Positions 1 to 64,000 of a stretch of 64,000 nt of DNA are shown piece after piece (positions within the stretch are counted from its first letter, which is position 1; the number at the start of each line of letters is the position of its first letter). This DNA comes from an uncultured Alphaproteobacteria bacterium (GTDB lineage: Bacteria > Pseudomonadota > Alphaproteobacteria > Rhodobacterales > Rhodobacteraceae). The stretch is taken from contig CACGMO010000007.1 of NCBI GenBank assembly GCA_902574225.1, positions 1 to 64,000 on the forward strand, read 5' to 3'. Both the position numbers and the translations under genes were made by a program. The notes under the pieces are model-generated. The model worked only from the letters and a program-made list of their open reading frames with translations, did no database searches and was not told where the DNA came from.

Positions 1-1464
1 GTAGAGGCTTCAGAGCGCTCAACGAAAAACTCTATCGGAATGGAGGAAGAAGATATTTCACAACTCGCAAGGTATTTTATAAAAAGACAACTATCTGAAA
101 TGGATTTACCTTCTGAAGCATCTCTACTATTAGATGCGAAAGAAGTGTTTAAAGATTTAACTGGTCAGCCGGAATTTAGCAAAACTGACGATATCCTTGA
201 TCAAGAGAAGTTTGCCCTTCTAAGTAGAAAGTTAATTGAAAGACTTGGGTATGGAGAACAGCTTGGGGAGCTAGATGATGCGGATAGTGATATAGAAGAA
301 AATAGTCAAGAGGAAGTAGAACAAGAAGAGGCAGGACAGGGATCAGACGACGAAGAAAATGATAATTCGGAAAATGGTGAAACAGATGATGGGGAGCCCC
401 AACAAACTGCAAGTGCGGATGCAGATATAGAAGATAGTCAGATAGAGGAGGCTATAGAAGGTGAAGATCAAAGTGAAAACCAAGTTATCCACAATATCCA
501 GAATAACCCATCTAAAGAAACATTTTATCAAATATTTGATGCAGCTAACGATCAAGAAATAAGTGCAAATAAGCTTGCGGATACAAGTGAATTGGAAAAA
601 TTGAGAGAATACTTAGATCAACAGCTAGATGGTCTAAAAGGTGCCGTATCGCGTCTGGCAAACAAGCTTCAAAGAAGACTGCAGGCTAAACAAAATAGAA
701 CTTGGAAATTTGATCTAGAGGAAGGATTATTAGATGCTGCTAAGCTGTCACGAGTAGTATTAAATCCAACCACGCCGTTAAGCTTTAAACAAGAGAGTAG
801 TACGAACTTTAAGGATACTATAGTTTCTTTATTGATCGATAATTCAGGCTCGATGCGGGGCAGGCCAATATCTATAGCAGCAATATCCACTGAAATACTA
901 GCTAAGACCTTGGAAAGATGTAATGTTAAATGTGAAATCCTAGGATTTACTACTAAGGCATGGAAAGGAGGACAATCAAGAGAAAAATGGTTGGCGCAAG
1001 GGCGACAAAAGAATCCAGGTCGTCTTAATGACCTAAGGCACATTATATATAAAAACGCCGATGAGCCTTGGAGAAGGGCCAAGCTAAACCTAGGTCTAAT
1101 GATGAAAGAAGGGCTTTTAAAAGAAAACATTGATGGAGAAGCTTTAGAATGGGCACATAAGAGGCTTATAAAGAGAGAAGAAAATCGAAAAATCTTACTG
1201 GTTATATCTGATGGAGCACCTGTCGACGACTCGACACTGTCTGTGAATCCTGCTAATTACTTAGAAAAGCACCTCAGACATATCATTAATAAAATAGAGA
1301 CAACAAATCGAGTACAGCTACTTGCTATTGGCATTGGACATGACGTAACACGATACTACAAAAAAGCCGTTACAATTACAGATGCTGAACAACTTGCTGG
1401 CGCCATGACCGAGCAATTAGCTGACCTATTTGAAGAAAAGAAAACCAACATAGGAAATTCTTGA
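1..1464 (+). CDS. cobT: Cobaltochelatase subunit CobT-like, 5' end outside window
   Basis: The C-terminal 487 residues of a CobT-type protein, partner of the AAA+ subunit CobS in aerobic cobalt insertion into hydrogenobyrinate diamide (cobalamin pathway). The frame is open to base 1 ([14 protein letters not shown]...), and CobT proteins are normally about 600 residues, so the ATG at 40 is internal and the true start lies upstream. A very acidic linker (about codons 88-160 from base 1) is followed by a C-terminal von Willebrand A domain with the MIDAS motif DNSGSM, whose Asp codon is at 838-840, and later the strand-turn motif [11 protein letters not shown]. Such acidic-linker plus VWA architecture is typical of CobT. 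The next gene starts directly after the stop. CobT/CobS homologues also persist in genomes without full cobalamin synthesis, so the substrate is inferred. Confidence 0.9.
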
Positions 1465-3255
1465 GTGTTAACTCAAAAAAAGTATAAGGATAATAAAAAA
1501 GAGTTATCAATAAGAGACAGACTTGCTCTTTTAAGAAAAAAACTCAAAGAGTGTGGGATAGATGCCTTTTTGGTTCCTCACAATGATATGTACTTCAATG
1601 AAATTACTGCGCCCTTTCACAACCGTTTGGAATGGATTACAGGATTTACTGGCTCAGCAGGATTTGCAATAATATTTAAAGACTCTGCCGTCATATTTAC
1701 TGATGGTAGATACAGCATTCAGATACGACAGGAAGTCGACCAATCTTTTTTTACAATTGAAAATATAACCAAGAACTCACCATTTTCTTGGTTACAGAAA
1801 AACGTTAAAAAAAATATAACAGTAGGTTTTGACCCTTGGTTGCACTCAATAAAGGAGATAGAAACACAAAAAGAAATGCTACAAAAGTCTATTAGACTTA
1901 AAGAAGTTAGTAACTTAATAGATGCAGTTTGGCTGAATAAGCCATTTGAAGCTTTGGCGAAACCCTTTTTAAGGCCGTACAAACTCTCAGGAGAAAATAC
2001 CGCTCAGAAAATAAAAAAAATACAGAAGAAACTTAACCTTTGTAAAGAACAGGGCTTTATACTTACCTGTTCTGACTCCATTTGCTGGCTAGCGAATATA
2101 CGAGGTGAAGATGTTCCGAACTCTCCCCTAATGAACTGCTATGCAATTGTGCACTATAATCATGTATGTATCTATTCTATGAGAGACGCTTATAAAAATT
2201 CTGCCATAGAACTTAGAAAAAATGTGCAATTGAAACATTTTGATTTTTTTTTTAAAGATATAAAAAAATTAAAAAAGGTTCTATTTGAGCCAACCAATAC
2301 CCCTTTTATTCTTAAAAAGAAAATCATAGGGCGAAGTATAGATTCTGAGAAGGTATGTAATGCTATATCTTTATTCAAGGCAAGAAAAAACCGAATTGAA
2401 TTAAAAGGTTCAATTCAGAGCCATGAAAAAGATGGGGTAGCCTTATTAAGATTTCTTAGGTGGTTTAAAAGCACAAAAGTCAATACCCTTGATGAGATCG
2501 CACTTGTGAAGAAACTGGAAAAAGTCAGAAAAATTGATTCATCTTTTTATTATAATTCTTTTGATACCATAAGTGCAGCAGGATCTAACGCTGCTATAAC
2601 TCATTATAGAGTGTCACCGAAGAGTAACAAGCAGATAAACCCCTCAGACCTGATATTGGTTGATAGTGGGGGGCAATACCTTGAGGGTACTACAGATGTT
2701 ACCCGAACCATAATAAAAGGACGAGTCTCGCCAGAACAGAAGTTTCTCTACACAAAAGTATTACAAGGCCTAATATGCCTAAGTAAGCTAAGATGGCCCG
2801 CAGGATTGACAGGAAAGGAATTAGATCCTTTGGCTAGATACTTTTTGTGGGAACATGGGTTAGATTACGACCATGGAACTGGTCACGGAGTGGGGGTGTT
2901 TTCAAATGTGCATCAAGGCCCTCAAGGAATTTCAAGACTTAATACGGTTCCGTTAAATCCCGGGATGATTTTAAGTGTCGAACCTGGAGTCTATTTGGAA
3001 GGCAAGTTAGGAATAAGATTGGAAAACTTAGTGTATGTTAAAAAGAAGAGTGGAAACTCAAGGAAGAAAGAATTTTTAGAATTTGAGACATTAACACTAG
3101 TCCCCTTCGAAAAAAAGCTCATCGAAAAAAATTTGCTTCGTCGCGACGAGTTACATTGGCTAAATTCATATCACGATAATGTCTATAATAAACTAAGTCC
3201 TATTTTAAATGTCTCTGAGAAAACATGGCTTAGAGACGCATGTAGGATTTTATAA
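1465..3255 (+). CDS. pepP: Xaa-Pro aminopeptidase (peptidase M24B, aminopeptidase P family)
   Basis: Cytosolic dinuclear-metal peptidase that removes an N-terminal residue preceding proline. The protein has 596 residues, the size of the long three-domain aminopeptidase P type: two creatinase-like N domains (about 1-310) and a pita-bread catalytic domain (about 320-540). Metal ligands visible are D400 and D411 (VDSGGQYLEGTTDVTRT), H474 (HGTGHGVG), E506 (SVEPGVY) and E520 (RLENL), a complete set. The start is a GTG abutting the stop of cobT, so the two are probably co-transcribed although functionally unrelated. It ends one base before the convergent thioesterase. Peptide specificity cannot be read from sequence. 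Confidence 0.92.
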   Translation: MLTQKKYKDNKKELSIRDRLALLRKKLKECGIDAFLVPHNDMYFNEITAPFHNRLEWITGFTGSAGFAIIFKDSAVIFTDGRYSIQIRQEVDQSFFTIENITKNSPFSWLQKNVKKNITVGFDPWLHSIKEIETQKEMLQKSIRLKEVSNLIDAVWLNKPFEALAKPFLRPYKLSGENTAQKIKKIQKKLNLCKEQGFILTCSDSICWLANIRGEDVPNSPLMNCYAIVHYNHVCIYSMRDAYKNSAIELRKNVQLKHFDFFFKDIKKLKKVLFEPTNTPFILKKKIIGRSIDSEKVCNAISLFKARKNRIELKGSIQSHEKDGVALLRFLRWFKSTKVNTLDEIALVKKLEKVRKIDSSFYYNSFDTISAAGSNAAITHYRVSPKSNKQINPSDLILVDSGGQYLEGTTDVTRTIIKGRVSPEQKFLYTKVLQGLICLSKLRWPAGLTGKELDPLARYFLWEHGLDYDHGTGHGVGVFSNVHQGPQGISRLNTVPLNPGMILSVEPGVYLEGKLGIRLENLVYVKKKSGNSRKKEFLEFETLTLVPFEKKLIEKNLLRRDELHWLNSYHDNVYNKLSPILNVSEKTWLRDACRIL

Positions 3256-3256
3256 C

Positions 3257-3763
3257 TTATTTTTTTAATGTAATTTTCTTTCCTATTTCTAAAGGTATTT
3301 TATCCTGGTCCAATGATGACTTAAAAAGCTTGAACAGTTCTAACACTCTGTCTGGATATTGTTTAACTTTGCGTGCACTTAAGTCCATATTCATCAGAAC
3401 CGTCTCAAAAACAGCTGATAATTCAAGCGACTTATCTTTTCTCATTTCACCGAAGACATGGACCCTTTTTGCATCAAAATCTAAAATACTTATATCGACG
3501 AAAAAGCTATCACTTTCCAATAACTCGCTGAAATAATTATAACTAGCTTTAAGAGCAAATGGTCCCTCTTTATTTTTTTCAACAAAAGACGGTCCAATAT
3601 TAAGCACATCTTCAAAAAAGAAATCTAAAGCCTTATCAAAAGCTAGAGTGTAATAGGCAACGTTCATATGGCCGTTATAGTCTATCCACTCACCAAGCAC
3701 AATTTGGTTTTTTGTCCTGAATGGGGAGCTCAAAGTTTTTTCAACTTGATTTTGGGGTGTCAT
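3257..3763 (-). CDS. Acyl-CoA thioesterase, 4HBT hot-dog fold
   Basis: A 168-residue single hot-dog protein carrying DYNGHMNVAYYT near residues 28-39, the Asp/His motif of 4-hydroxybenzoyl-CoA thioesterase-like enzymes. Family knowledge suggests hydrolysis of a short acyl-CoA in the cytosol; similar proteins accompany carnitine or betainyl-CoA metabolism, but no such partner gene lies here. It is transcribed alone on the minus strand, convergent with the aminopeptidase and divergent from the FAD dehydrogenase 58 bases away. The intervening AT-rich stretch has an 11-T tract and probably holds both promoters. Substrate unknown. Confidence 0.75.
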   Translation of the reverse strand: MTPQNQVEKTLSSPFRTKNQIVLGEWIDYNGHMNVAYYTLAFDKALDFFFEDVLNIGPSFVEKNKEGPFALKASYNYFSELLESDSFFVDISILDFDAKRVHVFGEMRKDKSLELSAVFETVLMNMDLSARKVKQYPDRVLELFKLFKSSLDQDKIPLEIGKKITLKK

Positions 3764-3821
3764 TTATATTTTATTTTTTTTTTTAAACTGTTACAGTTAT
3801 CTTGTATTTGAGAGGCCAAGC

Positions 3822-5195
3822 ATGTCAATTGAAAATGCTATAAGTGAGTTAAAAAGTTTGATGGGAGAGCGTCTGTGCATCTCAGCAGCTGAAAGAAAGC
3901 AGTATGGGCAAAACGAAACCTATTACAAAGAAATGCTTCCCGACGCTGTTGCATACCCGAAAGATGAAAAGGAAGTTTCTGAAGTCATGGAAATATGCAA
4001 TAAACATAAGTGCCCTGTAATACCTTGGGGAACAGGAACTAGCCTTGAAGGAAACTCAATTCCAGTAAATGGTGGTGTGACTTTATCCTTTGAAAACATG
4101 AAAAAAATCTTGAACGTGAATCCAGATGATATGGATGTCACTGTGCAACCGGGAATAACAAGAGAGGAACTTAACATTAACCTAAAGGAATTTGGGTTAT
4201 TTTTTCCAGTTGACCCTGGAGCTAACGCCTCTATTGGAGGGATGGCGGCTACACGGGCTTCAGGCACAACAGCTGTTAGATATGGTACGATGAAAGAAAA
4301 TGTAATCAGTCTAAAGGTCGTAATGTCGGATGGGCGAGTAATCAAAACAGGCTCTAGAGCGAGAAAGTCTTCAGCGGGATATGACCTCACGAAGTTGATA
4401 GTCGGATCAGAAGGAACACTGGGCATAATAACAGAATTAACATTACGCCTGCAGGGTATACCCGAAGAGATTGCATCAGCAATTTGTTCATTTCCCAACA
4501 CAGCTAGTGCGATAAGAACAATAATTGAAACAATTCAAATCGGAATACCAATTGCAAGATCCGAACTTATGGACTCAACATCTATCGAAGCTGTAAACGA
4601 GTACTCCAAACTTGACTTACCAATAAAAGAACACTTGTTTTTTGAATTTCATGGAAGTGCAACCTCCGTAAAAGAACAATCCGAAACTGTACAAGAGATT
4701 GCGGCTGGAAATGGTGGTAGCGATTTTCACTGGAGTACCGCGACTGAAGATAGAAACAAACTTTGGAAGGCAAGGCACAACTATTATTATGCTATAAAAG
4801 CCAAAAACCCTAACCATACATTTCTAGTAACTGATATTTGCGTGCCAATATCAAACTTGGCTGAAATGATAGATCAAACAGCTAAAGAGATGAAATCGAA
4901 AGGAATGGCACCCAGCATAATGGGGCACGTGGGTGATGGAAATTTTCACTCTGGAATAATGGTTAGACCTAATAATGATGATGATATAAATTTAGCAAAA
5001 GATCTGACTAGGCGAATAGTAGAACGCGCATTGGAACTGGAAGGTACCTGTACGGGAGAGCATGGAGTAGGAATAGGTAAAATTGAGTTCATGGAAAAAG
5101 AGCACGGTGAAGCTTACCATGTCATGTCCTCCATAAAAAGAACGTTTGATCCAAATGGGATATTAAATCCAGGCAAGGTTGTAAAAATTAACTAA
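3822..5195 (+). CDS. FAD-linked oxidase, D-lactate dehydrogenase/GlcD type
   Basis: A 457-residue flavoprotein of the VAO/PCMH family that oxidises 2-hydroxy acids such as D-lactate or glycolate and passes electrons to the respiratory chain. The FAD-binding_4 domain spans roughly residues 35-215 (WGTGTSLEGNS, PGANASIGGMAATRASGT, GSEGTLGIITELTLR); the C-terminal FAD-oxidase domain has the metal-site motif MGHVGDGNFHSG and ends with GEHGVGIGK and FDPNGILNPGKV. There is no membrane segment and no Cys-rich iron-sulfur region, which favours the single-subunit D-lactate dehydrogenase (cytochrome) type over GlcD of a GlcDEF complex. GAGAGG upstream of the ATG is a good SD. Its stop overlaps recN by 8 bases on the opposite strand. 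Confidence 0.88.
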   Translation: MSIENAISELKSLMGERLCISAAERKQYGQNETYYKEMLPDAVAYPKDEKEVSEVMEICNKHKCPVIPWGTGTSLEGNSIPVNGGVTLSFENMKKILNVNPDDMDVTVQPGITREELNINLKEFGLFFPVDPGANASIGGMAATRASGTTAVRYGTMKENVISLKVVMSDGRVIKTGSRARKSSAGYDLTKLIVGSEGTLGIITELTLRLQGIPEEIASAICSFPNTASAIRTIIETIQIGIPIARSELMDSTSIEAVNEYSKLDLPIKEHLFFEFHGSATSVKEQSETVQEIAAGNGGSDFHWSTATEDRNKLWKARHNYYYAIKAKNPNHTFLVTDICVPISNLAEMIDQTAKEMKSKGMAPSIMGHVGDGNFHSGIMVRPNNDDDINLAKDLTRRIVERALELEGTCTGEHGVGIGKIEFMEKEHGEAYHVMSSIKRTFDPNGILNPGKVVKIN

Positions 5196-6849
5196 TCCCC
5201 CTACTAGTATTTCTTAGTTTAGCTGCTGCAGCCAAAGCTTCAGAGGTCACCAATTCTCCAGATAGCATCCTCGCTATTTCCCTTATAGTCTTTTCTTCAT
5301 TTAGCGTGGTAACTTTTGTTATTGTTGACTTCTCAGAATTGATCTTTTCAACCTTAAGATGATTATCAGAGTAAGCAGCAACTTGAGGAGAATGGGTAAC
5401 AACTAATACTTGTTCATGTTTGGATAACTCTAGCAACCTTTTCCCAATTGCTGACGCTGTAGCCCCACCGACTCCTCTATCAATTTCATCGAAGATTTGT
5501 GTTTTTTTGCTATCTTCACCAAAAAAACATAGCTTTGCGGCAAGAAGAAACCTTGATAACTCTCCACCTGAAGCGATTTTATTCAGCGGTTTAAAGCCAG
5601 AGCCTGGGTTAATTTCAGTAGTGAAGAAAACATGATCGCGTCCAAATTTAGATTCCTGGTCCCTTAATATCTCTGTTTTAAACTTAGCTAGCTCTAGCTT
5701 TAATGGCTTCAATTCTTTTTCTATCTTTTTGTCCAGCATAGCAGCAAATTTGCACCTTTCATTCGACAAAAAAGCCGATTCCTTCTTATACCGATCATTT
5801 ATCAATAAAATTTCCTTCTCTATCTCTTTTATTTTTTCGTCAACTTCTCTTATACTTTTTAATTCCTCTTCTAATGAAACTTGTAAATTGAATATTTGAT
5901 CCAGCTCAACATTGTGAGACCTACATATTCTTTTTATTGAATGGTAACGATCTTCTATTTCAACAAGTTGCTTTTCACTATTTGCGCTTCTTTCTCTAAG
6001 TTGATCCAAATTTTCACAAGCCTGTGAAAACTTTTCCAAAGCAGTATAGAACATTTCAATTGGCAAATGGTTATCAACGTCCACTTTTTTTTCTAATCTT
6101 TCTAAAGACTTAATTGCATTTAAAATGCTCTCTTCCACCAGCTCTCTATTTAAGGACTCAAAAGTATCCAAAATACCGGCGTTACTTCGGCTAGCTTTTT
6201 TAAGCTCCTCCCTATGCGACTCGATACTCTCCAGTTCACTCTGATCAAGTTGTAAATCATTGATTTGTTGAATTGATTTTTCCAAGAAGTCGGTATTTTC
6301 TACCAAATCTTTTCTTTTATACTCAGTATCGAGTAGTTTTTTTAATTTATTAAGCTCTGTCCAATACTTGTCAACATTCTTTAAATTTTGCTGTAAATTA
6401 CCATAGTTGTCGAGCAAACCTCTATGAGTTTTTACATTTAACAATCCTTGTTCTTCAAATTGACCGTTTAGATCTAGTATTAGGTTGCCCAGATCTCGAA
6501 CCAACTCTATCGAACAGGGAAGGTCATTAATATAAGCCCTTCGTTTACCACTCGTACCGATGCTCTGTCTCAATATCAGATTATCGTCTGTTGAAAATCC
6601 CTTTTCAGACAGGAATTGGCTAATTAAGCCATTTTTCTCTGATTGAAACTCTCCGATGAGAGTAGCCGTCTCAGCTCGGTTGCAAAGCTCAATCCTAGTA
6701 TTTTTTTTGCCAAGAAGATAACCCAAGCAATCTAAAAGAATGGACTTGCCAGCTCCAGTTTCACCTGTTAACACGTTAAGTCCCGATTTAAATTCTAATT
6801 CTAGATTTTCGATTAAAAAAATATTTTGTACAATAAGTTTTTTTATCAA
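5188..6849 (-). CDS. recN: DNA repair protein RecN
   Basis: SMC-like ATPase of double-strand-break repair, 553 residues, the usual size. Walker A GETGAGKS (residues 29-36) opens the N-terminal ATPase lobe; a coiled coil rich in Glu/Lys/Leu occupies about 140-380; the C lobe has the signature GGELSRFLLA and Walker B TQIFDEIDRGVGG followed by the His-loop VVTHSPQVAA. The only sensible start is TTG at 6849, because no ATG occurs before the conserved KLIVQNIFLIENL segment. It follows bamD by one base at the downstream end of the dcw-lpxC-bamD run, as in many alphaproteobacteria. Confidence 0.95.
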   Translation of the reverse strand: MIKKLIVQNIFLIENLELEFKSGLNVLTGETGAGKSILLDCLGYLLGKKNTRIELCNRAETATLIGEFQSEKNGLISQFLSEKGFSTDDNLILRQSIGTSGKRRAYINDLPCSIELVRDLGNLILDLNGQFEEQGLLNVKTHRGLLDNYGNLQQNLKNVDKYWTELNKLKKLLDTEYKRKDLVENTDFLEKSIQQINDLQLDQSELESIESHREELKKASRSNAGILDTFESLNRELVEESILNAIKSLERLEKKVDVDNHLPIEMFYTALEKFSQACENLDQLRERSANSEKQLVEIEDRYHSIKRICRSHNVELDQIFNLQVSLEEELKSIREVDEKIKEIEKEILLINDRYKKESAFLSNERCKFAAMLDKKIEKELKPLKLELAKFKTEILRDQESKFGRDHVFFTTEINPGSGFKPLNKIASGGELSRFLLAAKLCFFGEDSKKTQIFDEIDRGVGGATASAIGKRLLELSKHEQVLVVTHSPQVAAYSDNHLKVEKINSEKSTITKVTTLNEEKTIREIARMLSGELVTSEALAAAAKLRNTSRGIS

Positions 6850-6850
6850 G

Positions 6851-7621
6851 CTAATTAAGTCCTGAGTTATCGATTAAATTGGAAGCTTCATTAGTCCAAT
6901 CACTGGCTGGGAATTTTTTTCTCATATAATTCATTTCAGACGATGCCTCATTCAATAGTCCAATTATTAGAAAGCTTTCAATAAGTCTGTAGGATACCTC
7001 AGGTAAAAAACTGGAAACTTTTGTCGTTTTCTTGATTTTTTTAAATCTTCTCATAGCGGCCGTTGGATTATTTCTCTTTAGATAATATTTTCCAACATTT
7101 AATTGCTGACCTACCAGGAACTCTCGAGCTCTCTTCATATCACTCTCAGCTTCTTTTTTTGCACTACTTTTAGGATATAACCTTTGGAAAGCTGAAAAGC
7201 TCGCTATACATTCTTTAGCAGCTGCTTGATCTCTCTCAATTATATCTATCTCATCACAAAAACCCTTTGACCGAAAGTATAGCACTTGTTGAGCTCTATT
7301 ACTTTCTGGATAAAGACTTAAAAATTTGGCAGATGCCAAACGTGAGTCCTCAAATTTTCCTGCTTTGTAAAACGCGTCTACAGCTTTGCTCAATCCAAGC
7401 TCATCTTCTACTGAATAGGGGAAATACTTGTTAACCTCCAGATAGTAATCTCCTGCTCGTTCAAAATAGCCCTTTTGATACGCCTCATCTCCCAGTTTGA
7501 TTATCTCTTCAGGTGTATTGCTCTCATTGATCTCGCTTGGTAATTTGTTACTACAACTTAAAAGTAGAAAAAGCAACGAACACATAGTAGAGATTTTGAA
7601 TAAACCAAACAAAAAAAGCAT
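6851..7621 (-). CDS. bamD: Outer membrane assembly lipoprotein BamD (ComL)
   Basis: Lipoprotein component of the BAM complex that inserts beta-barrel proteins into the outer membrane. From the ATG at 7621 the product has 256 residues with a hydrophobic signal and lipobox LLSC giving lipidated Cys23. A TTG six codons upstream (7639) is in frame and would add KLERS, so the start is uncertain; AGAAAGAAG just before the ATG favours the shorter form. The mature part is built of TPR-like helices (GDEAYQKGYFERAGDYYLEV, and similar repeats to about residue 245), as expected for BamD. It lies between lpxC and recN, its usual alphaproteobacterial position. Confidence 0.92.
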   Translation of the reverse strand: MLFLFGLFKISTMCSLLFLLLSCSNKLPSEINESNTPEEIIKLGDEAYQKGYFERAGDYYLEVNKYFPYSVEDELGLSKAVDAFYKAGKFEDSRLASAKFLSLYPESNRAQQVLYFRSKGFCDEIDIIERDQAAAKECIASFSAFQRLYPKSSAKKEAESDMKRAREFLVGQQLNVGKYYLKRNNPTAAMRRFKKIKKTTKVSSFLPEVSYRLIESFLIIGLLNEASSEMNYMRKKFPASDWTNEASNLIDNSGLN

Positions 7622-7684
7622 ACTTCTTTCTAACTTCAATATTATCCATAAGTCAAGAAAAGAGGGCCAAATATGCTTTAGTAA

Positions 7685-8608
7685 TTAAAGTATATTCTGT
7701 GTATCAGATTCTGAAATATCAAAACCTGGAAGTTTATCCCTATCTCCATCTGAGAAATCTTCACTAACAAATATGTCCCCCCTTTTAAAACACTCTCTCA
7801 GCAAAAGGTTTGTTAGGCCATGACCACCAGAACATGAAATAAATTTTCCTAAGATTGGCCTTCCTACGAGGCTCAAGTCTCCAAGGGCATCAAGAATCTT
7901 GTGTCGAATACATTCATCTACATATCTCAGTCCATCTTGTGCTGTCATCTCATTTTCTCCAACGACGATTGCATTCTCTATCCCTCCTCCTAATGCAAAC
8001 CCTTCATCTTTGAGTCGCACAACATCGCTTTTTCGACAAAAAGTTCTACTATCACAGATTTCTCTCACGAATGCTCCATTTACAATAGGCATATCAAGGC
8101 TTTGTCTGTTAAGTGCAGTGCCAGGCCAGTTCATTTCAAAATCTATTGAGAACGTATTCGCGGGTCTTAATTCCGCCCAAGCATCTGAGTTACCTACTCG
8201 AATACTGTTTACCACTTTGTACAATTTAGTCTTTTTCTCTAGCTCAGCGACACCTGCTTCAAGTATCGCTTTTACAAATATTCTTGAGGATCCATCGAAT
8301 ATCGGAACCTCTGCTTCGTTCAATTCAATAAACGCATTATGAATTCCTAGGCCTGCAAAAGCAGCTAAAATGTGTTCAGCAGTTATTATTGAAACGCCCA
8401 TATTATTTGTAAGTTGAGTCCGTAAATAAGTCTTAGATACATTCTCAAAGCTAGCCTTGACATAAGCTTGATGGTCCTTCACGTCCGTTCTCTTAAAAAC
8501 TATGCCATGATCGGCTGACGCAGGGTGAACAATCATTTTGGCATCTTTACCAAAATGCAAGCCTTTGCCTTCAAGCATAAATGAGTTTTTTATAGATTTC
8601 TGAAACAT
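7685..8608 (-). CDS. lpxC: UDP-3-O-acyl-N-acetylglucosamine deacetylase LpxC
   Basis: Zinc-dependent deacetylase catalysing the committed step of lipid A synthesis in the cytosol; 307 residues, standard length. The zinc ligands H79 (TAEHILAAFAGLGIHN), H236 and D240 (CIRHKILDALGD) and the catalytic H263 (GGHGLTN) are all present at positions matching the E. coli enzyme. It follows ftsZ after an 80-base gap and precedes bamD by 45 bases, so it may have its own promoter. Its presence implies that the organism makes lipopolysaccharide. Confidence 0.97.
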   Translation of the reverse strand: MFQKSIKNSFMLEGKGLHFGKDAKMIVHPASADHGIVFKRTDVKDHQAYVKASFENVSKTYLRTQLTNNMGVSIITAEHILAAFAGLGIHNAFIELNEAEVPIFDGSSRIFVKAILEAGVAELEKKTKLYKVVNSIRVGNSDAWAELRPANTFSIDFEMNWPGTALNRQSLDMPIVNGAFVREICDSRTFCRKSDVVRLKDEGFALGGGIENAIVVGENEMTAQDGLRYVDECIRHKILDALGDLSLVGRPILGKFISCSGGHGLTNLLLRECFKRGDIFVSEDFSDGDRDKLPGFDISESDTQNIL

Positions 8609-8688
8609 TGTAACCTTAAGTCAAAAGATTACCTAATTGGCTAGAAAGCTCAATACACAGTTATATGTCAAAATAATTCAATAGTTAT

Positions 8689-10173
8689 TCAGTTAGCTTG
8701 TCTACGTAAAAAAGCTGGAATCTCTAATTTGCTTTCATCTTCTCTGTCTGTTATTAATTTTTCTTCTTGCTGAACTATTTGATCCTTTGTAAGTTCGTTG
8801 TCTTTTTGCTCTCTTTTTTCTCCAAAGCCTGTCATACGTCTTATAAGATTGTTCAAACCCCCACTCGAAGGTGCGGATTCAGCATTTTGCTTTCTTGAAG
8901 GTAGATTTATCTCTGAAGTAGATTGATTAAGAGGTTGCTCTGATTTTTTTTCACTTTCACTTTTATCCATATTATTAATATTTTCTTCAGAAGAAAATTT
9001 GGCTGAGCTTAAAGCGCTAGCTATTGGTTCCAACTCTTTTTTTTCTTTATCTAAAGTATCGCCATCAATTGTGGATTGCTCGTCTTTGATCTGACTTTCT
9101 TGCAAAATATCTCTAGCAAAATAGCTTTGCTGATCGGTGTTATCGACTTCAATTCTGTCCAACTCGTTTAGTTCATTGAGTGCATGCGAATTAGGCTTTG
9201 AAAATTCAGCTACATCTATGCCAGTAGCCACGACAGACACTCTGATAGACCCTGTAAGCTCTGTGTCAAAAGTTGATCCAACTATTATATTAGCCTCTGG
9301 ATCTACTTCATCTCTAATTCTATTTGCTGCCTCATCTACCTCAAATAGAGTCATATCATTACTGCCTGTTACATTTATAAGTACACCAGTAGCTCCCTTG
9401 AGAGAAATCTCATCCAATAAAGGATTAGCTATTGCCTTCTCCGCAGCCTGCAATGCTCTATCCTCACCGCTAGCTTCTCCCGTTCCCATCATTGCTTTTC
9501 CCATTTCATCCATGACAGACCTCACGTCGGCAAAGTCCAAATTGATAAGTCCAGGTTTAACCATTAGATCCGTTACACCTTTTACACCTTGGTAAAGAAC
9601 ATCGTCAGCCATAGAAAAAGCTTCAGTGAATGTTGTCTTTTCGGTTGCTAGTCTGAATAAGTTTTGATTAGGGATTACTATTAGAGTATCTACCACCTTC
9701 TGCAATGCTGATATTCCCTCATCAGCTTGTTTCATTCTGGTGGTACCTTCAAATTGAAAAGGTTTCGTGACAACACCAACGGTTAGTATCCCCTTTTGTC
9801 TTGCCAGCTCAGCAACAATGGGAGCTGCCCCTGTGCCTGTACCACCACCCATTCCTGCTGTTATAAAACATAAATTTGCACCATCTAAAATATCTGCGAT
9901 CTGTTCAGTGCTTTCCACTGCAGCTTCATTTCCAACTTCCGGTTTTGCACCAGCTCCAAGTCCCTGAGTTCTTTTTAACCCCAACTGTAACTTTGTTTGC
10001 GCATTCGACTGCTGTAAGGCCTGTGCATCCGTGTTTGCAGCTACAAATTCTGCTCCCTCTAGATTTTTTAACATCATGTTATTTACGGCGTTTCCGCCAG
10101 CGCCTCCAATACCAAAAACTAGTATTCTTGGCTTCAATTCCTGGTGTTCAGGAATCCTTATATTTATTGCCAT
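8689..10173 (-). CDS. ftsZ: Cell division GTPase FtsZ
   Basis: Tubulin homologue that polymerises into the Z-ring; 494 residues. The globular GTPase domain (about 10-320) shows GGAGGNAV, the tubulin signature GGGTGTG (109-115) and the synergy-loop motif INLDFADV. A charged, low-complexity linker (about 325-480) is followed by the conserved C-terminal peptide [11 protein letters not shown] that docks FtsA and other partners. The long linker is typical of alphaproteobacterial FtsZ. A 113-base gap separates it from ftsA, the widest inside this cluster apart from the mraZ leader, and contains a candidate promoter with an inverted repeat (listed separately). Confidence 0.98.
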
Positions 10174-10210
10174 TGTTGCCTGCCATTGTAGTTTTTTTGT
10201 TTTTTTCTGC

Positions 10211-10247
10211 TGATTCGTATAATAACCGAATCACTTTAACTCGTCAC
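10211..10247 (-). promoter_or_regulatory. Candidate ftsZ promoter with dyad containing two GANTC sites
   Basis: On the minus strand a -35-like GTGACG (10242-10247) and a -10-like TATTAT (10219-10224) are separated by 17 bases, with ftsZ starting at 10173. The -10 lies inside the 9-base loop of a perfect inverted repeat TGATTCG/CGAATCA (10211-10217 and 10227-10233). Both arms contain GANTC, the CcrM methylation site of Alphaproteobacteria. The dyad is seen directly; promoter function and methylation control are inference. Confidence 0.45.
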
Positions 10248-10286
10248 TATTTTTATCTTCTAGTCAAATTTTTGTAAGGAGAGGTT

Positions 10287-11618
10287 TTACCAGTTTGATT
10301 TTACCCACCGCCATGTTCTTCTTATTAGCTCATCTCCTTCATGCTCAAAAGGTGCTTTAAAGTCCCATAACTCATCTTGCGGTTGAGCTAGATTTAAGGC
10401 TAGCCCTATAGCAGCAGCTGCTTCGGGGCCATGAGTTGATGCTGGCAGCCCTTGAATCCTCATTGGTACGGCGACGCGTGTTGGTTTTCCGAGAAATATA
10501 GAAGTAAAATCTAATATATTCGCTAACTTGCTACCCCCACCGGTTAAAACGACTTTTTGTCCAGGTAGAAACTCGAAGTCCGAGCTATCTAATATTATCC
10601 TAAGTGAATCGAAGATCTCCTCAACTCTGGGCCGAATTACTCCTAGTAACTCAGACTTTGTTATAGTTCTTCTGTCAGCGTAAAGATCTGTATTGTTCTC
10701 AGGCAATTCTATAGTTTCTCTATCATCCGAGTTGGCAGGAATCAAACCTCCATGCAAAACTTTTAATCTTTCAGCTGCTAAGAAAGAAATTTGAAATGCC
10801 TGCATAATATCGCTTGTTATATGTTGTCCTCCGATCTTTATCGATTCAGAAAAGATTAAATTCTTTCGAAAGAAAATTGATATACTCGAACTGGAAGCAC
10901 CTAAATCAATACAAACAACACCTACTTGCATTTCATCTTCAAGGAGGCTTGATTGCCCAGAAACATAGGGGGCAAGTGCTAATCCTGCCAGAGACAGATC
11001 ACATTTATTCAAACAAGTCACCATATTCTTTATTATATCCGATTGGATAGAAACAATGTTAACGTCGACCGACAGCTTCGATCCACTTATTCCCCTCGGG
11101 TCCATGTATCCATGCTTATCATCAATACTAAAATTAACTGGCAAAGCGTGGATTATTTCTCTTTTCAAATCATCATAAACAAGATTTACCTTTGAAAGCG
11201 CATGTCCGATATCTAGTTCTGTTACTTCCCTTTGAATAAATTCAATAGAGGATGAGATTAGAGTAGATTTCTGAGTGCCACTGGAAAAGGTCAGAAAAAC
11301 ATTCTCAATTAGGCAACCTGCCATTTTTTGGGCCCGTTGAATTACAGTCCTTATTGCACTTTCTGCTTCCCTCATCTCATATATTTCGCCATCCCTAATC
11401 CCTCTAGATTTTGTGGTTGAAGCACCGATAACTCTGAAAGTCACTCCTCTATCTGATTTACCAGTTGAGAATGAATTAATTTGATTTATCTCGCTGAGAG
11501 AAACTACTAAGCACATCACCTTGGAGCTTCCAAGGTCTATCAGAGCAACAGTTCCCTTTTTTATAGCGGCCAACCTTTTTTGCCTTAACTGCCTCTGACT
11601 CTGCAATAATTTCCTCAA
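10287..11618 (-). CDS. ftsA: Cell division protein FtsA
   Basis: Actin-like ATPase that tethers FtsZ to the membrane and recruits division proteins; 443 residues. Phosphate-1 motif ALIDLGSSKVMCLV near residue 25, phosphate-2 VVCIDLGASSSSISIF and adenosine motif VVLTGGGSKL are visible. The C-terminal tail ends in an amphipathic basic stretch (RRTWRWVKSNW) matching the membrane-targeting helix. The start is a TTG overlapping the ftsQ stop (TTGA); no ATG precedes the conserved core. About 20 basic residues before the core are usual in alphaproteobacterial FtsA. Confidence 0.96.
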   Translation of the reverse strand: MRKLLQSQRQLRQKRLAAIKKGTVALIDLGSSKVMCLVVSLSEINQINSFSTGKSDRGVTFRVIGASTTKSRGIRDGEIYEMREAESAIRTVIQRAQKMAGCLIENVFLTFSSGTQKSTLISSSIEFIQREVTELDIGHALSKVNLVYDDLKREIIHALPVNFSIDDKHGYMDPRGISGSKLSVDVNIVSIQSDIIKNMVTCLNKCDLSLAGLALAPYVSGQSSLLEDEMQVGVVCIDLGASSSSISIFFRKNLIFSESIKIGGQHITSDIMQAFQISFLAAERLKVLHGGLIPANSDDRETIELPENNTDLYADRRTITKSELLGVIRPRVEEIFDSLRIILDSSDFEFLPGQKVVLTGGGSKLANILDFTSIFLGKPTRVAVPMRIQGLPASTHGPEAAAAIGLALNLAQPQDELWDFKAPFEHEGDELIRRTWRWVKSNW

Positions 11619-12478
11619 CCTGCTAACCTCCTTATATTTTTTCCAATATTTTCTACACGTGGGGCCTTCCTAAACCTTATTATTGGTTTATCTATATTTC
11701 TCAAATCAACAGAAACTACGGCTTCTGAAAGCTTATTTGTCTCGCGTAGAAACATGCGCATAACGTTTAATCCTTTATTCAAATCATTCTCTGGCAATTT
11801 AAAAACTAATTCGCTTTTCATATGAATGTTCCATCGCCTTTCTCCGACCCATTCATAGTATAATACCTCTGATTTATATGATCCTATTTCATTTACTAAC
11901 GCTAATAATGCATTGATATTTTTTGATGCATCTTTCCCAACTAAAAGCGGGAAAGTTGATAGCCCCTCATAATTCTGTTTTATAAACAAAATAACTCCAT
12001 TACTATCGAGGACCTCATAAAGATCATTATTAAAAAATACTACGGCTTCTTTTCTTTCAATGACATTTACAATTACTAATCCATCAGTAGAAAACTTAAC
12101 AAAAGCTTTTTTAACCTTTCTTATATCTTCTATCTTTTCTCTTAGGGCCTGAGCTTTCAACGCGGAAAACCCTTCGGTTGCAGCGTTCTCAATTAAAGTT
12201 ATTATTTCTTTTTTCAAAGACTCTTGGGCACCTTTTACTAAAATTCTTGTTATGGAGAGTTTTGTTAGGTCTTTGTATATAGCGGAACTTTCCTCACTTA
12301 AAAATTTAATCTCTGCATTTAAGTCAATGTCTTTGTAGAGAAATTTTTTTGATAGCAATATGCTTACAACCAGCAAAACTATTATTAATACTAATCTAAA
12401 CCAAAGCCTGTAAAATAATCTGTTTATCTTATAATATAACCTTGACGGCGCAGGATCATTAGATTTCAACAAATTCAT
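11615..12478 (-). CDS. ftsQ: Cell division protein FtsQ
   Basis: Bitopic divisome protein bridging early and late division proteins; 287 residues. A cytoplasmic N-terminus rich in basic residues is followed by one membrane segment (about 27-45, LWFRLVLIIVLLVVSILLS) and a periplasmic POTRA domain (about 75-145, beginning ITRILVKGAQESLKKEI), then the FtsQ beta domain. Sequence conservation is low, so the call rests on architecture and position between ddl and ftsA. It overlaps ftsA by 4 bases. Confidence 0.9.
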   Translation of the reverse strand: MNLLKSNDPAPSRLYYKINRLFYRLWFRLVLIIVLLVVSILLSKKFLYKDIDLNAEIKFLSEESSAIYKDLTKLSITRILVKGAQESLKKEIITLIENAATEGFSALKAQALREKIEDIRKVKKAFVKFSTDGLVIVNVIERKEAVVFFNNDLYEVLDSNGVILFIKQNYEGLSTFPLLVGKDASKNINALLALVNEIGSYKSEVLYYEWVGERRWNIHMKSELVFKLPENDLNKGLNVMRMFLRETNKLSEAVVSVDLRNIDKPIIRFRKAPRVENIGKNIRRLAG

Positions 12479-12485
12479 CTTTCAC

Positions 12486-13430
12486 CTATTTGTTACACGA
12501 TGCGTCTTTAATCAACTCTAGGCAAATGTATTGTAAGTCTAAACCGAGGTATTTTGCCTGTTCAGGTACAAGGGAAGTTTTGGTCATCCCTGGCTGGGTA
12601 TTTAGTTCGAGTATGTATAGTCCTTCTTTCCCATTCTTTTCATTCCATCTGAAATCCGAACGGGTAATACCTCTACAACCTAAAGAATTGTGTGCAGTTA
12701 CTGCATAATTAATACACAGATCGAATATTTCTTGTGGAATATCTGCAGGAACAATATGCTCAGAACCACCATTTTTATACTTAGCATCGTAATTATACCA
12801 GTCCTCAGTTACAATGTCTGTAACTGTCAAAGGTCTACCATTTAGAACAGCAACTGTTAATTCTTTACCAGGAATATATTTCTCCAAAATATACTCCCTA
12901 TCTTGATCTGCAACAATCCTCTCTACTTCTTCAATTTGCTCTTTGAATTTTATAAAGTGAATTCCAACAGAGGAACCCCCACTATTTGGCTTAATTACAA
13001 ATGGAGGGGCGAAAGGTATCTGATGTAATTGTTCTTCTCCACCTAAAAGCAGGTCCTCTATCACTGGTAAACCAGATGATTTAAATATTTTTTTTGAGAT
13101 AAATTTATCCATTGCCGTTGCCGAAGATAAAACTCCAGAGTGTGTATATGGAATTTTTAGTGTTTCAAATAGGCCCTGGATAGTCCCGTTCTCTCCGATG
13201 CCACCATGTAAGGCATTAAATATAATATCAGGATTCTGACGTTTTATGACTTCAGCTAAGTCATGTATATTGTTTGAGTTAATACTAACCGCGTCGACAT
13301 CTAGGTTTATTCTTTTAAGTGCCTCTATGCAGCTCTCAGCAGTTGAATCTGATACCTCTTTCTCTTCTGAAACCCCTCCCTGTAATACTAAGACCTTAGA
13401 GATATTTTTTGGATTAGCTGTTACGTTCAA
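12486..13430 (-). CDS. ddl: D-alanine--D-alanine ligase
   Basis: ATP-grasp enzyme joining two D-alanines for the peptidoglycan stem peptide; about 314 residues. Motifs include VLQGGVSEEKEVS (N-terminal glycine-rich), ALHGGIGENGTIQGL, FVIKPNSGGSSVGI (ATP-binding) and the metal-site LELNTQPGMT. Two in-frame TTG codons can start it: 13463, overlapping murB by 31 bases, and 13430, two bases after the murB stop and preceded by GGGAG at 9-base spacing. I prefer 13430. It sits between murB and ftsQ as in most alphaproteobacterial dcw clusters. Confidence 0.94.
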   Translation of the reverse strand: MNVTANPKNISKVLVLQGGVSEEKEVSDSTAESCIEALKRINLDVDAVSINSNNIHDLAEVIKRQNPDIIFNALHGGIGENGTIQGLFETLKIPYTHSGVLSSATAMDKFISKKIFKSSGLPVIEDLLLGGEEQLHQIPFAPPFVIKPNSGGSSVGIHFIKFKEQIEEVERIVADQDREYILEKYIPGKELTVAVLNGRPLTVTDIVTEDWYNYDAKYKNGGSEHIVPADIPQEIFDLCINYAVTAHNSLGCRGITRSDFRWNEKNGKEGLYILELNTQPGMTKTSLVPEQAKYLGLDLQYICLELIKDASCNK

Positions 13431-13432
13431 TT

Positions 13433-14386
13433 TTATTTTCTCCCAACCCTTATTACCTCCCAATCAAGCGAAACTTTAAATTTCTTATAGACTGATTTCC
13501 TTACATACTCCCCAAGCGACTCCATTTCTTTAGAAGTTGCGCCCCCGAGATTTATTAAAAAATTTGGGTGCTTTTTTGATACCATGGCTTTGCCCATTTT
13601 TTTGCCCCTTAATCCTGCTCTATCAATCAAATTCCAAGCTTTAAAATCTATTGAGTCCTCAAGCATAAGTGATGATTTTCCATCAGGATTTTTGAAAGTT
13701 GAGCCACAGGTTGCTTTCTTGATTGGTTGTGTCTCTTCCCTTTTGGACAACATTTCTTTCATTTTTGCTTCTATTGCCCCTTTTTCTTCTATTTTTGGCT
13801 TCAAAATAGCGGAGGTCACAATAAGGTCATTTGGCAACCTACTACAGCGGTATTTAAATTGAAGATTTTCCTTACTCAATCGAATAATTTTACCTGACTT
13901 ATTAACGCCTTCTATACTTTGTACATAATCACCTATGTAGTTGCCATAGCAGCCAGCGTTCATCGCTATCGCGCCACCTATAGTTCCGGGTATCGTTCTT
14001 AAAAAAGCTAAATCGTAACCTAGTTCAGATAAATTGACAGCAACCTTAGAGCTAAAATTCCCGGCTCCAAGCTTGACTTCATTATTTTTTATTTCTATTT
14101 CTGAAAAGCTCCCACCTAGTTTTACTGCAACTCCTGAAAGGCCTCCATCTCTTACCAAAAGATTTGAACAAGCTCCTATCGGCATAACATTCACTTCAAC
14201 TGGTATTAGAGAAAGGAACCTAGATAAATCATCCAAATTTTTTGGCCTGAAAAAAATATCGACTGGTCCTCCAACTTTCATCCAACTAATTTTTGATAAG
14301 GGAAAAGAATAATTTATTGATCCTGAAAATTGATTTTCATCAAGGAAACCCAATTTACTCTTTTTATTCATGTTCATTTTCATCAC
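13433..14386 (-). CDS. murB: UDP-N-acetylenolpyruvoylglucosamine reductase MurB
   Basis: FAD/NADPH reductase that converts enolpyruvyl-UDP-GlcNAc to UDP-MurNAc; 317 residues, the short type II form. FAD-domain motifs GACSNLLVRDGGLSG and GTIGGAIAMNAGCYG are clear; the proton-donor serine lies in CGSTFKNPDGKSS and the catalytic Glu in ATSKEMESLGEYV. It overlaps the end of murC by 23 bases and precedes ddl, so it is translated within the long cell-wall operon. Confidence 0.96.
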   Translation of the reverse strand: MMKMNMNKKSKLGFLDENQFSGSINYSFPLSKISWMKVGGPVDIFFRPKNLDDLSRFLSLIPVEVNVMPIGACSNLLVRDGGLSGVAVKLGGSFSEIEIKNNEVKLGAGNFSSKVAVNLSELGYDLAFLRTIPGTIGGAIAMNAGCYGNYIGDYVQSIEGVNKSGKIIRLSKENLQFKYRCSRLPNDLIVTSAILKPKIEEKGAIEAKMKEMLSKREETQPIKKATCGSTFKNPDGKSSLMLEDSIDFKAWNLIDRAGLRGKKMGKAMVSKKHPNFLINLGGATSKEMESLGEYVRKSVYKKFKVSLDWEVIRVGRK

Positions 14387-15770
14387 TTATAAAAGATAGG
14401 TTATTAACCCAATTAGTTATACTGCCTGCCCCCAGAGTTAAGAAAATGTCGCCCCTATTACAATTAGTTTTTAAAAATTTACTAAACGAAACTTCGTCTT
14501 CAATATACTCAACCTGTTGCGTCTCTTTTTTCGTAAAGGATGCTATCAGTGTTTTACTATCAAACCCATCGAGCTGGTGTTCGCCAGCGGCAAAAACAGG
14601 AGCAATACCAAGAATATCTGCACCTCTAAAGCATTTCTTAAAGTCTCTAAATAATGACCTCAGCCTTGAAAATCTATGCGGCTGATGTACTACTATTATC
14701 CTTCCATTTGTAATCGCTTTGGCAGCAGAAATGACAGCTTCGATTTCTACAGGATGATGTGCATAGTCATCTATTATCATAGCTCCATTAAAGAAGCCAA
14801 TCCTTGTGAAACGCCTCGATACTCCTTCAAATTTTGCTAACGCGCTTTTGATGAATTTTATTGGGACTGACAAGTTTGAAGCTGCCAGAATGGCAGCACA
14901 AGCATTTAGAGCGTTATGTTGACCTATCATTGGCAAATAAAAGTCTCTCAAATAAATATTTGCAACTTTGTCATCTAAGTCAAATCTTGTGCCTTGTTCA
15001 CCAACTCTTAAATTTCTTATTGTAAAATCTGCCTTTTCCGAAAACCCATAAGTAATAATTTTTCGATCCTTGACATTTGAGATTACCTTAGCAACGTTTT
15101 TATCATCTATACAACAAATGGCTACTCCGTAGAAAGGAACACTTGAAATAAATCTTTCAAAAGCTCTTTTTAGGTTTAAAAAACTGCTATAGTAATCTAA
15201 ATGTTCTTTATCAATGTTCGTTACTATCGCAACGGTCGCAGGTAGTTTGTTAAATGACCCGTCACTTTCATCTGCCTCTACAACCATCCATTCTCCTTCT
15301 CCTAACCTTGCATTAGAACCATATGCTTTTATTACTCCGCCATTGATGACTGTTGGATCTAAATTTCCCACTTCTGCAATTGAGGCAACAAGTGATGTTG
15401 TTGTTGTCTTTCCATGAGACCCCGCGACCACAATATTTAACTTCATTCTCATTAATTCTGCTAGCATTTCTGCTCTTGAAACTATAGGTATCCCAAGTTG
15501 TTTCGCAAAGGCTAACTCAATATTGTCCTTTCCTATAGCAGAAGAAATAACGACAACAGAACAATTGCTGACGTTCTCTTTGTCATGCTCGTAGAATGTC
15601 TTTACTCCTAAAGAGGCAAGCCTAACTGTTATGTTGGTTTTCTTTATATCAGAACCTTGTACAGAGTATCCAAGATTTACAAGAACCTCAGCGATTCCGG
15701 ACATTCCTATACCACCAATCCCAATAAAATGTATTGGTCCCAAATTTAAGGGTAATCTAGTAGCAATCAT
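14364..15770 (-). CDS. murC: UDP-N-acetylmuramate--L-alanine ligase MurC
   Basis: Cytosolic Mur ligase adding L-Ala to UDP-MurNAc; 468 residues. N-terminal HFIGIGGIGMSGIAEVL binds the UDP moiety, GSHGKTTTTS is the ATP-binding P-loop of Mur ligases, and DESDGSF, the DDYAHHPVEI motif and a C-terminal domain containing HQPHRFSRLRSLF complete the family pattern. The ATG overlaps the murG stop (ATGA), and its end overlaps murB by 23 bases. Confidence 0.97.
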   Translation of the reverse strand: MIATRLPLNLGPIHFIGIGGIGMSGIAEVLVNLGYSVQGSDIKKTNITVRLASLGVKTFYEHDKENVSNCSVVVISSAIGKDNIELAFAKQLGIPIVSRAEMLAELMRMKLNIVVAGSHGKTTTTSLVASIAEVGNLDPTVINGGVIKAYGSNARLGEGEWMVVEADESDGSFNKLPATVAIVTNIDKEHLDYYSSFLNLKRAFERFISSVPFYGVAICCIDDKNVAKVISNVKDRKIITYGFSEKADFTIRNLRVGEQGTRFDLDDKVANIYLRDFYLPMIGQHNALNACAAILAASNLSVPIKFIKSALAKFEGVSRRFTRIGFFNGAMIIDDYAHHPVEIEAVISAAKAITNGRIIVVHQPHRFSRLRSLFRDFKKCFRGADILGIAPVFAAGEHQLDGFDSKTLIASFTKKETQQVEYIEDEVSFSKFLKTNCNRGDIFLTLGAGSITNWVNNLSFISDENEHE

Positions 15771-16864
15771 TCTTTTTCTCCTAAAAATGCCTCAATTGTT
15801 CTAATTATATCTTTCGAGGCATCAGGTTTACCCATTTTCAATGCTTTATCAGCCATAGCACTCGTTTTTGAGGGAGAATTCAAAATTAGCTTTAACTTTT
15901 CAGACAAATCTTCGACAAGACTTGGGGTTTCTTCAATCACCATTGCTCCACCCTCATCAGCAAATATTCTAGCATTACGAAGCTGGTGATCATCCTTGGC
16001 ATGCTTTAAAGGTATAAGTATTGCTGGTCTTCCGACGATTGATATATCCGCTAATGTATTTGATCCAGCTCTACATATAATGATCTGAGACTCTGACATT
16101 AGTCTTTCTACATCTTCAAAAAATGGTCGAACACATGCTCTTAGGTCCATAGCTCTATAAGCTGCAAAAACTTTATCCATATCATCCCTTCTTGCCTGAT
16201 GAAATATTGATAAGCGTTCTTTAGTTTTTTTGGAAAGCGTTTCTATGCATTTCGGTAAAGCGTCAGATAGTAACCTTGCGCCTTGCGATCCGCCAAGTAC
16301 CAAGACCGTAATAGGCCATGGGCCAGGCCCAAGGTATTGCGAATTAAACTTTTTAAGTACTTTATTTCTAACGGGGTTACCAGTATTTAACCCTATTTTT
16401 GGATCTAAAAATAAGGTATTCGAAAAATGGCAGAAAACTTTTTTGCTAAACCTTTGAAAAAATCTATTTACTCTTCCTAAAACTGCATTCTGTTCCTGAA
16501 TAAATGTAGGAATTCTTAGTAGAACAGACATCAGCAAAATTGGAAAGGTAGAAACTCCTCCAAAACCTAAGACAAACTTAGGTTTTTTACTTAACATTAG
16601 TTTCCCTGAGGCCAAAGCCCCAAGAGGTAATTGATAAGATAGCTCTAGTATTTTTTTTCTAAGTGAAGCTGTCTCTGAAGAGATTTTTAGAACCTCTATT
16701 GAGTACTCATTAGAGTTCTTATCAAGATACTGTAAACCCCTTACGTCTGTAAAAATTATTACCTCCCACCCAATCGCATTCAGTTCAATAGCCAAAGCAG
16801 TGCAAGGCATGACATGACCTCCAGTACCTCCTGTTGATAATACGCAAATACCTTTTTTATCCAT
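15767..16864 (-). CDS. murG: Undecaprenyl-PP-MurNAc-pentapeptide GlcNAc transferase MurG
   Basis: Peripheral membrane GT-B glycosyltransferase that turns lipid I into lipid II; 365 residues. N-terminal G-loop STGGTGGHVMPC, second loop LGFGGVSTFP, and the UDP-GlcNAc-binding region VLGGSQGARLLSDALP and ICRAGSNTLADI are present. The ATG at 16864 overlaps the ftsW stop (TGATG); a GTG one codon earlier also exists. Coupled to ftsW and murC by overlaps. Confidence 0.97.
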   Translation of the reverse strand: MDKKGICVLSTGGTGGHVMPCTALAIELNAIGWEVIIFTDVRGLQYLDKNSNEYSIEVLKISSETASLRKKILELSYQLPLGALASGKLMLSKKPKFVLGFGGVSTFPILLMSVLLRIPTFIQEQNAVLGRVNRFFQRFSKKVFCHFSNTLFLDPKIGLNTGNPVRNKVLKKFNSQYLGPGPWPITVLVLGGSQGARLLSDALPKCIETLSKKTKERLSIFHQARRDDMDKVFAAYRAMDLRACVRPFFEDVERLMSESQIIICRAGSNTLADISIVGRPAILIPLKHAKDDHQLRNARIFADEGGAMVIEETPSLVEDLSEKLKLILNSPSKTSAMADKALKMGKPDASKDIIRTIEAFLGEKE

Positions 16865-18024
16865 CACGTTCCACCCATGAAGCTATCTATATTCTCACTA
16901 GTTCTACGCCTCGTTACATTGAGTAGCAGACCCATTAATATCCCCATAGCGACCATTGACGACCCTCCATAGCTAATGAAGGGTAATGTCATACCCTTTG
17001 TCGGGAGTAAGCGAGCTGCCACCCCCAAATTAATAAGAGTCTGTGTCTGGATAATCGTCAACAACCCAAGGCCAACCAATAGTAAAAAGGGATTTTTTTC
17101 GATTAGTAACCTCGATAATGTCCTCAACAATATAATTACATAGAGTGTTAAAATAATGATGAAAACTATTAGACCAAATTCCTCTATGGCAACAGCGATG
17201 ATAAAGTCAGTATGGGCATCTGGAAGGCTCCATTTAATCTTTCCGTTTCCAGCACCAACACCTAAAAAACCACCAGAGTGAATTGCTTGCTCAACAAAAC
17301 CCATCTGAGATGTTGGTTCAATTACATTTGAAAAAAAAGTCTTCAATCTTGTTGCCACATGATCAGAGAATTGAATAAAGATAAAAGCAACAGTTGTCAC
17401 AAAAGTAAAAAAAACGGCGGAAAAGAGCCAAGAGACCCCAACAATAAAATGGATCAAAACCCAACAACCAATCAAAACCACAGTCTGACCTAAATCAGGT
17501 TGCATAGTGAGTAAAAATACGCAAATAGCCATTGAAAAAAAAGATAAAATCAATCCCGCTCTTGGGTTGCTATGAATATTTCCTGCTACAATCCAAGATA
17601 TAAAGACCACAAAAAACGGTTTTAAGTACTCAGACGGCTGAATTGTTAACCAATTTAAAGAGAACCATCGCACTGCTCCCTTTCCGAAATCCGTACCAAA
17701 AATGGGTAGAAGGGCAAGTGCAATAACTACTAAAAAAAACCCTATTATTCCAAATCTTCTTACGACTGATAAGCTTGTGGTCGATAAAAAGATAATCACA
17801 CAAAATGAAATAATTCCGTAAATAGCTTGTCTGTTAACATAGTAAAAAGCAGGCATGCCATTTGAGTCTGCAAGAGGAACAGAGGCTGCCATTGATAGAA
17901 GCAACCCCATCACAATTAAGCCCAAAGTCGCAACCAAGGTCCACTGATCAACCGATTGCCACCAACGAAAAAATGGATTGTCTACAGGCACAGCTCGAGA
18001 ACTGCCGTGTATTATATCAGTCAT
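16864..18024 (-). CDS. ftsW: SEDS glycosyltransferase FtsW
   Basis: Integral membrane lipid II polymerase of the septum, acting with FtsI; 386 residues with about ten hydrophobic segments. SEDS hallmarks are GAVRWFSLNWLTIQPSEYLK, MQPDLGQT and the C-terminal LPTKGMTLPFISYGGSS. It lies between murD (55 bases upstream) and murG (overlapping), its canonical position. Confidence 0.97.
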   Translation of the reverse strand: MTDIIHGSSRAVPVDNPFFRWWQSVDQWTLVATLGLIVMGLLLSMAASVPLADSNGMPAFYYVNRQAIYGIISFCVIIFLSTTSLSVVRRFGIIGFFLVVIALALLPIFGTDFGKGAVRWFSLNWLTIQPSEYLKPFFVVFISWIVAGNIHSNPRAGLILSFFSMAICVFLLTMQPDLGQTVVLIGCWVLIHFIVGVSWLFSAVFFTFVTTVAFIFIQFSDHVATRLKTFFSNVIEPTSQMGFVEQAIHSGGFLGVGAGNGKIKWSLPDAHTDFIIAVAIEEFGLIVFIIILTLYVIILLRTLSRLLIEKNPFLLLVGLGLLTIIQTQTLINLGVAARLLPTKGMTLPFISYGGSSMVAMGILMGLLLNVTRRRTSENIDSFMGGT

Positions 18025-18079
18025 TTTTACTGCTCGTTTTTGACTACGACACTACCATCACTTTAATAAAAAAGACACA

Positions 18080-19480
18080 CTAATTTATATTTTTTCTATA
18101 TTCCTGAACTAGAGAGATAAAGTGCTTGCCTCTTTCTTCAAAATTCAAGTATTGATCAAAACTAGCACAGGCAGGTGAGAACAAAATCGTGTCTCCTTGT
18201 GTGGCAATACTTATCGCACTATCAAAGGCATCGTTTAAAGTATCAAATTGCTCAATTTCTAGGCCTTCGAAGTTACTAGCTATAAGAGCAGCTGCCTCGC
18301 CAATAAGATAGATCTTAGAAATATTGTTCATGCTATCTTGAAGTTGACAAAAATTATCTTCTTTAGCACGCCCACCTAAGATCAAATGGACATTTTTAAA
18401 AGTTTTTAGCGCATGAATTGTTGCATCAACATTTGTAGCTTTACTATCGTTAATAAATGCCACGCCTTTAATTTCGTCTACCCATTGATTCCTATGTGCA
18501 AGCGGTACAAATCCACTGCACTTGGTTAGTATGCTTTTAGGGGCCATACCGAATGATCTTGCCAAGGCATAAACCGTTAAAACGCTTTCCCACAAGCTTA
18601 AAAAACTATTCCCTAAATTTCTCAAATCAAAGGAGTAGACCTGCCGACCTCTTTTCCATTCCGTAATGAAAGATCCTTTTAGACCTACAGCCCATAAATA
18701 ATTTTTTATATTAAGTTTACTGCTAATCGCTATTATTTTATTCTCTGCTGTGTTAACTCTCTGGAACAAAAATAAACCCTCTGCAGTATCAATATTAATG
18801 ACCGACACATCTGTTAAGTTTTCCAGAAATAATCGTGCTTTAGCATAAAAATAGCCACCAAGTCCTCCATGTCTTTGAAGATGATCTGAGGAGAAATTAA
18901 TGAACGCAGCGAAATTTGGTGCCAAACATTTTGCTAATTCAATTTGATAAGAAGAGAGTTCAAGGATCCTGATAGAGCCTTCTTCAAGTGGGCTTAGTTC
19001 CAAAACAGGTTTGCCTATATTACCTCCCATTTCTACATCACTAAAAGACTTTGAAAGTACGTGATTAGTCAACGCTGTTGCCGTAGATTTACCATTTGAC
19101 CCAGTTATAGCAATAATCTTAGGAGGATCACCGAAAGCCTCATATTCTTCCTGAACATGGTTTGCAAAAAATAGTCCAATATCATTATCTACTCTTATGT
19201 TTAATTCATACGCTTTGGTAACTATTGGATGTGCCTTTGGGTATAAGTGAGGAACACCTGGGCTCACAACTAGCAAATCTAACTCCCTTATTATATTTTT
19301 ATCGTTAAGGTCTCTAACAGAGATTCCATCAACTTTTAGGTTGTCTCTCTTTTGTTTATCATCATCCCAACAAATTAATAATCCACCTGCTTGCTGCACT
19401 GCCTTGATAACAGACAGCCCTGTCTTTTCAAGGCCTAGAACTCCCACTTTTTTACTTCTCAGGTTTTTTAAATCTATCAT
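18080..19480 (-). CDS. murD: UDP-N-acetylmuramoyl-L-alanine--D-glutamate ligase MurD
   Basis: Mur ligase adding D-Glu; 466 residues from the ATG at 19480, which lies one base after the mraY stop. A longer frame from 19510 would overlap mraY by 29 bases and is less likely. N-terminal KKVGVLGLEKTGLSV, P-loop GSNGKSTATAL, NFSSDHLQRHG and FINDSKATNVDAT (a typical MurD motif) are present, and the C-terminal domain includes LILGGRAKEDNF and FSPACASFDQYLNFEERG. Part of the continuous murE-murG series. Confidence 0.96.
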   Translation of the reverse strand: MIDLKNLRSKKVGVLGLEKTGLSVIKAVQQAGGLLICWDDDKQKRDNLKVDGISVRDLNDKNIIRELDLLVVSPGVPHLYPKAHPIVTKAYELNIRVDNDIGLFFANHVQEEYEAFGDPPKIIAITGSNGKSTATALTNHVLSKSFSDVEMGGNIGKPVLELSPLEEGSIRILELSSYQIELAKCLAPNFAAFINFSSDHLQRHGGLGGYFYAKARLFLENLTDVSVINIDTAEGLFLFQRVNTAENKIIAISSKLNIKNYLWAVGLKGSFITEWKRGRQVYSFDLRNLGNSFLSLWESVLTVYALARSFGMAPKSILTKCSGFVPLAHRNQWVDEIKGVAFINDSKATNVDATIHALKTFKNVHLILGGRAKEDNFCQLQDSMNNISKIYLIGEAAALIASNFEGLEIEQFDTLNDAFDSAISIATQGDTILFSPACASFDQYLNFEERGKHFISLVQEYRKNIN

Positions 19481-19481
19481 T

Positions 19482-20567
19482 TTATCTAAGCTTAAGCGTT
19501 GCCATTCCAAGAGCAGCTAGAATGACTGCTATAATCCAGAACCTTATAACTATTTGGGACTCCGACCAACCTAGCTTTTCAAAGTGATGATGTATTGGTG
19601 CCATAAGAAAAACTCTTTTCCCAGTAATCTTAAAAAATAATACTTGAATAATCACAGAAAGTGTCTCAATTACGAACAACCCTCCAACAATCAACAATAC
19701 AAGCTCATGTTTAATTGATACCGCTATACAACCGAGTGCGGAACCGAGAGATAATGATCCAGTGTCTCCCATGAAAACCGCAGCAGGAGGGGCGTTATAC
19801 CACAAAAACCCCAAACCGCTACCTATCAGAGCAGCAGAAAATATAAGAATTTCTCCACTACCTTTAATATAATGAACATCAAGGTATGAAGAATAATCCG
19901 CTCTGCCAACAATATAAGCTATAATACCTAACGATGCTCCCGCGATTATAACTGGCATTATAGCTAATCCATCCAATCCATCTGTTAAATTAACAGCATT
20001 AGCTGAACCAACAATTACAATCATAGCGAAAGGGAAAAAGAACACTCCCAAAGTTAGTAAATAATCTTTGAAAATTGGCAAAGCTAAAGACCTACTCAAA
20101 TCATCAAAGTGTTGAATTTGGATGAAGTAAACAGCAATGAAAGCTATTAGAAATCCAAATAGCAACCTGAGGCGGCCTGAAAGACCCCCATAGCTTCGTT
20201 TAACAACCTTGATATAATCATCAATTAATCCAATAAAGCCAAAAGAAAAGGTCACAAACAGGATAATCCAAACATAATGATTATCTAAGCGAGCCCACAA
20301 AACAGTAGAGACTGTAACCGCTAATAGAATGATCACTCCTCCCATTGTGGGCGTGCCGGCTTTTTTTATAATATGTTCCTTAGGACCATCCTCTCTTATT
20401 GGCTGTCCCTCTTTTTGCAATTTTTTTAAAAAATTTATACTGTATTTACCAAACGTAAAAAATATTATAAGTGCAGTAAAAAACGCTCCCCCAGCACGAA
20501 AAGTTATATAGCGAAATAGATTAAAGATATCGCCACCATCTGATAAAAAACTTAAAAAGTATAACAT
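19482..20567 (-). CDS. mraY: Phospho-N-acetylmuramoyl-pentapeptide transferase MraY
   Basis: Polytopic membrane enzyme that transfers phospho-MurNAc-pentapeptide to undecaprenyl phosphate, giving lipid I; 361 residues with about ten membrane spans. Signature motifs are GTPTMGGVIIL, the Asp-rich FIGLIDDYIKV, NAVNLTDGLDGLAI and the His-rich loop MAPIHHHFEKLGW. It starts 18 bases after murF and ends one base before murD. Confidence 0.98.
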   Translation of the reverse strand: MLYFLSFLSDGGDIFNLFRYITFRAGGAFFTALIIFFTFGKYSINFLKKLQKEGQPIREDGPKEHIIKKAGTPTMGGVIILLAVTVSTVLWARLDNHYVWIILFVTFSFGFIGLIDDYIKVVKRSYGGLSGRLRLLFGFLIAFIAVYFIQIQHFDDLSRSLALPIFKDYLLTLGVFFFPFAMIVIVGSANAVNLTDGLDGLAIMPVIIAGASLGIIAYIVGRADYSSYLDVHYIKGSGEILIFSAALIGSGLGFLWYNAPPAAVFMGDTGSLSLGSALGCIAVSIKHELVLLIVGGLFVIETLSVIIQVLFFKITGKRVFLMAPIHHHFEKLGWSESQIVIRFWIIAVILAALGMATLKLR

Positions 20568-20585
20568 CCCTGAAACTCTAAACTG

Positions 20586-22001
20586 TTAAATGTTTTTTAA
20601 TTTGTTAACTATAGTTTTCATTCCCATTGAGAGAGAACCTTTAATCATTATTATATCGCCACTTTTAAGTTTATTAACTAAAACATGCTGCATTTCTTCT
20701 GCGGTCTCAGTCCAAAGTCCTCGCTTCGAGTATGGCAACACATCGAAGAGTTTTTTCATTCTAGAGCCTACGCAGTAAATTTTATCGATTTTATCCAATC
20801 TTGCAAATTTGGATATGTTTACATGTTCCTGTATTTCAGAAAACCCAAGTTCTAGCATGTCTCCTAATACAGCTATCCTCCTATAATATTCACCTTTACC
20901 CTTTTTGTTTGTGAAAATACAGGCAAGAGTTTCTAGAGAGGATCTTACTGAACTAGGATTTGCATTATAGCTCTCATCTATAAGGTGTATAGCCTTGTTA
21001 AAATTACTTGCTTTGAGTTTAACTTCTAAAACTTGGCCACGCCCAGCCAAAGGAGACCAACTTTGCAAGGCTAAAATCGCTTTAGATAATTCTAAGTTTA
21101 GTGAGGATACAAGTGTCAATAACGCAGCTGCGTTTTTCATGTAATGCTTGCCGGCAGTTTTAAGCTTTACATTCCATAAATTCTGTTTTTGATCTATAAT
21201 TGTCGAGGTAATAGCGTTCCCCAACACTTCTATAGTGCTTATCCTAACATCACTGTTGTCATCATACCCAAATGAAATTACATTAGGACCAAAATCCCTA
21301 ACTTTTGCTTTAAGCTGGCTGAATTTTTCAATGCCACTTGGTATAATTGCCAAACCCTTTTGTGTCTGACCTGAACAAATGGACGCTTTCTCCTCGACTA
21401 TATTATCTAAAGACTTAAGCCCTTCAATATGCCCAATTGATACATCAGTTATTATAACGTGATCAGGCTGGACCATATGGGATAAATCTGCAATCTCACC
21501 TAGACTATTTGTACCAATTTCCACTAATACGTATTCAGTGTTTTTTGGTATAGTGGCTAATGTTAATGAACAGCCTAGAATATTATTATAACTTTTCTCT
21601 GAAAAATGTGTCTTTCCAAACCTATTAAAAACCAAGCCTCCCATATCTTTCGTCGAAGTTTTGCCAGCTGTTCCAGTAATTCCAATGAAAATAGCCTTAG
21701 ATTGATTTCTAACACTTTTTGCCATTCTGACTAATGCCTTCATAACATCATCAACAACTAGTAACTTATCACTATTATTCAAACCTTCTGGTATTTTACT
21801 GACCATGGCAGCCGCTGCACCATTATCAAGGGCTGCTTTAACAAAATCATGACCATCTCTTTTCCCTGGCAACGCTATAAATAGGTCTCCTTTAATAATT
21901 TTTCTGGTATCAAACGATATACCTGTAGCTTCCCAGAATGCTTCACATTTACCTAAAGTAGCAGCCTCAGCTGTAAATTTATTCCATAAAACCTCAGTCA
22001 A
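20586..22001 (-). CDS. murF: UDP-MurNAc-tripeptide--D-alanyl-D-alanine ligase MurF
   Basis: Mur ligase that adds the D-Ala-D-Ala dipeptide made by Ddl; 471 residues. Motifs: ISFDTRKIIKGDLFIALPG (UDP-substrate domain), P-loop GITGTAGKTSTKD, VLVEIGTNSLGEI, DESYNANPSSVRSSL and AVLGDMLELG. The only nearby start is a TTG at 22001, seven bases after the end of murE; no ATG precedes the conserved LWNKFTAEAA segment. Translation may be coupled to murE. Confidence 0.96.
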   Translation of the reverse strand: MTEVLWNKFTAEAATLGKCEAFWEATGISFDTRKIIKGDLFIALPGKRDGHDFVKAALDNGAAAAMVSKIPEGLNNSDKLLVVDDVMKALVRMAKSVRNQSKAIFIGITGTAGKTSTKDMGGLVFNRFGKTHFSEKSYNNILGCSLTLATIPKNTEYVLVEIGTNSLGEIADLSHMVQPDHVIITDVSIGHIEGLKSLDNIVEEKASICSGQTQKGLAIIPSGIEKFSQLKAKVRDFGPNVISFGYDDNSDVRISTIEVLGNAITSTIIDQKQNLWNVKLKTAGKHYMKNAAALLTLVSSLNLELSKAILALQSWSPLAGRGQVLEVKLKASNFNKAIHLIDESYNANPSSVRSSLETLACIFTNKKGKGEYYRRIAVLGDMLELGFSEIQEHVNISKFARLDKIDKIYCVGSRMKKLFDVLPYSKRGLWTETAEEMQHVLVNKLKSGDIIMIKGSLSMGMKTIVNKLKNI

Positions 22002-22008
22002 TTTAAAT

Positions 22009-22980
22009 CTAGTCCATTAATTCTATTGCTACACTGGCTTGCTCAAAATCACTAAACGGAAAATAATTATCTCTTACTATTTGAACCTGCTCATGTCCTT
22101 TACCTGCAATTATGACTACATCATCAAGTCGGGCCAATTGAATTGCTCTTGTTATTGCTTCTGCTCGATCTTCAATTTCAATGGCAATTGGGCAGCTATC
22201 AATAATTTGTTCTCTTATAGCTTTAGCGTCTTCATAACGAGGATTATCATCTGTCACATAAATTAAATCACAATATTTATATGCAATAGCACCCATGGGC
22301 TTTCTTTTGTCTTTATCTCTTTCTCCACCCGCACCGAATACCAGTATTAACTCACCCTTTGTTAACTCTCTAAGTGTTTCCAAAAGATGCTTCAAAGCAT
22401 CAGGCGTATGTGCAAAATCTACATAGACTAAAGCCCCTTTTTTTGTTTTCCCAACATATTCTAATCTACCAGGAACAGGTTTCAATGAGTAACAAGAATT
22501 AACCATATCCTCAAACTCAAACCCAAATTTTTCACAAGTAAGCAACGCCATTCCAAGATTTATTGCCTGGAATGCACCTATTAAATGTGTTTGAAATGCA
22601 TAAAAAAATTTGCCTCTGATAATTTCTATAAATTGGATATCTGGTGTAACTTGCGTAACCCTTAGCCTTACATCCGCTTTATTGCTAAAGCCAATTGTTT
22701 CAATTTTAAAACCTTTATCTTTTGCTTTAGCTAAAAATATTTTTCCATATTCATCGTCAATATTTACAATTATAGTTGTATCCAAACTCAACATATCAAG
22801 AATGCTTAACTTTGCATGAAAATATGTTTCCATATCTTTATGATAATCCAAGTGATCTTGAGATAAATTAGTAAAGCAGAAAACATTAAATGCTAAATTT
22901 TTTATACGTTTTTGCACTATGGAATGGGATGACACCTCTAAAAGAGCATAATTGGTGCCCTTCAGCTTAGCCATTTGCAA
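22009..22980 (-). CDS. murE: MurE C-terminal fragment (frameshifted)
   Basis: A 323-residue frame holding the rest of the ATPase domain and the C-terminal domain: LLEVSSHSIVQKRI, FTNLSQDHLDYH, VYVDFAHTPDALKHLL, VFGAGGERDKDKRKPMG and VTDDNPRYED. The DNPR motif marks meso-diaminopimelate rather than lysine specificity. No credible independent start: the first codon offered is a TTG inside the frameshift site, so it belongs to the same gene as the upstream fragment. Confidence 0.85.
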   Translation of the reverse strand: MQMAKLKGTNYALLEVSSHSIVQKRIKNLAFNVFCFTNLSQDHLDYHKDMETYFHAKLSILDMLSLDTTIIVNIDDEYGKIFLAKAKDKGFKIETIGFSNKADVRLRVTQVTPDIQFIEIIRGKFFYAFQTHLIGAFQAINLGMALLTCEKFGFEFEDMVNSCYSLKPVPGRLEYVGKTKKGALVYVDFAHTPDALKHLLETLRELTKGELILVFGAGGERDKDKRKPMGAIAYKYCDLIYVTDDNPRYEDAKAIREQIIDSCPIAIEIEDRAEAITRAIQLARLDDVVIIAGKGHEQVQIVRDNYFPFSDFEQASVAIELMD

Positions 22981-23486
22981 AATTCTAGCAATGATTGATC
23001 GGGAGTAGTATTATCAGTTCTTAAACTTAAAACCCCACCAACTCCCAAAGTCCCTATGGTCACACATGAGTTGTTTTTTTTTTCAATAAGCTGTTGGCTA
23101 AAATTTACCACCGATGTTTTTCCATTTGTTCCAGTAACCCCCATAACAAATTTTGGTTTATTAGGATAAAATCTTTGACAAAGATAATCAAAAGTGGACT
23201 CGAGATTTCTGACCAACAGAAAAGGTATAGTTGTTTTTAAGTCTTTATCTAATGCAAATTTAAATCCTTCAGGGTCGGTAATAACAACACTTGCTCCTTT
23301 CTCAATAGCTTGATTGCTAAAAAGCACTCCGTGGCTATTTTTTGTTGCACCTGCCTTTGCAAGGAAAATATTTCCTTTTTCAACCCTAGTTGAATTTGTT
23401 TCAATACCCGTGATTTCAGGATCTATATCGTTCCATTGCCCATTCCGCTCAATCTCATTGATGTTAAGTTTTGACAGTTTAGTCAT
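22962..23486 (-). CDS. murE: MurE N-terminal fragment (frameshifted)
   Basis: A 174-residue frame holding the UDP-substrate domain (ITGIETNSTRVEKGNIFLA) and the first half of the ATPase domain with P-loop GVTGTNGKTSVVNF. The sequence follows the family through TTPDQSLLEF and then leaves it at CKWLS before a stop. Begins 19 bases after ftsI. Not functional alone. Confidence 0.85.
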   Translation of the reverse strand: MTKLSKLNINEIERNGQWNDIDPEITGIETNSTRVEKGNIFLAKAGATKNSHGVLFSNQAIEKGASVVITDPEGFKFALDKDLKTTIPFLLVRNLESTFDYLCQRFYPNKPKFVMGVTGTNGKTSVVNFSQQLIEKKNNSCVTIGTLGVGGVLSLRTDNTTPDQSLLEFCKWLS

Positions 23487-23505
23487 AATTTTATTCTTCT
23501 AAACA

Positions 23506-25200
23506 TCACAAACCTTTATAAAACATCAATGCCTGTTGGTCAGGAGTCACATTCATTAGGGGCCCAGTTCTCTCAATTAATTTCTTAACCATTGGTACTA
23601 CAGTGCAACTTGCATATCTGCAGGGCTCTTGTAGAAGATTGTTTTCTGGTTCATCTAAAAAAGCTGCAATAACGAACCTTGGTTCATGGAGTGGAAATAA
23701 TCCAACAAAATTTGCAACTACCTTGTCTTTTTGATACCCTCTTTTGGCTAAAGAAATTTTTTCTGCTGTGCCTGTTTTCCCACCAATTCTATAATATTTA
23801 CTTCCCAAAATCCTTGCAGTTCCTCTTTGGTCGGTAACTACTGCTTCTAATAGTTTTAACATTTCATCAGAAGTCGTTTTCTTTAAAACTCTAGATCTAG
23901 ATTGGCTATTATGGTTTTTTTTCAAAATAGTAGGCTCTATATTGAACCCTCCATTCCCTAAGATTGCATAGGCTTTAGCTAAATGTAGTAGTGAAACCGA
24001 CATACCATATCCATAGGATACAGTGGCTAAGGTTATGTCATTCCAATTTTTTGGCAAAATAGGCCGTGTTGTATTTGCCTCTCTTAATTCCAAGCGCACT
24101 GGTTCCGAAAGCCCTAGCTTAGAGAAAATTTCTTTCAATCCATTTTCTCCAACCATTAAAGCGAGCCTCGCAGATCCTACATTTGATGATCTCACAATTA
24201 TCTCATAGATAGAACTCTCGCTGTTAAATTTATACTTATCTTCAATTTTTCTGGAGTTTATTCTAAATGCTCTCGTATCAATCAGGGAATCTAAAGAGAA
24301 TAGGTCTTTTTCTAAACCCTGGGCAACTGAGAATACTTTAAAAGTTGATCCCATCTCATAAACCCCTTGAACAACTCTATTAAAATACATACTAGAATCC
24401 TCATTTTTCCCAAACTCTCCTCTTTCTTTGTTAGCATTGAAGTCTGGTGAGGATGCTAAAGCTACAATTTCACCGTTATGTATATTCATAATAACAACGC
24501 CTCCAGCTTTGGCTCCCATTCTTTTTTGCCATTCTTTCAAAACATTTTCTACTTCCGCTTGAACTGGAAGATCTAAAGATAAATGAATAGAGTTATTCTT
24601 TACTTTAGATGAGCTTTTTATCGCTAATTTATTTTCAAAAGCTCTCTCAACACCAGAAATTCCTGCAATTTCAGCATAGTTGACATCAAACTCATTTACT
24701 TTGGTGTAGCCAATCACATGCGACGCTAACGTTCCATAGGGATAGAAACGATACTCTCTTTTACCGAAATAAATTCCTGGTTGGCCCAGCTCAAAAAGTG
24801 CTTTTTCTTGCCTTGGCGAAACTATACTTTTCAACCAAAAAAACTTTCGACCATCATTTAATTTATTCAATAAAACAGCTTCATTTAAATCAGGGAATAT
24901 ACCTTTTAATCGTTGAGCGATAAGTGACTTTTTCTGAATTTCATCTGGCCGGATATAGACAGAAGCTCCTTCAAGGTTGGTTGCTAAGATATATCCGTTC
25001 CTATCTGAAATATTTAATCTGGAACTAATTTCCACACTCTCAGTATAACTGATATTTTTTTTATTTTCCTTCGACGCCAGAAATGCTATCTTCCCGCTAA
25101 TCAGAGAAAATCCTGTTAATACCATCAAACTAAATAGGATTAGCCTTGATCGAGTTCTGGGATGATCCGTGAAAAGTTTTACTTTGTTTCTACTCTTCAT
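23506..25200 (-). CDS. ftsI: Septal transpeptidase FtsI (penicillin-binding protein 3)
   Basis: Class B PBP cross-linking septal peptidoglycan with FtsW; 564 residues. A short basic cytoplasmic N-terminus and one membrane segment (about 20-40) precede the pedestal domain and the transpeptidase domain with nucleophile S285 (GSTFK), SSN motif (338-340) and KTGT (from K475). The ATG at 25200 is preferred over TTG at 25206 because GGAATTGAGC precedes it. It overlaps the end of ftsL by 11 bases. Expected target of beta-lactams. Confidence 0.97.
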   Translation of the reverse strand: MKSRNKVKLFTDHPRTRSRLILFSLMVLTGFSLISGKIAFLASKENKKNISYTESVEISSRLNISDRNGYILATNLEGASVYIRPDEIQKKSLIAQRLKGIFPDLNEAVLLNKLNDGRKFFWLKSIVSPRQEKALFELGQPGIYFGKREYRFYPYGTLASHVIGYTKVNEFDVNYAEIAGISGVERAFENKLAIKSSSKVKNNSIHLSLDLPVQAEVENVLKEWQKRMGAKAGGVVIMNIHNGEIVALASSPDFNANKERGEFGKNEDSSMYFNRVVQGVYEMGSTFKVFSVAQGLEKDLFSLDSLIDTRAFRINSRKIEDKYKFNSESSIYEIIVRSSNVGSARLALMVGENGLKEIFSKLGLSEPVRLELREANTTRPILPKNWNDITLATVSYGYGMSVSLLHLAKAYAILGNGGFNIEPTILKKNHNSQSRSRVLKKTTSDEMLKLLEAVVTDQRGTARILGSKYYRIGGKTGTAEKISLAKRGYQKDKVVANFVGLFPLHEPRFVIAAFLDEPENNLLQEPCRYASCTVVPMVKKLIERTGPLMNVTPDQQALMFYKGL

Positions 25201-25543
25201 GCTCAATTCCAGTAAGCCGGTTGTTTAATAAGGCCGTTGATTCATTTTCACTGAATTTACCCCAATATACGTCTGAAAATGAAATAAAATCATCTGGGTT
25301 AATTGGAGTTAATCTTAACTCAAAGAAATAATACTCAGCCAGTTTTCTTAAACGATCGGGACGATTTAAATGAGCCCATTCTGCGTTCAAGATTTTGAAC
25401 TGTTTGTTTGCCGAGAGGATAGAATTTTCAAGCTCTTTTACTCTTTGGGCAGCAGCTCGACTGTCATAGTTTATTTTATACGCCCACAAACCCAGGGCAA
25501 AAGTACTTCCTATTAGAGTTCCAAATAGAAGAAACCTCAACAT
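25190..25543 (-). CDS. ftsL: Cell division protein FtsL
   Basis: Small bitopic divisome protein; 117 residues. The ATG at 25543 lies one base after the rsmH stop (TGAAATG), and the longer frame up to 25678 would sit inside rsmH, so it is rejected. Directly after the start is a membrane segment (MLRFLLFGTLIGSTFALGLW), then a short coiled coil (AAAQRVKELENSILSANKQF) and the typical WAHLNRPDRLRKLAEYYF segment shared by alphaproteobacterial FtsL. The position between rsmH and ftsI supports the call. Confidence 0.9.
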   Translation of the reverse strand: MLRFLLFGTLIGSTFALGLWAYKINYDSRAAAQRVKELENSILSANKQFKILNAEWAHLNRPDRLRKLAEYYFFELRLTPINPDDFISFSDVYWGKFSENESTALLNNRLTGIEHEE

Positions 25544-25544
25544 T

Positions 25545-26519
25545 TCATATATCCAACTCGATCTGTGGAAATTCCATTGTTGGAAAAACTCTTGATGGGC
25601 TATCTGAAACTTTTTTATAAACTCTAAGTTTTGCAGATCTTGCTCTTTTATTTTTATCAAGTTCTTCAATAGTAGCAACCACTGGCTTTTTATTTATAGG
25701 TACAAGGGATGGATAAGTTTTAGAAGTTGGTGGACTATACCTGTTTGTTGAGGAAGCCTTTCCTGACATTATTTTACCAAAATCTTTTACGATTTTATCC
25801 TCAAGGCTATGGAAAGTCACTACAGCTATAATTCCTCCCTTTCTTAATATTTTTTCGGCGAAGACCAAAGCTTTTGATAAATCCCTTAATTCATTGTTCA
25901 CAGCAATTCTAATTGCTTGGAAAGTTCTTGTGGCAGGATCTTTTTTAAAGTTTTTTGGGACTATAGCTCTTACAATCTCTGCTAATTCCAGTGTAGTATT
26001 TATTTTCCTTTTATTTCTTTCTTTAACAATTTTATTTGCAATTTTTCTCGCTTTTCTTTCTTGCCCATAAAAGAAAATCAAATCAGCTAAAGTAGCTTCT
26101 GAACAAAGATTTATTATGTCGGATGCAGTTGGGCCGGATTGATTACCCATTCTCATATCGAGAGGGCCACTTTCCTTGAATGAAAATCCCCTTAGAGGAT
26201 TGTCTAAATGCATTGATGAAACACCAAGATCTAAAACAATCCCGCAGATATCATTTCTACATGTAATATCGTTATTTTTTTGCATATCTGCAAAGTTTTG
26301 ATTGTAAAACTTTATCATATCTCCATATTCGTTTTGTATGTTTTTGAGGAACACTTTTGTCGAAGAATCCCTATCGATTGCTAAAACTTTACAAGCACCA
26401 TTTTGAAGCAAAGCTCTAGTATAACCGCCGGCTCCAAATGTGCCATCGATCCAACAACCAGTGATTGGCGTGACTAAACTTATAAAATCATTAAGCAAAA
26501 CCGGTTCATGTTCTTGCAA
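25545..26519 (-). CDS. rsmH: 16S rRNA (cytosine1402-N4)-methyltransferase RsmH (MraW)
   Basis: SAM-dependent methyltransferase modifying C1402 of 16S rRNA; 324 residues. Motifs: EHEPVLLNDFISLV at the N-terminus, SAM-binding DGTFGAGGYTRALL, GIVLDLGVSSMHLDNPLRGFS, MRMG, TFQAIRIAVNNEL and VTFHSLEDKIVKDF. The start is a TTG at 26519 with GGAAG four bases upstream; no in-frame ATG exists before the conserved HEPVLL. It lies between mraZ and ftsL as usual. Confidence 0.97.
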   Translation of the reverse strand: MQEHEPVLLNDFISLVTPITGCWIDGTFGAGGYTRALLQNGACKVLAIDRDSSTKVFLKNIQNEYGDMIKFYNQNFADMQKNNDITCRNDICGIVLDLGVSSMHLDNPLRGFSFKESGPLDMRMGNQSGPTASDIINLCSEATLADLIFFYGQERKARKIANKIVKERNKRKINTTLELAEIVRAIVPKNFKKDPATRTFQAIRIAVNNELRDLSKALVFAEKILRKGGIIAVVTFHSLEDKIVKDFGKIMSGKASSTNRYSPPTSKTYPSLVPINKKPVVATIEELDKNKRARSAKLRVYKKVSDSPSRVFPTMEFPQIELDI

Positions 26520-26543
26520 TATCTTCCAAATCTCCCCAAACTA

Positions 26544-27041
26544 TTAATCTTGCAGTTGATCTAATTTCAAAAAAGGATTTTCATCTTCTGATAAGTTCTT
26601 AAAAGATGAGTCCAAGGCGTTAAGTTCATTTTGATAGTTTTTTGGTTCCCATATTTGAAATTTTTCACCCATACCTGCAAATATTGCTTCATCCCCAATA
26701 CCAATTTTCTCTTTAAGTCGTTGAGATAAAACAATTCTTCCTGTCTCATCTAACTGCATATATGTAGATTGGGTATTTATAAATCGCTCAAGCATTTCTC
26801 TGTCTTTTGAAAACCTTGGTAGTTTACTAATAAGTTTGTCAACTTTGCTAATCGAGCTAATAGTATAACCCTCCAAACAATCACCTCTCACACCTCCATA
26901 TACAATTACAAAGTTTGGGGAAGATCCTCTACTGAAGTCCGGATCACCCTCTTCAAGAACACGGCGAAAAGCCGCAGGGACCGAGACACGTCCTTTAGCA
27001 TCTACCTTATGTAATGACTCACCTCTAAATCGCCTTATCAA
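26544..27041 (-). CDS. mraZ: Transcriptional regulator MraZ
   Basis: SpoVT-AbrB-fold DNA-binding protein that in other bacteria represses its own dcw operon; 165 residues with two tandem MraZ repeats (FRGESLHKVDAKGRVSVPAA near residue 5 and MQLDETGRIVLSQRLKEKIG near 95). The start is TTG at 27041, supported by the SD GGGGAG (27049-27054) 7 bases upstream. It is the first gene of the dcw run. A 10-bp-period repeat lies 150-185 bases upstream, listed separately. Confidence 0.95.
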   Translation of the reverse strand: MIRRFRGESLHKVDAKGRVSVPAAFRRVLEEGDPDFSRGSSPNFVIVYGGVRGDCLEGYTISSISKVDKLISKLPRFSKDREMLERFINTQSTYMQLDETGRIVLSQRLKEKIGIGDEAIFAGMGEKFQIWEPKNYQNELNALDSSFKNLSEDENPFLKLDQLQD

Positions 27042-27048
27042 TAAAAAT

Positions 27049-27054
27049 CTCCCC
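27049..27054 (-). promoter_or_regulatory. Shine-Dalgarno site deciding the TTG start of mraZ
   Basis: GGGGAG on the minus strand lies 7 bases before the TTG at 27041. As no ATG or GTG is in frame before the conserved RFRGESLHKVDAKG segment, this strong SD supports TTG initiation. Confidence 0.6.
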
Positions 27055-27112
27055 AGAGGCCTGATTCACATCTGTCTTAATATTCTTGTTATCAAGCTGT
27101 TGTTGGTTTGGT

Positions 27113-27183
27113 GCAGACGCGATGCCTGTATAAACCTGCTTATTTTCCTTGGAAATTATCCTCATTTTTTATATCGCGTCTGC
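27113..27183. repeat. 11-bp perfect inverted repeat in the mraZ leader with nested palindrome
   Basis: GCAGACGCGAT (27113-27123) and ATCGCGTCTGC (27173-27183) are exact reverse complements, 49 bases apart. Between them lies a second dyad, TTTCCTTGGAAA (27143-27154). The GC-rich arms stand out from the AT-rich surroundings. In RNA this could form a long-range stem in the region between rnpB and mraZ; there is no T-tract that would make it an ordinary intrinsic terminator. Function unknown. Confidence 0.6.
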
Positions 27184-27190
27184 TATCTTA

Positions 27191-27230
27191 TGGGATATCA
27201 TGGAATTTTATGGAAATCAATGGAAAAATA
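27191..27230. promoter_or_regulatory. Four TGGRA repeats at 10-bp period, candidate MraZ operator
   Basis: On the plus strand TGGGA, TGGAA, TGGAA and TGGAA begin at 27191, 27201, 27211 and 27221, each followed by a 5-base AT-rich spacer. MraZ proteins are known to bind TGGG-type direct repeats with 5-base spacers upstream of mraZ. The match is good in spacing, weaker in sequence (one of four has GGG) and the repeats read opposite to the mraZ direction, so the assignment is an inference. Confidence 0.55.
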
Positions 27231-27237
27231 TTTTTTT

Positions 27238-27592
27238 GTGCGGATGATTTGTAAGCCGGATCCTGTAAACACTTTGTGTTTGGTGACCATTCATCTCGAC
27301 CCATTGTTACCAATAAGTTCTAGCGACCAACCCGGACTCTGTCTGGAATAACCGAGCTATGCTCACGAGTCCCTATTAGGTCTTGCTCCTGGTGGGGCTT
27401 GCCGTGCCTTTTTTGTTACCAAAAAAGCGGTGAGCTCTTACCTCACCTTTTCACCCTTACCTAAAAATTAGGCGGTATATTTTCTGTGGCGCTTTCCCTC
27501 AAGTTACCTTGGCCAGCTGTTAGCTGGCACCATATTCCATGGAGTCCGGACTTTCCTCAGCTTGTAGGCTGCAGCCACCCAACCATCCGCAC
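27238..27592 (-). ncRNA. rnpB: RNase P RNA (bacterial type A)
   Basis: The catalytic RNA that matures tRNA 5' ends. On the minus strand the universally conserved GAGGAAAGTCCGGACTCC (complement of 27541-27558) lies near the 5' end, and the 3' part has GATGAATGGTCACC and CAGGATCCGGCTTACAAAT. P1 forms between GTGCGGATG at the 5' end and CATCCGCAC at the 3' end, which fixes the boundaries to within a few bases (about 355 nt). It lies upstream of mraZ on the same strand, an arrangement seen in other Alphaproteobacteria. Confidence 0.95.
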
Positions 27593-27623
27593 TTAAGGGC
27601 TTTACAGCAAAAAAAAATCAATT

Positions 27624-28361
27624 TCAATCAATTTCAGTCCAGAAATTTTTTAAAACATCGAAATCCTTTAGCTTTAATTTTTTTGACTCTCCGGTTTGCA
27701 AATTATCTAGTTTGAATGGTCCAAACGTATTCCTTATCAGCCTCACTACAGGCAGGTTGAAACTGGCTAATATTTTTCTGATTTCTCTATTTTTACCCTC
27801 GGTTAAGACCATTTCAATCCATGAATATGATTTTTTACTTTCCAAAACTCTCGCAACTATCGGTTTGTAGTTTAACCCCTCCAGTGATATACCTCTTTCT
27901 ATATTGGTTAAATTTGAGTTCGTTAAGTGGCCCCTAATTTTTACTTTATAAACCCTTTCAAACTTGTTTTTTGGTAATTCAAGATATCTCTTTAATTCTC
28001 CATTGTTTGTTAAAATCATCAAGCCTTCAGAGTTATAATCCAGCCGACCAATAATCATTAAGTGTTGTAATCTACCATCAATTAGGTCAAATATGGTCTT
28101 TCTACCCAGTACATCTTTTGACGTACTTAAATAACCTCTGGGTTTATGAAGCGCATGTAAGCTTGTTGAGATTGACTGACTGACAATTATACCGTCTAAT
28201 CTTAATAAGTCTTTTTTAGTACAGTTCCTCCAAGGCTCGACTACAGTCTTTCCATTTAAAGTAACCCTTCCGTCTAGTATTAATTTTTCAGCCTCTCTTC
28301 TTGATGCGAAACCAGCCTTGGCCAGATATCTAGATATCCTTATCTCACTTTTGATTGACAT
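27624..28361 (-). CDS. rluB: 23S rRNA pseudouridine synthase, RsuA/RluB family
   Basis: Pseudouridine synthase of the RsuA/RluB/E/F family; 245 residues. An N-terminal S4 RNA-binding domain (RISRYLAKAGFASRREAEKL, about 8-60) precedes the catalytic domain with GRLDYNSEGLMILTNNG, whose Asp is the family nucleophile, and the C-terminal KNREIRKILASFNLPVVRLIR. Length and S4 domain fit RluB (23S U2605), but the alphaproteobacterial RluB often has a long basic tail that is missing here, so RsuA or RluE-like specificity is possible. Divergent from tadA. Confidence 0.85.
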   Translation of the reverse strand: MSIKSEIRISRYLAKAGFASRREAEKLILDGRVTLNGKTVVEPWRNCTKKDLLRLDGIIVSQSISTSLHALHKPRGYLSTSKDVLGRKTIFDLIDGRLQHLMIIGRLDYNSEGLMILTNNGELKRYLELPKNKFERVYKVKIRGHLTNSNLTNIERGISLEGLNYKPIVARVLESKKSYSWIEMVLTEGKNREIRKILASFNLPVVRLIRNTFGPFKLDNLQTGESKKLKLKDFDVLKNFWTEID

Positions 28362-28412
28362 AATTAAAAATTAAACATAAATCGATATAAAATTCTCATC
28401 TTTATACATGTT

Positions 28413-28889
28413 ATGATAAAAGACGAAAATATGGAACTAGCAATCAAAGAAGCAAAAAAAGCTGCTCAAAGGAATGAAATACCTGTAGGGGCACTAATCA
28501 AGGAGGCTTCAGGAGAAATAATTGCAATAGAAAGCAATAAAACAATAGAATTATGCGACCCAACAGCCCATGCAGAAATAAATGCAATAAGAACAGCTTG
28601 CCAGGCACGTAAAGAACTTTATTTATCCGATTGTACTATTTATGTAACTCTGGAACCGTGTTCGATGTGCTTTGCCGCAATCGTTAATTCAAGGCTGAAA
28701 AAGTTAATATATGGGCTACCGTCTCCTAAATATGGTGCTTTCAGTTCAAATCATTCAACTCGTCAAAGCATAGAAAGAGCTGTAAAAAATACTGAAATTT
28801 ATGGTGGGTTTTACCAATCGGAGATATCACAAATAATGAAAGAATTTTTTGAAGTCAGAAGGGAAAGGTTCGATGGAAATAGATACTGA
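28413..28889 (+). CDS. tadA: tRNA-specific adenosine deaminase TadA
   Basis: Zinc deaminase making inosine at the wobble base of tRNA-Arg(ACG); 158 residues. Zinc ligands H53, C83 and C86 and proton-shuttle E55 are in HAEINAI and PCSMCFAAI. The ATG at 28413 was used; a second ATG at 28431 is in frame and would drop six poorly conserved residues. Divergent from rluB by 51 bases, and its 3' end overlaps gatC by 17 bases. Confidence 0.93.
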   Translation: MIKDENMELAIKEAKKAAQRNEIPVGALIKEASGEIIAIESNKTIELCDPTAHAEINAIRTACQARKELYLSDCTIYVTLEPCSMCFAAIVNSRLKKLIYGLPSPKYGAFSSNHSTRQSIERAVKNTEIYGGFYQSEISQIMKEFFEVRRERFDGNRY

Positions 28890-29160
28890 AACAGTGTTAA
28901 AAATTGCAAGACTCTCTCGAATAAAGATCAATGATAGCGAGTCAGCTGATATCCAAAAGGACCTCAACCGAATTGTTGAATTTGTCAAAAAACTAGGTGA
29001 AATTGATATTGACAGAATCGATGAGTTTAATTTTGGCAAAACAAACATAGAGGACATGAGAAAAGATAACGTTACGATTTATGATAATACCTATGACATT
29101 CTTAAAAATACGAAAAATAAAAATCAAGATTTCTTCACCGTTCCGAAAATAGTGGAATGA
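28873..29160 (+). CDS. gatC: Asp-tRNA(Asn)/Glu-tRNA(Gln) amidotransferase subunit GatC
   Basis: Small scaffold subunit of the GatCAB amidotransferase; 95 residues from the ATG at 28873, which follows GGGAAAGG closely. A frame from 28849 would add eight residues inside tadA. The helical hairpin starts IDTETVLKIARLSRIKI and includes DLNRIVEFVKKLGEIDIDRID, typical of GatC. It overlaps gatA (ATGA). gatB is not in the window. Confidence 0.93.
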   Translation: MEIDTETVLKIARLSRIKINDSESADIQKDLNRIVEFVKKLGEIDIDRIDEFNFGKTNIEDMRKDNVTIYDNTYDILKNTKNKNQDFFTVPKIVE

Positions 29161-30650
29161 ACGAAGTGAAACTAACACAACTTGGCATAAAGGACTCAAG
29201 AGACTTACTGAATAAAAAAGAAATAAGTGCGACGGAGCTAACTAACGCTTATATTCAAAACATAGAAGAGAGTTCTGAACTGAATGCATTTATTGAAAAA
29301 ACTTTTGACAAAGCTTTAATGCAAGCCTCGAAAGCTGACAAAATCATAGGCACTGACTCCCAAAAATCTCTATGTGGAATACCTCTTGGTATAAAAGATT
29401 TGTTTTGCTGCAAAAATGTGAAGACACAGGCCGCGTCAGTTATTTTGGAAAACTTCATACCACCTTATGAAAGTACAGTTACACAGAAACTTTGGGACGA
29501 ACAGGCTATAATGTTAGGCAAACTAAATATGGATGAGTTTGCCATGGGTTCATCAAATGAAACTTCAACCTATGGGCCGGTGATTAACCCTTGGAAATCC
29601 ACCGGCTCACATGATTCTCTAACACCAGGAGGTTCTTCAGGAGGTTCTTCAGCAGCTGTAGCTGCCAACCTATGTACTGGAGCGACAGGCACTGACACTG
29701 GAGGATCTATTCGTCAACCGGCATCCTTTACTGGAACAGTTGGACTAAAACCTACCTATGGTAGATGTTCAAGATGGGGAATCATAGCCTTTGCGTCTTC
29801 TTTTGATCAAGCCGGACCTATTACCAAGAACGTGACGGATAGTGCAATAATGTTAAAAGCTATGTCAGGTTTTGACCCTCTAGACAGTACTTCGGCAAAA
29901 ATTGATGTTCCAGATTATGAGCAAGAACTAGAAAAAGATATAAAGGGAATACGTGTGGGACTCGCTAAAGAGTATAGGCTCCAAAATAGTGACTCAGAAG
30001 CAAATAGGAAATTAGAAAAAGCTATTAAAATTTTAAAGGATATGGGAGCGGAAATTGTTGAAGTGTCATTGCCTCATACCGAATATGCTTTGCCTACATA
30101 TTACGTTTTAGCGCCCGCCGAAGCATCATCAAACCTTGCGAGATATGATGGCGTGAGATATGGGCACCGAGCCAATCTTGATACAAATGACTCAATTTTA
30201 GAGCTTTATGAGAAAACTAGATCAGAGGGTTTTGGGACGGAAGTTAAAAGACGAATTTTGATAGGAACATATGTGCTTTCTTCTGGTTATTATGATGCTT
30301 ACTATAAAAGAGCGCAAAAAGTCAGAAGTTTAATCAAAAATGATTTTGACGAAGTTTTTAAAAAAGTTGATATAATACTAACACCAACAACGCCAACTTC
30401 CGCGTTTCCTTTAGGCTCAAAAGGTAAGCAAGACCCCGTCGAAATGTATATGAACGATATATTTACTGTTCCTGCCAATCTGGCTGGTCTCCCAGCCCTA
30501 AGCTTGCCAGTGGGATTAGACGAACTTGGGCTCCCTCTGGGAGTGCAACTGATTGGTAATAATTGGCAAGAACCACTGCTTTTAAATACTGCATTCAATC
30601 TTGAAAATACTCTAGCGTTTGAAAATAATCCAAAAAAATGGTGGGCGTAA
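29157..30650 (+). CDS. gatA: Asp-tRNA(Asn)/Glu-tRNA(Gln) amidotransferase subunit GatA
   Basis: Amidase subunit of GatCAB that releases ammonia from glutamine for transamidation of mischarged tRNA; 497 residues. The Ser-cisSer-Lys triad is K80 (GIPLGIKD), S160 (PGGSSGGSS) and nucleophile S184 (GTDTGGSIRQPAS), with the 24-residue spacing usual for the family. Its presence, with gatC overlapping upstream, implies indirect Gln and/or Asn tRNA charging. The stop overlaps the next gene (TAATG). Confidence 0.96.
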   Translation: MNEVKLTQLGIKDSRDLLNKKEISATELTNAYIQNIEESSELNAFIEKTFDKALMQASKADKIIGTDSQKSLCGIPLGIKDLFCCKNVKTQAASVILENFIPPYESTVTQKLWDEQAIMLGKLNMDEFAMGSSNETSTYGPVINPWKSTGSHDSLTPGGSSGGSSAAVAANLCTGATGTDTGGSIRQPASFTGTVGLKPTYGRCSRWGIIAFASSFDQAGPITKNVTDSAIMLKAMSGFDPLDSTSAKIDVPDYEQELEKDIKGIRVGLAKEYRLQNSDSEANRKLEKAIKILKDMGAEIVEVSLPHTEYALPTYYVLAPAEASSNLARYDGVRYGHRANLDTNDSILELYEKTRSEGFGTEVKRRILIGTYVLSSGYYDAYYKRAQKVRSLIKNDFDEVFKKVDIILTPTTPTSAFPLGSKGKQDPVEMYMNDIFTVPANLAGLPALSLPVGLDELGLPLGVQLIGNNWQEPLLLNTAFNLENTLAFENNPKKWWA

Positions 30651-31165
30651 TGGCCAGGCTTATCTACCTTTTGTGTATTTTATCACTTTGTGGCTGTCAA
30701 ACAGACATTTCCAATAAAGATCAAGTAGTGAAAGGAAACGCTGATTTAAAAACTAGCGATGGGGTCTTAGATCTCTCTCAATTTTCTCAAGAACAGCAAA
30801 AAATTGAAAGAGAGCAAGCAGCTAAACGTCGGGAGGAGCTTAAAGCAGGAAGAGTGGTTTTAGAGGCTAACGATAAAGAAAAAATTAAGCGCCAGTCGGT
30901 AAATTTAGCAGTTTATGCACGAAGCGTGTCCAACAAATTAGGCGAAAAAATTTATTACAGAAATTTTATAGTTGGTGATGCTGGCTCAGGCTGCAAAAAA
31001 TTCTCTAATCAAAACGCTGCACAAATTTTCTTCCTTGAAAATGGGGGGCCAAAAATCGACTTTCATAATATCGACGTCGATGGCGATGGATTTGCCTGCA
31101 AATGGGATCCAGCAATTTATAGAAAGATTGAGCGAATAAATGAAGATAACGAGTCAAAAAATTAA
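30650..31165 (+). CDS. Lipoprotein with Excalibur-like Ca-binding domain
   Basis: Unnamed 171-residue protein. The ATG at 30650 overlaps the gatA stop and opens a lipoprotein signal with lipobox LCGC (Cys16). A Glu/Lys-rich region (about 55-85, QEQQKIEREQAAKRREELKA) probably forms a coiled coil, and the C-terminal part has GSGCKKFSN and DVDGDGFACKWDP, the DxDxDGxxC pattern of the Excalibur domain with a likely disulfide. It would be anchored in the periplasm or outer membrane. Co-transcription with gatA looks positional; the role is unknown. Confidence 0.75.
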   Translation: MARLIYLLCILSLCGCQTDISNKDQVVKGNADLKTSDGVLDLSQFSQEQQKIEREQAAKRREELKAGRVVLEANDKEKIKRQSVNLAVYARSVSNKLGEKIYYRNFIVGDAGSGCKKFSNQNAAQIFFLENGGPKIDFHNIDVDGDGFACKWDPAIYRKIERINEDNESKN

Positions 31166-31182
31166 AACATTATCTGAAAAAA

Positions 31183-32235
31183 ATGCTGAACATTTTACAC
31201 CATTACTTTGGCACAAAACTTCTAAATAAAATTGACCCAGAAATTTCCCACGCGATAGCCTTGTGTTACCTCCGGCTTTTAAACCAATTTGTTAAGAAAA
31301 AAGAAATTGGTGCTTCTATCTTAAAAACTCAAATAGCCGGGATGGAAGTGCCTTCACCCATAGGATTGGCTGCAGGTTTTGATAAAAACGCCGAGGTATT
31401 TAACGCTACTCTCTCCTTGGGTTTTGGGTTTGTGGAGGTTGGTACAATTACTCCAGATCCACAATTCGGCAATCCCAAACCACGTTTATTTAGACTTTTA
31501 GAAGAAAACGCTTTGGTTAATAAAATGGGTTTCAATAATAAAGGCATGTTATACGTATCAAAAATTGCGAGAAAGCCTAAGATTGGAATTGTGGGCGTCA
31601 ACTTAGGAGCTAACGCGAAAAGCATAGACAAGATTTTGGATTATACTAATGTTTTTGAGTTTCTGGCTCATCTATTCGACTATGTAACAATAAATGTATC
31701 CTCACCAAACACAAAAAATCTTAGAGACTTACAGAAACCTGAAACGCTAGAAAAGATCTTGCAGAACGTCAACACCGTGAATGTTTCGTTGACAAAAAAA
31801 GTACCCATTTTTATTAAAATTGCACCTGATCTTAACGAAAATAATGTGATTGAAATACTAAATGTTTGTGAAGAAAATAATGTGTCCGGTCTAATTGCGA
31901 CTAATACTACAATAAACCCAAACACTTTAAAAAAACCCACACGTTTTGAGGGAGGTTTATCTGGCAAACCGCTTTTGAAACCATCAAACAAAATATTAAA
32001 AATACTCGCGAAAAGAAAGAACGCTTCAACAGCACTTATAGGAGTAGGTGGCATAATGTCAGCAAAAGACATATACGAAAAAATAAAGATTGGAGCATCA
32101 GCTGTTCAAATATATACAGGGTTTGTTTATCATGGCCCTAGGCATATCAAAAAGATGGAAATAGAGCTCAAAAAACTTCTATTAAATGACGGATATCGCT
32201 CAATCAATAACGCAGTTGGGGCTTTAATTAGATGA
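31183..32235 (+). CDS. pyrD: Dihydroorotate dehydrogenase (quinone), class 2
   Basis: Membrane-associated FMN enzyme oxidising dihydroorotate to orotate with quinone, the fourth step of pyrimidine synthesis; 350 residues. The N-terminal helical extension (about 1-40), GLAAGFDKNAE, FVEVGTITPDPQFGNPKPRLFR, NKMGFNN and the catalytic-serine motif NVSSPNTKNLR identify class 2. GLSGKPL and IGVGGIMSAKDIYEKI bind the FMN phosphate. It follows the lipoprotein by 17 bases and overlaps the convergent MATE gene by 12 bases. Confidence 0.96.
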   Translation: MLNILHHYFGTKLLNKIDPEISHAIALCYLRLLNQFVKKKEIGASILKTQIAGMEVPSPIGLAAGFDKNAEVFNATLSLGFGFVEVGTITPDPQFGNPKPRLFRLLEENALVNKMGFNNKGMLYVSKIARKPKIGIVGVNLGANAKSIDKILDYTNVFEFLAHLFDYVTINVSSPNTKNLRDLQKPETLEKILQNVNTVNVSLTKKVPIFIKIAPDLNENNVIEILNVCEENNVSGLIATNTTINPNTLKKPTRFEGGLSGKPLLKPSNKILKILAKRKNASTALIGVGGIMSAKDIYEKIKIGASAVQIYTGFVYHGPRHIKKMEIELKKLLLNDGYRSINNAVGALIR

Positions 32236-33546
32236 GAAAGAACTTTGGATTCTCTCTATCTTAGTCCATAAAGTTATAGCTCTGGTTGCATTAAAAATTA
32301 CAATGGAAGCCCATAGTCCTGTATTTCCCATCAACGGAACAAAGAAAGTTACGCAAATAAAAAAAATTGCAAATGATTGAATCATCGCAACTCTTATTTC
32401 TTTGCCCCTAGCTGCACCAAGGAAAATACCATCATAAACATAAGAAAAGACACTCACTATCGGCATTATTGAAATCCAGATTAAAAAATCATAACAAATT
32501 AATCTGACTGAATTTATTGAGGTCATCAAATCGACGACCAAAAACCCTACGAAATAAAAACAAACACCAATAATACTCGAAAGTATGAAGCCAAGCTTAA
32601 GAGCAGACTTAACTACTTTTTTAAATAGTTCCTGTCTCCGTTTACCGATCGCTTCTCCTACTAAAATCTCAGAAGAAAACGCGATACCATCAAGGGCGTA
32701 AGCTGACAAAAAAATAATTTGTAACAAAATGTGGTTAGCTGCCAAAATTTCAGAGCCAAAAAGTGTCCCAAAGATAAGGTAAGATAAAAAAACAAACTGT
32801 AGAAGTATTGAACGTATAACAATGTTTATGTTCAAAAGAATAAAAAGTTTCCATTTATTAGATAAAAAAATTCCTCTCACTTTAATATTTTCCCTATTCA
32901 GCAGAAATTCTCTACTCAGATAGACGCCTAAACAAAAGCCACAGAATTCAGATACGATCGTGGCATAGGCGACGCCAGCTATTCCTAAGTGAAGAAACTT
33001 TACAAAGATAATGTCTAATAGAATGTTTAAAACGTTCACTACAGCCAATAAGCATAGCGAATGAAAGGTTCTTCCCATACCAAATAGCCAACCAACAAAC
33101 ACAAACATAGAAATAGCAAAAGGTGCCGTAAAAACTCTTATAGACATATATTCCAAGGCCAATTTTTCAGCGCCTTTGTCACCAGCCAAAAAATAAAAAA
33201 TAGAAGAAAATAAAAACGAGTGAACCACTATCAAAGCAATTCCGCCAATTACAGCGATAAATAGACCCCTAAATAATATACTAGATATTTCAACCTTTTC
33301 ATTTGCGCCCCTTGCTTGTGCAACTAGTCCTGTCACGCCCATTCTTAAAAACCCAAAGAACCAATAGATAGAGCCCATCAAAACCGCACCCATAGAGATA
33401 CCGGCGAGAATATCGAGAGCACCCAATTGACCAATTACAGCGGTGTCCGTTAGACCCAGTAAGGGTATAGATATGTTTGCCAAGATTATTGGGTAAGCCA
33501 GACGCAATATTTTTTTATCGATTTTATCTAAAAGCTGACTGGACAT
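32224..33546 (-). CDS. MATE family efflux transporter (DinF/NorM-like)
   Basis: Polytopic membrane protein of 440 residues with about twelve hydrophobic segments in two halves, as in MATE sodium- or proton-coupled exporters. The N-terminal IILANISIPLLGLTDTAVIGQLG matches the conserved MATE TM1 region, closer to the DinF branch. It stands alone on the minus strand, divergent from the MerR gene. Substrate unknown. Confidence 0.9.
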   Translation of the reverse strand: MSSQLLDKIDKKILRLAYPIILANISIPLLGLTDTAVIGQLGALDILAGISMGAVLMGSIYWFFGFLRMGVTGLVAQARGANEKVEISSILFRGLFIAVIGGIALIVVHSFLFSSIFYFLAGDKGAEKLALEYMSIRVFTAPFAISMFVFVGWLFGMGRTFHSLCLLAVVNVLNILLDIIFVKFLHLGIAGVAYATIVSEFCGFCLGVYLSREFLLNRENIKVRGIFLSNKWKLFILLNINIVIRSILLQFVFLSYLIFGTLFGSEILAANHILLQIIFLSAYALDGIAFSSEILVGEAIGKRRQELFKKVVKSALKLGFILSSIIGVCFYFVGFLVVDLMTSINSVRLICYDFLIWISIMPIVSVFSYVYDGIFLGAARGKEIRVAMIQSFAIFFICVTFFVPLMGNTGLWASIVIFNATRAITLWTKIERIQSSFSSN

Positions 33547-33623
33547 TTTTTTTAAAAAAAATAAAGCGATAAAAATTTATTTGACCATCTAAACATTTTA
33601 ATAATATGTTTAACGCGTTATAC

Positions 33624-33639
33624 TTGACGTAAACGTCAA
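33624..33639. promoter_or_regulatory. 16-bp palindrome, probable MerR operator
   Basis: TTGACGT-AA-ACGTCAA is a perfect 7-2-7 dyad, 26 bases before the ATG of the MerR gene. Operators of the LiuR-type MerR regulators of branched-chain and fatty-acid degradation are known to be 16-bp palindromes around ACGTnnACGT, so this is a likely autoregulatory and operon-control site. Its TTGACG may double as a -35. Confidence 0.6.
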
Positions 33640-33665
33640 AAGAATTATTAGTTGGAGGTAGGACA

Positions 33666-34088
33666 ATGAACATAATTTCCACAAAAAGCAAAGAAGATAA
33701 AGTTAACACTATCACTGAAATGTGCAAACTATTCAAGGTAAGTGCTCGAACGCTTAGATTTTACGAATCAAAAGAGCTTTTGTTTCCAATCAGAAGAGGT
33801 CAACATCGTTTATTCACTAAGAGCGATAGAGGACGAATGAAATTAATAATGCAAGGCAAGAGATTTGGCTTTAGCTTGGAGGAAATAAGACAGCTACTCA
33901 ATTTGTATAATTTTGGAGATCATCGTACCAGACAGATCAAGCAAACCTACCAACTTGGCTTGAAAAGACTATCTTCAATGGAACAACAGAAAAAGGAGTT
34001 AGGACTAGCTATAAAAGACTTAAAAACTCAACTTCAGCTTTGTAAAGACTTGCTTCTTAAAAGAGGTGCGGACTCACGAGATCTATAA
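33666..34088 (+). CDS. MerR family transcriptional regulator of the acyl-CoA operon
   Basis: A 140-residue regulator with an N-terminal winged helix-turn-helix (TITEMCKLFKVSARTLRFYESKELLFP, split here as about residues 18-44) and MerR wing RRGQHRLFTKSDRGRMKLI, then a dimerisation coiled coil (about 90-130). There are no paired metal-binding cysteines, so it is not a metal sensor. SD GGAGG lies 8 bases before the ATG. It is 22 bases upstream of the acyl-CoA dehydrogenase start, so it probably senses an acyl-CoA and controls this beta-oxidation run, as LiuR-like proteins do. The ligand is inferred. Confidence 0.85.
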   Translation: MNIISTKSKEDKVNTITEMCKLFKVSARTLRFYESKELLFPIRRGQHRLFTKSDRGRMKLIMQGKRFGFSLEEIRQLLNLYNFGDHRTRQIKQTYQLGLKRLSSMEQQKKELGLAIKDLKTQLQLCKDLLLKRGADSRDL

Positions 34089-34110
34089 TTTAATTTTTGG
34101 AAGACAAACT

Positions 34111-35886
34111 ATGCATTTATACCAACCACCATTAGCAGATTACAATTTTATACTTCACCATTTTCTTAAGATAGAAAAAGAGGATATTGAGGGCTATAAA
34201 GACTTATCACCTGAATTTACTAAACCTATTTTTGAAGAAGCTGGTAAATTAGCAAGTGAGGTGATTTCTCCATCAAACAAAGATGGGGATGAGCAAGGGT
34301 GTAAATTAGAAAATGGAATAGTGCGTACACCAGATAGCTTCAAACTTGCTTTTGATAAGTTAAGAGCAGGCGGCTGGCTGTCTCTTGATATTGAAGAGGA
34401 GTTTGGTGGGCAAAACTTACCCTTGATACTTTCCACAGTAACAAACGAAATGTTTACAAGTGCTAACATGTCTCTAACAATGTATAGCGGCCTCTCTAGG
34501 GGAGCATATTCTGCAATTTTTCTTCACGGCTCTGAGGATCAAAAGCAAATGTATTTGCCTAAATTAGCCAATTGTGAATGGACTGGAACAATGAATTTAA
34601 CCGAACCTCATTGTGGTACAGACTTAGGTTTGATAAGGACTAAAGCAATTCTTACGGAGAATGGCTCATATCAAGTTTCGGGCCAAAAAATTTTTATTTC
34701 TTCTGGCGACCATGACTTATCAGAAAATATTATTCATTTAGTCCTAGCTAAAACTCCAGATGCTCCAGAGGGGGTAAAAGGTATATCATTATTTGTGGTA
34801 CCAAAGTTTCTAGTCAATGATGATGGCTCATTAGGGGAAAGAAATAAATTATCAGTTGGAAAAATAGAAAAAAAGATGGGTATTAAAGGTAACGCTACCT
34901 GTGTTATGAATTATGATGGCGCAACGGGCTATCTCATTGGCGAAGAAAACAAAGGCCTTAAAGCAATGTTCACAATGATGAATGAAGCTAGGCTAGGGGT
35001 AGGAATGCAGGGGTTAGCTCAAGCTGAAATAGCTTATCAAGCGGCACTAACTTATGCAAAAGACAGAATACAGGGACGAGCAATTCAAGGGAAAGCCAAT
35101 CCAGACCAGAGCGCGGACCCAATTATTGTTCATCCAGATGTTAGAAGAAATCTCATGGAGCAAAAGTCATTTATAGAAGGGGCAAGAGGCTTTATCGCAT
35201 GGGCTGCGGTTCTTCTAGATAGAGCAAAGAGAGACGGGGATAAAAGTTCTGAGGGGATTGCAAGTCTGTTAATTCCGGTAATCAAAGGTTTTGTTACAGA
35301 TAAGGGTTTTGAGTATACTATAAACGCCCAGCAAGTTTTTGGTGGACATGGCTATATTGAGGAATGGGGTATGAGCCAATACGCTAGAGATTGTCGGATT
35401 GCTATGATTTATGAGGGCACAAATGGCATTCAAGCTCTTGATTTAGTTGGCAGAAAACTAGCTATGGATGGTGGAAAACATATGCGAGAGTATCTTAAAC
35501 TAGTCCAGAATTTTATTAAAGAAGAGCATTCTAAAGATTTTGAAAATGATTTTATTACCCCATTGAAAAAATCTATCGAACATTTGCAGGCAGCTCTCTT
35601 ATTTTTCATGGAGAATGGGTTAAAGAACCCACTCAGTGCCGTATCTGGTGCAACCGATTTTCTCCACTTGGTAGGACTAGTTTCTCTAGGGTTTATTTGG
35701 TCTAAGAAAGCTCAATCTGCTGCAGAGCAACTCAAAAATCCCTCAAGTGATAAAAACTTTCTTGAAGCAAAGATTTTAACGGGTTCCTATTTTATGAACC
35801 GACAACTCCCCGAAACTAAGCTTAGGTTAGACAAGATTTTAACTGGAGAAAAGCAAGTGATGAGCTTAGCGGCAAATCAATTTTAA
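34111..35886 (+). CDS. Acyl-CoA dehydrogenase, long C-terminal-domain type (FadE/DmdC-like)
   Basis: FAD enzyme introducing the alpha-beta double bond of an acyl-CoA; 591 residues from the ATG at 34111 (MHLYQPPLADYNFILHHFL, the usual family start). The frame could open 15 codons earlier but that segment is not family-like. The core shows MNLTEPHCGTDLGLIRTKA and GQKIFISSGDH for substrate/FAD binding and QVFGGHGYIEEWGMSQYARD near 435, then an extra C-terminal domain. This long subfamily includes DmdC (3-methylmercaptopropionyl-CoA dehydrogenase) as well as fatty-acid enzymes, so the substrate is open. First enzyme of the MerR-led operon. Confidence 0.88.
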   Translation: MHLYQPPLADYNFILHHFLKIEKEDIEGYKDLSPEFTKPIFEEAGKLASEVISPSNKDGDEQGCKLENGIVRTPDSFKLAFDKLRAGGWLSLDIEEEFGGQNLPLILSTVTNEMFTSANMSLTMYSGLSRGAYSAIFLHGSEDQKQMYLPKLANCEWTGTMNLTEPHCGTDLGLIRTKAILTENGSYQVSGQKIFISSGDHDLSENIIHLVLAKTPDAPEGVKGISLFVVPKFLVNDDGSLGERNKLSVGKIEKKMGIKGNATCVMNYDGATGYLIGEENKGLKAMFTMMNEARLGVGMQGLAQAEIAYQAALTYAKDRIQGRAIQGKANPDQSADPIIVHPDVRRNLMEQKSFIEGARGFIAWAAVLLDRAKRDGDKSSEGIASLLIPVIKGFVTDKGFEYTINAQQVFGGHGYIEEWGMSQYARDCRIAMIYEGTNGIQALDLVGRKLAMDGGKHMREYLKLVQNFIKEEHSKDFENDFITPLKKSIEHLQAALLFFMENGLKNPLSAVSGATDFLHLVGLVSLGFIWSKKAQSAAEQLKNPSSDKNFLEAKILTGSYFMNRQLPETKLRLDKILTGEKQVMSLAANQF

Positions 35887-35904
35887 ATGGGAAAGGATTA
35901 ACAG

Positions 35905-37113
35905 ATGGAAGACGCATATATTTACGATACAGTCAGGAGCCCTAGAGGAAAAGGAAAAAAAGGGTCGCTAAATGAGATTTCAGCAGTCACACTATCTGCA
36001 AAAATTTTAAAGGAATTGCGTGAAAGAAATAGTCTTAATACCGAAGAAATAGAAGACGTCATTTGGGGTAATGTTACGCAAGTTGGCGAACAGGGAGGCT
36101 GTTTGGCAAGATCCGCTGTTATTGCGGCTAATTATAGTGAGTCCACTCCTGGACTATCTATAAACAGATTTTGTGCGAGTGGGTTAGAAGCTGTAAACCT
36201 AGCTACAAACCAAGTAAAGGGGTCTGCTGGCAATGCCTACGTTGCTGGGGGAGTAGAAATGATGAGCCGTGTGCCCATGGGATCAGATGGCGCAGCTATC
36301 GCGGTTGATCCGACTTTAGCAATGAATTCATACTTTGTTCCACAAGGTATTTCAGCCGACATTTTGGCAACTAAATATGGCTTTTCCAGAGATGACGTTG
36401 ATGGGTTTGCTGTGGAAAGTCAAAAAAGAGCCACAGCCGCAACAAAATCAGGATATTTCAAAAAGTCAATTGCTCCAATTAAAGATCAAAACAACTTGAC
36501 CATTTTGGATGCGGATGAGTACATTAGGCCAGAGACCACAATGCAATCTTTAGGTGGATTGGAACCAAGTTTCAAAAACATGGGAGAAGTAATGCCGGGT
36601 TTTGACGCTGTGGCGTTACTTAAGTATCCAGAATTTGAGAAAATAAATCATGTACATCATGCAGGTAACTCAAGTGGAATCGTTGATGGAGCAGCGGCTG
36701 TGTTAATAGGAAATAAAGAATTTGGGTTGAAAAACGAGCTGGAGCCTCGTGCACGAATTGTCGCAACTTCAAAAATTGGAACAGACCCTACAATTATGCT
36801 TACAGGACCCCTTCCTGCAACTGAAAAGGTTCTTAAGCTGAGTGGAATGAGCATAAAAGACATAGACTTATTTGAAGTAAATGAGGCCTTCGCCTCTGTA
36901 CCGCTATCGTTTATGGAACATTTTGGTGTAGAACATGAAAAGCTAAATGTAAACGGAGGAGCTATTGCTATGGGCCATCCCTTAGGAGCCACAGGAGCAA
37001 TGCTTTTGGGAACCGCATTAGATGAACTGGAGAGAACCGGAAAGTCAACAGCACTTACTACCTTGTGCGTCGCATCAGGAATGGGCGCTTCAACAATAAT
37101 AGAGAAGGTTTAG
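35905..37113 (+). CDS. fadA: Acetyl-CoA C-acyltransferase (thiolase)
   Basis: Thiolase of 402 residues catalysing the last step of beta-oxidation (or its reverse). The acylated C90 (NRFCASGLEAVN), H358 (GGAIAMGHPLGATGA) and C388 (CVASGMGAS), with the NEAFA motif at 326-330, are all present. It starts 18 bases after the dehydrogenase with GGAAAGG as SD, and the FadJ-like gene follows at once, so it is probably the FadA/FadI partner rather than a biosynthetic acetoacetyl-CoA thiolase. Confidence 0.93.
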   Translation: MEDAYIYDTVRSPRGKGKKGSLNEISAVTLSAKILKELRERNSLNTEEIEDVIWGNVTQVGEQGGCLARSAVIAANYSESTPGLSINRFCASGLEAVNLATNQVKGSAGNAYVAGGVEMMSRVPMGSDGAAIAVDPTLAMNSYFVPQGISADILATKYGFSRDDVDGFAVESQKRATAATKSGYFKKSIAPIKDQNNLTILDADEYIRPETTMQSLGGLEPSFKNMGEVMPGFDAVALLKYPEFEKINHVHHAGNSSGIVDGAAAVLIGNKEFGLKNELEPRARIVATSKIGTDPTIMLTGPLPATEKVLKLSGMSIKDIDLFEVNEAFASVPLSFMEHFGVEHEKLNVNGGAIAMGHPLGATGAMLLGTALDELERTGKSTALTTLCVASGMGASTIIEKV

Positions 37114-37125
37114 TGAGGAAACATT

Positions 37126-39303
37126 ATGTCTAGTGATTTTACCAAAGAGGTAGATAAAGATAACATCGCGATAATCACATGGAATTGTCTCGATAAGTCC
37201 ATGAACACAATGACTGAGGATGGTTTAAGAAGTTTTCAAAAATTAGTAACGGAAGCATTATCCGAAGAAAAAATAAAGGGGATTATAATTACCTCTGGTA
37301 AGGTCGATTTTTCTGGAGGAATGGATCTTTCAACGTTAGAGGCATTAAAACGGAATTCCGGCCCTGACCCTGCGTCTAAGATCTTTCAGTACATAATGGA
37401 AGCACACGGTTTACTTAGAAAAATAGAACTGGGAAAAATTGATGATACATCTAAAAGTAAACCTGTCGCGTTTGCCGGTAGTGGTATCTGTGCCGGAATA
37501 GGCACGGAAATAGGACTAGCTTGTCACAGGCGTTTCTTCTCATTATCGAAAAACTCAAAAATAGGATTGCCAGAGATACTCGTTGGCCTTTTCCCAGGTT
37601 TAGGAGGCACGACAAGAATACCAAGGATGATGGGACTTATGGGAGCGTCTTCAGTTTTATTAGAAGGAAAACTATTTGAAGGTAATAAAGCTAAAAGTAT
37701 TGGATTAGTCGATGAAGTTGTTTGCGAAGACGAATTAATTCAAAAAGCAAAGAACTGGGTCTTATCCGCATCTCCCCAGGACCTTGTAAAACCATGGGAT
37801 CAAAAAGGCTTTAAATTTCCTGGTGGGGCCCCTTATCATCCTAGCGGATTCATGTCATTTGTTGGGGCTTCTGCTTTGGTAAACGGGAAGACTAAAGGTT
37901 TGTATTTCTCAGCGAAAGCACTACTCTCATCAGTTTATGAGGGTGCGCTAGTTGACTTCGATTCTGCTCTTAGAATTGAGGCTCGTTGGTTTACGAAAGT
38001 GTTGATGACGGATACATGCACAAATATGGCCAGAACTCTTTTCTTAAATAAGAGTGCACTAGAAAAAGGCTATCAACGACCTACCGGCGCAGAAAAAACT
38101 AATTTGAAACAAATCAGCGTTATTGGGAGCGGTATGATGGGATCAGGTATCGCTTACGCATCTATTTTGCAGGGACTAGAAGTCTTACTTATTGATCAAA
38201 ATATGAAGGCTGCAGAAGCTGGAAAAGCTAAGATTGAGATGCTATTAAGTGAAAGTGTAAAACGAAAAAAATTATCGGAAGAAGAAAAAATTCGGCTCCT
38301 CAAAAAGGTAAAAACGCATTCATCACTCGAAAACATTTCCAGCAGCGACTTAGTTATAGAGGCTATTTTTGAGGATTTAAACCTTAAACATAAATTATAT
38401 AAGAAAATTGAGCCTCATCTAAAAGAGAGAGCTATTTTGGCATCTAATACGTCCACACTGCCTATCACGAAGCTATCTGAGGTGTTAGTGGACAGCACGC
38501 GTTTTTTAGGAATACATTTTTTTAGCCCAGTTGACAAAATGAATTTAGTCGAGCTAATCAAGAGCGAGGGAACAACTGACAACGCATTGGCTGTTGCTTT
38601 GGATTATACCAGTCTGATAAAAAAGACACCGATAGTTGTGAATGATTCTCGAGGATTTTATGCAAATCGATGTATAATCCCATATATAAATGAGGGATTA
38701 AGGATGCTTAGTGAGGGGGTTGAACCTGCTCTTATTGAGAACTCCGCTAAACAAATAGGAATGCCGGTTGGGCCTTTGCAATTGCTTGATGAACTGTCTG
38801 TTTCGTTGGCTTTAAATGTTGCAAAAGAGACAAAGGAAGCTCTCGGAAAAAAATATGAAGAAACTGGAACTGAAAGTATTTTGTTAGAAATGTCCCAGAA
38901 AAATAGACTTGGAAGGAAAGAATTAGCTGGGTTTTACGAATATGATGAGAAGGGACGACGTTTAAAGCTCTGGGAAGGTCTAAGAAATCTAAACATAGAA
39001 AAAAAATCTGCTGATATTTCACAAGTGACTGTAAAAAACCGTCTTGCATATGTTCAAGCGCTTGAGGCGGCAAGAGCTTTAGAAGAAAATATTCTGCTCA
39101 GTGTCGAAGAGGGAGATGTTGGTGGAATTTTAGGCTGGGGCTGTCTAATATGGGCGGGTGGTCCCTTCAGTTGGCTTGATTATATCGGGCATGAAAACGT
39201 GGTTATGGAATGTCAAGACTTATTTAATCAATACGGAGCCAGGTTTACCCCGCCAAAAATAATTAAAGAACTAGCAAATAGTGGCCGCAAGTTTTATAAC
39301 TAA
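37126..39303 (+). CDS. fadJ: Bifunctional enoyl-CoA hydratase/3-hydroxyacyl-CoA dehydrogenase (FadJ/FadB-like)
   Basis: A 725-residue fusion carrying steps two and three of beta-oxidation. The N-terminal crotonase domain (about 1-200) keeps both catalytic glutamates, E128 (GIGTE) and E150 (IGLPE). The NAD-binding domain begins near 328 with VIGSGMMGSG (nucleotide loop 334-339), and catalytic H464 lies in GIHFFSPVDKMNLVEL; the C-terminal 3HCDH domains follow. It would form a trifunctional complex with the upstream thiolase. Named fadJ by architecture; FadB cannot be excluded. Confidence 0.93.
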   Translation: MSSDFTKEVDKDNIAIITWNCLDKSMNTMTEDGLRSFQKLVTEALSEEKIKGIIITSGKVDFSGGMDLSTLEALKRNSGPDPASKIFQYIMEAHGLLRKIELGKIDDTSKSKPVAFAGSGICAGIGTEIGLACHRRFFSLSKNSKIGLPEILVGLFPGLGGTTRIPRMMGLMGASSVLLEGKLFEGNKAKSIGLVDEVVCEDELIQKAKNWVLSASPQDLVKPWDQKGFKFPGGAPYHPSGFMSFVGASALVNGKTKGLYFSAKALLSSVYEGALVDFDSALRIEARWFTKVLMTDTCTNMARTLFLNKSALEKGYQRPTGAEKTNLKQISVIGSGMMGSGIAYASILQGLEVLLIDQNMKAAEAGKAKIEMLLSESVKRKKLSEEEKIRLLKKVKTHSSLENISSSDLVIEAIFEDLNLKHKLYKKIEPHLKERAILASNTSTLPITKLSEVLVDSTRFLGIHFFSPVDKMNLVELIKSEGTTDNALAVALDYTSLIKKTPIVVNDSRGFYANRCIIPYINEGLRMLSEGVEPALIENSAKQIGMPVGPLQLLDELSVSLALNVAKETKEALGKKYEETGTESILLEMSQKNRLGRKELAGFYEYDEKGRRLKLWEGLRNLNIEKKSADISQVTVKNRLAYVQALEAARALEENILLSVEEGDVGGILGWGCLIWAGGPFSWLDYIGHENVVMECQDLFNQYGARFTPPKIIKELANSGRKFYN

Positions 39304-39324
39304 AAAGAGTTTAGGGAGTGAAAT

Positions 39325-40956
39325 ATGGATAACTTAATGCAAGATTTTCCTTTGCGCGTAACTAGTATTATTGACCATGCTGCAAAGTACCATCCTGAAA
39401 GAAAAATCATATCAAAAGACACTAAAGGAAGTATTACAGATACAAACTATAAAAATATTCAGAAAAATTCAAAGAAAGTTGCTGACGCCTTACAAAAGCT
39501 CGGAGTTAAAAAAGGAGACGTTATTGGTGTTATGGCGTGGAATAATCATTGTCACCTTGAGGTTTGGTATGGCATTCCCGGTGTTGGAGCAGTTAATCAT
39601 AACCTAAATCCAAGATTATTTTCTGAACAACTTATCTATATAATCAATCATGCAAACGATAAAATCTTGATCATAGATCTAGACCTTGTACCTATAATCG
39701 AGAAAATAATTCTCGATTGTCCTAATGTCGAGAAGCTAGTAATCCTTTGTTCCAAGGCAGATCTCCCTTCCACAAAATTTCCGGAAGTGATTTCTTATGA
39801 AGAACTTTTGTCGATGGGAAGTGAAAATTTTGATTGGATAAAAGGAGAAGAAACGGACGCGTGTGGAATATGCTATACCTCTGGAACTACTGGCAACCCC
39901 AAAGGAGTTGTATATACCCATCGATCCAATACATTACACGCGTTAACCCAGGCAGCTCCCGATATGCTAAATTTATCAAGTACTGATACGATAATGCCAG
40001 TTGTCCCACTTTTCCATGCCAATGGCTGGTCGATAGCTTATACTGCACCATTAGTGGGATCTTCTATCGTTTTCCCAGGCGGTGATTTAAGTCCTTCTTC
40101 TCTCTACAATATGCTAGAGAAAGGAGTGACTATAACTGCAGCAGTACCGACAGTATGGTTACTCCTATTGAACTTTCTTGAAAGCGAGAAAAAAGAACTC
40201 AGTTCACTTAAACGTGTGGTAATAGGAGGTTCGTCTTGTCCAAGAAGCGTAATTGAAGATTTCCAAAATAAATATGGGGTAAGAGTACTACACGCTTGGG
40301 GAATGACGGAACTCTCTCCACTCGGTACTATCTGTTCATTCAAGCCGGAAATCGAAGATTTAAACGAAAGTGATAAGCTCGACATACAAGAGACAACTGG
40401 GCACCCTCCTTTCGGTGTGGATCTGAAAATTGTTGATGATGATGGTACAGAAATAGAATGGGATGGAAGCACTCAAGGAGATCTTTATTGTAAGGGAGCT
40501 GCGGTTGTTAAAAGGTATCTGAAAATGGACAACTTAGCTGTTGACAATGATAATTGGTTCAATACGGGAGATGTTGCGACAATTGATAAAAATGGGTATA
40601 TGCGAATTACAGATAGATCTAAAGATGTAATAAAATCAGGTGGGGAATGGATCTCATCAATTGACTTGGAAAATGCAGCTGTTGGTCATTCTAATGTTGC
40701 TGAAGCGGCGGCAATCGGAGTTCCCCATCCTAAATGGGATGAACGGCCTGTCTTAGTAATAGTTACAAACGACGGGAAAGAGGCCGATAAGGATAGTATA
40801 ATTACTCATGTATCGGAACGGGTGGCTAAGTGGCAAAAACCGGATGATGTAATTTTTGTAGACGAAATTCCACATACAGCAACTGGAAAAATTTCAAAAC
40901 TGGAGCTAAGAAAATTAGTAGCAAATTTGGATTATAAACATCCAGATTTAAGATAG
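39325..40956 (+). CDS. Acyl-CoA ligase, AMP-forming (medium-chain/DmdB-like)
   Basis: Adenylate-forming ligase of 543 residues that activates a carboxylic acid with ATP and CoA. Motifs: [19 protein letters not shown] (P-loop, about 187-205), [10 protein letters not shown], the hinge region [16 protein letters not shown] and the catalytic-lysine motif [11 protein letters not shown] at the C-terminus. The N-terminus ([19 protein letters not shown]) and overall pattern resemble DmdB (methylmercaptopropionate-CoA ligase) and medium-chain fatty acid ligases. It is the last enzyme of the operon, 21 bases after fadJ, and would feed the pathway with substrate. Confidence 0.9.
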
Positions 40957-40957
40957 C

Positions 40958-41830
40958 TTGGCCGGTTACTCCAAACTCGAAGTTAAGGGAGAGTGGAAAT
41001 CTAATTCTGATCAACCCACCGAAGTGCTAGTGGCATTTGGCTCGATTTCTCTAAATATATTGAATACAAACGGAGAGCCTGTAAGGCAGTGGGCATATTC
41101 CTCCATATTTTTAAAAAATAAAGAAGCGTCCAAATCTATGTTTTGTCCAGATTTGGAAGAAACTGAAAGCCTTTATATTTTTGACCAAGATGCAGTAAAC
41201 CACTTGATTTTTTTATGTAATAAAGTAAATCGAAAAAAATTTGCTAACTTGTTGCCATGGTTTTTTATCATTATTTTATTGATTGGTGCCTCTACCTTTT
41301 TTTCAAGCTACTTTAGAATAGTTACCGAAAAAATTGCGCTCTCTATAACGTCTGCTGAACAAGAAAGTAATCTTGGCAACATAATGTTAAAAGAAATGTC
41401 AGGTGTCTCTTATTGCGATATAAACAAGACTAATGAATATATTCATAGCTTAGAAAAAGACTACCTCTCTATAACGAGTGATTCTATTGAGCTGATTTTT
41501 ATGAATTTTAAAACCAATAATAGCATACTGCTTCCGGGAAGAAAGTTACTAGTGCCCTACAGTATTTTAGAGAGTGAAGATGGAGCATTTATTTTAGCTG
41601 ACACAATCAAATTGGGCATAGCGGCTACAAAAAACAAAGAGGCAATAGAAAAATTTTTTTCTAAGCAGCGAAACAAAGCTCTATTAATTTATGTTTTTGG
41701 AGTTTTAACTGACTTAAATTTTAATAAGGATAACGGTTTATTAATTAGTTTGCATGGTAAATCTAAGGTCCTTGATAAAGTCTTTACTGACAATGAATGG
41801 CTTACATTAAAAAAACTCTGCAAGCTTTAA
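40958..41830 (+). CDS. Unrecognised single-span membrane protein, possibly degenerate M48-like
   Basis: A 290-residue product opening with TTG one base after the ligase stop; no ATG is in frame until well inside the conserved-looking N-part. A soluble N-terminal region (about 1-90) is followed by one strong membrane segment (about 96-117, LLPWFFIIILLIGASTFFSSYF) and a C-terminal region of about 170 residues. The layout and patches such as FGSISLNIL and LLPGRKLLVPYSILESED recall, from memory, an alphaproteobacterial membrane-anchored family labelled M48-like. No HExxH zinc motif is present, so a peptidase activity is unsupported. It overlaps the convergent lolD by 4 bases. Role unknown. Confidence 0.7.
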   Translation: MAGYSKLEVKGEWKSNSDQPTEVLVAFGSISLNILNTNGEPVRQWAYSSIFLKNKEASKSMFCPDLEETESLYIFDQDAVNHLIFLCNKVNRKKFANLLPWFFIIILLIGASTFFSSYFRIVTEKIALSITSAEQESNLGNIMLKEMSGVSYCDINKTNEYIHSLEKDYLSITSDSIELIFMNFKTNNSILLPGRKLLVPYSILESEDGAFILADTIKLGIAATKNKEAIEKFFSKQRNKALLIYVFGVLTDLNFNKDNGLLISLHGKSKVLDKVFTDNEWLTLKKLCKL

Positions 41831-42513
41831 CTATACAATATCTTTCCATCTGCTATCTTTGCATTTATGTCGACTAATTTTGAAATCATTGGATTATGGG
41901 AAGCAATAATTGCTGAAATATTATGCTCTTTTATTAATTCTATTAGAAAACTCATAACCCTTGAAGTAGTTGACTGATCAAGATTTCCTGTTGGTTCATC
42001 AGCTAATAGTAAGGCTGGTTCGTTAATAATTGCTCTACATATTGCAACTCTTTGCTGCTCACCACCAGATAATTCGGCCGGTCTGTTGTCCATCCGTTTG
42101 CCTAACCCTACCTTTTCAAGTAGATGTTTGCCTTTTTTAACCGCAATTTTTTTTGGTATACCATCAAAAAGTAAGGGGAAAATAATGTTCTCTAATGCCG
42201 AAAATTCTTGAATGAGATGATGAAACTGAAAAACGAATCCAATGTTTTTTCGTCTCACTCTCGACGTTTGAAAGTCATTTTTTGCGTCTACTATTGAGCC
42301 ATTAATATAAATATCACCAGAAAACTTACTATCCAATAAGCCTGCAATTTGAAGAAAAGTAGTTTTTCCTGAACCTGAAGGAGAAAAAAGACCAACCACT
42401 TCATTTGTCTTAACACTAAAGTCCATTCCATTAAATATTTCAACCATAGGTATACCACCCTTTCCACCAAAGACCTTTGTAACTTTCTGCAACTTCAAAA
42501 CGGTATTACTCAT
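41827..42513 (-). CDS. lolD: Lipoprotein-releasing ABC transporter ATP-binding protein LolD
   Basis: ATPase of the LolCDE complex that extracts lipoproteins from the inner membrane for LolA; 228 residues. Walker A SPSGSGKTT, signature LSGGEQQRVAI, Walker B LLADEPTGNLD and switch His (IIASHN) are present. The Q-loop region VFQFHHLIQEFSALENI is typical of LolD and MacB-type ATPases. It overlaps the permease gene by 8 bases, confirming the pair. Confidence 0.95.
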   Translation of the reverse strand: MSNTVLKLQKVTKVFGGKGGIPMVEIFNGMDFSVKTNEVVGLFSPSGSGKTTFLQIAGLLDSKFSGDIYINGSIVDAKNDFQTSRVRRKNIGFVFQFHHLIQEFSALENIIFPLLFDGIPKKIAVKKGKHLLEKVGLGKRMDNRPAELSGGEQQRVAICRAIINEPALLLADEPTGNLDQSTTSRVMSFLIELIKEHNISAIIASHNPMISKLVDINAKIADGKILYS

Positions 42514-43777
42514 ACTTCAACGCCTCAGCAGGATCCAAACTTGCTGCTTTCCTTGCTGGAAAAATAGTTATTACAAAAGAGATTGATAATGATACCACTA
42601 ATGCAAAAACTACATCTTCTATTCTTAGCTTTGCTGGCACTTGAGTTAGGAACCTAATCTCTTCATTCCAAACTGAGGATCCAATTACGTATTCAACAAG
42701 CCATTGTATCTCATTGATATAAGCGACAAACAACATCCCAATAATAACACCTAGGACAGTTCCAACCACTCCAATTAAACTCCCACAAATAAAAAATACT
42801 CTTAAAATCGAAGATCTTGTTAATCCAAGAGAACGAAGAATTCCGATATCTCTACCTTTGTTCTTAACTAGCATTACTAGCCCAGAAATAATATTCATGG
42901 CAGCGATCAACACTATAAGGGACAGAATTATAAACATTACTCGACGTTCTAAATCCAAAGCATCTAAGAAAGCAGCAGTTCTCTCCTTCCAAGACCACAG
43001 CAAATATCTTTCTGCCAATTCATCTTCTACATTGTTTTTGAATTCATCAACATCAAATGGGTTGTTCAAAAGTACTTCTATCAAGTCAGCCTGATTAACC
43101 CTATTAAAAAAAACTTGGGCATCTTTTATCGGCATGTATATCCTTGTACTGTCTATATCATAACGACCAACCGAGAATATATATTTTACCTTATATACGT
43201 TTACCCTTGGAATAGTTCCAAAGACTGATTTCGCCCCATTCGGACTGATAAGTTTGATTGTGTCATTAATAGATATATTAAGTTTTCTAGCTATTTGAGC
43301 TCCTATAGCTACACCATCGTTAAAATTTTCCATACTACCCTCAGAGCTGGTAGGCTTATTTACTAACTCTATCTTCAATAAATCGCCTTTACGGATACCA
43401 TAAACTTCTACCCCAGCGCTGTTATTACTTTTACTGGCTAGAACTTGGCCTTTGACCAAAGGGTATGCCGCTTTAAAATTTTTTTTATTTCTTAAGTCTT
43501 GCATGATGTTTTGAACCTCTTCAACGTAAAATCCTTTGTCAAAGTCGCTAGATATTGTCTTTTTGTAAATTGCAAGATGGGAATTCGCCCCAACAATTTT
43601 TTCCACAAATTCTATTCTAAAGCCAATCATCACCGCCTGGACTATCACTAAGGTTGCTACTCCCAAAACCACACCTATGAGTGCATACCACGCTATTATA
43701 GATATTCCTCCTTCCCTTCGTTTAGACATTAGATAACGCCAAGCAATCATTAACTCATATTTCTTAAAAAAAGCCAT
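42506..43777 (-). CDS. lolC: Lipoprotein-releasing ABC transporter permease LolC/LolE
   Basis: Inner-membrane permease of 423 residues with one N-terminal membrane span (about 25-50), a large periplasmic domain (about 55-270) and three C-terminal spans, the LolC/E topology. N-terminal FFKKYELMIAWRYL and C-terminal FPARKAASLDPAEALKYE are family hallmarks. Only one permease gene is present, as in many alphaproteobacteria where a single LolC/E type works as a homodimer. It lies between proS and lolD. Confidence 0.94.
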   Translation of the reverse strand: MAFFKKYELMIAWRYLMSKRREGGISIIAWYALIGVVLGVATLVIVQAVMIGFRIEFVEKIVGANSHLAIYKKTISSDFDKGFYVEEVQNIMQDLRNKKNFKAAYPLVKGQVLASKSNNSAGVEVYGIRKGDLLKIELVNKPTSSEGSMENFNDGVAIGAQIARKLNISINDTIKLISPNGAKSVFGTIPRVNVYKVKYIFSVGRYDIDSTRIYMPIKDAQVFFNRVNQADLIEVLLNNPFDVDEFKNNVEDELAERYLLWSWKERTAAFLDALDLERRVMFIILSLIVLIAAMNIISGLVMLVKNKGRDIGILRSLGLTRSSILRVFFICGSLIGVVGTVLGVIIGMLFVAYINEIQWLVEYVIGSSVWNEEIRFLTQVPAKLRIEDVVFALVVSLSISFVITIFPARKAASLDPAEALKYE

Positions 43778-43784
43778 TCAGATA

Positions 43785-45131
43785 TTAGACTTTTACCTGG
43801 GATTTATGCGCGGTAGAAAGTTTTTGTAATACTTCTCCCAAAGCTAATAGATTTGCCTCTCCGGTTCTTCTATACACAAGCTCCACTTTATCTTCAGCAA
43901 GACCCTTCGGACCAACTACAATTTGCCACGGCAACCCCATTAGGTCCATTTTTGCAAATTTAGCCCCTGGCCTTTCGTCTGTATCATCATATAAAATCTC
44001 TATTCCCTTGGCGCCTAGTTTTTCATAAACTTCATCACAGACCCTTATACACTCCTCATCTCTATGATTTAAATTTATTAGACCTGCAAAGAAGGGAGCA
44101 ACTGGTTCTGGCCAAATAATACCTTTTTCATCATGGCTAGCCTCAATAATTGCGCCTACTAATCGAGAAACTCCAATACCGTGACTTCCCATATGAACAG
44201 GCACTCTCTTTCCATCAGGGCTTACAACAAAAGCTTTCATTGGCTCTGAATATTTTGTGCCAAAATAAAATATTTGACCAACTTCTATCGCTTTACTTTC
44301 TATCCTACAATCTTCAGGAACATCTAAAAAAAGGTTTGCATCATGAGTATCCTCGGTTCTAGCGTAAGGCGTGGTGTATTTTTCCACAATTTTTTCAATA
44401 TTCGTATTATTACAGTAGTCCAGTTTTTCTTGACCTGTATTCATATCAAGCAAGGTTTTATCAAAAAAAACTTTGCTTTCTCCAGTATTGGCCAGAACCA
44501 AAAACTCATGACTGTAGTTACCCCCAATGGGCCCCGTCTCAGCCCTCATAGGAATTGCTTGTAATCCCATCCTATTAAATGTTCTTAAATAGCTTACGAA
44601 ATGTCTGTTGTAGGCATTGATAGCTTCCTTTTCATTCAAATCAAAATTATAGCCATCCTTCATATAAAATTCTCTTCCCCTCATTACACCAAATCTAGGT
44701 CTTAGTTCGTCTCGGAATTTCCACTGAATATGGTATAGTGTGAGAGGAAGATCTTTATAAGATGATACGTTAGACCTAAATATGTCCGTTATTAATTCTT
44801 CATTGGTCGGACCATATAAGTAGTTACGATCCTGTCGATCGTTAATCCTCAGCATTTCCTTTCCATAGTCATCATATCTTCCACTCTCCTGCCACAATTC
44901 GGCTGGTTGGATTGTTGGCATTAGCATAGGTATATGTCCAGCTTTTATCTGCTCATAATGGACTATTTCTTCTATTTTTTTAAGAACTTTAAAGCCCAAT
45001 GGTAGCCATGAATATATGCCAGCCGTTGTCTGTTTAATCATTCCACAGCGCAACATCAGTTGATGGCTTATTATATTCGCTTCTGCTGGCACTTCTTTTA
45101 AAACCGGTAAAAAATATTGGCTGAGTTTCAT
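43785..45131 (-). CDS. proS: Prolyl-tRNA synthetase, short alphaproteobacterial type
   Basis: Class II aminoacyl-tRNA synthetase charging tRNA-Pro; 448 residues. Motif 2 region [23 protein letters not shown] and motif 3 [13 protein letters not shown] are clear, as is the anticodon-binding C-terminal domain. The roughly 180-residue INS editing domain between motifs 2 and 3 of the E. coli enzyme is absent, the known alphaproteobacterial form; a trans-editing YbaK/ProX factor would have to be elsewhere. Seven bases precede lolC. Confidence 0.96.
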
Positions 45132-45145
45132 ATTATTCTCCTCAA

Positions 45146-46627
45146 CTATTTAAATAATTTCTTTTTTGTATCTACAGTGACACATAACTTCAACGCTTTA
45201 TTCAATTCTTGAATGCGTCTCTCTACAACTTCACCATTAACAAAGTCTATTTTTGATTGAAAGCATAATTCTACTTCATGTGCTTTAAGCCTGAAGTCTA
45301 TTTTATCAAAAAGACTTTTTTCACCAAAGAAAGTTGAAGCTAACTTTAATCCCTTACCTATAACAAGAGCTATTTTTCTCTTTTTCTTAGAAACAATTTT
45401 AAATAATTTATTATTAAAAACTTTTTCTGGTTTTGCCTTATGTCTGAACAAAAGTATCATGGCCAAGAATACTCTTTCTTTGTGACTCAGACCACTAATA
45501 TTTGAGCGGGTGACCAGCTCTAAGCACATTTCCATCTTATAATCGGGATGTGCGATCCAGGCAATATCATGTAATTTAGTCGCAGCTAAAATAACTCTTT
45601 TTGTCTTGCGCGGAAGATTCTCATATAATGGTGAAATCCATTTGAAGGTATGCTTCGACATATTAGGAAACCTTGTTTCTTTTTTCTCAAAAAATTTAGC
45701 AGCCTCAATTAATGGATCCTTTTTCTTCTCTGCCTCACTGAGATTATGGTATAAGAACCCCTCTCTCACACCAAAAGATGAAAACGTTAGGGTTTTAATC
45801 TGAAGCTCATCAATAATAATTTCTAACAATCGAGCTGACAGAGGTAATAATTCCAATCTGTCTGCAGAGATATTGATTTCGTCATATTTGGTAATAAATG
45901 AACTATCTTGAATGAAATCCAATGTCTTTTTTATCTTTTTACTCTTGACTTTATATCCTTGTATTATCTTCAGCGGATACTGTGTCCTTTGCATATGTAT
46001 TTTGGCTATCGCTCGCCACGACCCTCCGATTAAAAAAAATGGTTTATCTTTTGCTGTATTGGCATTAACTGCACCCAACAGCTGTTTCCGTATATACCTA
46101 TCTATATCCTCAATTTTGTTTTTCAACTTGGTTATTGCAAGAGGACCAATCAAGGTGGAGTTACATTCGGCAATCACTCTTTTACAAATATTTGCAAACT
46201 CTACTGAATTACCACCTAGGTCACAAATTATCCCTTCTGCATTTGGAAAACCTAATAAAATACCCTGAGCTGCGTAAAAAGCCTCTTTCTCCCCAGATAT
46301 TACATCAACGGGGATGTTAGTATTTTTTCGAATAACTTCAATAAGAACATCTGAATTACTGGCCTCTCTTAATGCAGACGTGCCAAACATTATAATTTTA
46401 TTAATTTCCATATTTCGACAAATAGCGACATATCGGTTAATTATGCGCGATACGGCCTTAAGTGTAGCATTGTCAAAGGCCTTCTTTCCAAAAGATTGCA
46501 GTCCGAGTCTAAAAAAAACCTTTTCATTGTATAAATATAATGGAGAACGCTTTGGGCCATCAAAAACCACTAGCCTAATGGAGTTAGAACCAATATCAAT
46601 AATCCCTATTCGTTTCAAAATTTTCAA
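45146..46627 (-). CDS. ppx: Exopolyphosphatase Ppx/GppA family
   Basis: ASKHA-fold phosphatase degrading polyphosphate and/or pppGpp; 493 residues. N-terminal phosphate-1 [27 protein letters not shown] and phosphate-2 [14 protein letters not shown] are present, and the C-terminal HD-like helical domain includes [19 protein letters not shown]. The start is TTG, overlapping the ppk stop by 4 bases; the fixed order ppk-ppx couples polyphosphate synthesis and breakdown. Confidence 0.93.
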
Positions 46628-48822
46628 AATGATTTTTTTCTTTTATTGCCAACACTCAATAAACTTGGAGGGGCATTTAGTGCAGCTCTGCCCCTTCCTG
46701 ACAAAGAAGGGTTTTCAATAAAATATTCATGACAACTAAAGCTCGTTTCACCTTTTTTAAACTGGTGTCTTTTATATCGGCCATCAGGTTGAAGTACCCA
46801 TGATTGCTCTTTGTCAGCTAAATTAGCAACCATAATCTGATTAACAATTTGTGACTTCACGGTCAAATTTTTAATCTCTACAAACGACTCTATTCGACGG
46901 TTCAAGTTTCTTCCCATCCAATCTGCTGAAGAAATAAAAACCTTAGCTTTCACAGAGGGCAACTTAAAACCATTACCAAAAACACATACTCTACTGTGTT
47001 CCAAGAATCGTCCTATTACAGATTTTACACGAATATTTTCAGAAAGGCCTTTGATACCAGGTCTCAATCCACAAATACCTCGGATAATCATATTTATCTT
47101 AACACCAGATTGGCTTGCCTCATATAAAACCTCAATAACTTCTGGGTCGATAAGAGCATTGAGTTTAACCCATATTTCTGCCGGCTTACCCTTTTTTGCT
47201 AAAGCCATCTCATTTTTTATCATTTTAATTAAGCTACTCTTTAACTCTAGCGGCGCTATAATCATACTTTCCAAATCTGTTGGTTTTATATATCCTGATA
47301 GATAATTAAAAACTTTAGTAACATCTCGACCTAAAGTAGCGTCTGAAGTGAAAAGGCTCAAATCAGTATAAATCTTTGCTGTGTCAGGATGATAGTTTCC
47401 TGTGCCAACATGCGTATAAGTTCTTAACACCTTGCCTTCTTGTCTTACTATAGTGGAGAGCTTTGCATGTGTTTTCCAATCCATAAAACCATAGACTACT
47501 TGAGCGCCAGCCTTCTCTAGTTCTCTTGACACATTTATATTATTTGCCTCATCAAATCTGGCCTTCAGCTCAACTAAGGCAGTTACTGTTTTTCCATTTT
47601 CTGCAGCCGCACATAATGCTCTGACTATGGGACTATCAGGAGTTGTTCTATATAAAGTTTGTTTGATAGCGATAACGTTAGGGTCGCGAGCTGCTTGTTC
47701 TAAAAAACTAACAACAGTATCAAAAGTTTCGTATGGATGTTGTAAAAGAAGATCTTTCTGCTTTATTGCAGAAAAAATGTCCCCGTTGAAGTCCTCTATT
47801 CTCTCTGGGCTTCTGGGAACAAACGTTCTCCACTTCAGGCTCCTTTTCGCCGAAATAATTAACTCTTCTAAATCGGACAATCCAATCATTTCATTGACCT
47901 GTATCACTTGCGCTCTGTCAAACCCAATTTCCTTCGATATTAGCTTCAACAACGGCTCAGCATTACTTTTTGTAACTTTCATTCGTATTACTTCGCCACG
48001 CTTTCGGCGTTTTAATGCAATTTCAAACTCGCGAACAAGATCTTCCGCTTCTTCCTCGACTTCTAAGTCACTGTCTCTTAGGATTCGAAAGGAAAAATAC
48101 TCATCGAGAAGATAATTTGGAAATAATCTATAAATAAAAAGTACAATGAAATCTTCGAGTGATAAAAATCTTTTTTCACCTTTTACTCCATCCCTAAGTC
48201 TTTGAAATCTGTCGAGCATGCCTGGAATAGGAACCAAGGCATTCAAGAATTTTTTTCCATCTCTCGTTCTTAATTTTAATGCTAGGGCAGAGCCCTCAGT
48301 TGGGATGAAGGGAAATGGATGAGCGGGATCTAGAGCCAACGGGGTAAGCGCTGGAAAGACCTTTGACATAAATTGTTTCTCTAAATTTCTTTTTTCGGAT
48401 ACCAATATTCCCTTCGGTTTTACAAGTACTACCCCTTTTTGCTTCAAATTAGATAATATAGAGGGCAATAGCTCTTGTTGTTTCTCTATTAGAGCTTTAG
48501 CCTCTCGTTCTATTTGTATTAGCTGCTCCTCAGGCGTGAGACCATCAGCACTTATTACTTCGATCTTATTTTTTACCATTTGTCTAAACCCGGCAACTCG
48601 AACCGTGTAAAATTCATCAAGATTTCGAGCAGATATTGCAAGGAATCTAAGTCTTTCAAATAGTGGCACCTTTTTATTATTAGCTTCTTGCAAAACTCGC
48701 CAATTAAATGAAATCCAAGAAAGCTCTCTATTTATAAGTGGATTGATAGCACCTAGGTTCTTGGAATATTTCAATTCAAGGTCAAAATCTTGATTTAAGA
48801 AATCTGCATTTACGTTACTCAT
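46624..48822 (-). CDS. ppk1: Polyphosphate kinase 1
   Basis: Enzyme polymerising the ATP gamma-phosphate into polyphosphate; 732 residues, normal for Ppk1. The N-terminal domain begins NRELSWISFNWRVLQEA, and the two C-terminal domains hold the phosphorylated H452 (DWKTHAKLST) and the second active-site H609 (RFLEHSRV). IAIKQTLYRT and ALVELKARFDEANNI are strongly conserved. Five bases separate it from hda upstream. Confidence 0.97.
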   Translation of the reverse strand: MSNVNADFLNQDFDLELKYSKNLGAINPLINRELSWISFNWRVLQEANNKKVPLFERLRFLAISARNLDEFYTVRVAGFRQMVKNKIEVISADGLTPEEQLIQIEREAKALIEKQQELLPSILSNLKQKGVVLVKPKGILVSEKRNLEKQFMSKVFPALTPLALDPAHPFPFIPTEGSALALKLRTRDGKKFLNALVPIPGMLDRFQRLRDGVKGEKRFLSLEDFIVLFIYRLFPNYLLDEYFSFRILRDSDLEVEEEAEDLVREFEIALKRRKRGEVIRMKVTKSNAEPLLKLISKEIGFDRAQVIQVNEMIGLSDLEELIISAKRSLKWRTFVPRSPERIEDFNGDIFSAIKQKDLLLQHPYETFDTVVSFLEQAARDPNVIAIKQTLYRTTPDSPIVRALCAAAENGKTVTALVELKARFDEANNINVSRELEKAGAQVVYGFMDWKTHAKLSTIVRQEGKVLRTYTHVGTGNYHPDTAKIYTDLSLFTSDATLGRDVTKVFNYLSGYIKPTDLESMIIAPLELKSSLIKMIKNEMALAKKGKPAEIWVKLNALIDPEVIEVLYEASQSGVKINMIIRGICGLRPGIKGLSENIRVKSVIGRFLEHSRVCVFGNGFKLPSVKAKVFISSADWMGRNLNRRIESFVEIKNLTVKSQIVNQIMVANLADKEQSWVLQPDGRYKRHQFKKGETSFSCHEYFIENPSLSGRGRAALNAPPSLLSVGNKRKKSF

Positions 48823-48827
48823 GTTTA

Positions 48828-49523
48828 TTAATATTTCTTTTCCATTTGCCTCAAAGCAGCCTCGATGAAAGGTCTAGTTATTTTTCTATTTAGAACAAGA
48901 GATTTATGATCCACGTAGTTTACAAATTCGTATATTGAACTGTAGGTTCTATTAATTCTGGCAGCAATATAGTCCAGGTTTGAGTGCTTTACAAAAATTT
49001 GCCGGTCATTAAAGTATTTCAATAGAAGTGCCATTACTAACGTATCATCGGGTTCTTTTATAGTGGTGTTGCTAAAACTTTGTAACCTTGACTCTAAATC
49101 TTTAATGCCTACAGACAGCGCATTAGGCATTATTCTCGAGGATATTAGCAGGTTGCCTCCTTTACTTGTAATACTGTTAATAAGGTGAAAGATACCCTCT
49201 TCTATTTTTAACTTTTTTTGCCTTTCAGCTTTTTCGATAACATCTATATCCTCAACACAAACAAACTCATGATCTAGGCCATTTTCCATTTCCCGTAAAA
49301 CTGCCTCAAGCTTTACATACTTAGCTTTATTCTCTTTCGACCACACAGTGGATAGATGCGTCTTACCACTACCCTTTGGGCCAACCAGCAACAAAACCCC
49401 TGAAGCCCACCGGTCCGTGTTGTCTAACAGAGTAACAGCGTCCAAATTACTTGAAGAAATAAAAAAGTCTTCTTTTTCCAATGCCTCCTTTAAACTAAGA
49501 CCTAAAACAAGCTGCTCATTCAT
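48828..49523 (-). CDS. hdaA: DnaA-homologous regulator Hda/HdaA
   Basis: AAA+ protein that, with the sliding clamp, promotes hydrolysis of DnaA-bound ATP to prevent re-initiation; 231 residues from the ATG at 49523. A TTG at 49535 inside nadK is less likely. The N-terminal QLVLGLSLKE contains a clamp-binding-like QLxLxL peptide, Walker A is GPKGSGKTH, Walker B-like VCVEDID, and arginine-rich sensor-2 region DLESRLQSF. It lacks the DnaA domain IV DNA-binding region. Placement upstream of ppk is typical of Rhodobacterales and relatives. Confidence 0.88.
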   Translation of the reverse strand: MNEQLVLGLSLKEALEKEDFFISSSNLDAVTLLDNTDRWASGVLLLVGPKGSGKTHLSTVWSKENKAKYVKLEAVLREMENGLDHEFVCVEDIDVIEKAERQKKLKIEEGIFHLINSITSKGGNLLISSRIMPNALSVGIKDLESRLQSFSNTTIKEPDDTLVMALLLKYFNDRQIFVKHSNLDYIAARINRTYSSIYEFVNYVDHKSLVLNRKITRPFIEAALRQMEKKY

Positions 49524-49527
49524 ATTT

Positions 49528-50292
49528 TTATTCAAATTGCTCTTTAAGTAATCTTTCTTCTAACCCGTGTCCTGGATCAAACAAAAGTTTGTGTTTTAAT
49601 TTCTTTTCAATTGTTATGGTTACGTGCTTAACGTCCTTAACCTCAGATGTATCAGCTACCGCCGACACTGGTCTTTTAGTAGCACTTTTTACTTCAATAT
49701 CTATCCTTGCATCTAACGGCAGTAGCGCTCCTCTCCATCTTCGCGGTCTGTAAGCAGATATAGCAGTCAATCCTAAAATATTTGCGCCTATAGGTAAAAT
49801 TGGTCCATGAGCAGAATAATTATAGGCAGTTGACCCAGCTGGTGTGCAGACTAATGCCCCATCACATACAAGCTCTTGAAGTTTTTCAGACCCATCAATA
49901 GATATACTCAGTTTTGCAGCCTGGGCCCCCGATCTAAGAATAGAAACCTCATTTATAGCCAGCTCCTCCTCTATTCTACCATCTATTTTTGTAGCAATCA
50001 TTTTTAGAGGGTTAACAATCTCTTCCTTTGCTATCTTAATACGTTCTTGCAAGTTATCGTAGTCAAAAGTATTCATTAGGAAACCAACGGTGCCCTTGTT
50101 CATCCCGTATACAGAGGTATTTTTTGTTGATAAGGATTTAAGTGTCTGTAACATAAACCCATCGCCTCCAAGTGCGACGACAACATCAGCTTCATCAATT
50201 CCGAAATCCTTATAGAGTTTTCGAAGTTTATTTAAAGCCTCTTTAGCTTCAAGGTCGTCACTTGCCATAAATGTTATCTTTTTGTTGGTCAT
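49528..50292 (-). CDS. nadK: NAD kinase
   Basis: ATP-dependent kinase making NADP from NAD; 254 residues, the compact bacterial form. GGDG motif in VVVALGGDGFMLQTL (about residues 37-51) and the NAD-binding PAGSTAYNYSAHGPILP with a following glycine-rich beta region are diagnostic. First gene of the minus-strand nadK-hda-ppk-ppx-proS-lol run and divergent from glyA across 171 bases. Confidence 0.96.
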   Translation of the reverse strand: MTNKKITFMASDDLEAKEALNKLRKLYKDFGIDEADVVVALGGDGFMLQTLKSLSTKNTSVYGMNKGTVGFLMNTFDYDNLQERIKIAKEEIVNPLKMIATKIDGRIEEELAINEVSILRSGAQAAKLSISIDGSEKLQELVCDGALVCTPAGSTAYNYSAHGPILPIGANILGLTAISAYRPRRWRGALLPLDARIDIEVKSATKRPVSAVADTSEVKDVKHVTITIEKKLKHKLLFDPGHGLEERLLKEQFE

Positions 50293-50389
50293 AATTTTTT
50301 GTCCAAAAGTTCTCAGATACTGTTATAAATCAAACTAGGTATTTCACAATAAATGATGATATAGATACCCACGAAACGAAAGAAAAAAC

Positions 50390-50431
50390 TGGAACAGACC
50401 GCCCAGATTTAATATACATTAAATCGAATCA
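50390..50431 (+). promoter_or_regulatory. Candidate glyA promoter with a GANTC site
   Basis: TGGAAC (50390-50395) and TATACA (50413-50418) with a 17-base spacer make a fair sigma-70 promoter, about 45 bases before the glyA ATG. CGAATCA (50425-50431) follows, placing a GANTC near the expected transcription start. Weak evidence. No glycine or tetrahydrofolate riboswitch could be recognised in the 171-base gap. Confidence 0.3.
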
Positions 50432-50463
50432 AAAGAATAATCGAAAAACATGTTAGGTGTGTT

Positions 50464-51738
50464 ATGAATTTTGTAGGCAAAACGAACTTATTTGGTGGTA
50501 CTTTAGCATCTCAGGATCCAGAAATTTTCAACTCATTAGAGAAAGAGTTTAGTAGGCAACAGAATGAGATTGAGCTTATTGCCTCGGAGAATATAGCTTC
50601 TCCAGCTGTAATGGAAGCTCAAGGTTCAGTTATGACAAATAAATACGCAGAGGGATATCCAGGTAGAAGATATTATGGTGGCTGTGAACATGTGGATGTC
50701 GCTGAGCAATTGGCAATATCCAGAGCTTGTCAACTCTACAATTGCAAATTTGCTAATGTACAACCCAACTCAGGAAGCCAAGCCAATCAGGCTGTCTTTT
50801 TGGCTCTAATGAAACCTGGAGACACTTTTTTGTCCATGGACCTTGCTTCGGGTGGGCATCTGACACATGGAGCAAAACCTAATCAATCCGGTAAATGGTT
50901 CAACCCCGTTCATTATGAGGTCACAAAAGATACAAATCGCGTTGACTATGATCAGGTCCGGCAGCTTGCAAAGCTTCATAAACCAAAGTTAATTATTGCG
51001 GGCGGCTCAGCAATCCCTCGTATCTTAGATTTTAAGAGGTTCAGAGACATCTGTGATGAAATCGAAGCTTTTTTATTAGTTGATATGGCACATATTTCAG
51101 GGCTGGTCGCGGCTGGGGTTCATCCAAACCCCTTAGAATATGCTGATGTTGTAACATCTACTACTCACAAAACTCTGCGGGGACCGAGAGGAGGAATGAT
51201 TCTTTGTAACAATCCTGATATCGCCAAGAAAGTAAACTCAGCAATTTTTCCAGGTATTCAAGGTGGCCCATTGATGCATGTTATTGCTGCGAAAGCAGTA
51301 GCGTTCAAAGAAGCTCTAAGTGACGAGTTTGTACAGTATCAAAAGCAAGTAATAAAGAACGCAAAAACACTTGCTCAAACATTACAAGATGGTGGTCTTG
51401 ATTTAGTTACTGGAGGAACCGACACCCACGTTCTACTTGTAGATCTTAGAAAGAAAAAGGTCACGGGTGCGACAGCAGAAAAAGTTCTTGGAGAAGGAAA
51501 TATCGTTTGTAATAAAAATGGAATACCCTTCGATATTGAAAAGCCAACTATTACATCTGGAATAAGGTTAGGGACCCCGGCAGCAACTACTAGAGGCTTT
51601 AAGGAGACGCAATTGAAACAAGTTGGTTCATGGATTTTGGAAATATTAGATAATGTTCATTCTGAGAAATCTTCGCAAGTGGTGGCGAAAGTAAAAAAAG
51701 AGGTTGTTGATTTATGTAGTGAGTTTCCGATCTACTAG
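50464..51738 (+). CDS. glyA: Serine hydroxymethyltransferase
   Basis: PLP enzyme interconverting serine and glycine with tetrahydrofolate, the main source of one-carbon units; 424 residues. [37 protein letters not shown] and the PLP lysine K236 ([14 protein letters not shown]) are invariant family features. Led by its own promoter region, opposite nadK; a small lipoprotein gene follows 30 bases after the stop. Confidence 0.98.
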
Positions 51739-51768
51739 CAACAGGCAATAATTTATAAAGGAAAAAAA

Positions 51769-51900
51769 ATGAAGTTTAGATATTTTGCAAAAACAATTAT
51801 CTTCTTCACACTGCCTTTAACCATTTCTTCTTGTTCAGAAAAAAATTGGCCAGAACTATCTCCTCTCAGTGAATTTGAAAAAAAATTTTTTCTAGACTAG
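51769..51900 (+). CDS. Small putative lipoprotein, 43 residues
   Basis: A short ORF between glyA and the aminotransferase. AAAGG stands 7 bases before the ATG. The N-terminus is a signal peptide (KFRYFAKTIIFFTLPL) ending in lipobox ISSC, giving a mature peptide of about 23 residues beginning CSEKNWPELSPLSEFEKKF. It lacks the GLKGPLY motif of LptM/YifL. Its stop is 4 bases before the aminotransferase ATG, so translation could be coupled. No family recognised; a coding role is supported by SD, lipobox and spacing. Confidence 0.6.
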   Translation: MKFRYFAKTIIFFTLPLTISSCSEKNWPELSPLSEFEKKFFLD

Positions 51901-51904
51901 AGAG

Positions 51905-53128
51905 ATGAAAACAGAATTCCATAGAATCACTAGACTACCTTCTTACGTTTTCGCAGAGGTTAATAAACTGAAAGCAAAATACCGTGATCAAGGTCAAGAT
52001 ATAATTGATTTTGGAATGGGAAACCCTGATATTGATACCGAGTCTTTCATTGTTGATAAGCTGATTGAAACTGTAAAAAAGCCAAAGACTCATAGATATT
52101 CTGTCTCTAAAGGAATAAAGGGGCTAAGGAAGGCACAAGCTGATTACTATGCTAGAAGGTTCTCAGTCAAGCTCGACCCAGAAAAGGAAATTATTGCAAC
52201 TCTAGGTTCAAAAGAAGGATTGGCTAATTTAGCTATGGCGATAACTGATCCTGGCGATGTTATTTTAGTTCCAAATCCATCATACCCGATTCACCCCTAT
52301 GGATTTATTATTGCTGGAGGCTCTCTGAGACATGTACCAACCTTATCAAATGGACAATTTGATGAGGATGAATATTTCAAAACCCTTACTCGTTCATTAA
52401 AACATATTTCACCTAAGCCAGTTGCTATAGTGATTTCTTTCCCCTCTAACCCAACAACAAAAACCTGTACGCTAAAATTTTATGAAGAATTGGTTAAGGT
52501 GGCAAAACAAAACGAGGTCTGGATATTGTCTGATCTAGCATACGCTGAAATATATTTTAATGAGGCTCCTCCCCCTTCAATTTTACAGGTACCAGGTGCG
52601 AAATCCGTAGCAGTTGAATTTACATCGATGTCAAAAACATTTAGCATGCCAGGTTGGAGAATGGGATTTGCTGTGGGCAACGAGATACTGATAGGAGCAT
52701 TAGAGAAAATTAAATCCTATCTCGATTATGGAGCATTCACTCCTATACAAGTTGCAGCAGCCAGTGCATTAAGCTCGGATCCAAGCACAATAGCAAAAGT
52801 AAGAGAAGTTTATAAAAAAAGAAGAAATGTATTGGTTGACGCTATGAGTAAGGCAGGATGGGAAATCCCTTCACCAGACGCAACAATGTTTGCATGGGCG
52901 CCGATCCCAGAAAAATTTAAATCTTTAGGTTCGTTAGAGTTCTCTAAAGTTCTTCTTAAAGAGGCTGACATCTCTGTTGCGCCTGGAATAGGATTTGGAG
53001 AATATGGTGAAAACTTTGTTAGAATTGGCCTTGTTGAAAATGAGCATAGAATTAGGCAAGCAGCAAGAAATATAAAAGCAGTCTTTACTAAAGCCGATAA
53101 AATACTAAGCGACCACAGCCCGAAGTAA
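51905..53128 (+). CDS. alaC: Class I/II aminotransferase, AlaC/LL-DAP aminotransferase-like
   Basis: PLP fold-type I aminotransferase of 407 residues. The PLP lysine is in SMSKTFSMPGWRMGF, with NPSYPIHPYG, ISFPSNPTTKTC and LSDLAYAEIYF forming the cofactor pocket and the C-terminal RIGLVENEHRIRQA carrying the substrate-carboxylate arginine. Closest patterns are AlaC (alanine-pyruvate/glutamate) and LL-diaminopimelate aminotransferases. It precedes homoserine dehydrogenase by 11 bases, so a role in aspartate-family or alanine metabolism is likely; exact substrates are open. Confidence 0.85.
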   Translation: MKTEFHRITRLPSYVFAEVNKLKAKYRDQGQDIIDFGMGNPDIDTESFIVDKLIETVKKPKTHRYSVSKGIKGLRKAQADYYARRFSVKLDPEKEIIATLGSKEGLANLAMAITDPGDVILVPNPSYPIHPYGFIIAGGSLRHVPTLSNGQFDEDEYFKTLTRSLKHISPKPVAIVISFPSNPTTKTCTLKFYEELVKVAKQNEVWILSDLAYAEIYFNEAPPPSILQVPGAKSVAVEFTSMSKTFSMPGWRMGFAVGNEILIGALEKIKSYLDYGAFTPIQVAAASALSSDPSTIAKVREVYKKRRNVLVDAMSKAGWEIPSPDATMFAWAPIPEKFKSLGSLEFSKVLLKEADISVAPGIGFGEYGENFVRIGLVENEHRIRQAARNIKAVFTKADKILSDHSPK

Positions 53129-53139
53129 ATGGTTTCGTG

Positions 53140-54429
53140 ATGAATAAATCCAAATTAAATGTAGCAGTTATTGGTCTTGGCACGGTGGGCTCTGGCGTAA
53201 TAAAGCTATTGAGAAAACAAAAAAACAATATAAAAAAAAGGACAGGTATAGAACTTAAAGTGGTAGCTGTAAGTGCAAAAAATAGGAGAAAGCAGAGAAG
53301 TGTTGATATAAGTCCATTTAGATGGATAGCCTCTCCTATTACTATAGCAAAAGATCCAGGTGTTGACGTAATAGTTGAACTAATAGGTGATATGGATAAC
53401 ACCGCGAGAAAGATTATAATAGAAGCAATCAATAACGGTAAACACGTTGTTACAGCAAATAAATCACTTCTCGCAAAGGAAGGGTCAATTTTTGAAGAGC
53501 TTGCTAAAGAAAAAGGTGTCTATTTAAGATATGAGGCAGCAGTGGCTGGGGGCATACCTATAATAAAAGTGTTACAAGACTCTCTCATAGTAAATAAGAT
53601 TTCTAAACTATATGGCGTAATCAATGGAACATGTAACTTCATACTTACCAAAATGGAGTCCGAGGGGCGGGAATATCAAGATGTATTTTCTGAAGCAAAA
53701 CAACTTGGCTATGTTGAAAGTGATCCAAGGCTTGACATCGGAGGAATAGATTCAGCCCACAAATTAGCTTTACTCTCATGTTTGGCGTTTGGAACTAATC
53801 TAAACTTTAAAGCAGTGAAAACTGAAGGGATAGACCATATTTCTATAGAGGATATTCAAGAGGCTGATTTAATTGGATATAAGATAAAGCTACTTGCTAC
53901 AGCAGAATATTCTAAAAATATGCTTAAACAGGAGGTCTCTCCTAAATTAATTAGAAAAAGTAGCCCAATTGCACAAGTGAACGGAAGCACAAATATAATT
54001 GCTATTGAGGGTGAAGAAATTGGAACTACTGTTTTTTCTGGTCCAGGTGCAGGCATGGGGCCAACAGCTTCCTCAGTAGTCTCAGATCTTGTAGCCATAG
54101 CTTCTAGAAAAAGTAAATCTACTTTTTTAAACGGTGATAAAAAAAATGGTAGCAAAAGAGATGATTCTATTTCGAAAAAAAGTTCATTTTACTTAAGATT
54201 TATACTGAAAGATAAACCTGGAGTGATAGCTCGATTATCAGGAAAACTAGGCAGCTTTGGGATTTCAATCAATCAAATGAAACAAAAACCTCACCCAAAG
54301 CAGAAAGCAACATTAATTATGACGACGCATAAAACCCTTAGGAACAACTTAAACAAAGCTTTGACTGATATAATGAAGTTAAAGATATGCGAACAGAGGC
54401 CTATTTGTATTGAAATACAAGAAGTTTAA
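53140..54429 (+). CDS. hom: Homoserine dehydrogenase
   Basis: NAD(P)H-dependent enzyme reducing aspartate semialdehyde to homoserine for threonine and methionine; 429 residues from the ATG at 53140 (a GTG one codon earlier is in frame). Rossmann loop VIGLGTVGSGV, VVTANKSLLAKEG, YEAAVAGGIPIIKVLQDSL and GVINGTCNFILTKMES are canonical. A C-terminal ACT domain (FYLRFILKDKPGVIARLSGK) suggests feedback control, classically by threonine. Confidence 0.97.
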   Translation: MNKSKLNVAVIGLGTVGSGVIKLLRKQKNNIKKRTGIELKVVAVSAKNRRKQRSVDISPFRWIASPITIAKDPGVDVIVELIGDMDNTARKIIIEAINNGKHVVTANKSLLAKEGSIFEELAKEKGVYLRYEAAVAGGIPIIKVLQDSLIVNKISKLYGVINGTCNFILTKMESEGREYQDVFSEAKQLGYVESDPRLDIGGIDSAHKLALLSCLAFGTNLNFKAVKTEGIDHISIEDIQEADLIGYKIKLLATAEYSKNMLKQEVSPKLIRKSSPIAQVNGSTNIIAIEGEEIGTTVFSGPGAGMGPTASSVVSDLVAIASRKSKSTFLNGDKKNGSKRDDSISKKSSFYLRFILKDKPGVIARLSGKLGSFGISINQMKQKPHPKQKATLIMTTHKTLRNNLNKALTDIMKLKICEQRPICIEIQEV

Positions 54430-54464
54430 TGAGAATGTCCTTTTAAGTTAATCAGATAATTTTT

Positions 54465-54644
54465 ATGCTGACAACTGAGATGTTTAAAGACGGTTATATT
54501 TTTTCTGAAGGCACCCTAATTGGTAATTGTTTGAATAAAGATACAAAACTTACTTATCACGTCGTTAAAACTAGACAACTTTTTAAAGGTTTAAAGACTC
54601 TGTCATTCAGAAAAATCATAATGCCCAAGTTGAAAAATTATTGA
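54465..54644 (+). CDS. Hypothetical 59-residue ORF between hom and recJ
   Basis: A short frame, ATG at 54465, whose TGA overlaps the recJ ATG (TGATG), a coupling-type junction. Product is basic, with no membrane span or signal: MLTTEMFKDGYIFSEG at the start and a Lys/Arg-rich C-terminus. No strong SD. The usual alphaproteobacterial order here is hom-glpX-recJ, and the frame shows a faint resemblance to the extreme C-terminus of GlpX (a possible remnant). It may also be chance. Not recognised. Confidence 0.35.
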   Translation: MLTTEMFKDGYIFSEGTLIGNCLNKDTKLTYHVVKTRQLFKGLKTLSFRKIIMPKLKNY

Positions 54645-56377
54645 TGAATTTTCTGGGAATATCAAAATCCTATACTAATAAAGAGTGGGTTGGGCCAAGC
54701 GAACAGAATTTGCAACAAGCATTAGCTTATTCAAAAAGCCTCTCGATACCACATCTAAGTGCGTTACAACTTATCAAAAATAAAATCAATGAGGGAGATT
54801 ATTTAGATTATATAAGCCCAAAGATAAAAAACTTGATACCAAGTCCAAAAATTTTCCTAGATATGGAAAAGGGTTCATTACGATTACGTAAGGCCGTAGA
54901 ACAAAAAGAATCAGTCGCTATCTTTGCTGATTATGATGTAGATGGTACAGTTTCCGCAGCACTAATTTCTTTATGGTTAAGAAATTTTTCTATCGAACCA
55001 ACAGTATACATACCGGATAGAGGGACTGAGGGATTTGGACCCAATATCGACGCGATGAATAAACTTGCTCTTAATCATACTTTAATTATTTGTGTTGATT
55101 GTGGTACCGACTCAGAGGAAGCAATTAGAGGTGCTACCGAAAAAGGAGTTGACGTTATTGTGATAGATCATCATAAGTCTGATACCTTTTCAAAGTCTGC
55201 ATATGCAATAATAAACCCAAATAGATTTGATGAAAAAAATATCTTTCCCTACCTTTGTGCTGCAGGGGTTGTTTTTATTTTTTTAGTTGAAATGAATAGA
55301 ATTATTCCTAAGGGTAGAAGCTCAGAAATAAATTTACTCAGCTACCTGAACCTTGTCAGTCTAGCTACAATAGCCGATGTGGTGCCTTTGATTGGGCTTA
55401 ACCGAGCATTTGTTAAACAAGGTTTAAAAATATTCCAAAACCGACTTTGTCTAAAAATGTTTGGAACCCATTTTAATTTACTACAGAATTTTAATGAAGA
55501 AACAATAGCTTTCCAAGTTGCACCAAGATTAAATGCTAGTGGAAGGATAGACACGGCTTATCTTACATACCAATTTCTTACAGCTACAGATCCAAAATCT
55601 ATTGAAATTTATTTAAATAAAATGGAGGCAGCTAATAAAGAGCGTAAAGCATTAGAAAAAATAATTCTTTCTAGCGCAGTACAGCAAATATCAAATGCTG
55701 AAAAACAAAAACCTTACACCTTGGTAAAAGCTAAGGGTTGGCATAAAGGCGTAATTGGGATTATAGCCTCTCGACTAAAAGAATTATACGGCAGGTTGTG
55801 CGTTGCTATTACTATTGACGGGCATGTAGGTCATGGTTCTATTAGATCAACAAAAGAGATAGACCTTACTGAAATATTACAGGAGCTCAAATCCCGAGAT
55901 GTTCTCATTAGTGGCGGGGGACATAAGCAAGCTGCCGGCTTTTCATTACTTATCGATAGGATTGAAGAATTTGATAATATACTTACAAGCTATTTATCCA
56001 ACCATACATCATTGAAAAACTCTAGTGCTTTGCTGGAAATAGATGGAATGATCGATATAGAAGGCGTGAATACTGATTTAATCGATAAAATAAATCTGTT
56101 GGGACCCTTTGGATCTCAAGTACCTCAACCAATAATCGTTATTCCGAGTTGCCAACTTCTATTTGTTAAAGAATTGGGAGAAGGGCACCTTATGTGTAAA
56201 TTAAAAAAAGAGGAAGGTACTTTGGACGCAATATGTTTTAATGCAAAGAAAAAAGGGCTAGATATTCCTCTATCCAAACCCAATCAAATTTTACATTTAG
56301 CTGGTAATCTAGTTAAAAATGAATGGAATGGTGTTACAAAGCCCCAAATGCGGATTGTTGACATAGCTAAAATTTAA
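54644..56377 (+). CDS. recJ: Single-stranded-DNA-specific exonuclease RecJ
   Basis: 5'-3' single-strand exonuclease of recombination and mismatch repair; 577 residues. DHH-family motifs: IFADYDVDGTVSAALI (motif I), VDCGTDSEEAI, VIVIDHHKSD (DHH), ATIADVVPLIG, and DHHA1 motif SGGGHKQAAGFSL followed by the OB-fold domain. The ATG at 54644 overlaps the stop of the short upstream ORF; a TTG one codon earlier is in frame. A 13-A tract begins at the stop codon. Confidence 0.96.
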   Translation: MNFLGISKSYTNKEWVGPSEQNLQQALAYSKSLSIPHLSALQLIKNKINEGDYLDYISPKIKNLIPSPKIFLDMEKGSLRLRKAVEQKESVAIFADYDVDGTVSAALISLWLRNFSIEPTVYIPDRGTEGFGPNIDAMNKLALNHTLIICVDCGTDSEEAIRGATEKGVDVIVIDHHKSDTFSKSAYAIINPNRFDEKNIFPYLCAAGVVFIFLVEMNRIIPKGRSSEINLLSYLNLVSLATIADVVPLIGLNRAFVKQGLKIFQNRLCLKMFGTHFNLLQNFNEETIAFQVAPRLNASGRIDTAYLTYQFLTATDPKSIEIYLNKMEAANKERKALEKIILSSAVQQISNAEKQKPYTLVKAKGWHKGVIGIIASRLKELYGRLCVAITIDGHVGHGSIRSTKEIDLTEILQELKSRDVLISGGGHKQAAGFSLLIDRIEEFDNILTSYLSNHTSLKNSSALLEIDGMIDIEGVNTDLIDKINLLGPFGSQVPQPIIVIPSCQLLFVKELGEGHLMCKLKKEEGTLDAICFNAKKKGLDIPLSKPNQILHLAGNLVKNEWNGVTKPQMRIVDIAKI

Positions 56378-56392
56378 AAAAAAAAAAATAAC

Positions 56393-56420
56393 TTGAAGTA
56401 GCTTCTATTTTTGGTAAACA
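56393..56420 (+). promoter_or_regulatory. Candidate tRNA-Glu promoter
   Basis: TTGAAG (56393-56398) and TAAACA (56415-56420), 16-base spacer, end 12 bases before the tRNA. Fits a sigma-70 promoter moderately; read-through from recJ is also possible. Confidence 0.3.
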
Positions 56421-56432
56421 AATAAAGAAGAT

Positions 56433-56507
56433 GCGCCCTTCGTCTATCGGTTAGGACGCCAGATTTTCATTCTGGAAAGAGGGGTTCGATTCCCCTAGGG
56501 CGTACCA
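56433..56507 (+). tRNA. tRNA-Glu (UUC)
   Basis: A 75-base cloverleaf including encoded CCA. Acceptor GCGCCCT pairs with AGGGCGT (one G-U), the anticodon stem CCAGA/TCTGG encloses loop TTTTCAT with anticodon TTC at 56466-56468, and the T arm GGGGTTCGATTCCCC is standard. Discriminator A at 56504. It supplies glutamyl-tRNA, also the precursor of haem synthesis in some bacteria. Lies between recJ and convergent gap. Confidence 0.97.
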
Positions 56508-56517
56508 TTCAAACTTA

Positions 56518-57519
56518 TTACTCAACACTTCCCAAATAACTCGCGGTATCTAGCATACGGTTTGAAAAGCCCCATTCATTATCATACCAACACATGACTC
56601 GGGTCATGCCCCCCGTCAAGACCTTTGTTTGAGCTCCTGCGAAAATTGATGAGGCTGGATGATGATTCAGATCTGATGAAACTAATGGAGCGTCTTCATA
56701 AGCCAATATACCATTAAGTGTCGTATTAGAGGCTTTATGAATGGCTTTATTAATTTCCTCAATTGAACTCTCTTTAGTTAAAATACATTTCAAATCCACA
56801 CACGAAACATTTGGGGTGGGAACTCGAATTGCTGATCCATCGAGTTTTCCTTTAAGGTCAGGCAGCACCAAAGAAACAGCTTGAGCGGCTCCTGTAGACG
56901 TTGGAATCATGTTAAGGGAAGCTGCTCTGGCTCTATAATAATCTTTGTGAAGAGTATCCAGCACGGGTTGGTCTCCAGTATAACTATGTATTGTGGTCAT
57001 ATAGCCAACCTCTATACCAAAATTTTCGTGTAAAATCTTCGCTACAGGGGCTAAACAATTTGTTGTACAAGATGCATTTGAGACAATTACGTCAGCGGTT
57101 GTTAGCGATTCATGATTTACTCCGAATACAACGGTGCGGTCCACATTGCTTGCGGGAGCAGATATCAACACTTTTTTAGAACCATTATTTAAATGTTGCG
57201 AAGCTTTTTCTTTATCAGTAAAAATACCTGTGCACTCGAGAGCAACATCTATTTCTGACCATGGTAAGTTTGCTGGATCTCTTTCTGCAGTAATTTCAAT
57301 ATCTACATTATTAATCTTTAGATAGTTTTTGCGTAATGATAGGTCTAAAGGGAAGCGACCATGTACACTGTCATATTTAAGTAAATGTGCATTCATCTCT
57401 GGAGAACCAAGATCGTTTATAGCAACAACCTCAATATCTTCTCTGTTGCTCTCAATGGCCGCTCTCAAAATATTCCTTCCAATTCGTCCGAATCCATTAA
57501 TCGCCACCTTAACTGACAT
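56518..57519 (-). CDS. gap: Glyceraldehyde-3-phosphate dehydrogenase, type I
   Basis: Glycolytic/gluconeogenic dehydrogenase; 333 residues. NAD loop INGFGRIGRN, catalytic C151 (SNASCTTNCLAP) and H178 (TTIHSYTGDQ) are present. D36 after the second beta strand (AINDLGS) favours NAD over NADP, although mixed use is known. SD AGAGGT precedes the ATG. It is a single-gene unit with 118 bases upstream, and is convergent with the tRNA. Confidence 0.97.
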   Translation of the reverse strand: MSVKVAINGFGRIGRNILRAAIESNREDIEVVAINDLGSPEMNAHLLKYDSVHGRFPLDLSLRKNYLKINNVDIEITAERDPANLPWSEIDVALECTGIFTDKEKASQHLNNGSKKVLISAPASNVDRTVVFGVNHESLTTADVIVSNASCTTNCLAPVAKILHENFGIEVGYMTTIHSYTGDQPVLDTLHKDYYRARAASLNMIPTSTGAAQAVSLVLPDLKGKLDGSAIRVPTPNVSCVDLKCILTKESSIEEINKAIHKASNTTLNGILAYEDAPLVSSDLNHHPASSIFAGAQTKVLTGGMTRVMCWYDNEWGFSNRMLDTASYLGSVE

Positions 57520-57637
57520 TTTTTACCTCTTTTGTTTATGCAAATTCCGTACTTAACTACTGTTTAATCAATTTAAAAAAAATAGGAAGTGTTTTTAATA
57601 ATATATGTAACTAAAAAGACTTAAAAATGTGTTTACG

Positions 57638-59245
57638 TTAGAGAAAAAACTTACGTAATTCTACCTTTTGAATTTTTCCTGTCGAAGTTTTAGGAAGTTC
57701 TCTAAAAATCACTTCTTTTGGCACTTTAAAATTTGCTAAATTTTCTTTACAAAACGTTATTACCTCTTCTTTCGTTATAGAGGCACCTTCTTTTGTTTCA
57801 ATAAATGCACAAGGCGTCTCACCCCACTTTTCATCAGGCTTTGCTATTACAGCACAGGCAACTACACCTTCAATCTTGAAAATACAATTCTCTATTTCGA
57901 TTGAGGAGATATTTTCTCCACCTGAAATAATTATGTCTTTAGCCCTATCCTTTAATTGTATATATCCATCCTTATATATCACTCCCAAATCACCGGTTTT
58001 AAACCAACCATTTTGAAATGCTTTTCTGGTAGCATTTTCATCTTTTAGATATCCCTTCATAGTGATATTACCTCTAAGAAGAACTTCTCCTAATTCATTT
58101 CCATTATGCTTTACTTCCTTTCGCGTTTCTGAATTAACCACCTTTAAATCTTCCTGCACTAAATATGAAACACCTTGTCTTGACTTTAAATTAGACTTCT
58201 CAGTAGCACTCAAATTATTCCATTCGTCCTTCCATTTACATATTACTGCGGGCCCATATACTTCTGTTAATCCGTAAACGTGCGTTACATCAAACCCACA
58301 CTTTTCAATTTGCTCAAGTATTTTGGCTGGCGGTGGAGCCGCCGCAGTCATTAACTTTACCTTATTGAGTAATTTCTTTACATGATTTTTATCAGTGTTA
58401 ATGATAAAACTTAAAACAGTAGGGGCACCACATAAATACTCTACCCCATGACTAGATATTTTTTCGTATATATTCTGTCCTGTTACTTTTCTCAAACATA
58501 TATTTGTTCCAGCTCTCATCGCTATAGTCCAAGGAAAACACCATCCATTGCAGTGGAACATTGGCAAGGTCCACAAATAAGTGGGATGCATTTTCATATC
58601 CCATTCAAGAGAGTTACCCATTGCATTGAGATAAGCACCTCTATGATGATAGACAACACCTTTCGGACTACCAGTCGTTCCCGATGTATAATTTATGCTT
58701 ATACTCTCCCATTCGTCTAATGGTTTATAATGATTAAAATCCACGTCATAACTTCCCAAAAATTCCTCATAATCCATATGGGAATAAGATGTTTCATGAG
58801 TGAATGTTTGTTCATCTTTTATTATGATTATAGTCGGTTTTTCTTTAGATAAGCTGACTGCTTCTTTCCCTAATTGTAAAAACTCTGTATCTACGAACAG
58901 CACTTTTATATTAGAATGATCGATGATGTAGGCGATTGTTTTGGAGTCTAGTCTGTAATTTATTGCATTCAATATCATACCTGCCATAGGCACGGCAAAG
59001 TGTGCTTCATATAATTCTGGAGTATTGGACGCAATAAAACCTACAACATTACCTTTAGCCAATTTTTGAGATAAAGAATTGGCAAGTTGTTTACATCTCA
59101 TAAAAGTTTGTTCCCAGGTAAAATATTTATCCTCATGAATAATACTATAGCGATCTGGAAATATCTTCGCTGCCTTCTCAATGAATACTATAGGCGTTAA
59201 AGGTGAATAGTTGGCGTGATTTTTTTTTAATTCATTTTGTTGCAT
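57638..59245 (-). CDS. Acyl-CoA synthetase, AMP-forming
   Basis: Second adenylate-forming ligase in the window; 535 residues. INYTSGTTGSPKGVVYHHRG (P-loop, about 188-207), HVYGLTEVYGPAV, DRAKDIIISGGENISS and C-terminal KTSTGKIQKVEL are complete, so it should be active. The N-terminus NYSPLTPIVFIEKAAKIFPDR matches a subgroup of short/medium-chain acyl-CoA synthetases shared with plant AAE proteins. It differs from the operon ligase at 39325. Five bases follow recR's upstream partner region; no linked catabolic genes, so the substrate is unknown. Confidence 0.88.
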   Translation of the reverse strand: MQQNELKKNHANYSPLTPIVFIEKAAKIFPDRYSIIHEDKYFTWEQTFMRCKQLANSLSQKLAKGNVVGFIASNTPELYEAHFAVPMAGMILNAINYRLDSKTIAYIIDHSNIKVLFVDTEFLQLGKEAVSLSKEKPTIIIIKDEQTFTHETSYSHMDYEEFLGSYDVDFNHYKPLDEWESISINYTSGTTGSPKGVVYHHRGAYLNAMGNSLEWDMKMHPTYLWTLPMFHCNGWCFPWTIAMRAGTNICLRKVTGQNIYEKISSHGVEYLCGAPTVLSFIINTDKNHVKKLLNKVKLMTAAAPPPAKILEQIEKCGFDVTHVYGLTEVYGPAVICKWKDEWNNLSATEKSNLKSRQGVSYLVQEDLKVVNSETRKEVKHNGNELGEVLLRGNITMKGYLKDENATRKAFQNGWFKTGDLGVIYKDGYIQLKDRAKDIIISGGENISSIEIENCIFKIEGVVACAVIAKPDEKWGETPCAFIETKEGASITKEEVITFCKENLANFKVPKEVIFRELPKTSTGKIQKVELRKFFL

Positions 59246-59250
59246 TTTTT

Positions 59251-59868
59251 CTAGTCAAATTTTCTTCGTGCATTAAAAGCTGCTACAATTGTACTATCAT
59301 CTAGATAATCTAGTTCTCCTCCTACTGGAACACCCTGTGCGAGTGAAGTTATCTTAATTGCATATTTGTCCAATTCTTGGAAAATATAATTAGCCGTGGT
59401 CTGACCGGTTATAGTTGCACCCAAGGCAAGTACTATTTCTTTAACACTTCCAGAGGCTACTCTCTCGGTTAAATTTGAAATCCTCAACTCTTCAGGACCT
59501 ATCCCCTCCATGGGGGTTAAAAGTCCTCCCAGAACATGAAAAACTCCATTAAAAGCGCCAGATCGATTCATAGCCCATAGATCGGATATATCTTCCACAA
59601 CACACACTAAACTGGCATCTCTAGATTTGTTCGAACAAACCTCACACACTCTATCAAGAGTAACATTACCACAAATTTCGCAAAATTTTATTTTACTATT
59701 TATATTTTCAAGCGAAGATATTAGCTGATCAAGTATAATTTCTCTTTTTTTTATTAGATGGAAAACTAGCCTTTGAGCTGATCTCGGTCCAAGGCCTGGC
59801 ATCTTTGCAAAAATTTTAATTAATGTTTCTAACTCAGACTGATTCTCCTTTAATTGACTACTTAACAT
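59251..59868 (-). CDS. recR: Recombination mediator RecR
   Basis: RecFOR pathway ring protein; 205 residues from the ATG at 59868, one base after the ybaB stop (a longer frame to 59913 lies inside ybaB). HhH segment MPGLGPRSAQRLVFHLI, Cys4 zinc finger CEICGNVTLDRVCEVC, and a Toprim domain (VCVVEDISDLWAMNRSGAF) with the C-terminal ASGVPVGGELDYLDD-like AQGVPVGGELDYLDD are diagnostic. The trio dnaX-ybaB-recR is widely conserved. Confidence 0.97.
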   Translation of the reverse strand: MLSSQLKENQSELETLIKIFAKMPGLGPRSAQRLVFHLIKKREIILDQLISSLENINSKIKFCEICGNVTLDRVCEVCSNKSRDASLVCVVEDISDLWAMNRSGAFNGVFHVLGGLLTPMEGIGPEELRISNLTERVASGSVKEIVLALGATITGQTTANYIFQELDKYAIKITSLAQGVPVGGELDYLDDSTIVAAFNARRKFD

Positions 59869-59869
59869 T

Positions 59870-60214
59870 TTAGAAAGGTAACTTAAAACCTTCTGGCAAA
59901 CCAAATGCCTCACCCATTCTGGCCATTTCTTTTTTTGAGGCTTCCTCGCTCTTAGCCTTGCAGTCCTTAATTGCTGCTAAAAGTAGGTCTTCTATTACTT
60001 GTTTTTCAGACGGAATTAAAATTGATTCATCTATTTCGATATTTTTAAAATTTCCTTTAGCAGTTGCAACCACTTTAACCAGACCACCTCCCGCTTCTCC
60101 TATGACCTCGACTTTATCTAGTTCGCTCTGCGCATCCAGCATTTTCTGTTGCATTTCCTGAGCCTGCTTCATTAACTTTGCCATATCGCCTAATTGACCT
60201 AGTCCTTTAAACAT
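59870..60214 (-). CDS. ybaB: Nucleoid-associated protein YbaB/EbfC
   Basis: Small DNA-binding dimer of 114 residues with the typical pattern GDMAKLMKQAQEMQQKMLDAQ (helix), then strands EVIGEAGGGLVKVVATAKGN and a C-terminal helix, ending LPEGFKLPF. It sits between dnaX and recR, the conserved arrangement. Function in nucleoid organisation is known only in outline. Confidence 0.96.
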   Translation of the reverse strand: MFKGLGQLGDMAKLMKQAQEMQQKMLDAQSELDKVEVIGEAGGGLVKVVATAKGNFKNIEIDESILIPSEKQVIEDLLLAAIKDCKAKSEEASKKEMARMGEAFGLPEGFKLPF

Positions 60215-60251
60215 TTTATTCCTCTTTATTTCTTGTTGCCCTTTTGGCTCG

Positions 60252-61592
60252 TCATTTTTTCACTGTTGCTCCAGGAAAGATGTCTAAAATTTCTTTCACA
60301 GCGCTATTTTCTAAGCTCTCCTCTGATTTTTGAGTTTCAGAATTTTCGATCTTACTTTCAGAATGTTGAATTATTCCACCTTTTTCTGGTGTTTTCAAGG
60401 CTGACTTCCTTTCCAAATTATATACATCCATGATTTTATCAGATCCATTATTCAAAACACTTTTTATTAGAACGTCAGGTGAAGGCATAATTGACATGTG
60501 ACATGCTCTTAGCAATAACATTTCTAAGCTGGTTATTGGTTCGGCGGCGACCCTCAGCTCATCAATACCTTTAAACAAAATTTGCCACAAACTTGTTAAA
60601 ATCACCATATCGGTACCACTTGATAATTTTTCTGCAAGTTTTTTTTCCTCAAGCGAATAATCATCCCCAATCAACTCATTATCCATTAGGCTTGATACGC
60701 TTATAAAATGCAGACATTCTAATAATTCCTGAAGTAATAAGGCCGGGCTAGTATTACCAGAAATGTATTCTCTTACTTTTTTTAATGCCTCTTTTGTTTT
60801 CCCCTCAATAATAAGTTCAATAAGATATAATGTTTCAGACTTAGAAATTTTTCCTAATAACTCATTAACCATTTGATTTTCGATTTTTGTTTCACAATTT
60901 ACCAGCACTTGATCAAGAATTGACAAAGCATCTCTTACAGAACCTGCAGCTTCTCTGGAAATAGTCAGTAAAGCTTCTTCTTCCGCACTTAACCCTTCAC
61001 GTTTCAAAATTTCAAGAAGATGAGACGTTAAAACATTACTATCTAACCTTTTTAAATCAAAGCGATTAACTCTTGATAATATTGTTAGTGGAATTTTTTT
61101 AATCTCAGTTGTTGCAAAAATAAATTTTACATGCTCTGGAGGTTCCTCCAATGTTTTTAGGAGAGCGTTGAAAGCAGAGTTAGACAACATGTGTACTTCA
61201 TCGATAATATAAATCTTAAATTTCGCTGAAGCTGCTCTGTACACCACCGTTTCAATTATCTCTCGTATATCGTTTACTCCAGTTTTGCTTGCTCCATCCA
61301 TTTCAATTACATCTACGTGTCTACCCAATTGGATTGATTTACAATTAGAACAAGAATTACACGGCTCTACATCACCATCTTTTTTCTCTGTACAATTCAG
61401 AGCCTTTGCAATAATTCTTGCGGTAGAAGTCTTTCCTACCCCTCTATCTCCGTGCAGTAAAAAAGCATGTCCAACTCTATTAGAGAGAAAAGAGTTCCTC
61501 AAAGTTTTCACTAACGTATCCTGACCGACTAATTCAGAAAATAGAGAGGGCCTATATTTTAGCGCTAATACTTTATAGGACTCTTCATACAA
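60252..61592 (-). CDS. dnaX: DNA polymerase III subunit gamma/tau
   Basis: Clamp-loader ATPase; 446 residues. Walker A GDRGVGKT (48-55), zinc cysteines C67, C78, C81 and C84, Walker B IIDEVHML (D131) and SRC-like motif ILSRVNRFDLKRL are present. The C-terminal tau region is short compared with the usual 550-600 residues of the class, although the last residues (DIFPGATVKK) match the normal alphaproteobacterial terminus, so this is a compact form rather than a truncation. The start is TTG at 61592 with AAGGAAG upstream; no in-frame ATG precedes the conserved VLALKYRP. Confidence 0.95.
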   Translation of the reverse strand: MYEESYKVLALKYRPSLFSELVGQDTLVKTLRNSFLSNRVGHAFLLHGDRGVGKTSTARIIAKALNCTEKKDGDVEPCNSCSNCKSIQLGRHVDVIEMDGASKTGVNDIREIIETVVYRAASAKFKIYIIDEVHMLSNSAFNALLKTLEEPPEHVKFIFATTEIKKIPLTILSRVNRFDLKRLDSNVLTSHLLEILKREGLSAEEEALLTISREAAGSVRDALSILDQVLVNCETKIENQMVNELLGKISKSETLYLIELIIEGKTKEALKKVREYISGNTSPALLLQELLECLHFISVSSLMDNELIGDDYSLEEKKLAEKLSSGTDMVILTSLWQILFKGIDELRVAAEPITSLEMLLLRACHMSIMPSPDVLIKSVLNNGSDKIMDVYNLERKSALKTPEKGGIIQHSESKIENSETQKSEESLENSAVKEILDIFPGATVKK

Positions 61593-61641
61593 CTTTTTTC
61601 TTCCTTATCTTCTCAACTAATATAAAAATTTTCAAAATTGA

Positions 61642-61740
61642 ACGAGAGATCGACAAACGACCTAAACCTATACAATTCAGCTGCTTCCTTTCGGACCTGA
61701 CCGGGTGATCGATAAGGTTTACCCGAGCCGATCTCTCGCC
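61642..61740 (-). ncRNA. ffs: Small (4.5S-type) signal recognition particle RNA
   Basis: SRP RNA that binds Ffh. On the minus strand GGTCAGGTCCGAAAGGAAGCAGC is the conserved domain IV core with GGAA-type tetraloop region (positions about 61681-61704), and the ends pair as GAGAGATCG/CGATCTCTC, giving about 99 nt. The ends are set by this helix and are accurate to a few bases. Located just upstream of dnaX, as in many bacteria. Confidence 0.94.
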
Positions 61741-61744
61741 TATA

Positions 61745-61772
61745 ATTATATATCTAAGAACGTCTTAAACAA
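61745..61772 (-). promoter_or_regulatory. Candidate SRP RNA promoter
   Basis: Minus-strand -35 TTGTTT (61767-61772) and perfect -10 TATAAT (61745-61750) with a 16-base spacer, ending 4 bases before the RNA. Consistent with strong constitutive expression of a stable RNA. Confidence 0.5.
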
Positions 61773-61800
61773 GAAAATTTAATATATTAAGGATTACTCG

Positions 61801-62754
61801 ATGGATTTAGGCCCACCTCCATTATTCTCGCTAATAAATTTAAAAAGGAAGGCACATTTTCGAAACTCAAAACAAGTTATGCACATAAAAAATTGTTGCC
61901 ATTTACTTATTTGGAGAGGAAAGCTTCTTTTTCGCTTTAATAATGGGAAACCTTTTCCCTATCTAATAAACCAAAGGACTAAGTTTTTAAAAAAACTAAC
62001 CACGTATATTTTTCTTGGAGAGTTTGAAAATAAAAATGTTTTTTTGTGGGACATGTCTGACTCACGCGACGTTTTAGGCAACACAGGACAGATTGGATCT
62101 TTTAATGATGCAGACCGAAATTATCATCCAGATCTACCGAAGGGTACTTACTTTTGTGACTTACGGAATTTATTGCCAGTATTGAGCTCTAAATATGCAA
62201 ATTTATGTGCAACAGCAAAGGGTATGTATGAATGGCACAAAAGAGTAAAATTTTGTCAATCTTGTGGTGGAAAATTATCCTCTGAAAAAGCTGGATGGGA
62301 AAAAACATGCATAAAATGCAATTTCAAACAATTTCCCAGAATTGATCCAGTCGTGATCATGTTAATTAAAAGAGGAAATGATATTCTACTAGGGCGATCA
62401 CATGGTTGGCCTGAAAAAATGTATTCTTGTTTAGCTGGCTTTATTGAGCCTGGTGAAACTATTGAAGCTGCAGCGGAAAGAGAGGCAATGGAAGAAAGTG
62501 GAATAAAATTAAAAAATGTAAGATACATAACCAGTCAACCATGGCCTTTTCCTGCATCTTTAATGATGGGATGCACTGGAGAAGCACACAATAGATCCTT
62601 AAAAATCGATAAAGATGAACTTGAAGATGCTATTTGGGTTAGCAAAGAACAGGTTTTTCGAGCTCTCAATGGTCTAGACAAATCAATTTTTATGGCCAGG
62701 AGGGGAGCTATAGCAAGATATCTTATTGAAAAGTGGGTTACTGGATTAATTTGA
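61801..62754 (+). CDS. nudC: NAD(+) diphosphatase / RNA de-NADding hydrolase NudC
   Basis: Nudix enzyme splitting NADH or NAD-capped RNA; 317 residues. The zinc ribbon (FCQSCGGKL ... TCIKCNFKQFPR, about 150-180) precedes the Nudix box GFIEPGETIEAAAEREAMEE (about 218-237) and the NudC-specific motif SQPWPFPASLM. A variable N-terminal domain covers about 1-140. AAGGA precedes the ATG. Divergent from the SRP RNA. Confidence 0.95.
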   Translation: MDLGPPPLFSLINLKRKAHFRNSKQVMHIKNCCHLLIWRGKLLFRFNNGKPFPYLINQRTKFLKKLTTYIFLGEFENKNVFLWDMSDSRDVLGNTGQIGSFNDADRNYHPDLPKGTYFCDLRNLLPVLSSKYANLCATAKGMYEWHKRVKFCQSCGGKLSSEKAGWEKTCIKCNFKQFPRIDPVVIMLIKRGNDILLGRSHGWPEKMYSCLAGFIEPGETIEAAAEREAMEESGIKLKNVRYITSQPWPFPASLMMGCTGEAHNRSLKIDKDELEDAIWVSKEQVFRALNGLDKSIFMARRGAIARYLIEKWVTGLI

Positions 62755-62858
62755 TTAAGATTTTAACGTTCAAAATTATGTTAATCAGCCGTATTTGATT
62801 ATCATGTAAAATTATTTAATATCTTCCAAAAGAGATATAGACCTAGTAGATAGAAAAT

Positions 62859-64000
62859 ATGTTAAATGTAGATCAGAGCAAACAATGGGACTTTTGGATT
62901 GATCGTGGAGGGACATTCACCGATATAGTGGCGAAAGACCCTAGTGGCAAAATACATACTGATAAAATACTTTCGGAAAATGACCAACTTTATAAAGACG
63001 CAGGGATGGCAGGAATAAAGCGTTTTCTAAAAGTACCTCATAGTGCAAAAATACCCACAGATATTATAAACTCTATAAAAATGGGAACAACAGTCGCGAC
63101 TAATGCACTTCTCGAAAGAAAGGGATTTCCTGTGGTTTTATTAACCACCAAGGGATTGAAGGATCAGCTACGCATAGCATATCAAAACAGACCCAATCTT
63201 TTTGATCGAAAAATTACTTTAACTGACCCTTTATATGACGAAATAATCGAGGTTGAAGAGCGAGTGACATCTTCTGGTCAAATATTGAAGCCAATAAATA
63301 AAGATAGACTTATTAACGATCTCAGAAAAATAAAAAATGTGAAAAAAAAATCATGTGCAATTGTTTTCATGCATAGTTGCAAATTCAATAAACATGAAAA
63401 AGAAGCAGAAAAAATAGCGAAGATCTCAGGTTTTTCACATATCTCGTTAAGTTATAGAACATCTCAAATTATGAAATACGTCATGAGGGGAGATACGACT
63501 GTTGCAGATGCATACCTAAGCCCAGTTTTAAATCGGTATATCCAATCCCTCTACTCAGAGTTTGAAGGAGATATAAGTAGCAAAATTAGCTTTATGCAAT
63601 CTAACGGAGGGCTTACAAATGCAAGTCTCTTTTCTGGAAAAGATTCAATTCTGTCTGGACCTGCTGGAGGGGTAATAGGTGGGATTAAAACTAGTGCTCT
63701 GGACAAGGAGCACAAAATAATTGGTTTTGATATGGGAGGAACTTCTACCGACGTTTGGCATTATTCTGGAGAATTGGAGCGGACAGTAAACAATAAAATT
63801 GATGGAATTCGTATTTCAATTCCGATGTTAAACATCAACACCATTGCTGCAGGTGGCGGTAGCATTCTTTCGGAAAAATCAGGCAGATTAATTGTAGGGC
63901 CAGAAAGTGCAGGAGCAACGCCAGGTCCTGCTTGTTACGATAGAGGAGGACCGTTAACAATTACAGATAGTAACCTGGTTACGGGAAGAATTCATACTAA
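62859..64000 (+). CDS. 5-oxoprolinase/hydantoinase A family protein, 3' end outside window
   Basis: Frame open from the ATG at 62859 to the window end (380 complete codons). The N-terminal FWIDRGGTFTDIVAKDP is the ATP-binding start of hydantoinase/oxoprolinase ATPases, followed by GTTVATNALLERKGFPVVLLTT, SGPAGGVIGG, GFDMGGTSTDVW and NTIAAGGGSI. The ATPase looks intact as far as it goes. The closing DRGG(S/T)FTD form is commoner in 5-oxoprolinases (glutathione cycle, ATP-dependent opening of 5-oxoproline) than in hydantoinases. Whether HyuA is fused to HyuB cannot be seen. 104 bases after nudC. Confidence 0.85.
   Translation, partial: MLNVDQSKQWDFWIDRGGTFTDIVAKDPSGKIHTDKILSENDQLYKDAGMAGIKRFLKVPHSAKIPTDIINSIKMGTTVATNALLERKGFPVVLLTTKGLKDQLRIAYQNRPNLFDRKITLTDPLYDEIIEVEERVTSSGQILKPINKDRLINDLRKIKNVKKKSCAIVFMHSCKFNKHEKEAEKIAKISGFSHISLSYRTSQIMKYVMRGDTTVADAYLSPVLNRYIQSLYSEFEGDISSKISFMQSNGGLTNASLFSGKDSILSGPAGGVIGGIKTSALDKEHKIIGFDMGGTSTDVWHYSGELERTVNNKIDGIRISIPMLNINTIAAGGGSILSEKSGRLIVGPESAGATPGPACYDRGGPLTITDSNLVTGRIHT

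Follow-up and report, generated by a model that had tools for sequence, protein, structure and literature searches.

Inverted GANTC sites flank the -10 element of a conserved Rhodobacteraceae ftsZ promoter that is probably read by CcrM and GcrA

In the window, i.e., the whole stretch of 64,000 nucleotides that was analysed, which comes from an uncultured member of the Rhodobacteraceae with a small genome, the gap between ftsA and ftsZ (Table 1) contains the perfect inverted repeat TGATTCG-N9-CGAATCA at 10211-10233. The repeat is laid out as 7-9-7 around a TATTAT hexamer, and on the gene strand, which is the minus strand, this hexamer is preceded at a distance of 17 bp by GTGACG. The repeat, its coordinates, the TATTAT as a -10 element and the GTGACG upstream of it had all been listed in a first-pass annotation of the same DNA, and the sequence confirms them. 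Between the TGATTCG arm and the -10 hexamer there are 2 bp, the GANTC of this arm beginning 8 bp ahead of the hexamer, and the CGAATCA arm begins 1 bp past it. The core promoter of ftsZ accordingly contains two GANTC sites, which are spaced 16 bp. Both arms, when each is read on its own strand, fit YGAKTCG, as had also been claimed, and this sequence is named as the context of GcrA sites in a comparison of 13 alphaproteobacterial species, where ftsZ is reported to be likely regulated by GcrA in some of them (PMC7987155).

Table 1. Coordinates of the ftsZ promoter elements and of the genes around them in the window.
Feature	Position	Strand	Remarks
ftsA, upstream gene	10287..11618	-	TIGR01174, 280 bits
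ATAAAA, just 5' of the -35 element	10251..10256	-	invariant in the genus alignment
-35 element GTGACG of the ftsZ promoter	10242..10247	-	invariant in the genus; [GA]TGAC is the anchor in the family
Upstream arm TGATTCG, between -35 and -10	10227..10233	-	GANTC at 10228-10232; predicted at about -20 to -16
-10 element TATTAT, in the loop of the dyad	10219..10224	-	fourth base is T, G or C in the genus
Downstream arm CGAATCA	10211..10217	-	GANTC at 10212-10216; predicted at about -4 to +1
ftsZ, gene driven by the promoter	8689..10173	-	TIGR00065, 418 bits; PF00091, PF12327
Neighbour genes murG, murC, murB, ddl, ftsQ, lpxC			identified by eye from the translations

The positions of the two sites relative to the start in Table 1 assume the usual register of the -10 hexamer, i.e., -12 to -7. 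With this register the downstream GANTC would span the likely transcription start, which is predicted to lie at about 10211-10212, under the downstream arm. Directly after that arm the genus alignment has an invariant GCAG, and the ATAAAA on the far side of the -35 element is possibly an A/T-rich upstream element. Closer to the gene, an ATG seen by eye 13 bases 5' of the ftsZ start is out of frame with it and belongs to a 12-codon frame (10148-10186, minus strand) that overlaps this start. Near the ATG, ATGGCAGGCAA is invariant among 16 genus members, and it may merely be the ribosome-binding region, where relatives show CAGGCGGA.

The frequency of the dyad can be compared with what is expected by chance. 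The exact dyad, with a loop of 5 to 15 bases, occurs once in the window and in none of 100 shuffles. In the 2,091,865 bases of the assembly (88% complete), where the count covers GANTC pairs of the form GANTCG-N5..13-CGANTC only, this pattern is found at a single place, compared with 8 per strand for a reversed control pattern. The dyad is not a chance occurrence. GANTC as such occurs 113 times in the window, which has a GC content of 37%, and this is half of the shuffle expectation of 224; 8 of the 113 are in the YGAKTCG context. Since ACNGT, ATNCG and CGNAT, which are of the same composition, are as rare as GANTC or rarer, the three counts being 104, 108 and 110, the depletion is not specific for GANTC and says little about CcrM. 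The sigma70 match is not significant when taken alone (9 of 12, with 1 found and 1.0 expected), and the genome has 3 occurrences of GTGACG-N17-TANNAT compared with 2 for its control, so that the assignment of the ftsZ promoter is made because the promoter is conserved across the family.

Other GANTC sites in the window lie near recJ, in a cobT-like gene and 5' of a serine hydroxymethyltransferase gene. The recJ site is 45 bp 5' of the listed start of the reading frame, and a GANTC is present in that stretch in 9 of the 17 genus loci read (an eighteenth is cut), from which it appears that an ordinary upstream GANTC is kept less well than the ftsZ sites. A pair of GANTC sites at 1228-1249 sits within the cobT-like gene. 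The CGAATCA at 50426-50430, located in a divergent gap 38 bases 5' of the serine hydroxymethyltransferase gene, is a possible further site of the GcrA context.

The genus of the window is represented by 22 draft genomes, its own included, with sizes of 1.0-2.3 Mb and completeness of 58-91%. An ftsZ match is found in 17 of them, and since one contig ends before the promoter, 16 promoters are readable. When the ftsA-ftsZ gap is aligned across these relatives, as the first-pass annotation had proposed, the perfect dyad is intact in 16 of 16, with its spacing and inversion fixed. Invariant columns make up 22 of the 23 in the dyad, but 32 of 103 in the rest of the gap alignment and 1 of 128 at fourfold-degenerate ftsZ sites; the sole variable column of the dyad is the fourth base of the -10 element. 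Near-total invariance, when set against 1 in 128 fourfold-degenerate sites, implies that the block GTGATTCGGTTATNATACGAATCAGCAG is under strong selection. Locus L146, from another genus of the same family, joins the genus of the window on the FtsZ tree with support 90 and has TGATTCGGCTATCATAGCGAATCA, in which the loop is one base longer and the upstream arm is equally far from the -10 element. Two relatives, AG-426-E23 and AG-892-M03, are the closest that have a name, each being described as 'uncultured Alphaproteobacteria bacterium'.

The genome was searched for ccrM and gcrA, on which the idea of a methylation-dependent ftsZ promoter depended, and both are found by matches to domains and to structure chains. 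There is one CcrM, with an N6_N4_Mtase domain at 225 bits, which is the only match to this domain at E <= 0.001 in the assembly, and a RAMA domain at 61 bits; it matches the solved Caulobacter CcrM 6pbd at 510 bits over residues 18-367. There is likewise one GcrA (Pfam, 162 bits), both ends of which have matches among the solved chains of Caulobacter GcrA, namely 7ye1, 5yiu and 5yix, which represent the DNA-binding and the sigma-interacting parts. The stretches TRNAVIGKVHRLGL and CKWPIGDP are identical in this GcrA and that of Caulobacter. The GcrA complexes 7ye1 and 7ye2 reportedly have upstream and downstream sites, respectively. Both proteins miss the NCBIfam equivalog cut-offs, CcrM with 599 of 830 bits and GcrA with 146 of 280 bits, and these scores are read as distance from Caulobacter.

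Within the genus, RAMA is found in 14 and GcrA in 15 of the 22 drafts. Within the family, a CcrM-type RAMA domain is present in 287 of 296 genomes, that of the window included, and a RAMA hit is absent in 9; one of these (G296) has a 70% identical methylase domain that reaches the contig end. Among the other 8, drafts without a good CcrM hit and several of them on long branches, 6 have a GANTC within 260 bases 5' of ftsZ, and 1 of the 4 that can be scored has a core GANTC; if these drafts tip the balance at all, it is slightly away from a simple coupling of the sites to CcrM. Just 5' of ccrM itself, a GANTC in the context TTGACTCA occurs in the genome of the window (L062, reading frame 1159-2280, minus strand) and in all but one (L049) of the 12 other genus loci read, the 11 being L046, L048 and L052-L060, which accords with the naming of ccrM as a core GcrA target (PMC7987155). 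The 130-150 bases 5' of gcrA have no GANTC in any of 14 genus loci, the window's own included (L001, reading frame 1483-2094, minus strand, and L183-L195), in contrast to gcrA of Agrobacterium, for which six GANTC within 250 bp upstream are reported (PMC11514494).

A wider sample of ftsZ promoters, with names such as Ruegeria, Sulfitobacter, Amylibacter, Rhodovulum and 'Rhodobacteraceae bacterium', extends the comparison to the family. Its 80 named loci are the best FtsZ matches among those listed rather than a random sample, and its unnamed loci, 9 without RAMA and 21 others, mostly from small genomes, were chosen by the analyst. L063 and L064 were dropped as lying on the same contigs as L006 and L009, respectively, and L148, on the contig of L121, was left out of the tree and of the larger count. 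The anchor of each promoter was picked by its fit to GTGACG/TATAAT, blind to GANTC, and at least 4 of the 6 bases of GTGACG were demanded. Among the matches listed, all 78 named non-genus loci have [GA]TGAC as their best anchor, and in 72 of them the spacer measures 17 bp. In this same set of listed matches, 38 of the 78 loci have a core GANTC and 8 have the -10 element flanked by two GANTC, while windows outside the core have a GANTC in 1 of 70, 3 of 73 and 3 of 76 loci upstream and in 2 of 77 downstream.

The larger count is based on 119 non-genus loci minus 6 without a scored promoter, i.e., on 113 loci, which include near-duplicates (L145 and L080 are one contig, L106 and L155 have identical proteins) as well as four genomes without CcrM. 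A core GANTC is present in 50 of the 113, compared with a mean of 14.5 and a maximum of 23 in 200 shuffles, and the off-core windows have one in 4 of 100, 6 of 108 and 7 of 111 loci upstream and in 4 of 85 and 1 of 15 downstream. The core sites are placed upstream of the -10 element (31), over it (9) or downstream of it (20), and their commonest starts relative to its first base are -16, -12, -9/-8, +2/+3 and +8/+9. Core sites have the YGAKTCG context slightly more often than off-core sites (28 of 60 compared with 9 of 28), which is no clear enrichment, and it is found in 0 of the 9 sites over the -10 element. From such counts one could argue that the conservation reflects only a strong core promoter with the GANTC sites as passengers, since -35, -10 and start region are conserved anyway and 63 of the 113 scored promoters are without a core GANTC. 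This is improbable, because the arms in the spacer and in the start region are more conserved within the genus than the middle of the -10 element, and because core GANTC across the family is well above the shuffles.

On a quick FtsZ tree of 135 rows (130 inner branches, of which 52 are weak), a core GANTC appears or disappears at least 20 times, and the combination of an upstream with a downstream site does so at least 4 times, gains and losses being pooled. Two sites are found in the genus of the window and L146 (upstream site starting at -8), in 8 of the 12 rows that form the Amylibacter group (-12) and in L027 (-15). The distance between the sites is 16 bp for the genus, 17 for L146, 20-21 for promoters of the Amylibacter type and 23 for L027. 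From this tree, many forks of which are weak, the two-site state is read as having arisen more than once. The Amylibacter group (L066, L069, L094, L096, L097, L123, L129 and L134) has, like the window, GTGAC-17-TANNNT with a GANTC on either side of the -10 element, but its upstream site is 4 bp farther from this element. Its arms, CGAATCA or CGAATCG, both run in a single direction, so that GANTC is kept and inversion lost, whereas the arms in the window are inverted; this comparison of arms used a cruder anchor than the later family counts.

These relatives bear on two explanations in which GANTC is incidental or the DNA is not the site of action. The first had been part of the first-pass annotation, which considered the dyad as a symmetric site for GcrA or a repressor: the dyad would be the operator of another dimeric regulator, which, when bound over the -10 element, blocks or helps RNA polymerase. 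The perfect inverted symmetry, the -10 element in the loop and the invariance within the genus are what such an operator would have, but relatives retain GANTC while neither the spacing nor the inversion is kept, the downstream site occurs without an upstream partner in 10 of the 113 scored non-genus loci, and further sites are found at other core positions. The assembly, in addition, contains the dyad only once, although a regulator with a single target would be compatible with this. A dimeric operator is for these reasons unlikely, and the symmetric-repressor part of the earlier proposal lacks support. When GANTC is kept at varied positions, spacings and orientations, selection should act on a methylatable site and not on one operator, and a methylatable site near the -10 element fits better as the recurring feature than one dimer operator.

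The second explanation places the function in the RNA, as a hairpin or terminator between ftsA and ftsZ. The stem has a folding energy of -7.7 kcal/mol with a z value of -3.1, but it is not followed by a T run on the gene strand, and terminator prediction makes no call at this position. The arms are without compensatory change in the genus, relatives of the Amylibacter type drop the inversion and retain GANTC, and a transcript from the predicted start would miss the upstream arm, all of which makes a role at the RNA level highly improbable.

A further sequence upstream of ftsZ was seen by eye in 9 of 12 non-genus loci (L019-L024, L026, L029 and L030), where CCATATTTTGTGG or a near variant ends about 17-18 bases 5' of the GTGAC -35 element. 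Its fixed distance to the -35 element suggests the site of a separate regulator; the genus of the window is without it.

Methylation of adenine to m6A weakens A-T pairing. If the two GANTC sites are methylated, m6A in the -10 and start region might act without GcrA, by directly altering sigma contact or melting; the downstream site lies in the region predicted to melt, and GANTC overlaps the -10 element at the 9 loci noted above. Such a direct effect is quite unlikely as the main explanation, given that the upstream site is outside the melted region and that, in Caulobacter, methylated promoters are bound by GcrA, which together with sigma70 opens them (PMC3667746, PMC7403470). There, GcrA rides on sigma region 2, by which the affinity goes up and opening becomes faster (PMC7403470).

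In Caulobacter, a CGACTC between -35 and -10 is required for CcrM activation of ftsZ, and the activity of this promoter increases from the unmethylated over the hemimethylated to the fully methylated form (PMC3708114). For mipZ, the motif is reported near the transcription start (PMC3708114), and two juxtaposed GANTC sites are bound by GcrA (PMC3667746). GcrA binds best to fully methylated DNA and, on some hemimethylated probes, prefers one of the strands (PMC3667746). A GANTC is located no more than 50 bp upstream of 96 cell-cycle start sites, 11 of which have two or more. Where the GANTC falls between -10 and -35, activation comes at 40-60 min, a time at which a second group, whose GANTC lies outside this interval, has its minimum (PMC4287350). 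A perspective on Rhodobacterales doubts a major role of methylation in this order on the basis of ctrA promoters (PMC8116508).

The ftsZ promoter in the window resembles that of Caulobacter in that a GANTC conserved among relatives lies between -35 and -10 and the genome encodes ccrM and gcrA. It differs in that the spacer site is TGATTCG rather than CGACTC, in that a second, inverted site lies over the start region and in that the promoter itself is GTGACG/TATTAT. With Caulobacter mipZ it shares a division gene, a GANTC near the start and the presence of two sites, GcrA binding being a feature of mipZ; the gene differs, and the likeness is drawn apart from the exact layout around the mipZ -10 element. 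On these analogies, the best reading is that the promoter joins a spacer site like that of Caulobacter ftsZ with a start-region site like that of mipZ. An inverted pair bracketing the -10 element of ftsZ, its invariance within a genus and the recurrence of GANTC at multiple core positions were not found in searches of open-licence PMC papers. The principle that links methylation to ftsZ is thus known from Caulobacter, and the two-site layout looks new.

The explanation that we favour, with a probability of roughly 0.7, is that ftsZ has a sigma70 promoter, the activity of which depends on CcrM methylation of the two GANTC sites flanking the -10 element, as read by GcrA. The expression of ftsZ would then probably be tied to the methylation state of the chromosome. 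The pair of sites, its conservation, the presence of both genes and the recurrence in the family are observed; methylation, GcrA binding, the start site and the sign of the effect of each site are the parts of the model that we infer. Several results weigh against it: 63 of the 113 scored non-genus promoters are without a core GANTC in a family where nearly all genomes have a RAMA domain, the YGAKTCG context is at most slightly enriched in the core, GANTC persists near ftsZ in most of the drafts without a good CcrM hit, and both proteins score under the equivalog cut-offs. A dimeric operator, an RNA hairpin or terminator and GANTC sites as passengers are judged weaker than CcrM and GcrA because of the evidence set against each above. 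What had been proposed from the letters of the window alone is in this way carried further by the presence of ccrM and gcrA, the conservation of the dyad, the GcrA context of its arms and the excess of core GANTC in the family, but without the symmetric repressor or dimer site.

In the proposed mechanism, CcrM methylates both GANTC sites. GcrA would be carried by sigma70, with its C-terminal domain on sigma region 2 and its N-terminal domain on a methylated GANTC, and would in this position help RNA polymerase to bind and open the ftsZ promoter. Passage of the replication fork would leave both sites hemimethylated until CcrM acts anew, and the output of ftsZ would for this reason track replication and remethylation. 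The upstream site, at -20 to -16, would remain double-stranded and is therefore the likelier activating contact. The downstream site, at -4 to +1, belongs to the part that melts and could act only before or during opening, either as a second docking site or by a methylated A that weakens pairing there. Since 16 bp correspond to about one and a half turns, two GcrA domains bound at the two sites would lie on opposite faces of the DNA.

One may also consider a more elaborate, doubtful case, in which the promoter is a strand-blind sensor of hemimethylation, its output taking one of three levels for full, half or absent methylation and being alike for the two sisters. As the arms are inverted, replication would leave either daughter duplex with exactly one arm methylated on its TGATTCG strand, and the sister chromosomes would show the same state at ftsZ whichever old strand they inherited. 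Activation would come from the upstream site, and the site downstream, lying in the melted region, would adjust how readily the promoter opens. This case leans on the preference of GcrA for one strand of some hemimethylated sites (PMC3667746).

If CcrM and GcrA act at this promoter as proposed, the link between methylation and ftsZ would be extended from Caulobacter to Rhodobacteraceae, where it would have a tighter design. A core GANTC is present in about half of the sampled ftsZ promoters and in all readable ones of the genus, which points in the opposite direction to the doubt about methylation in Rhodobacterales. As GANTC recurs at several positions of one and the same promoter, the family would offer a series for asking where a methylated site acts on sigma70 RNA polymerase, and named isolates among the sampled genomes make this position series testable.
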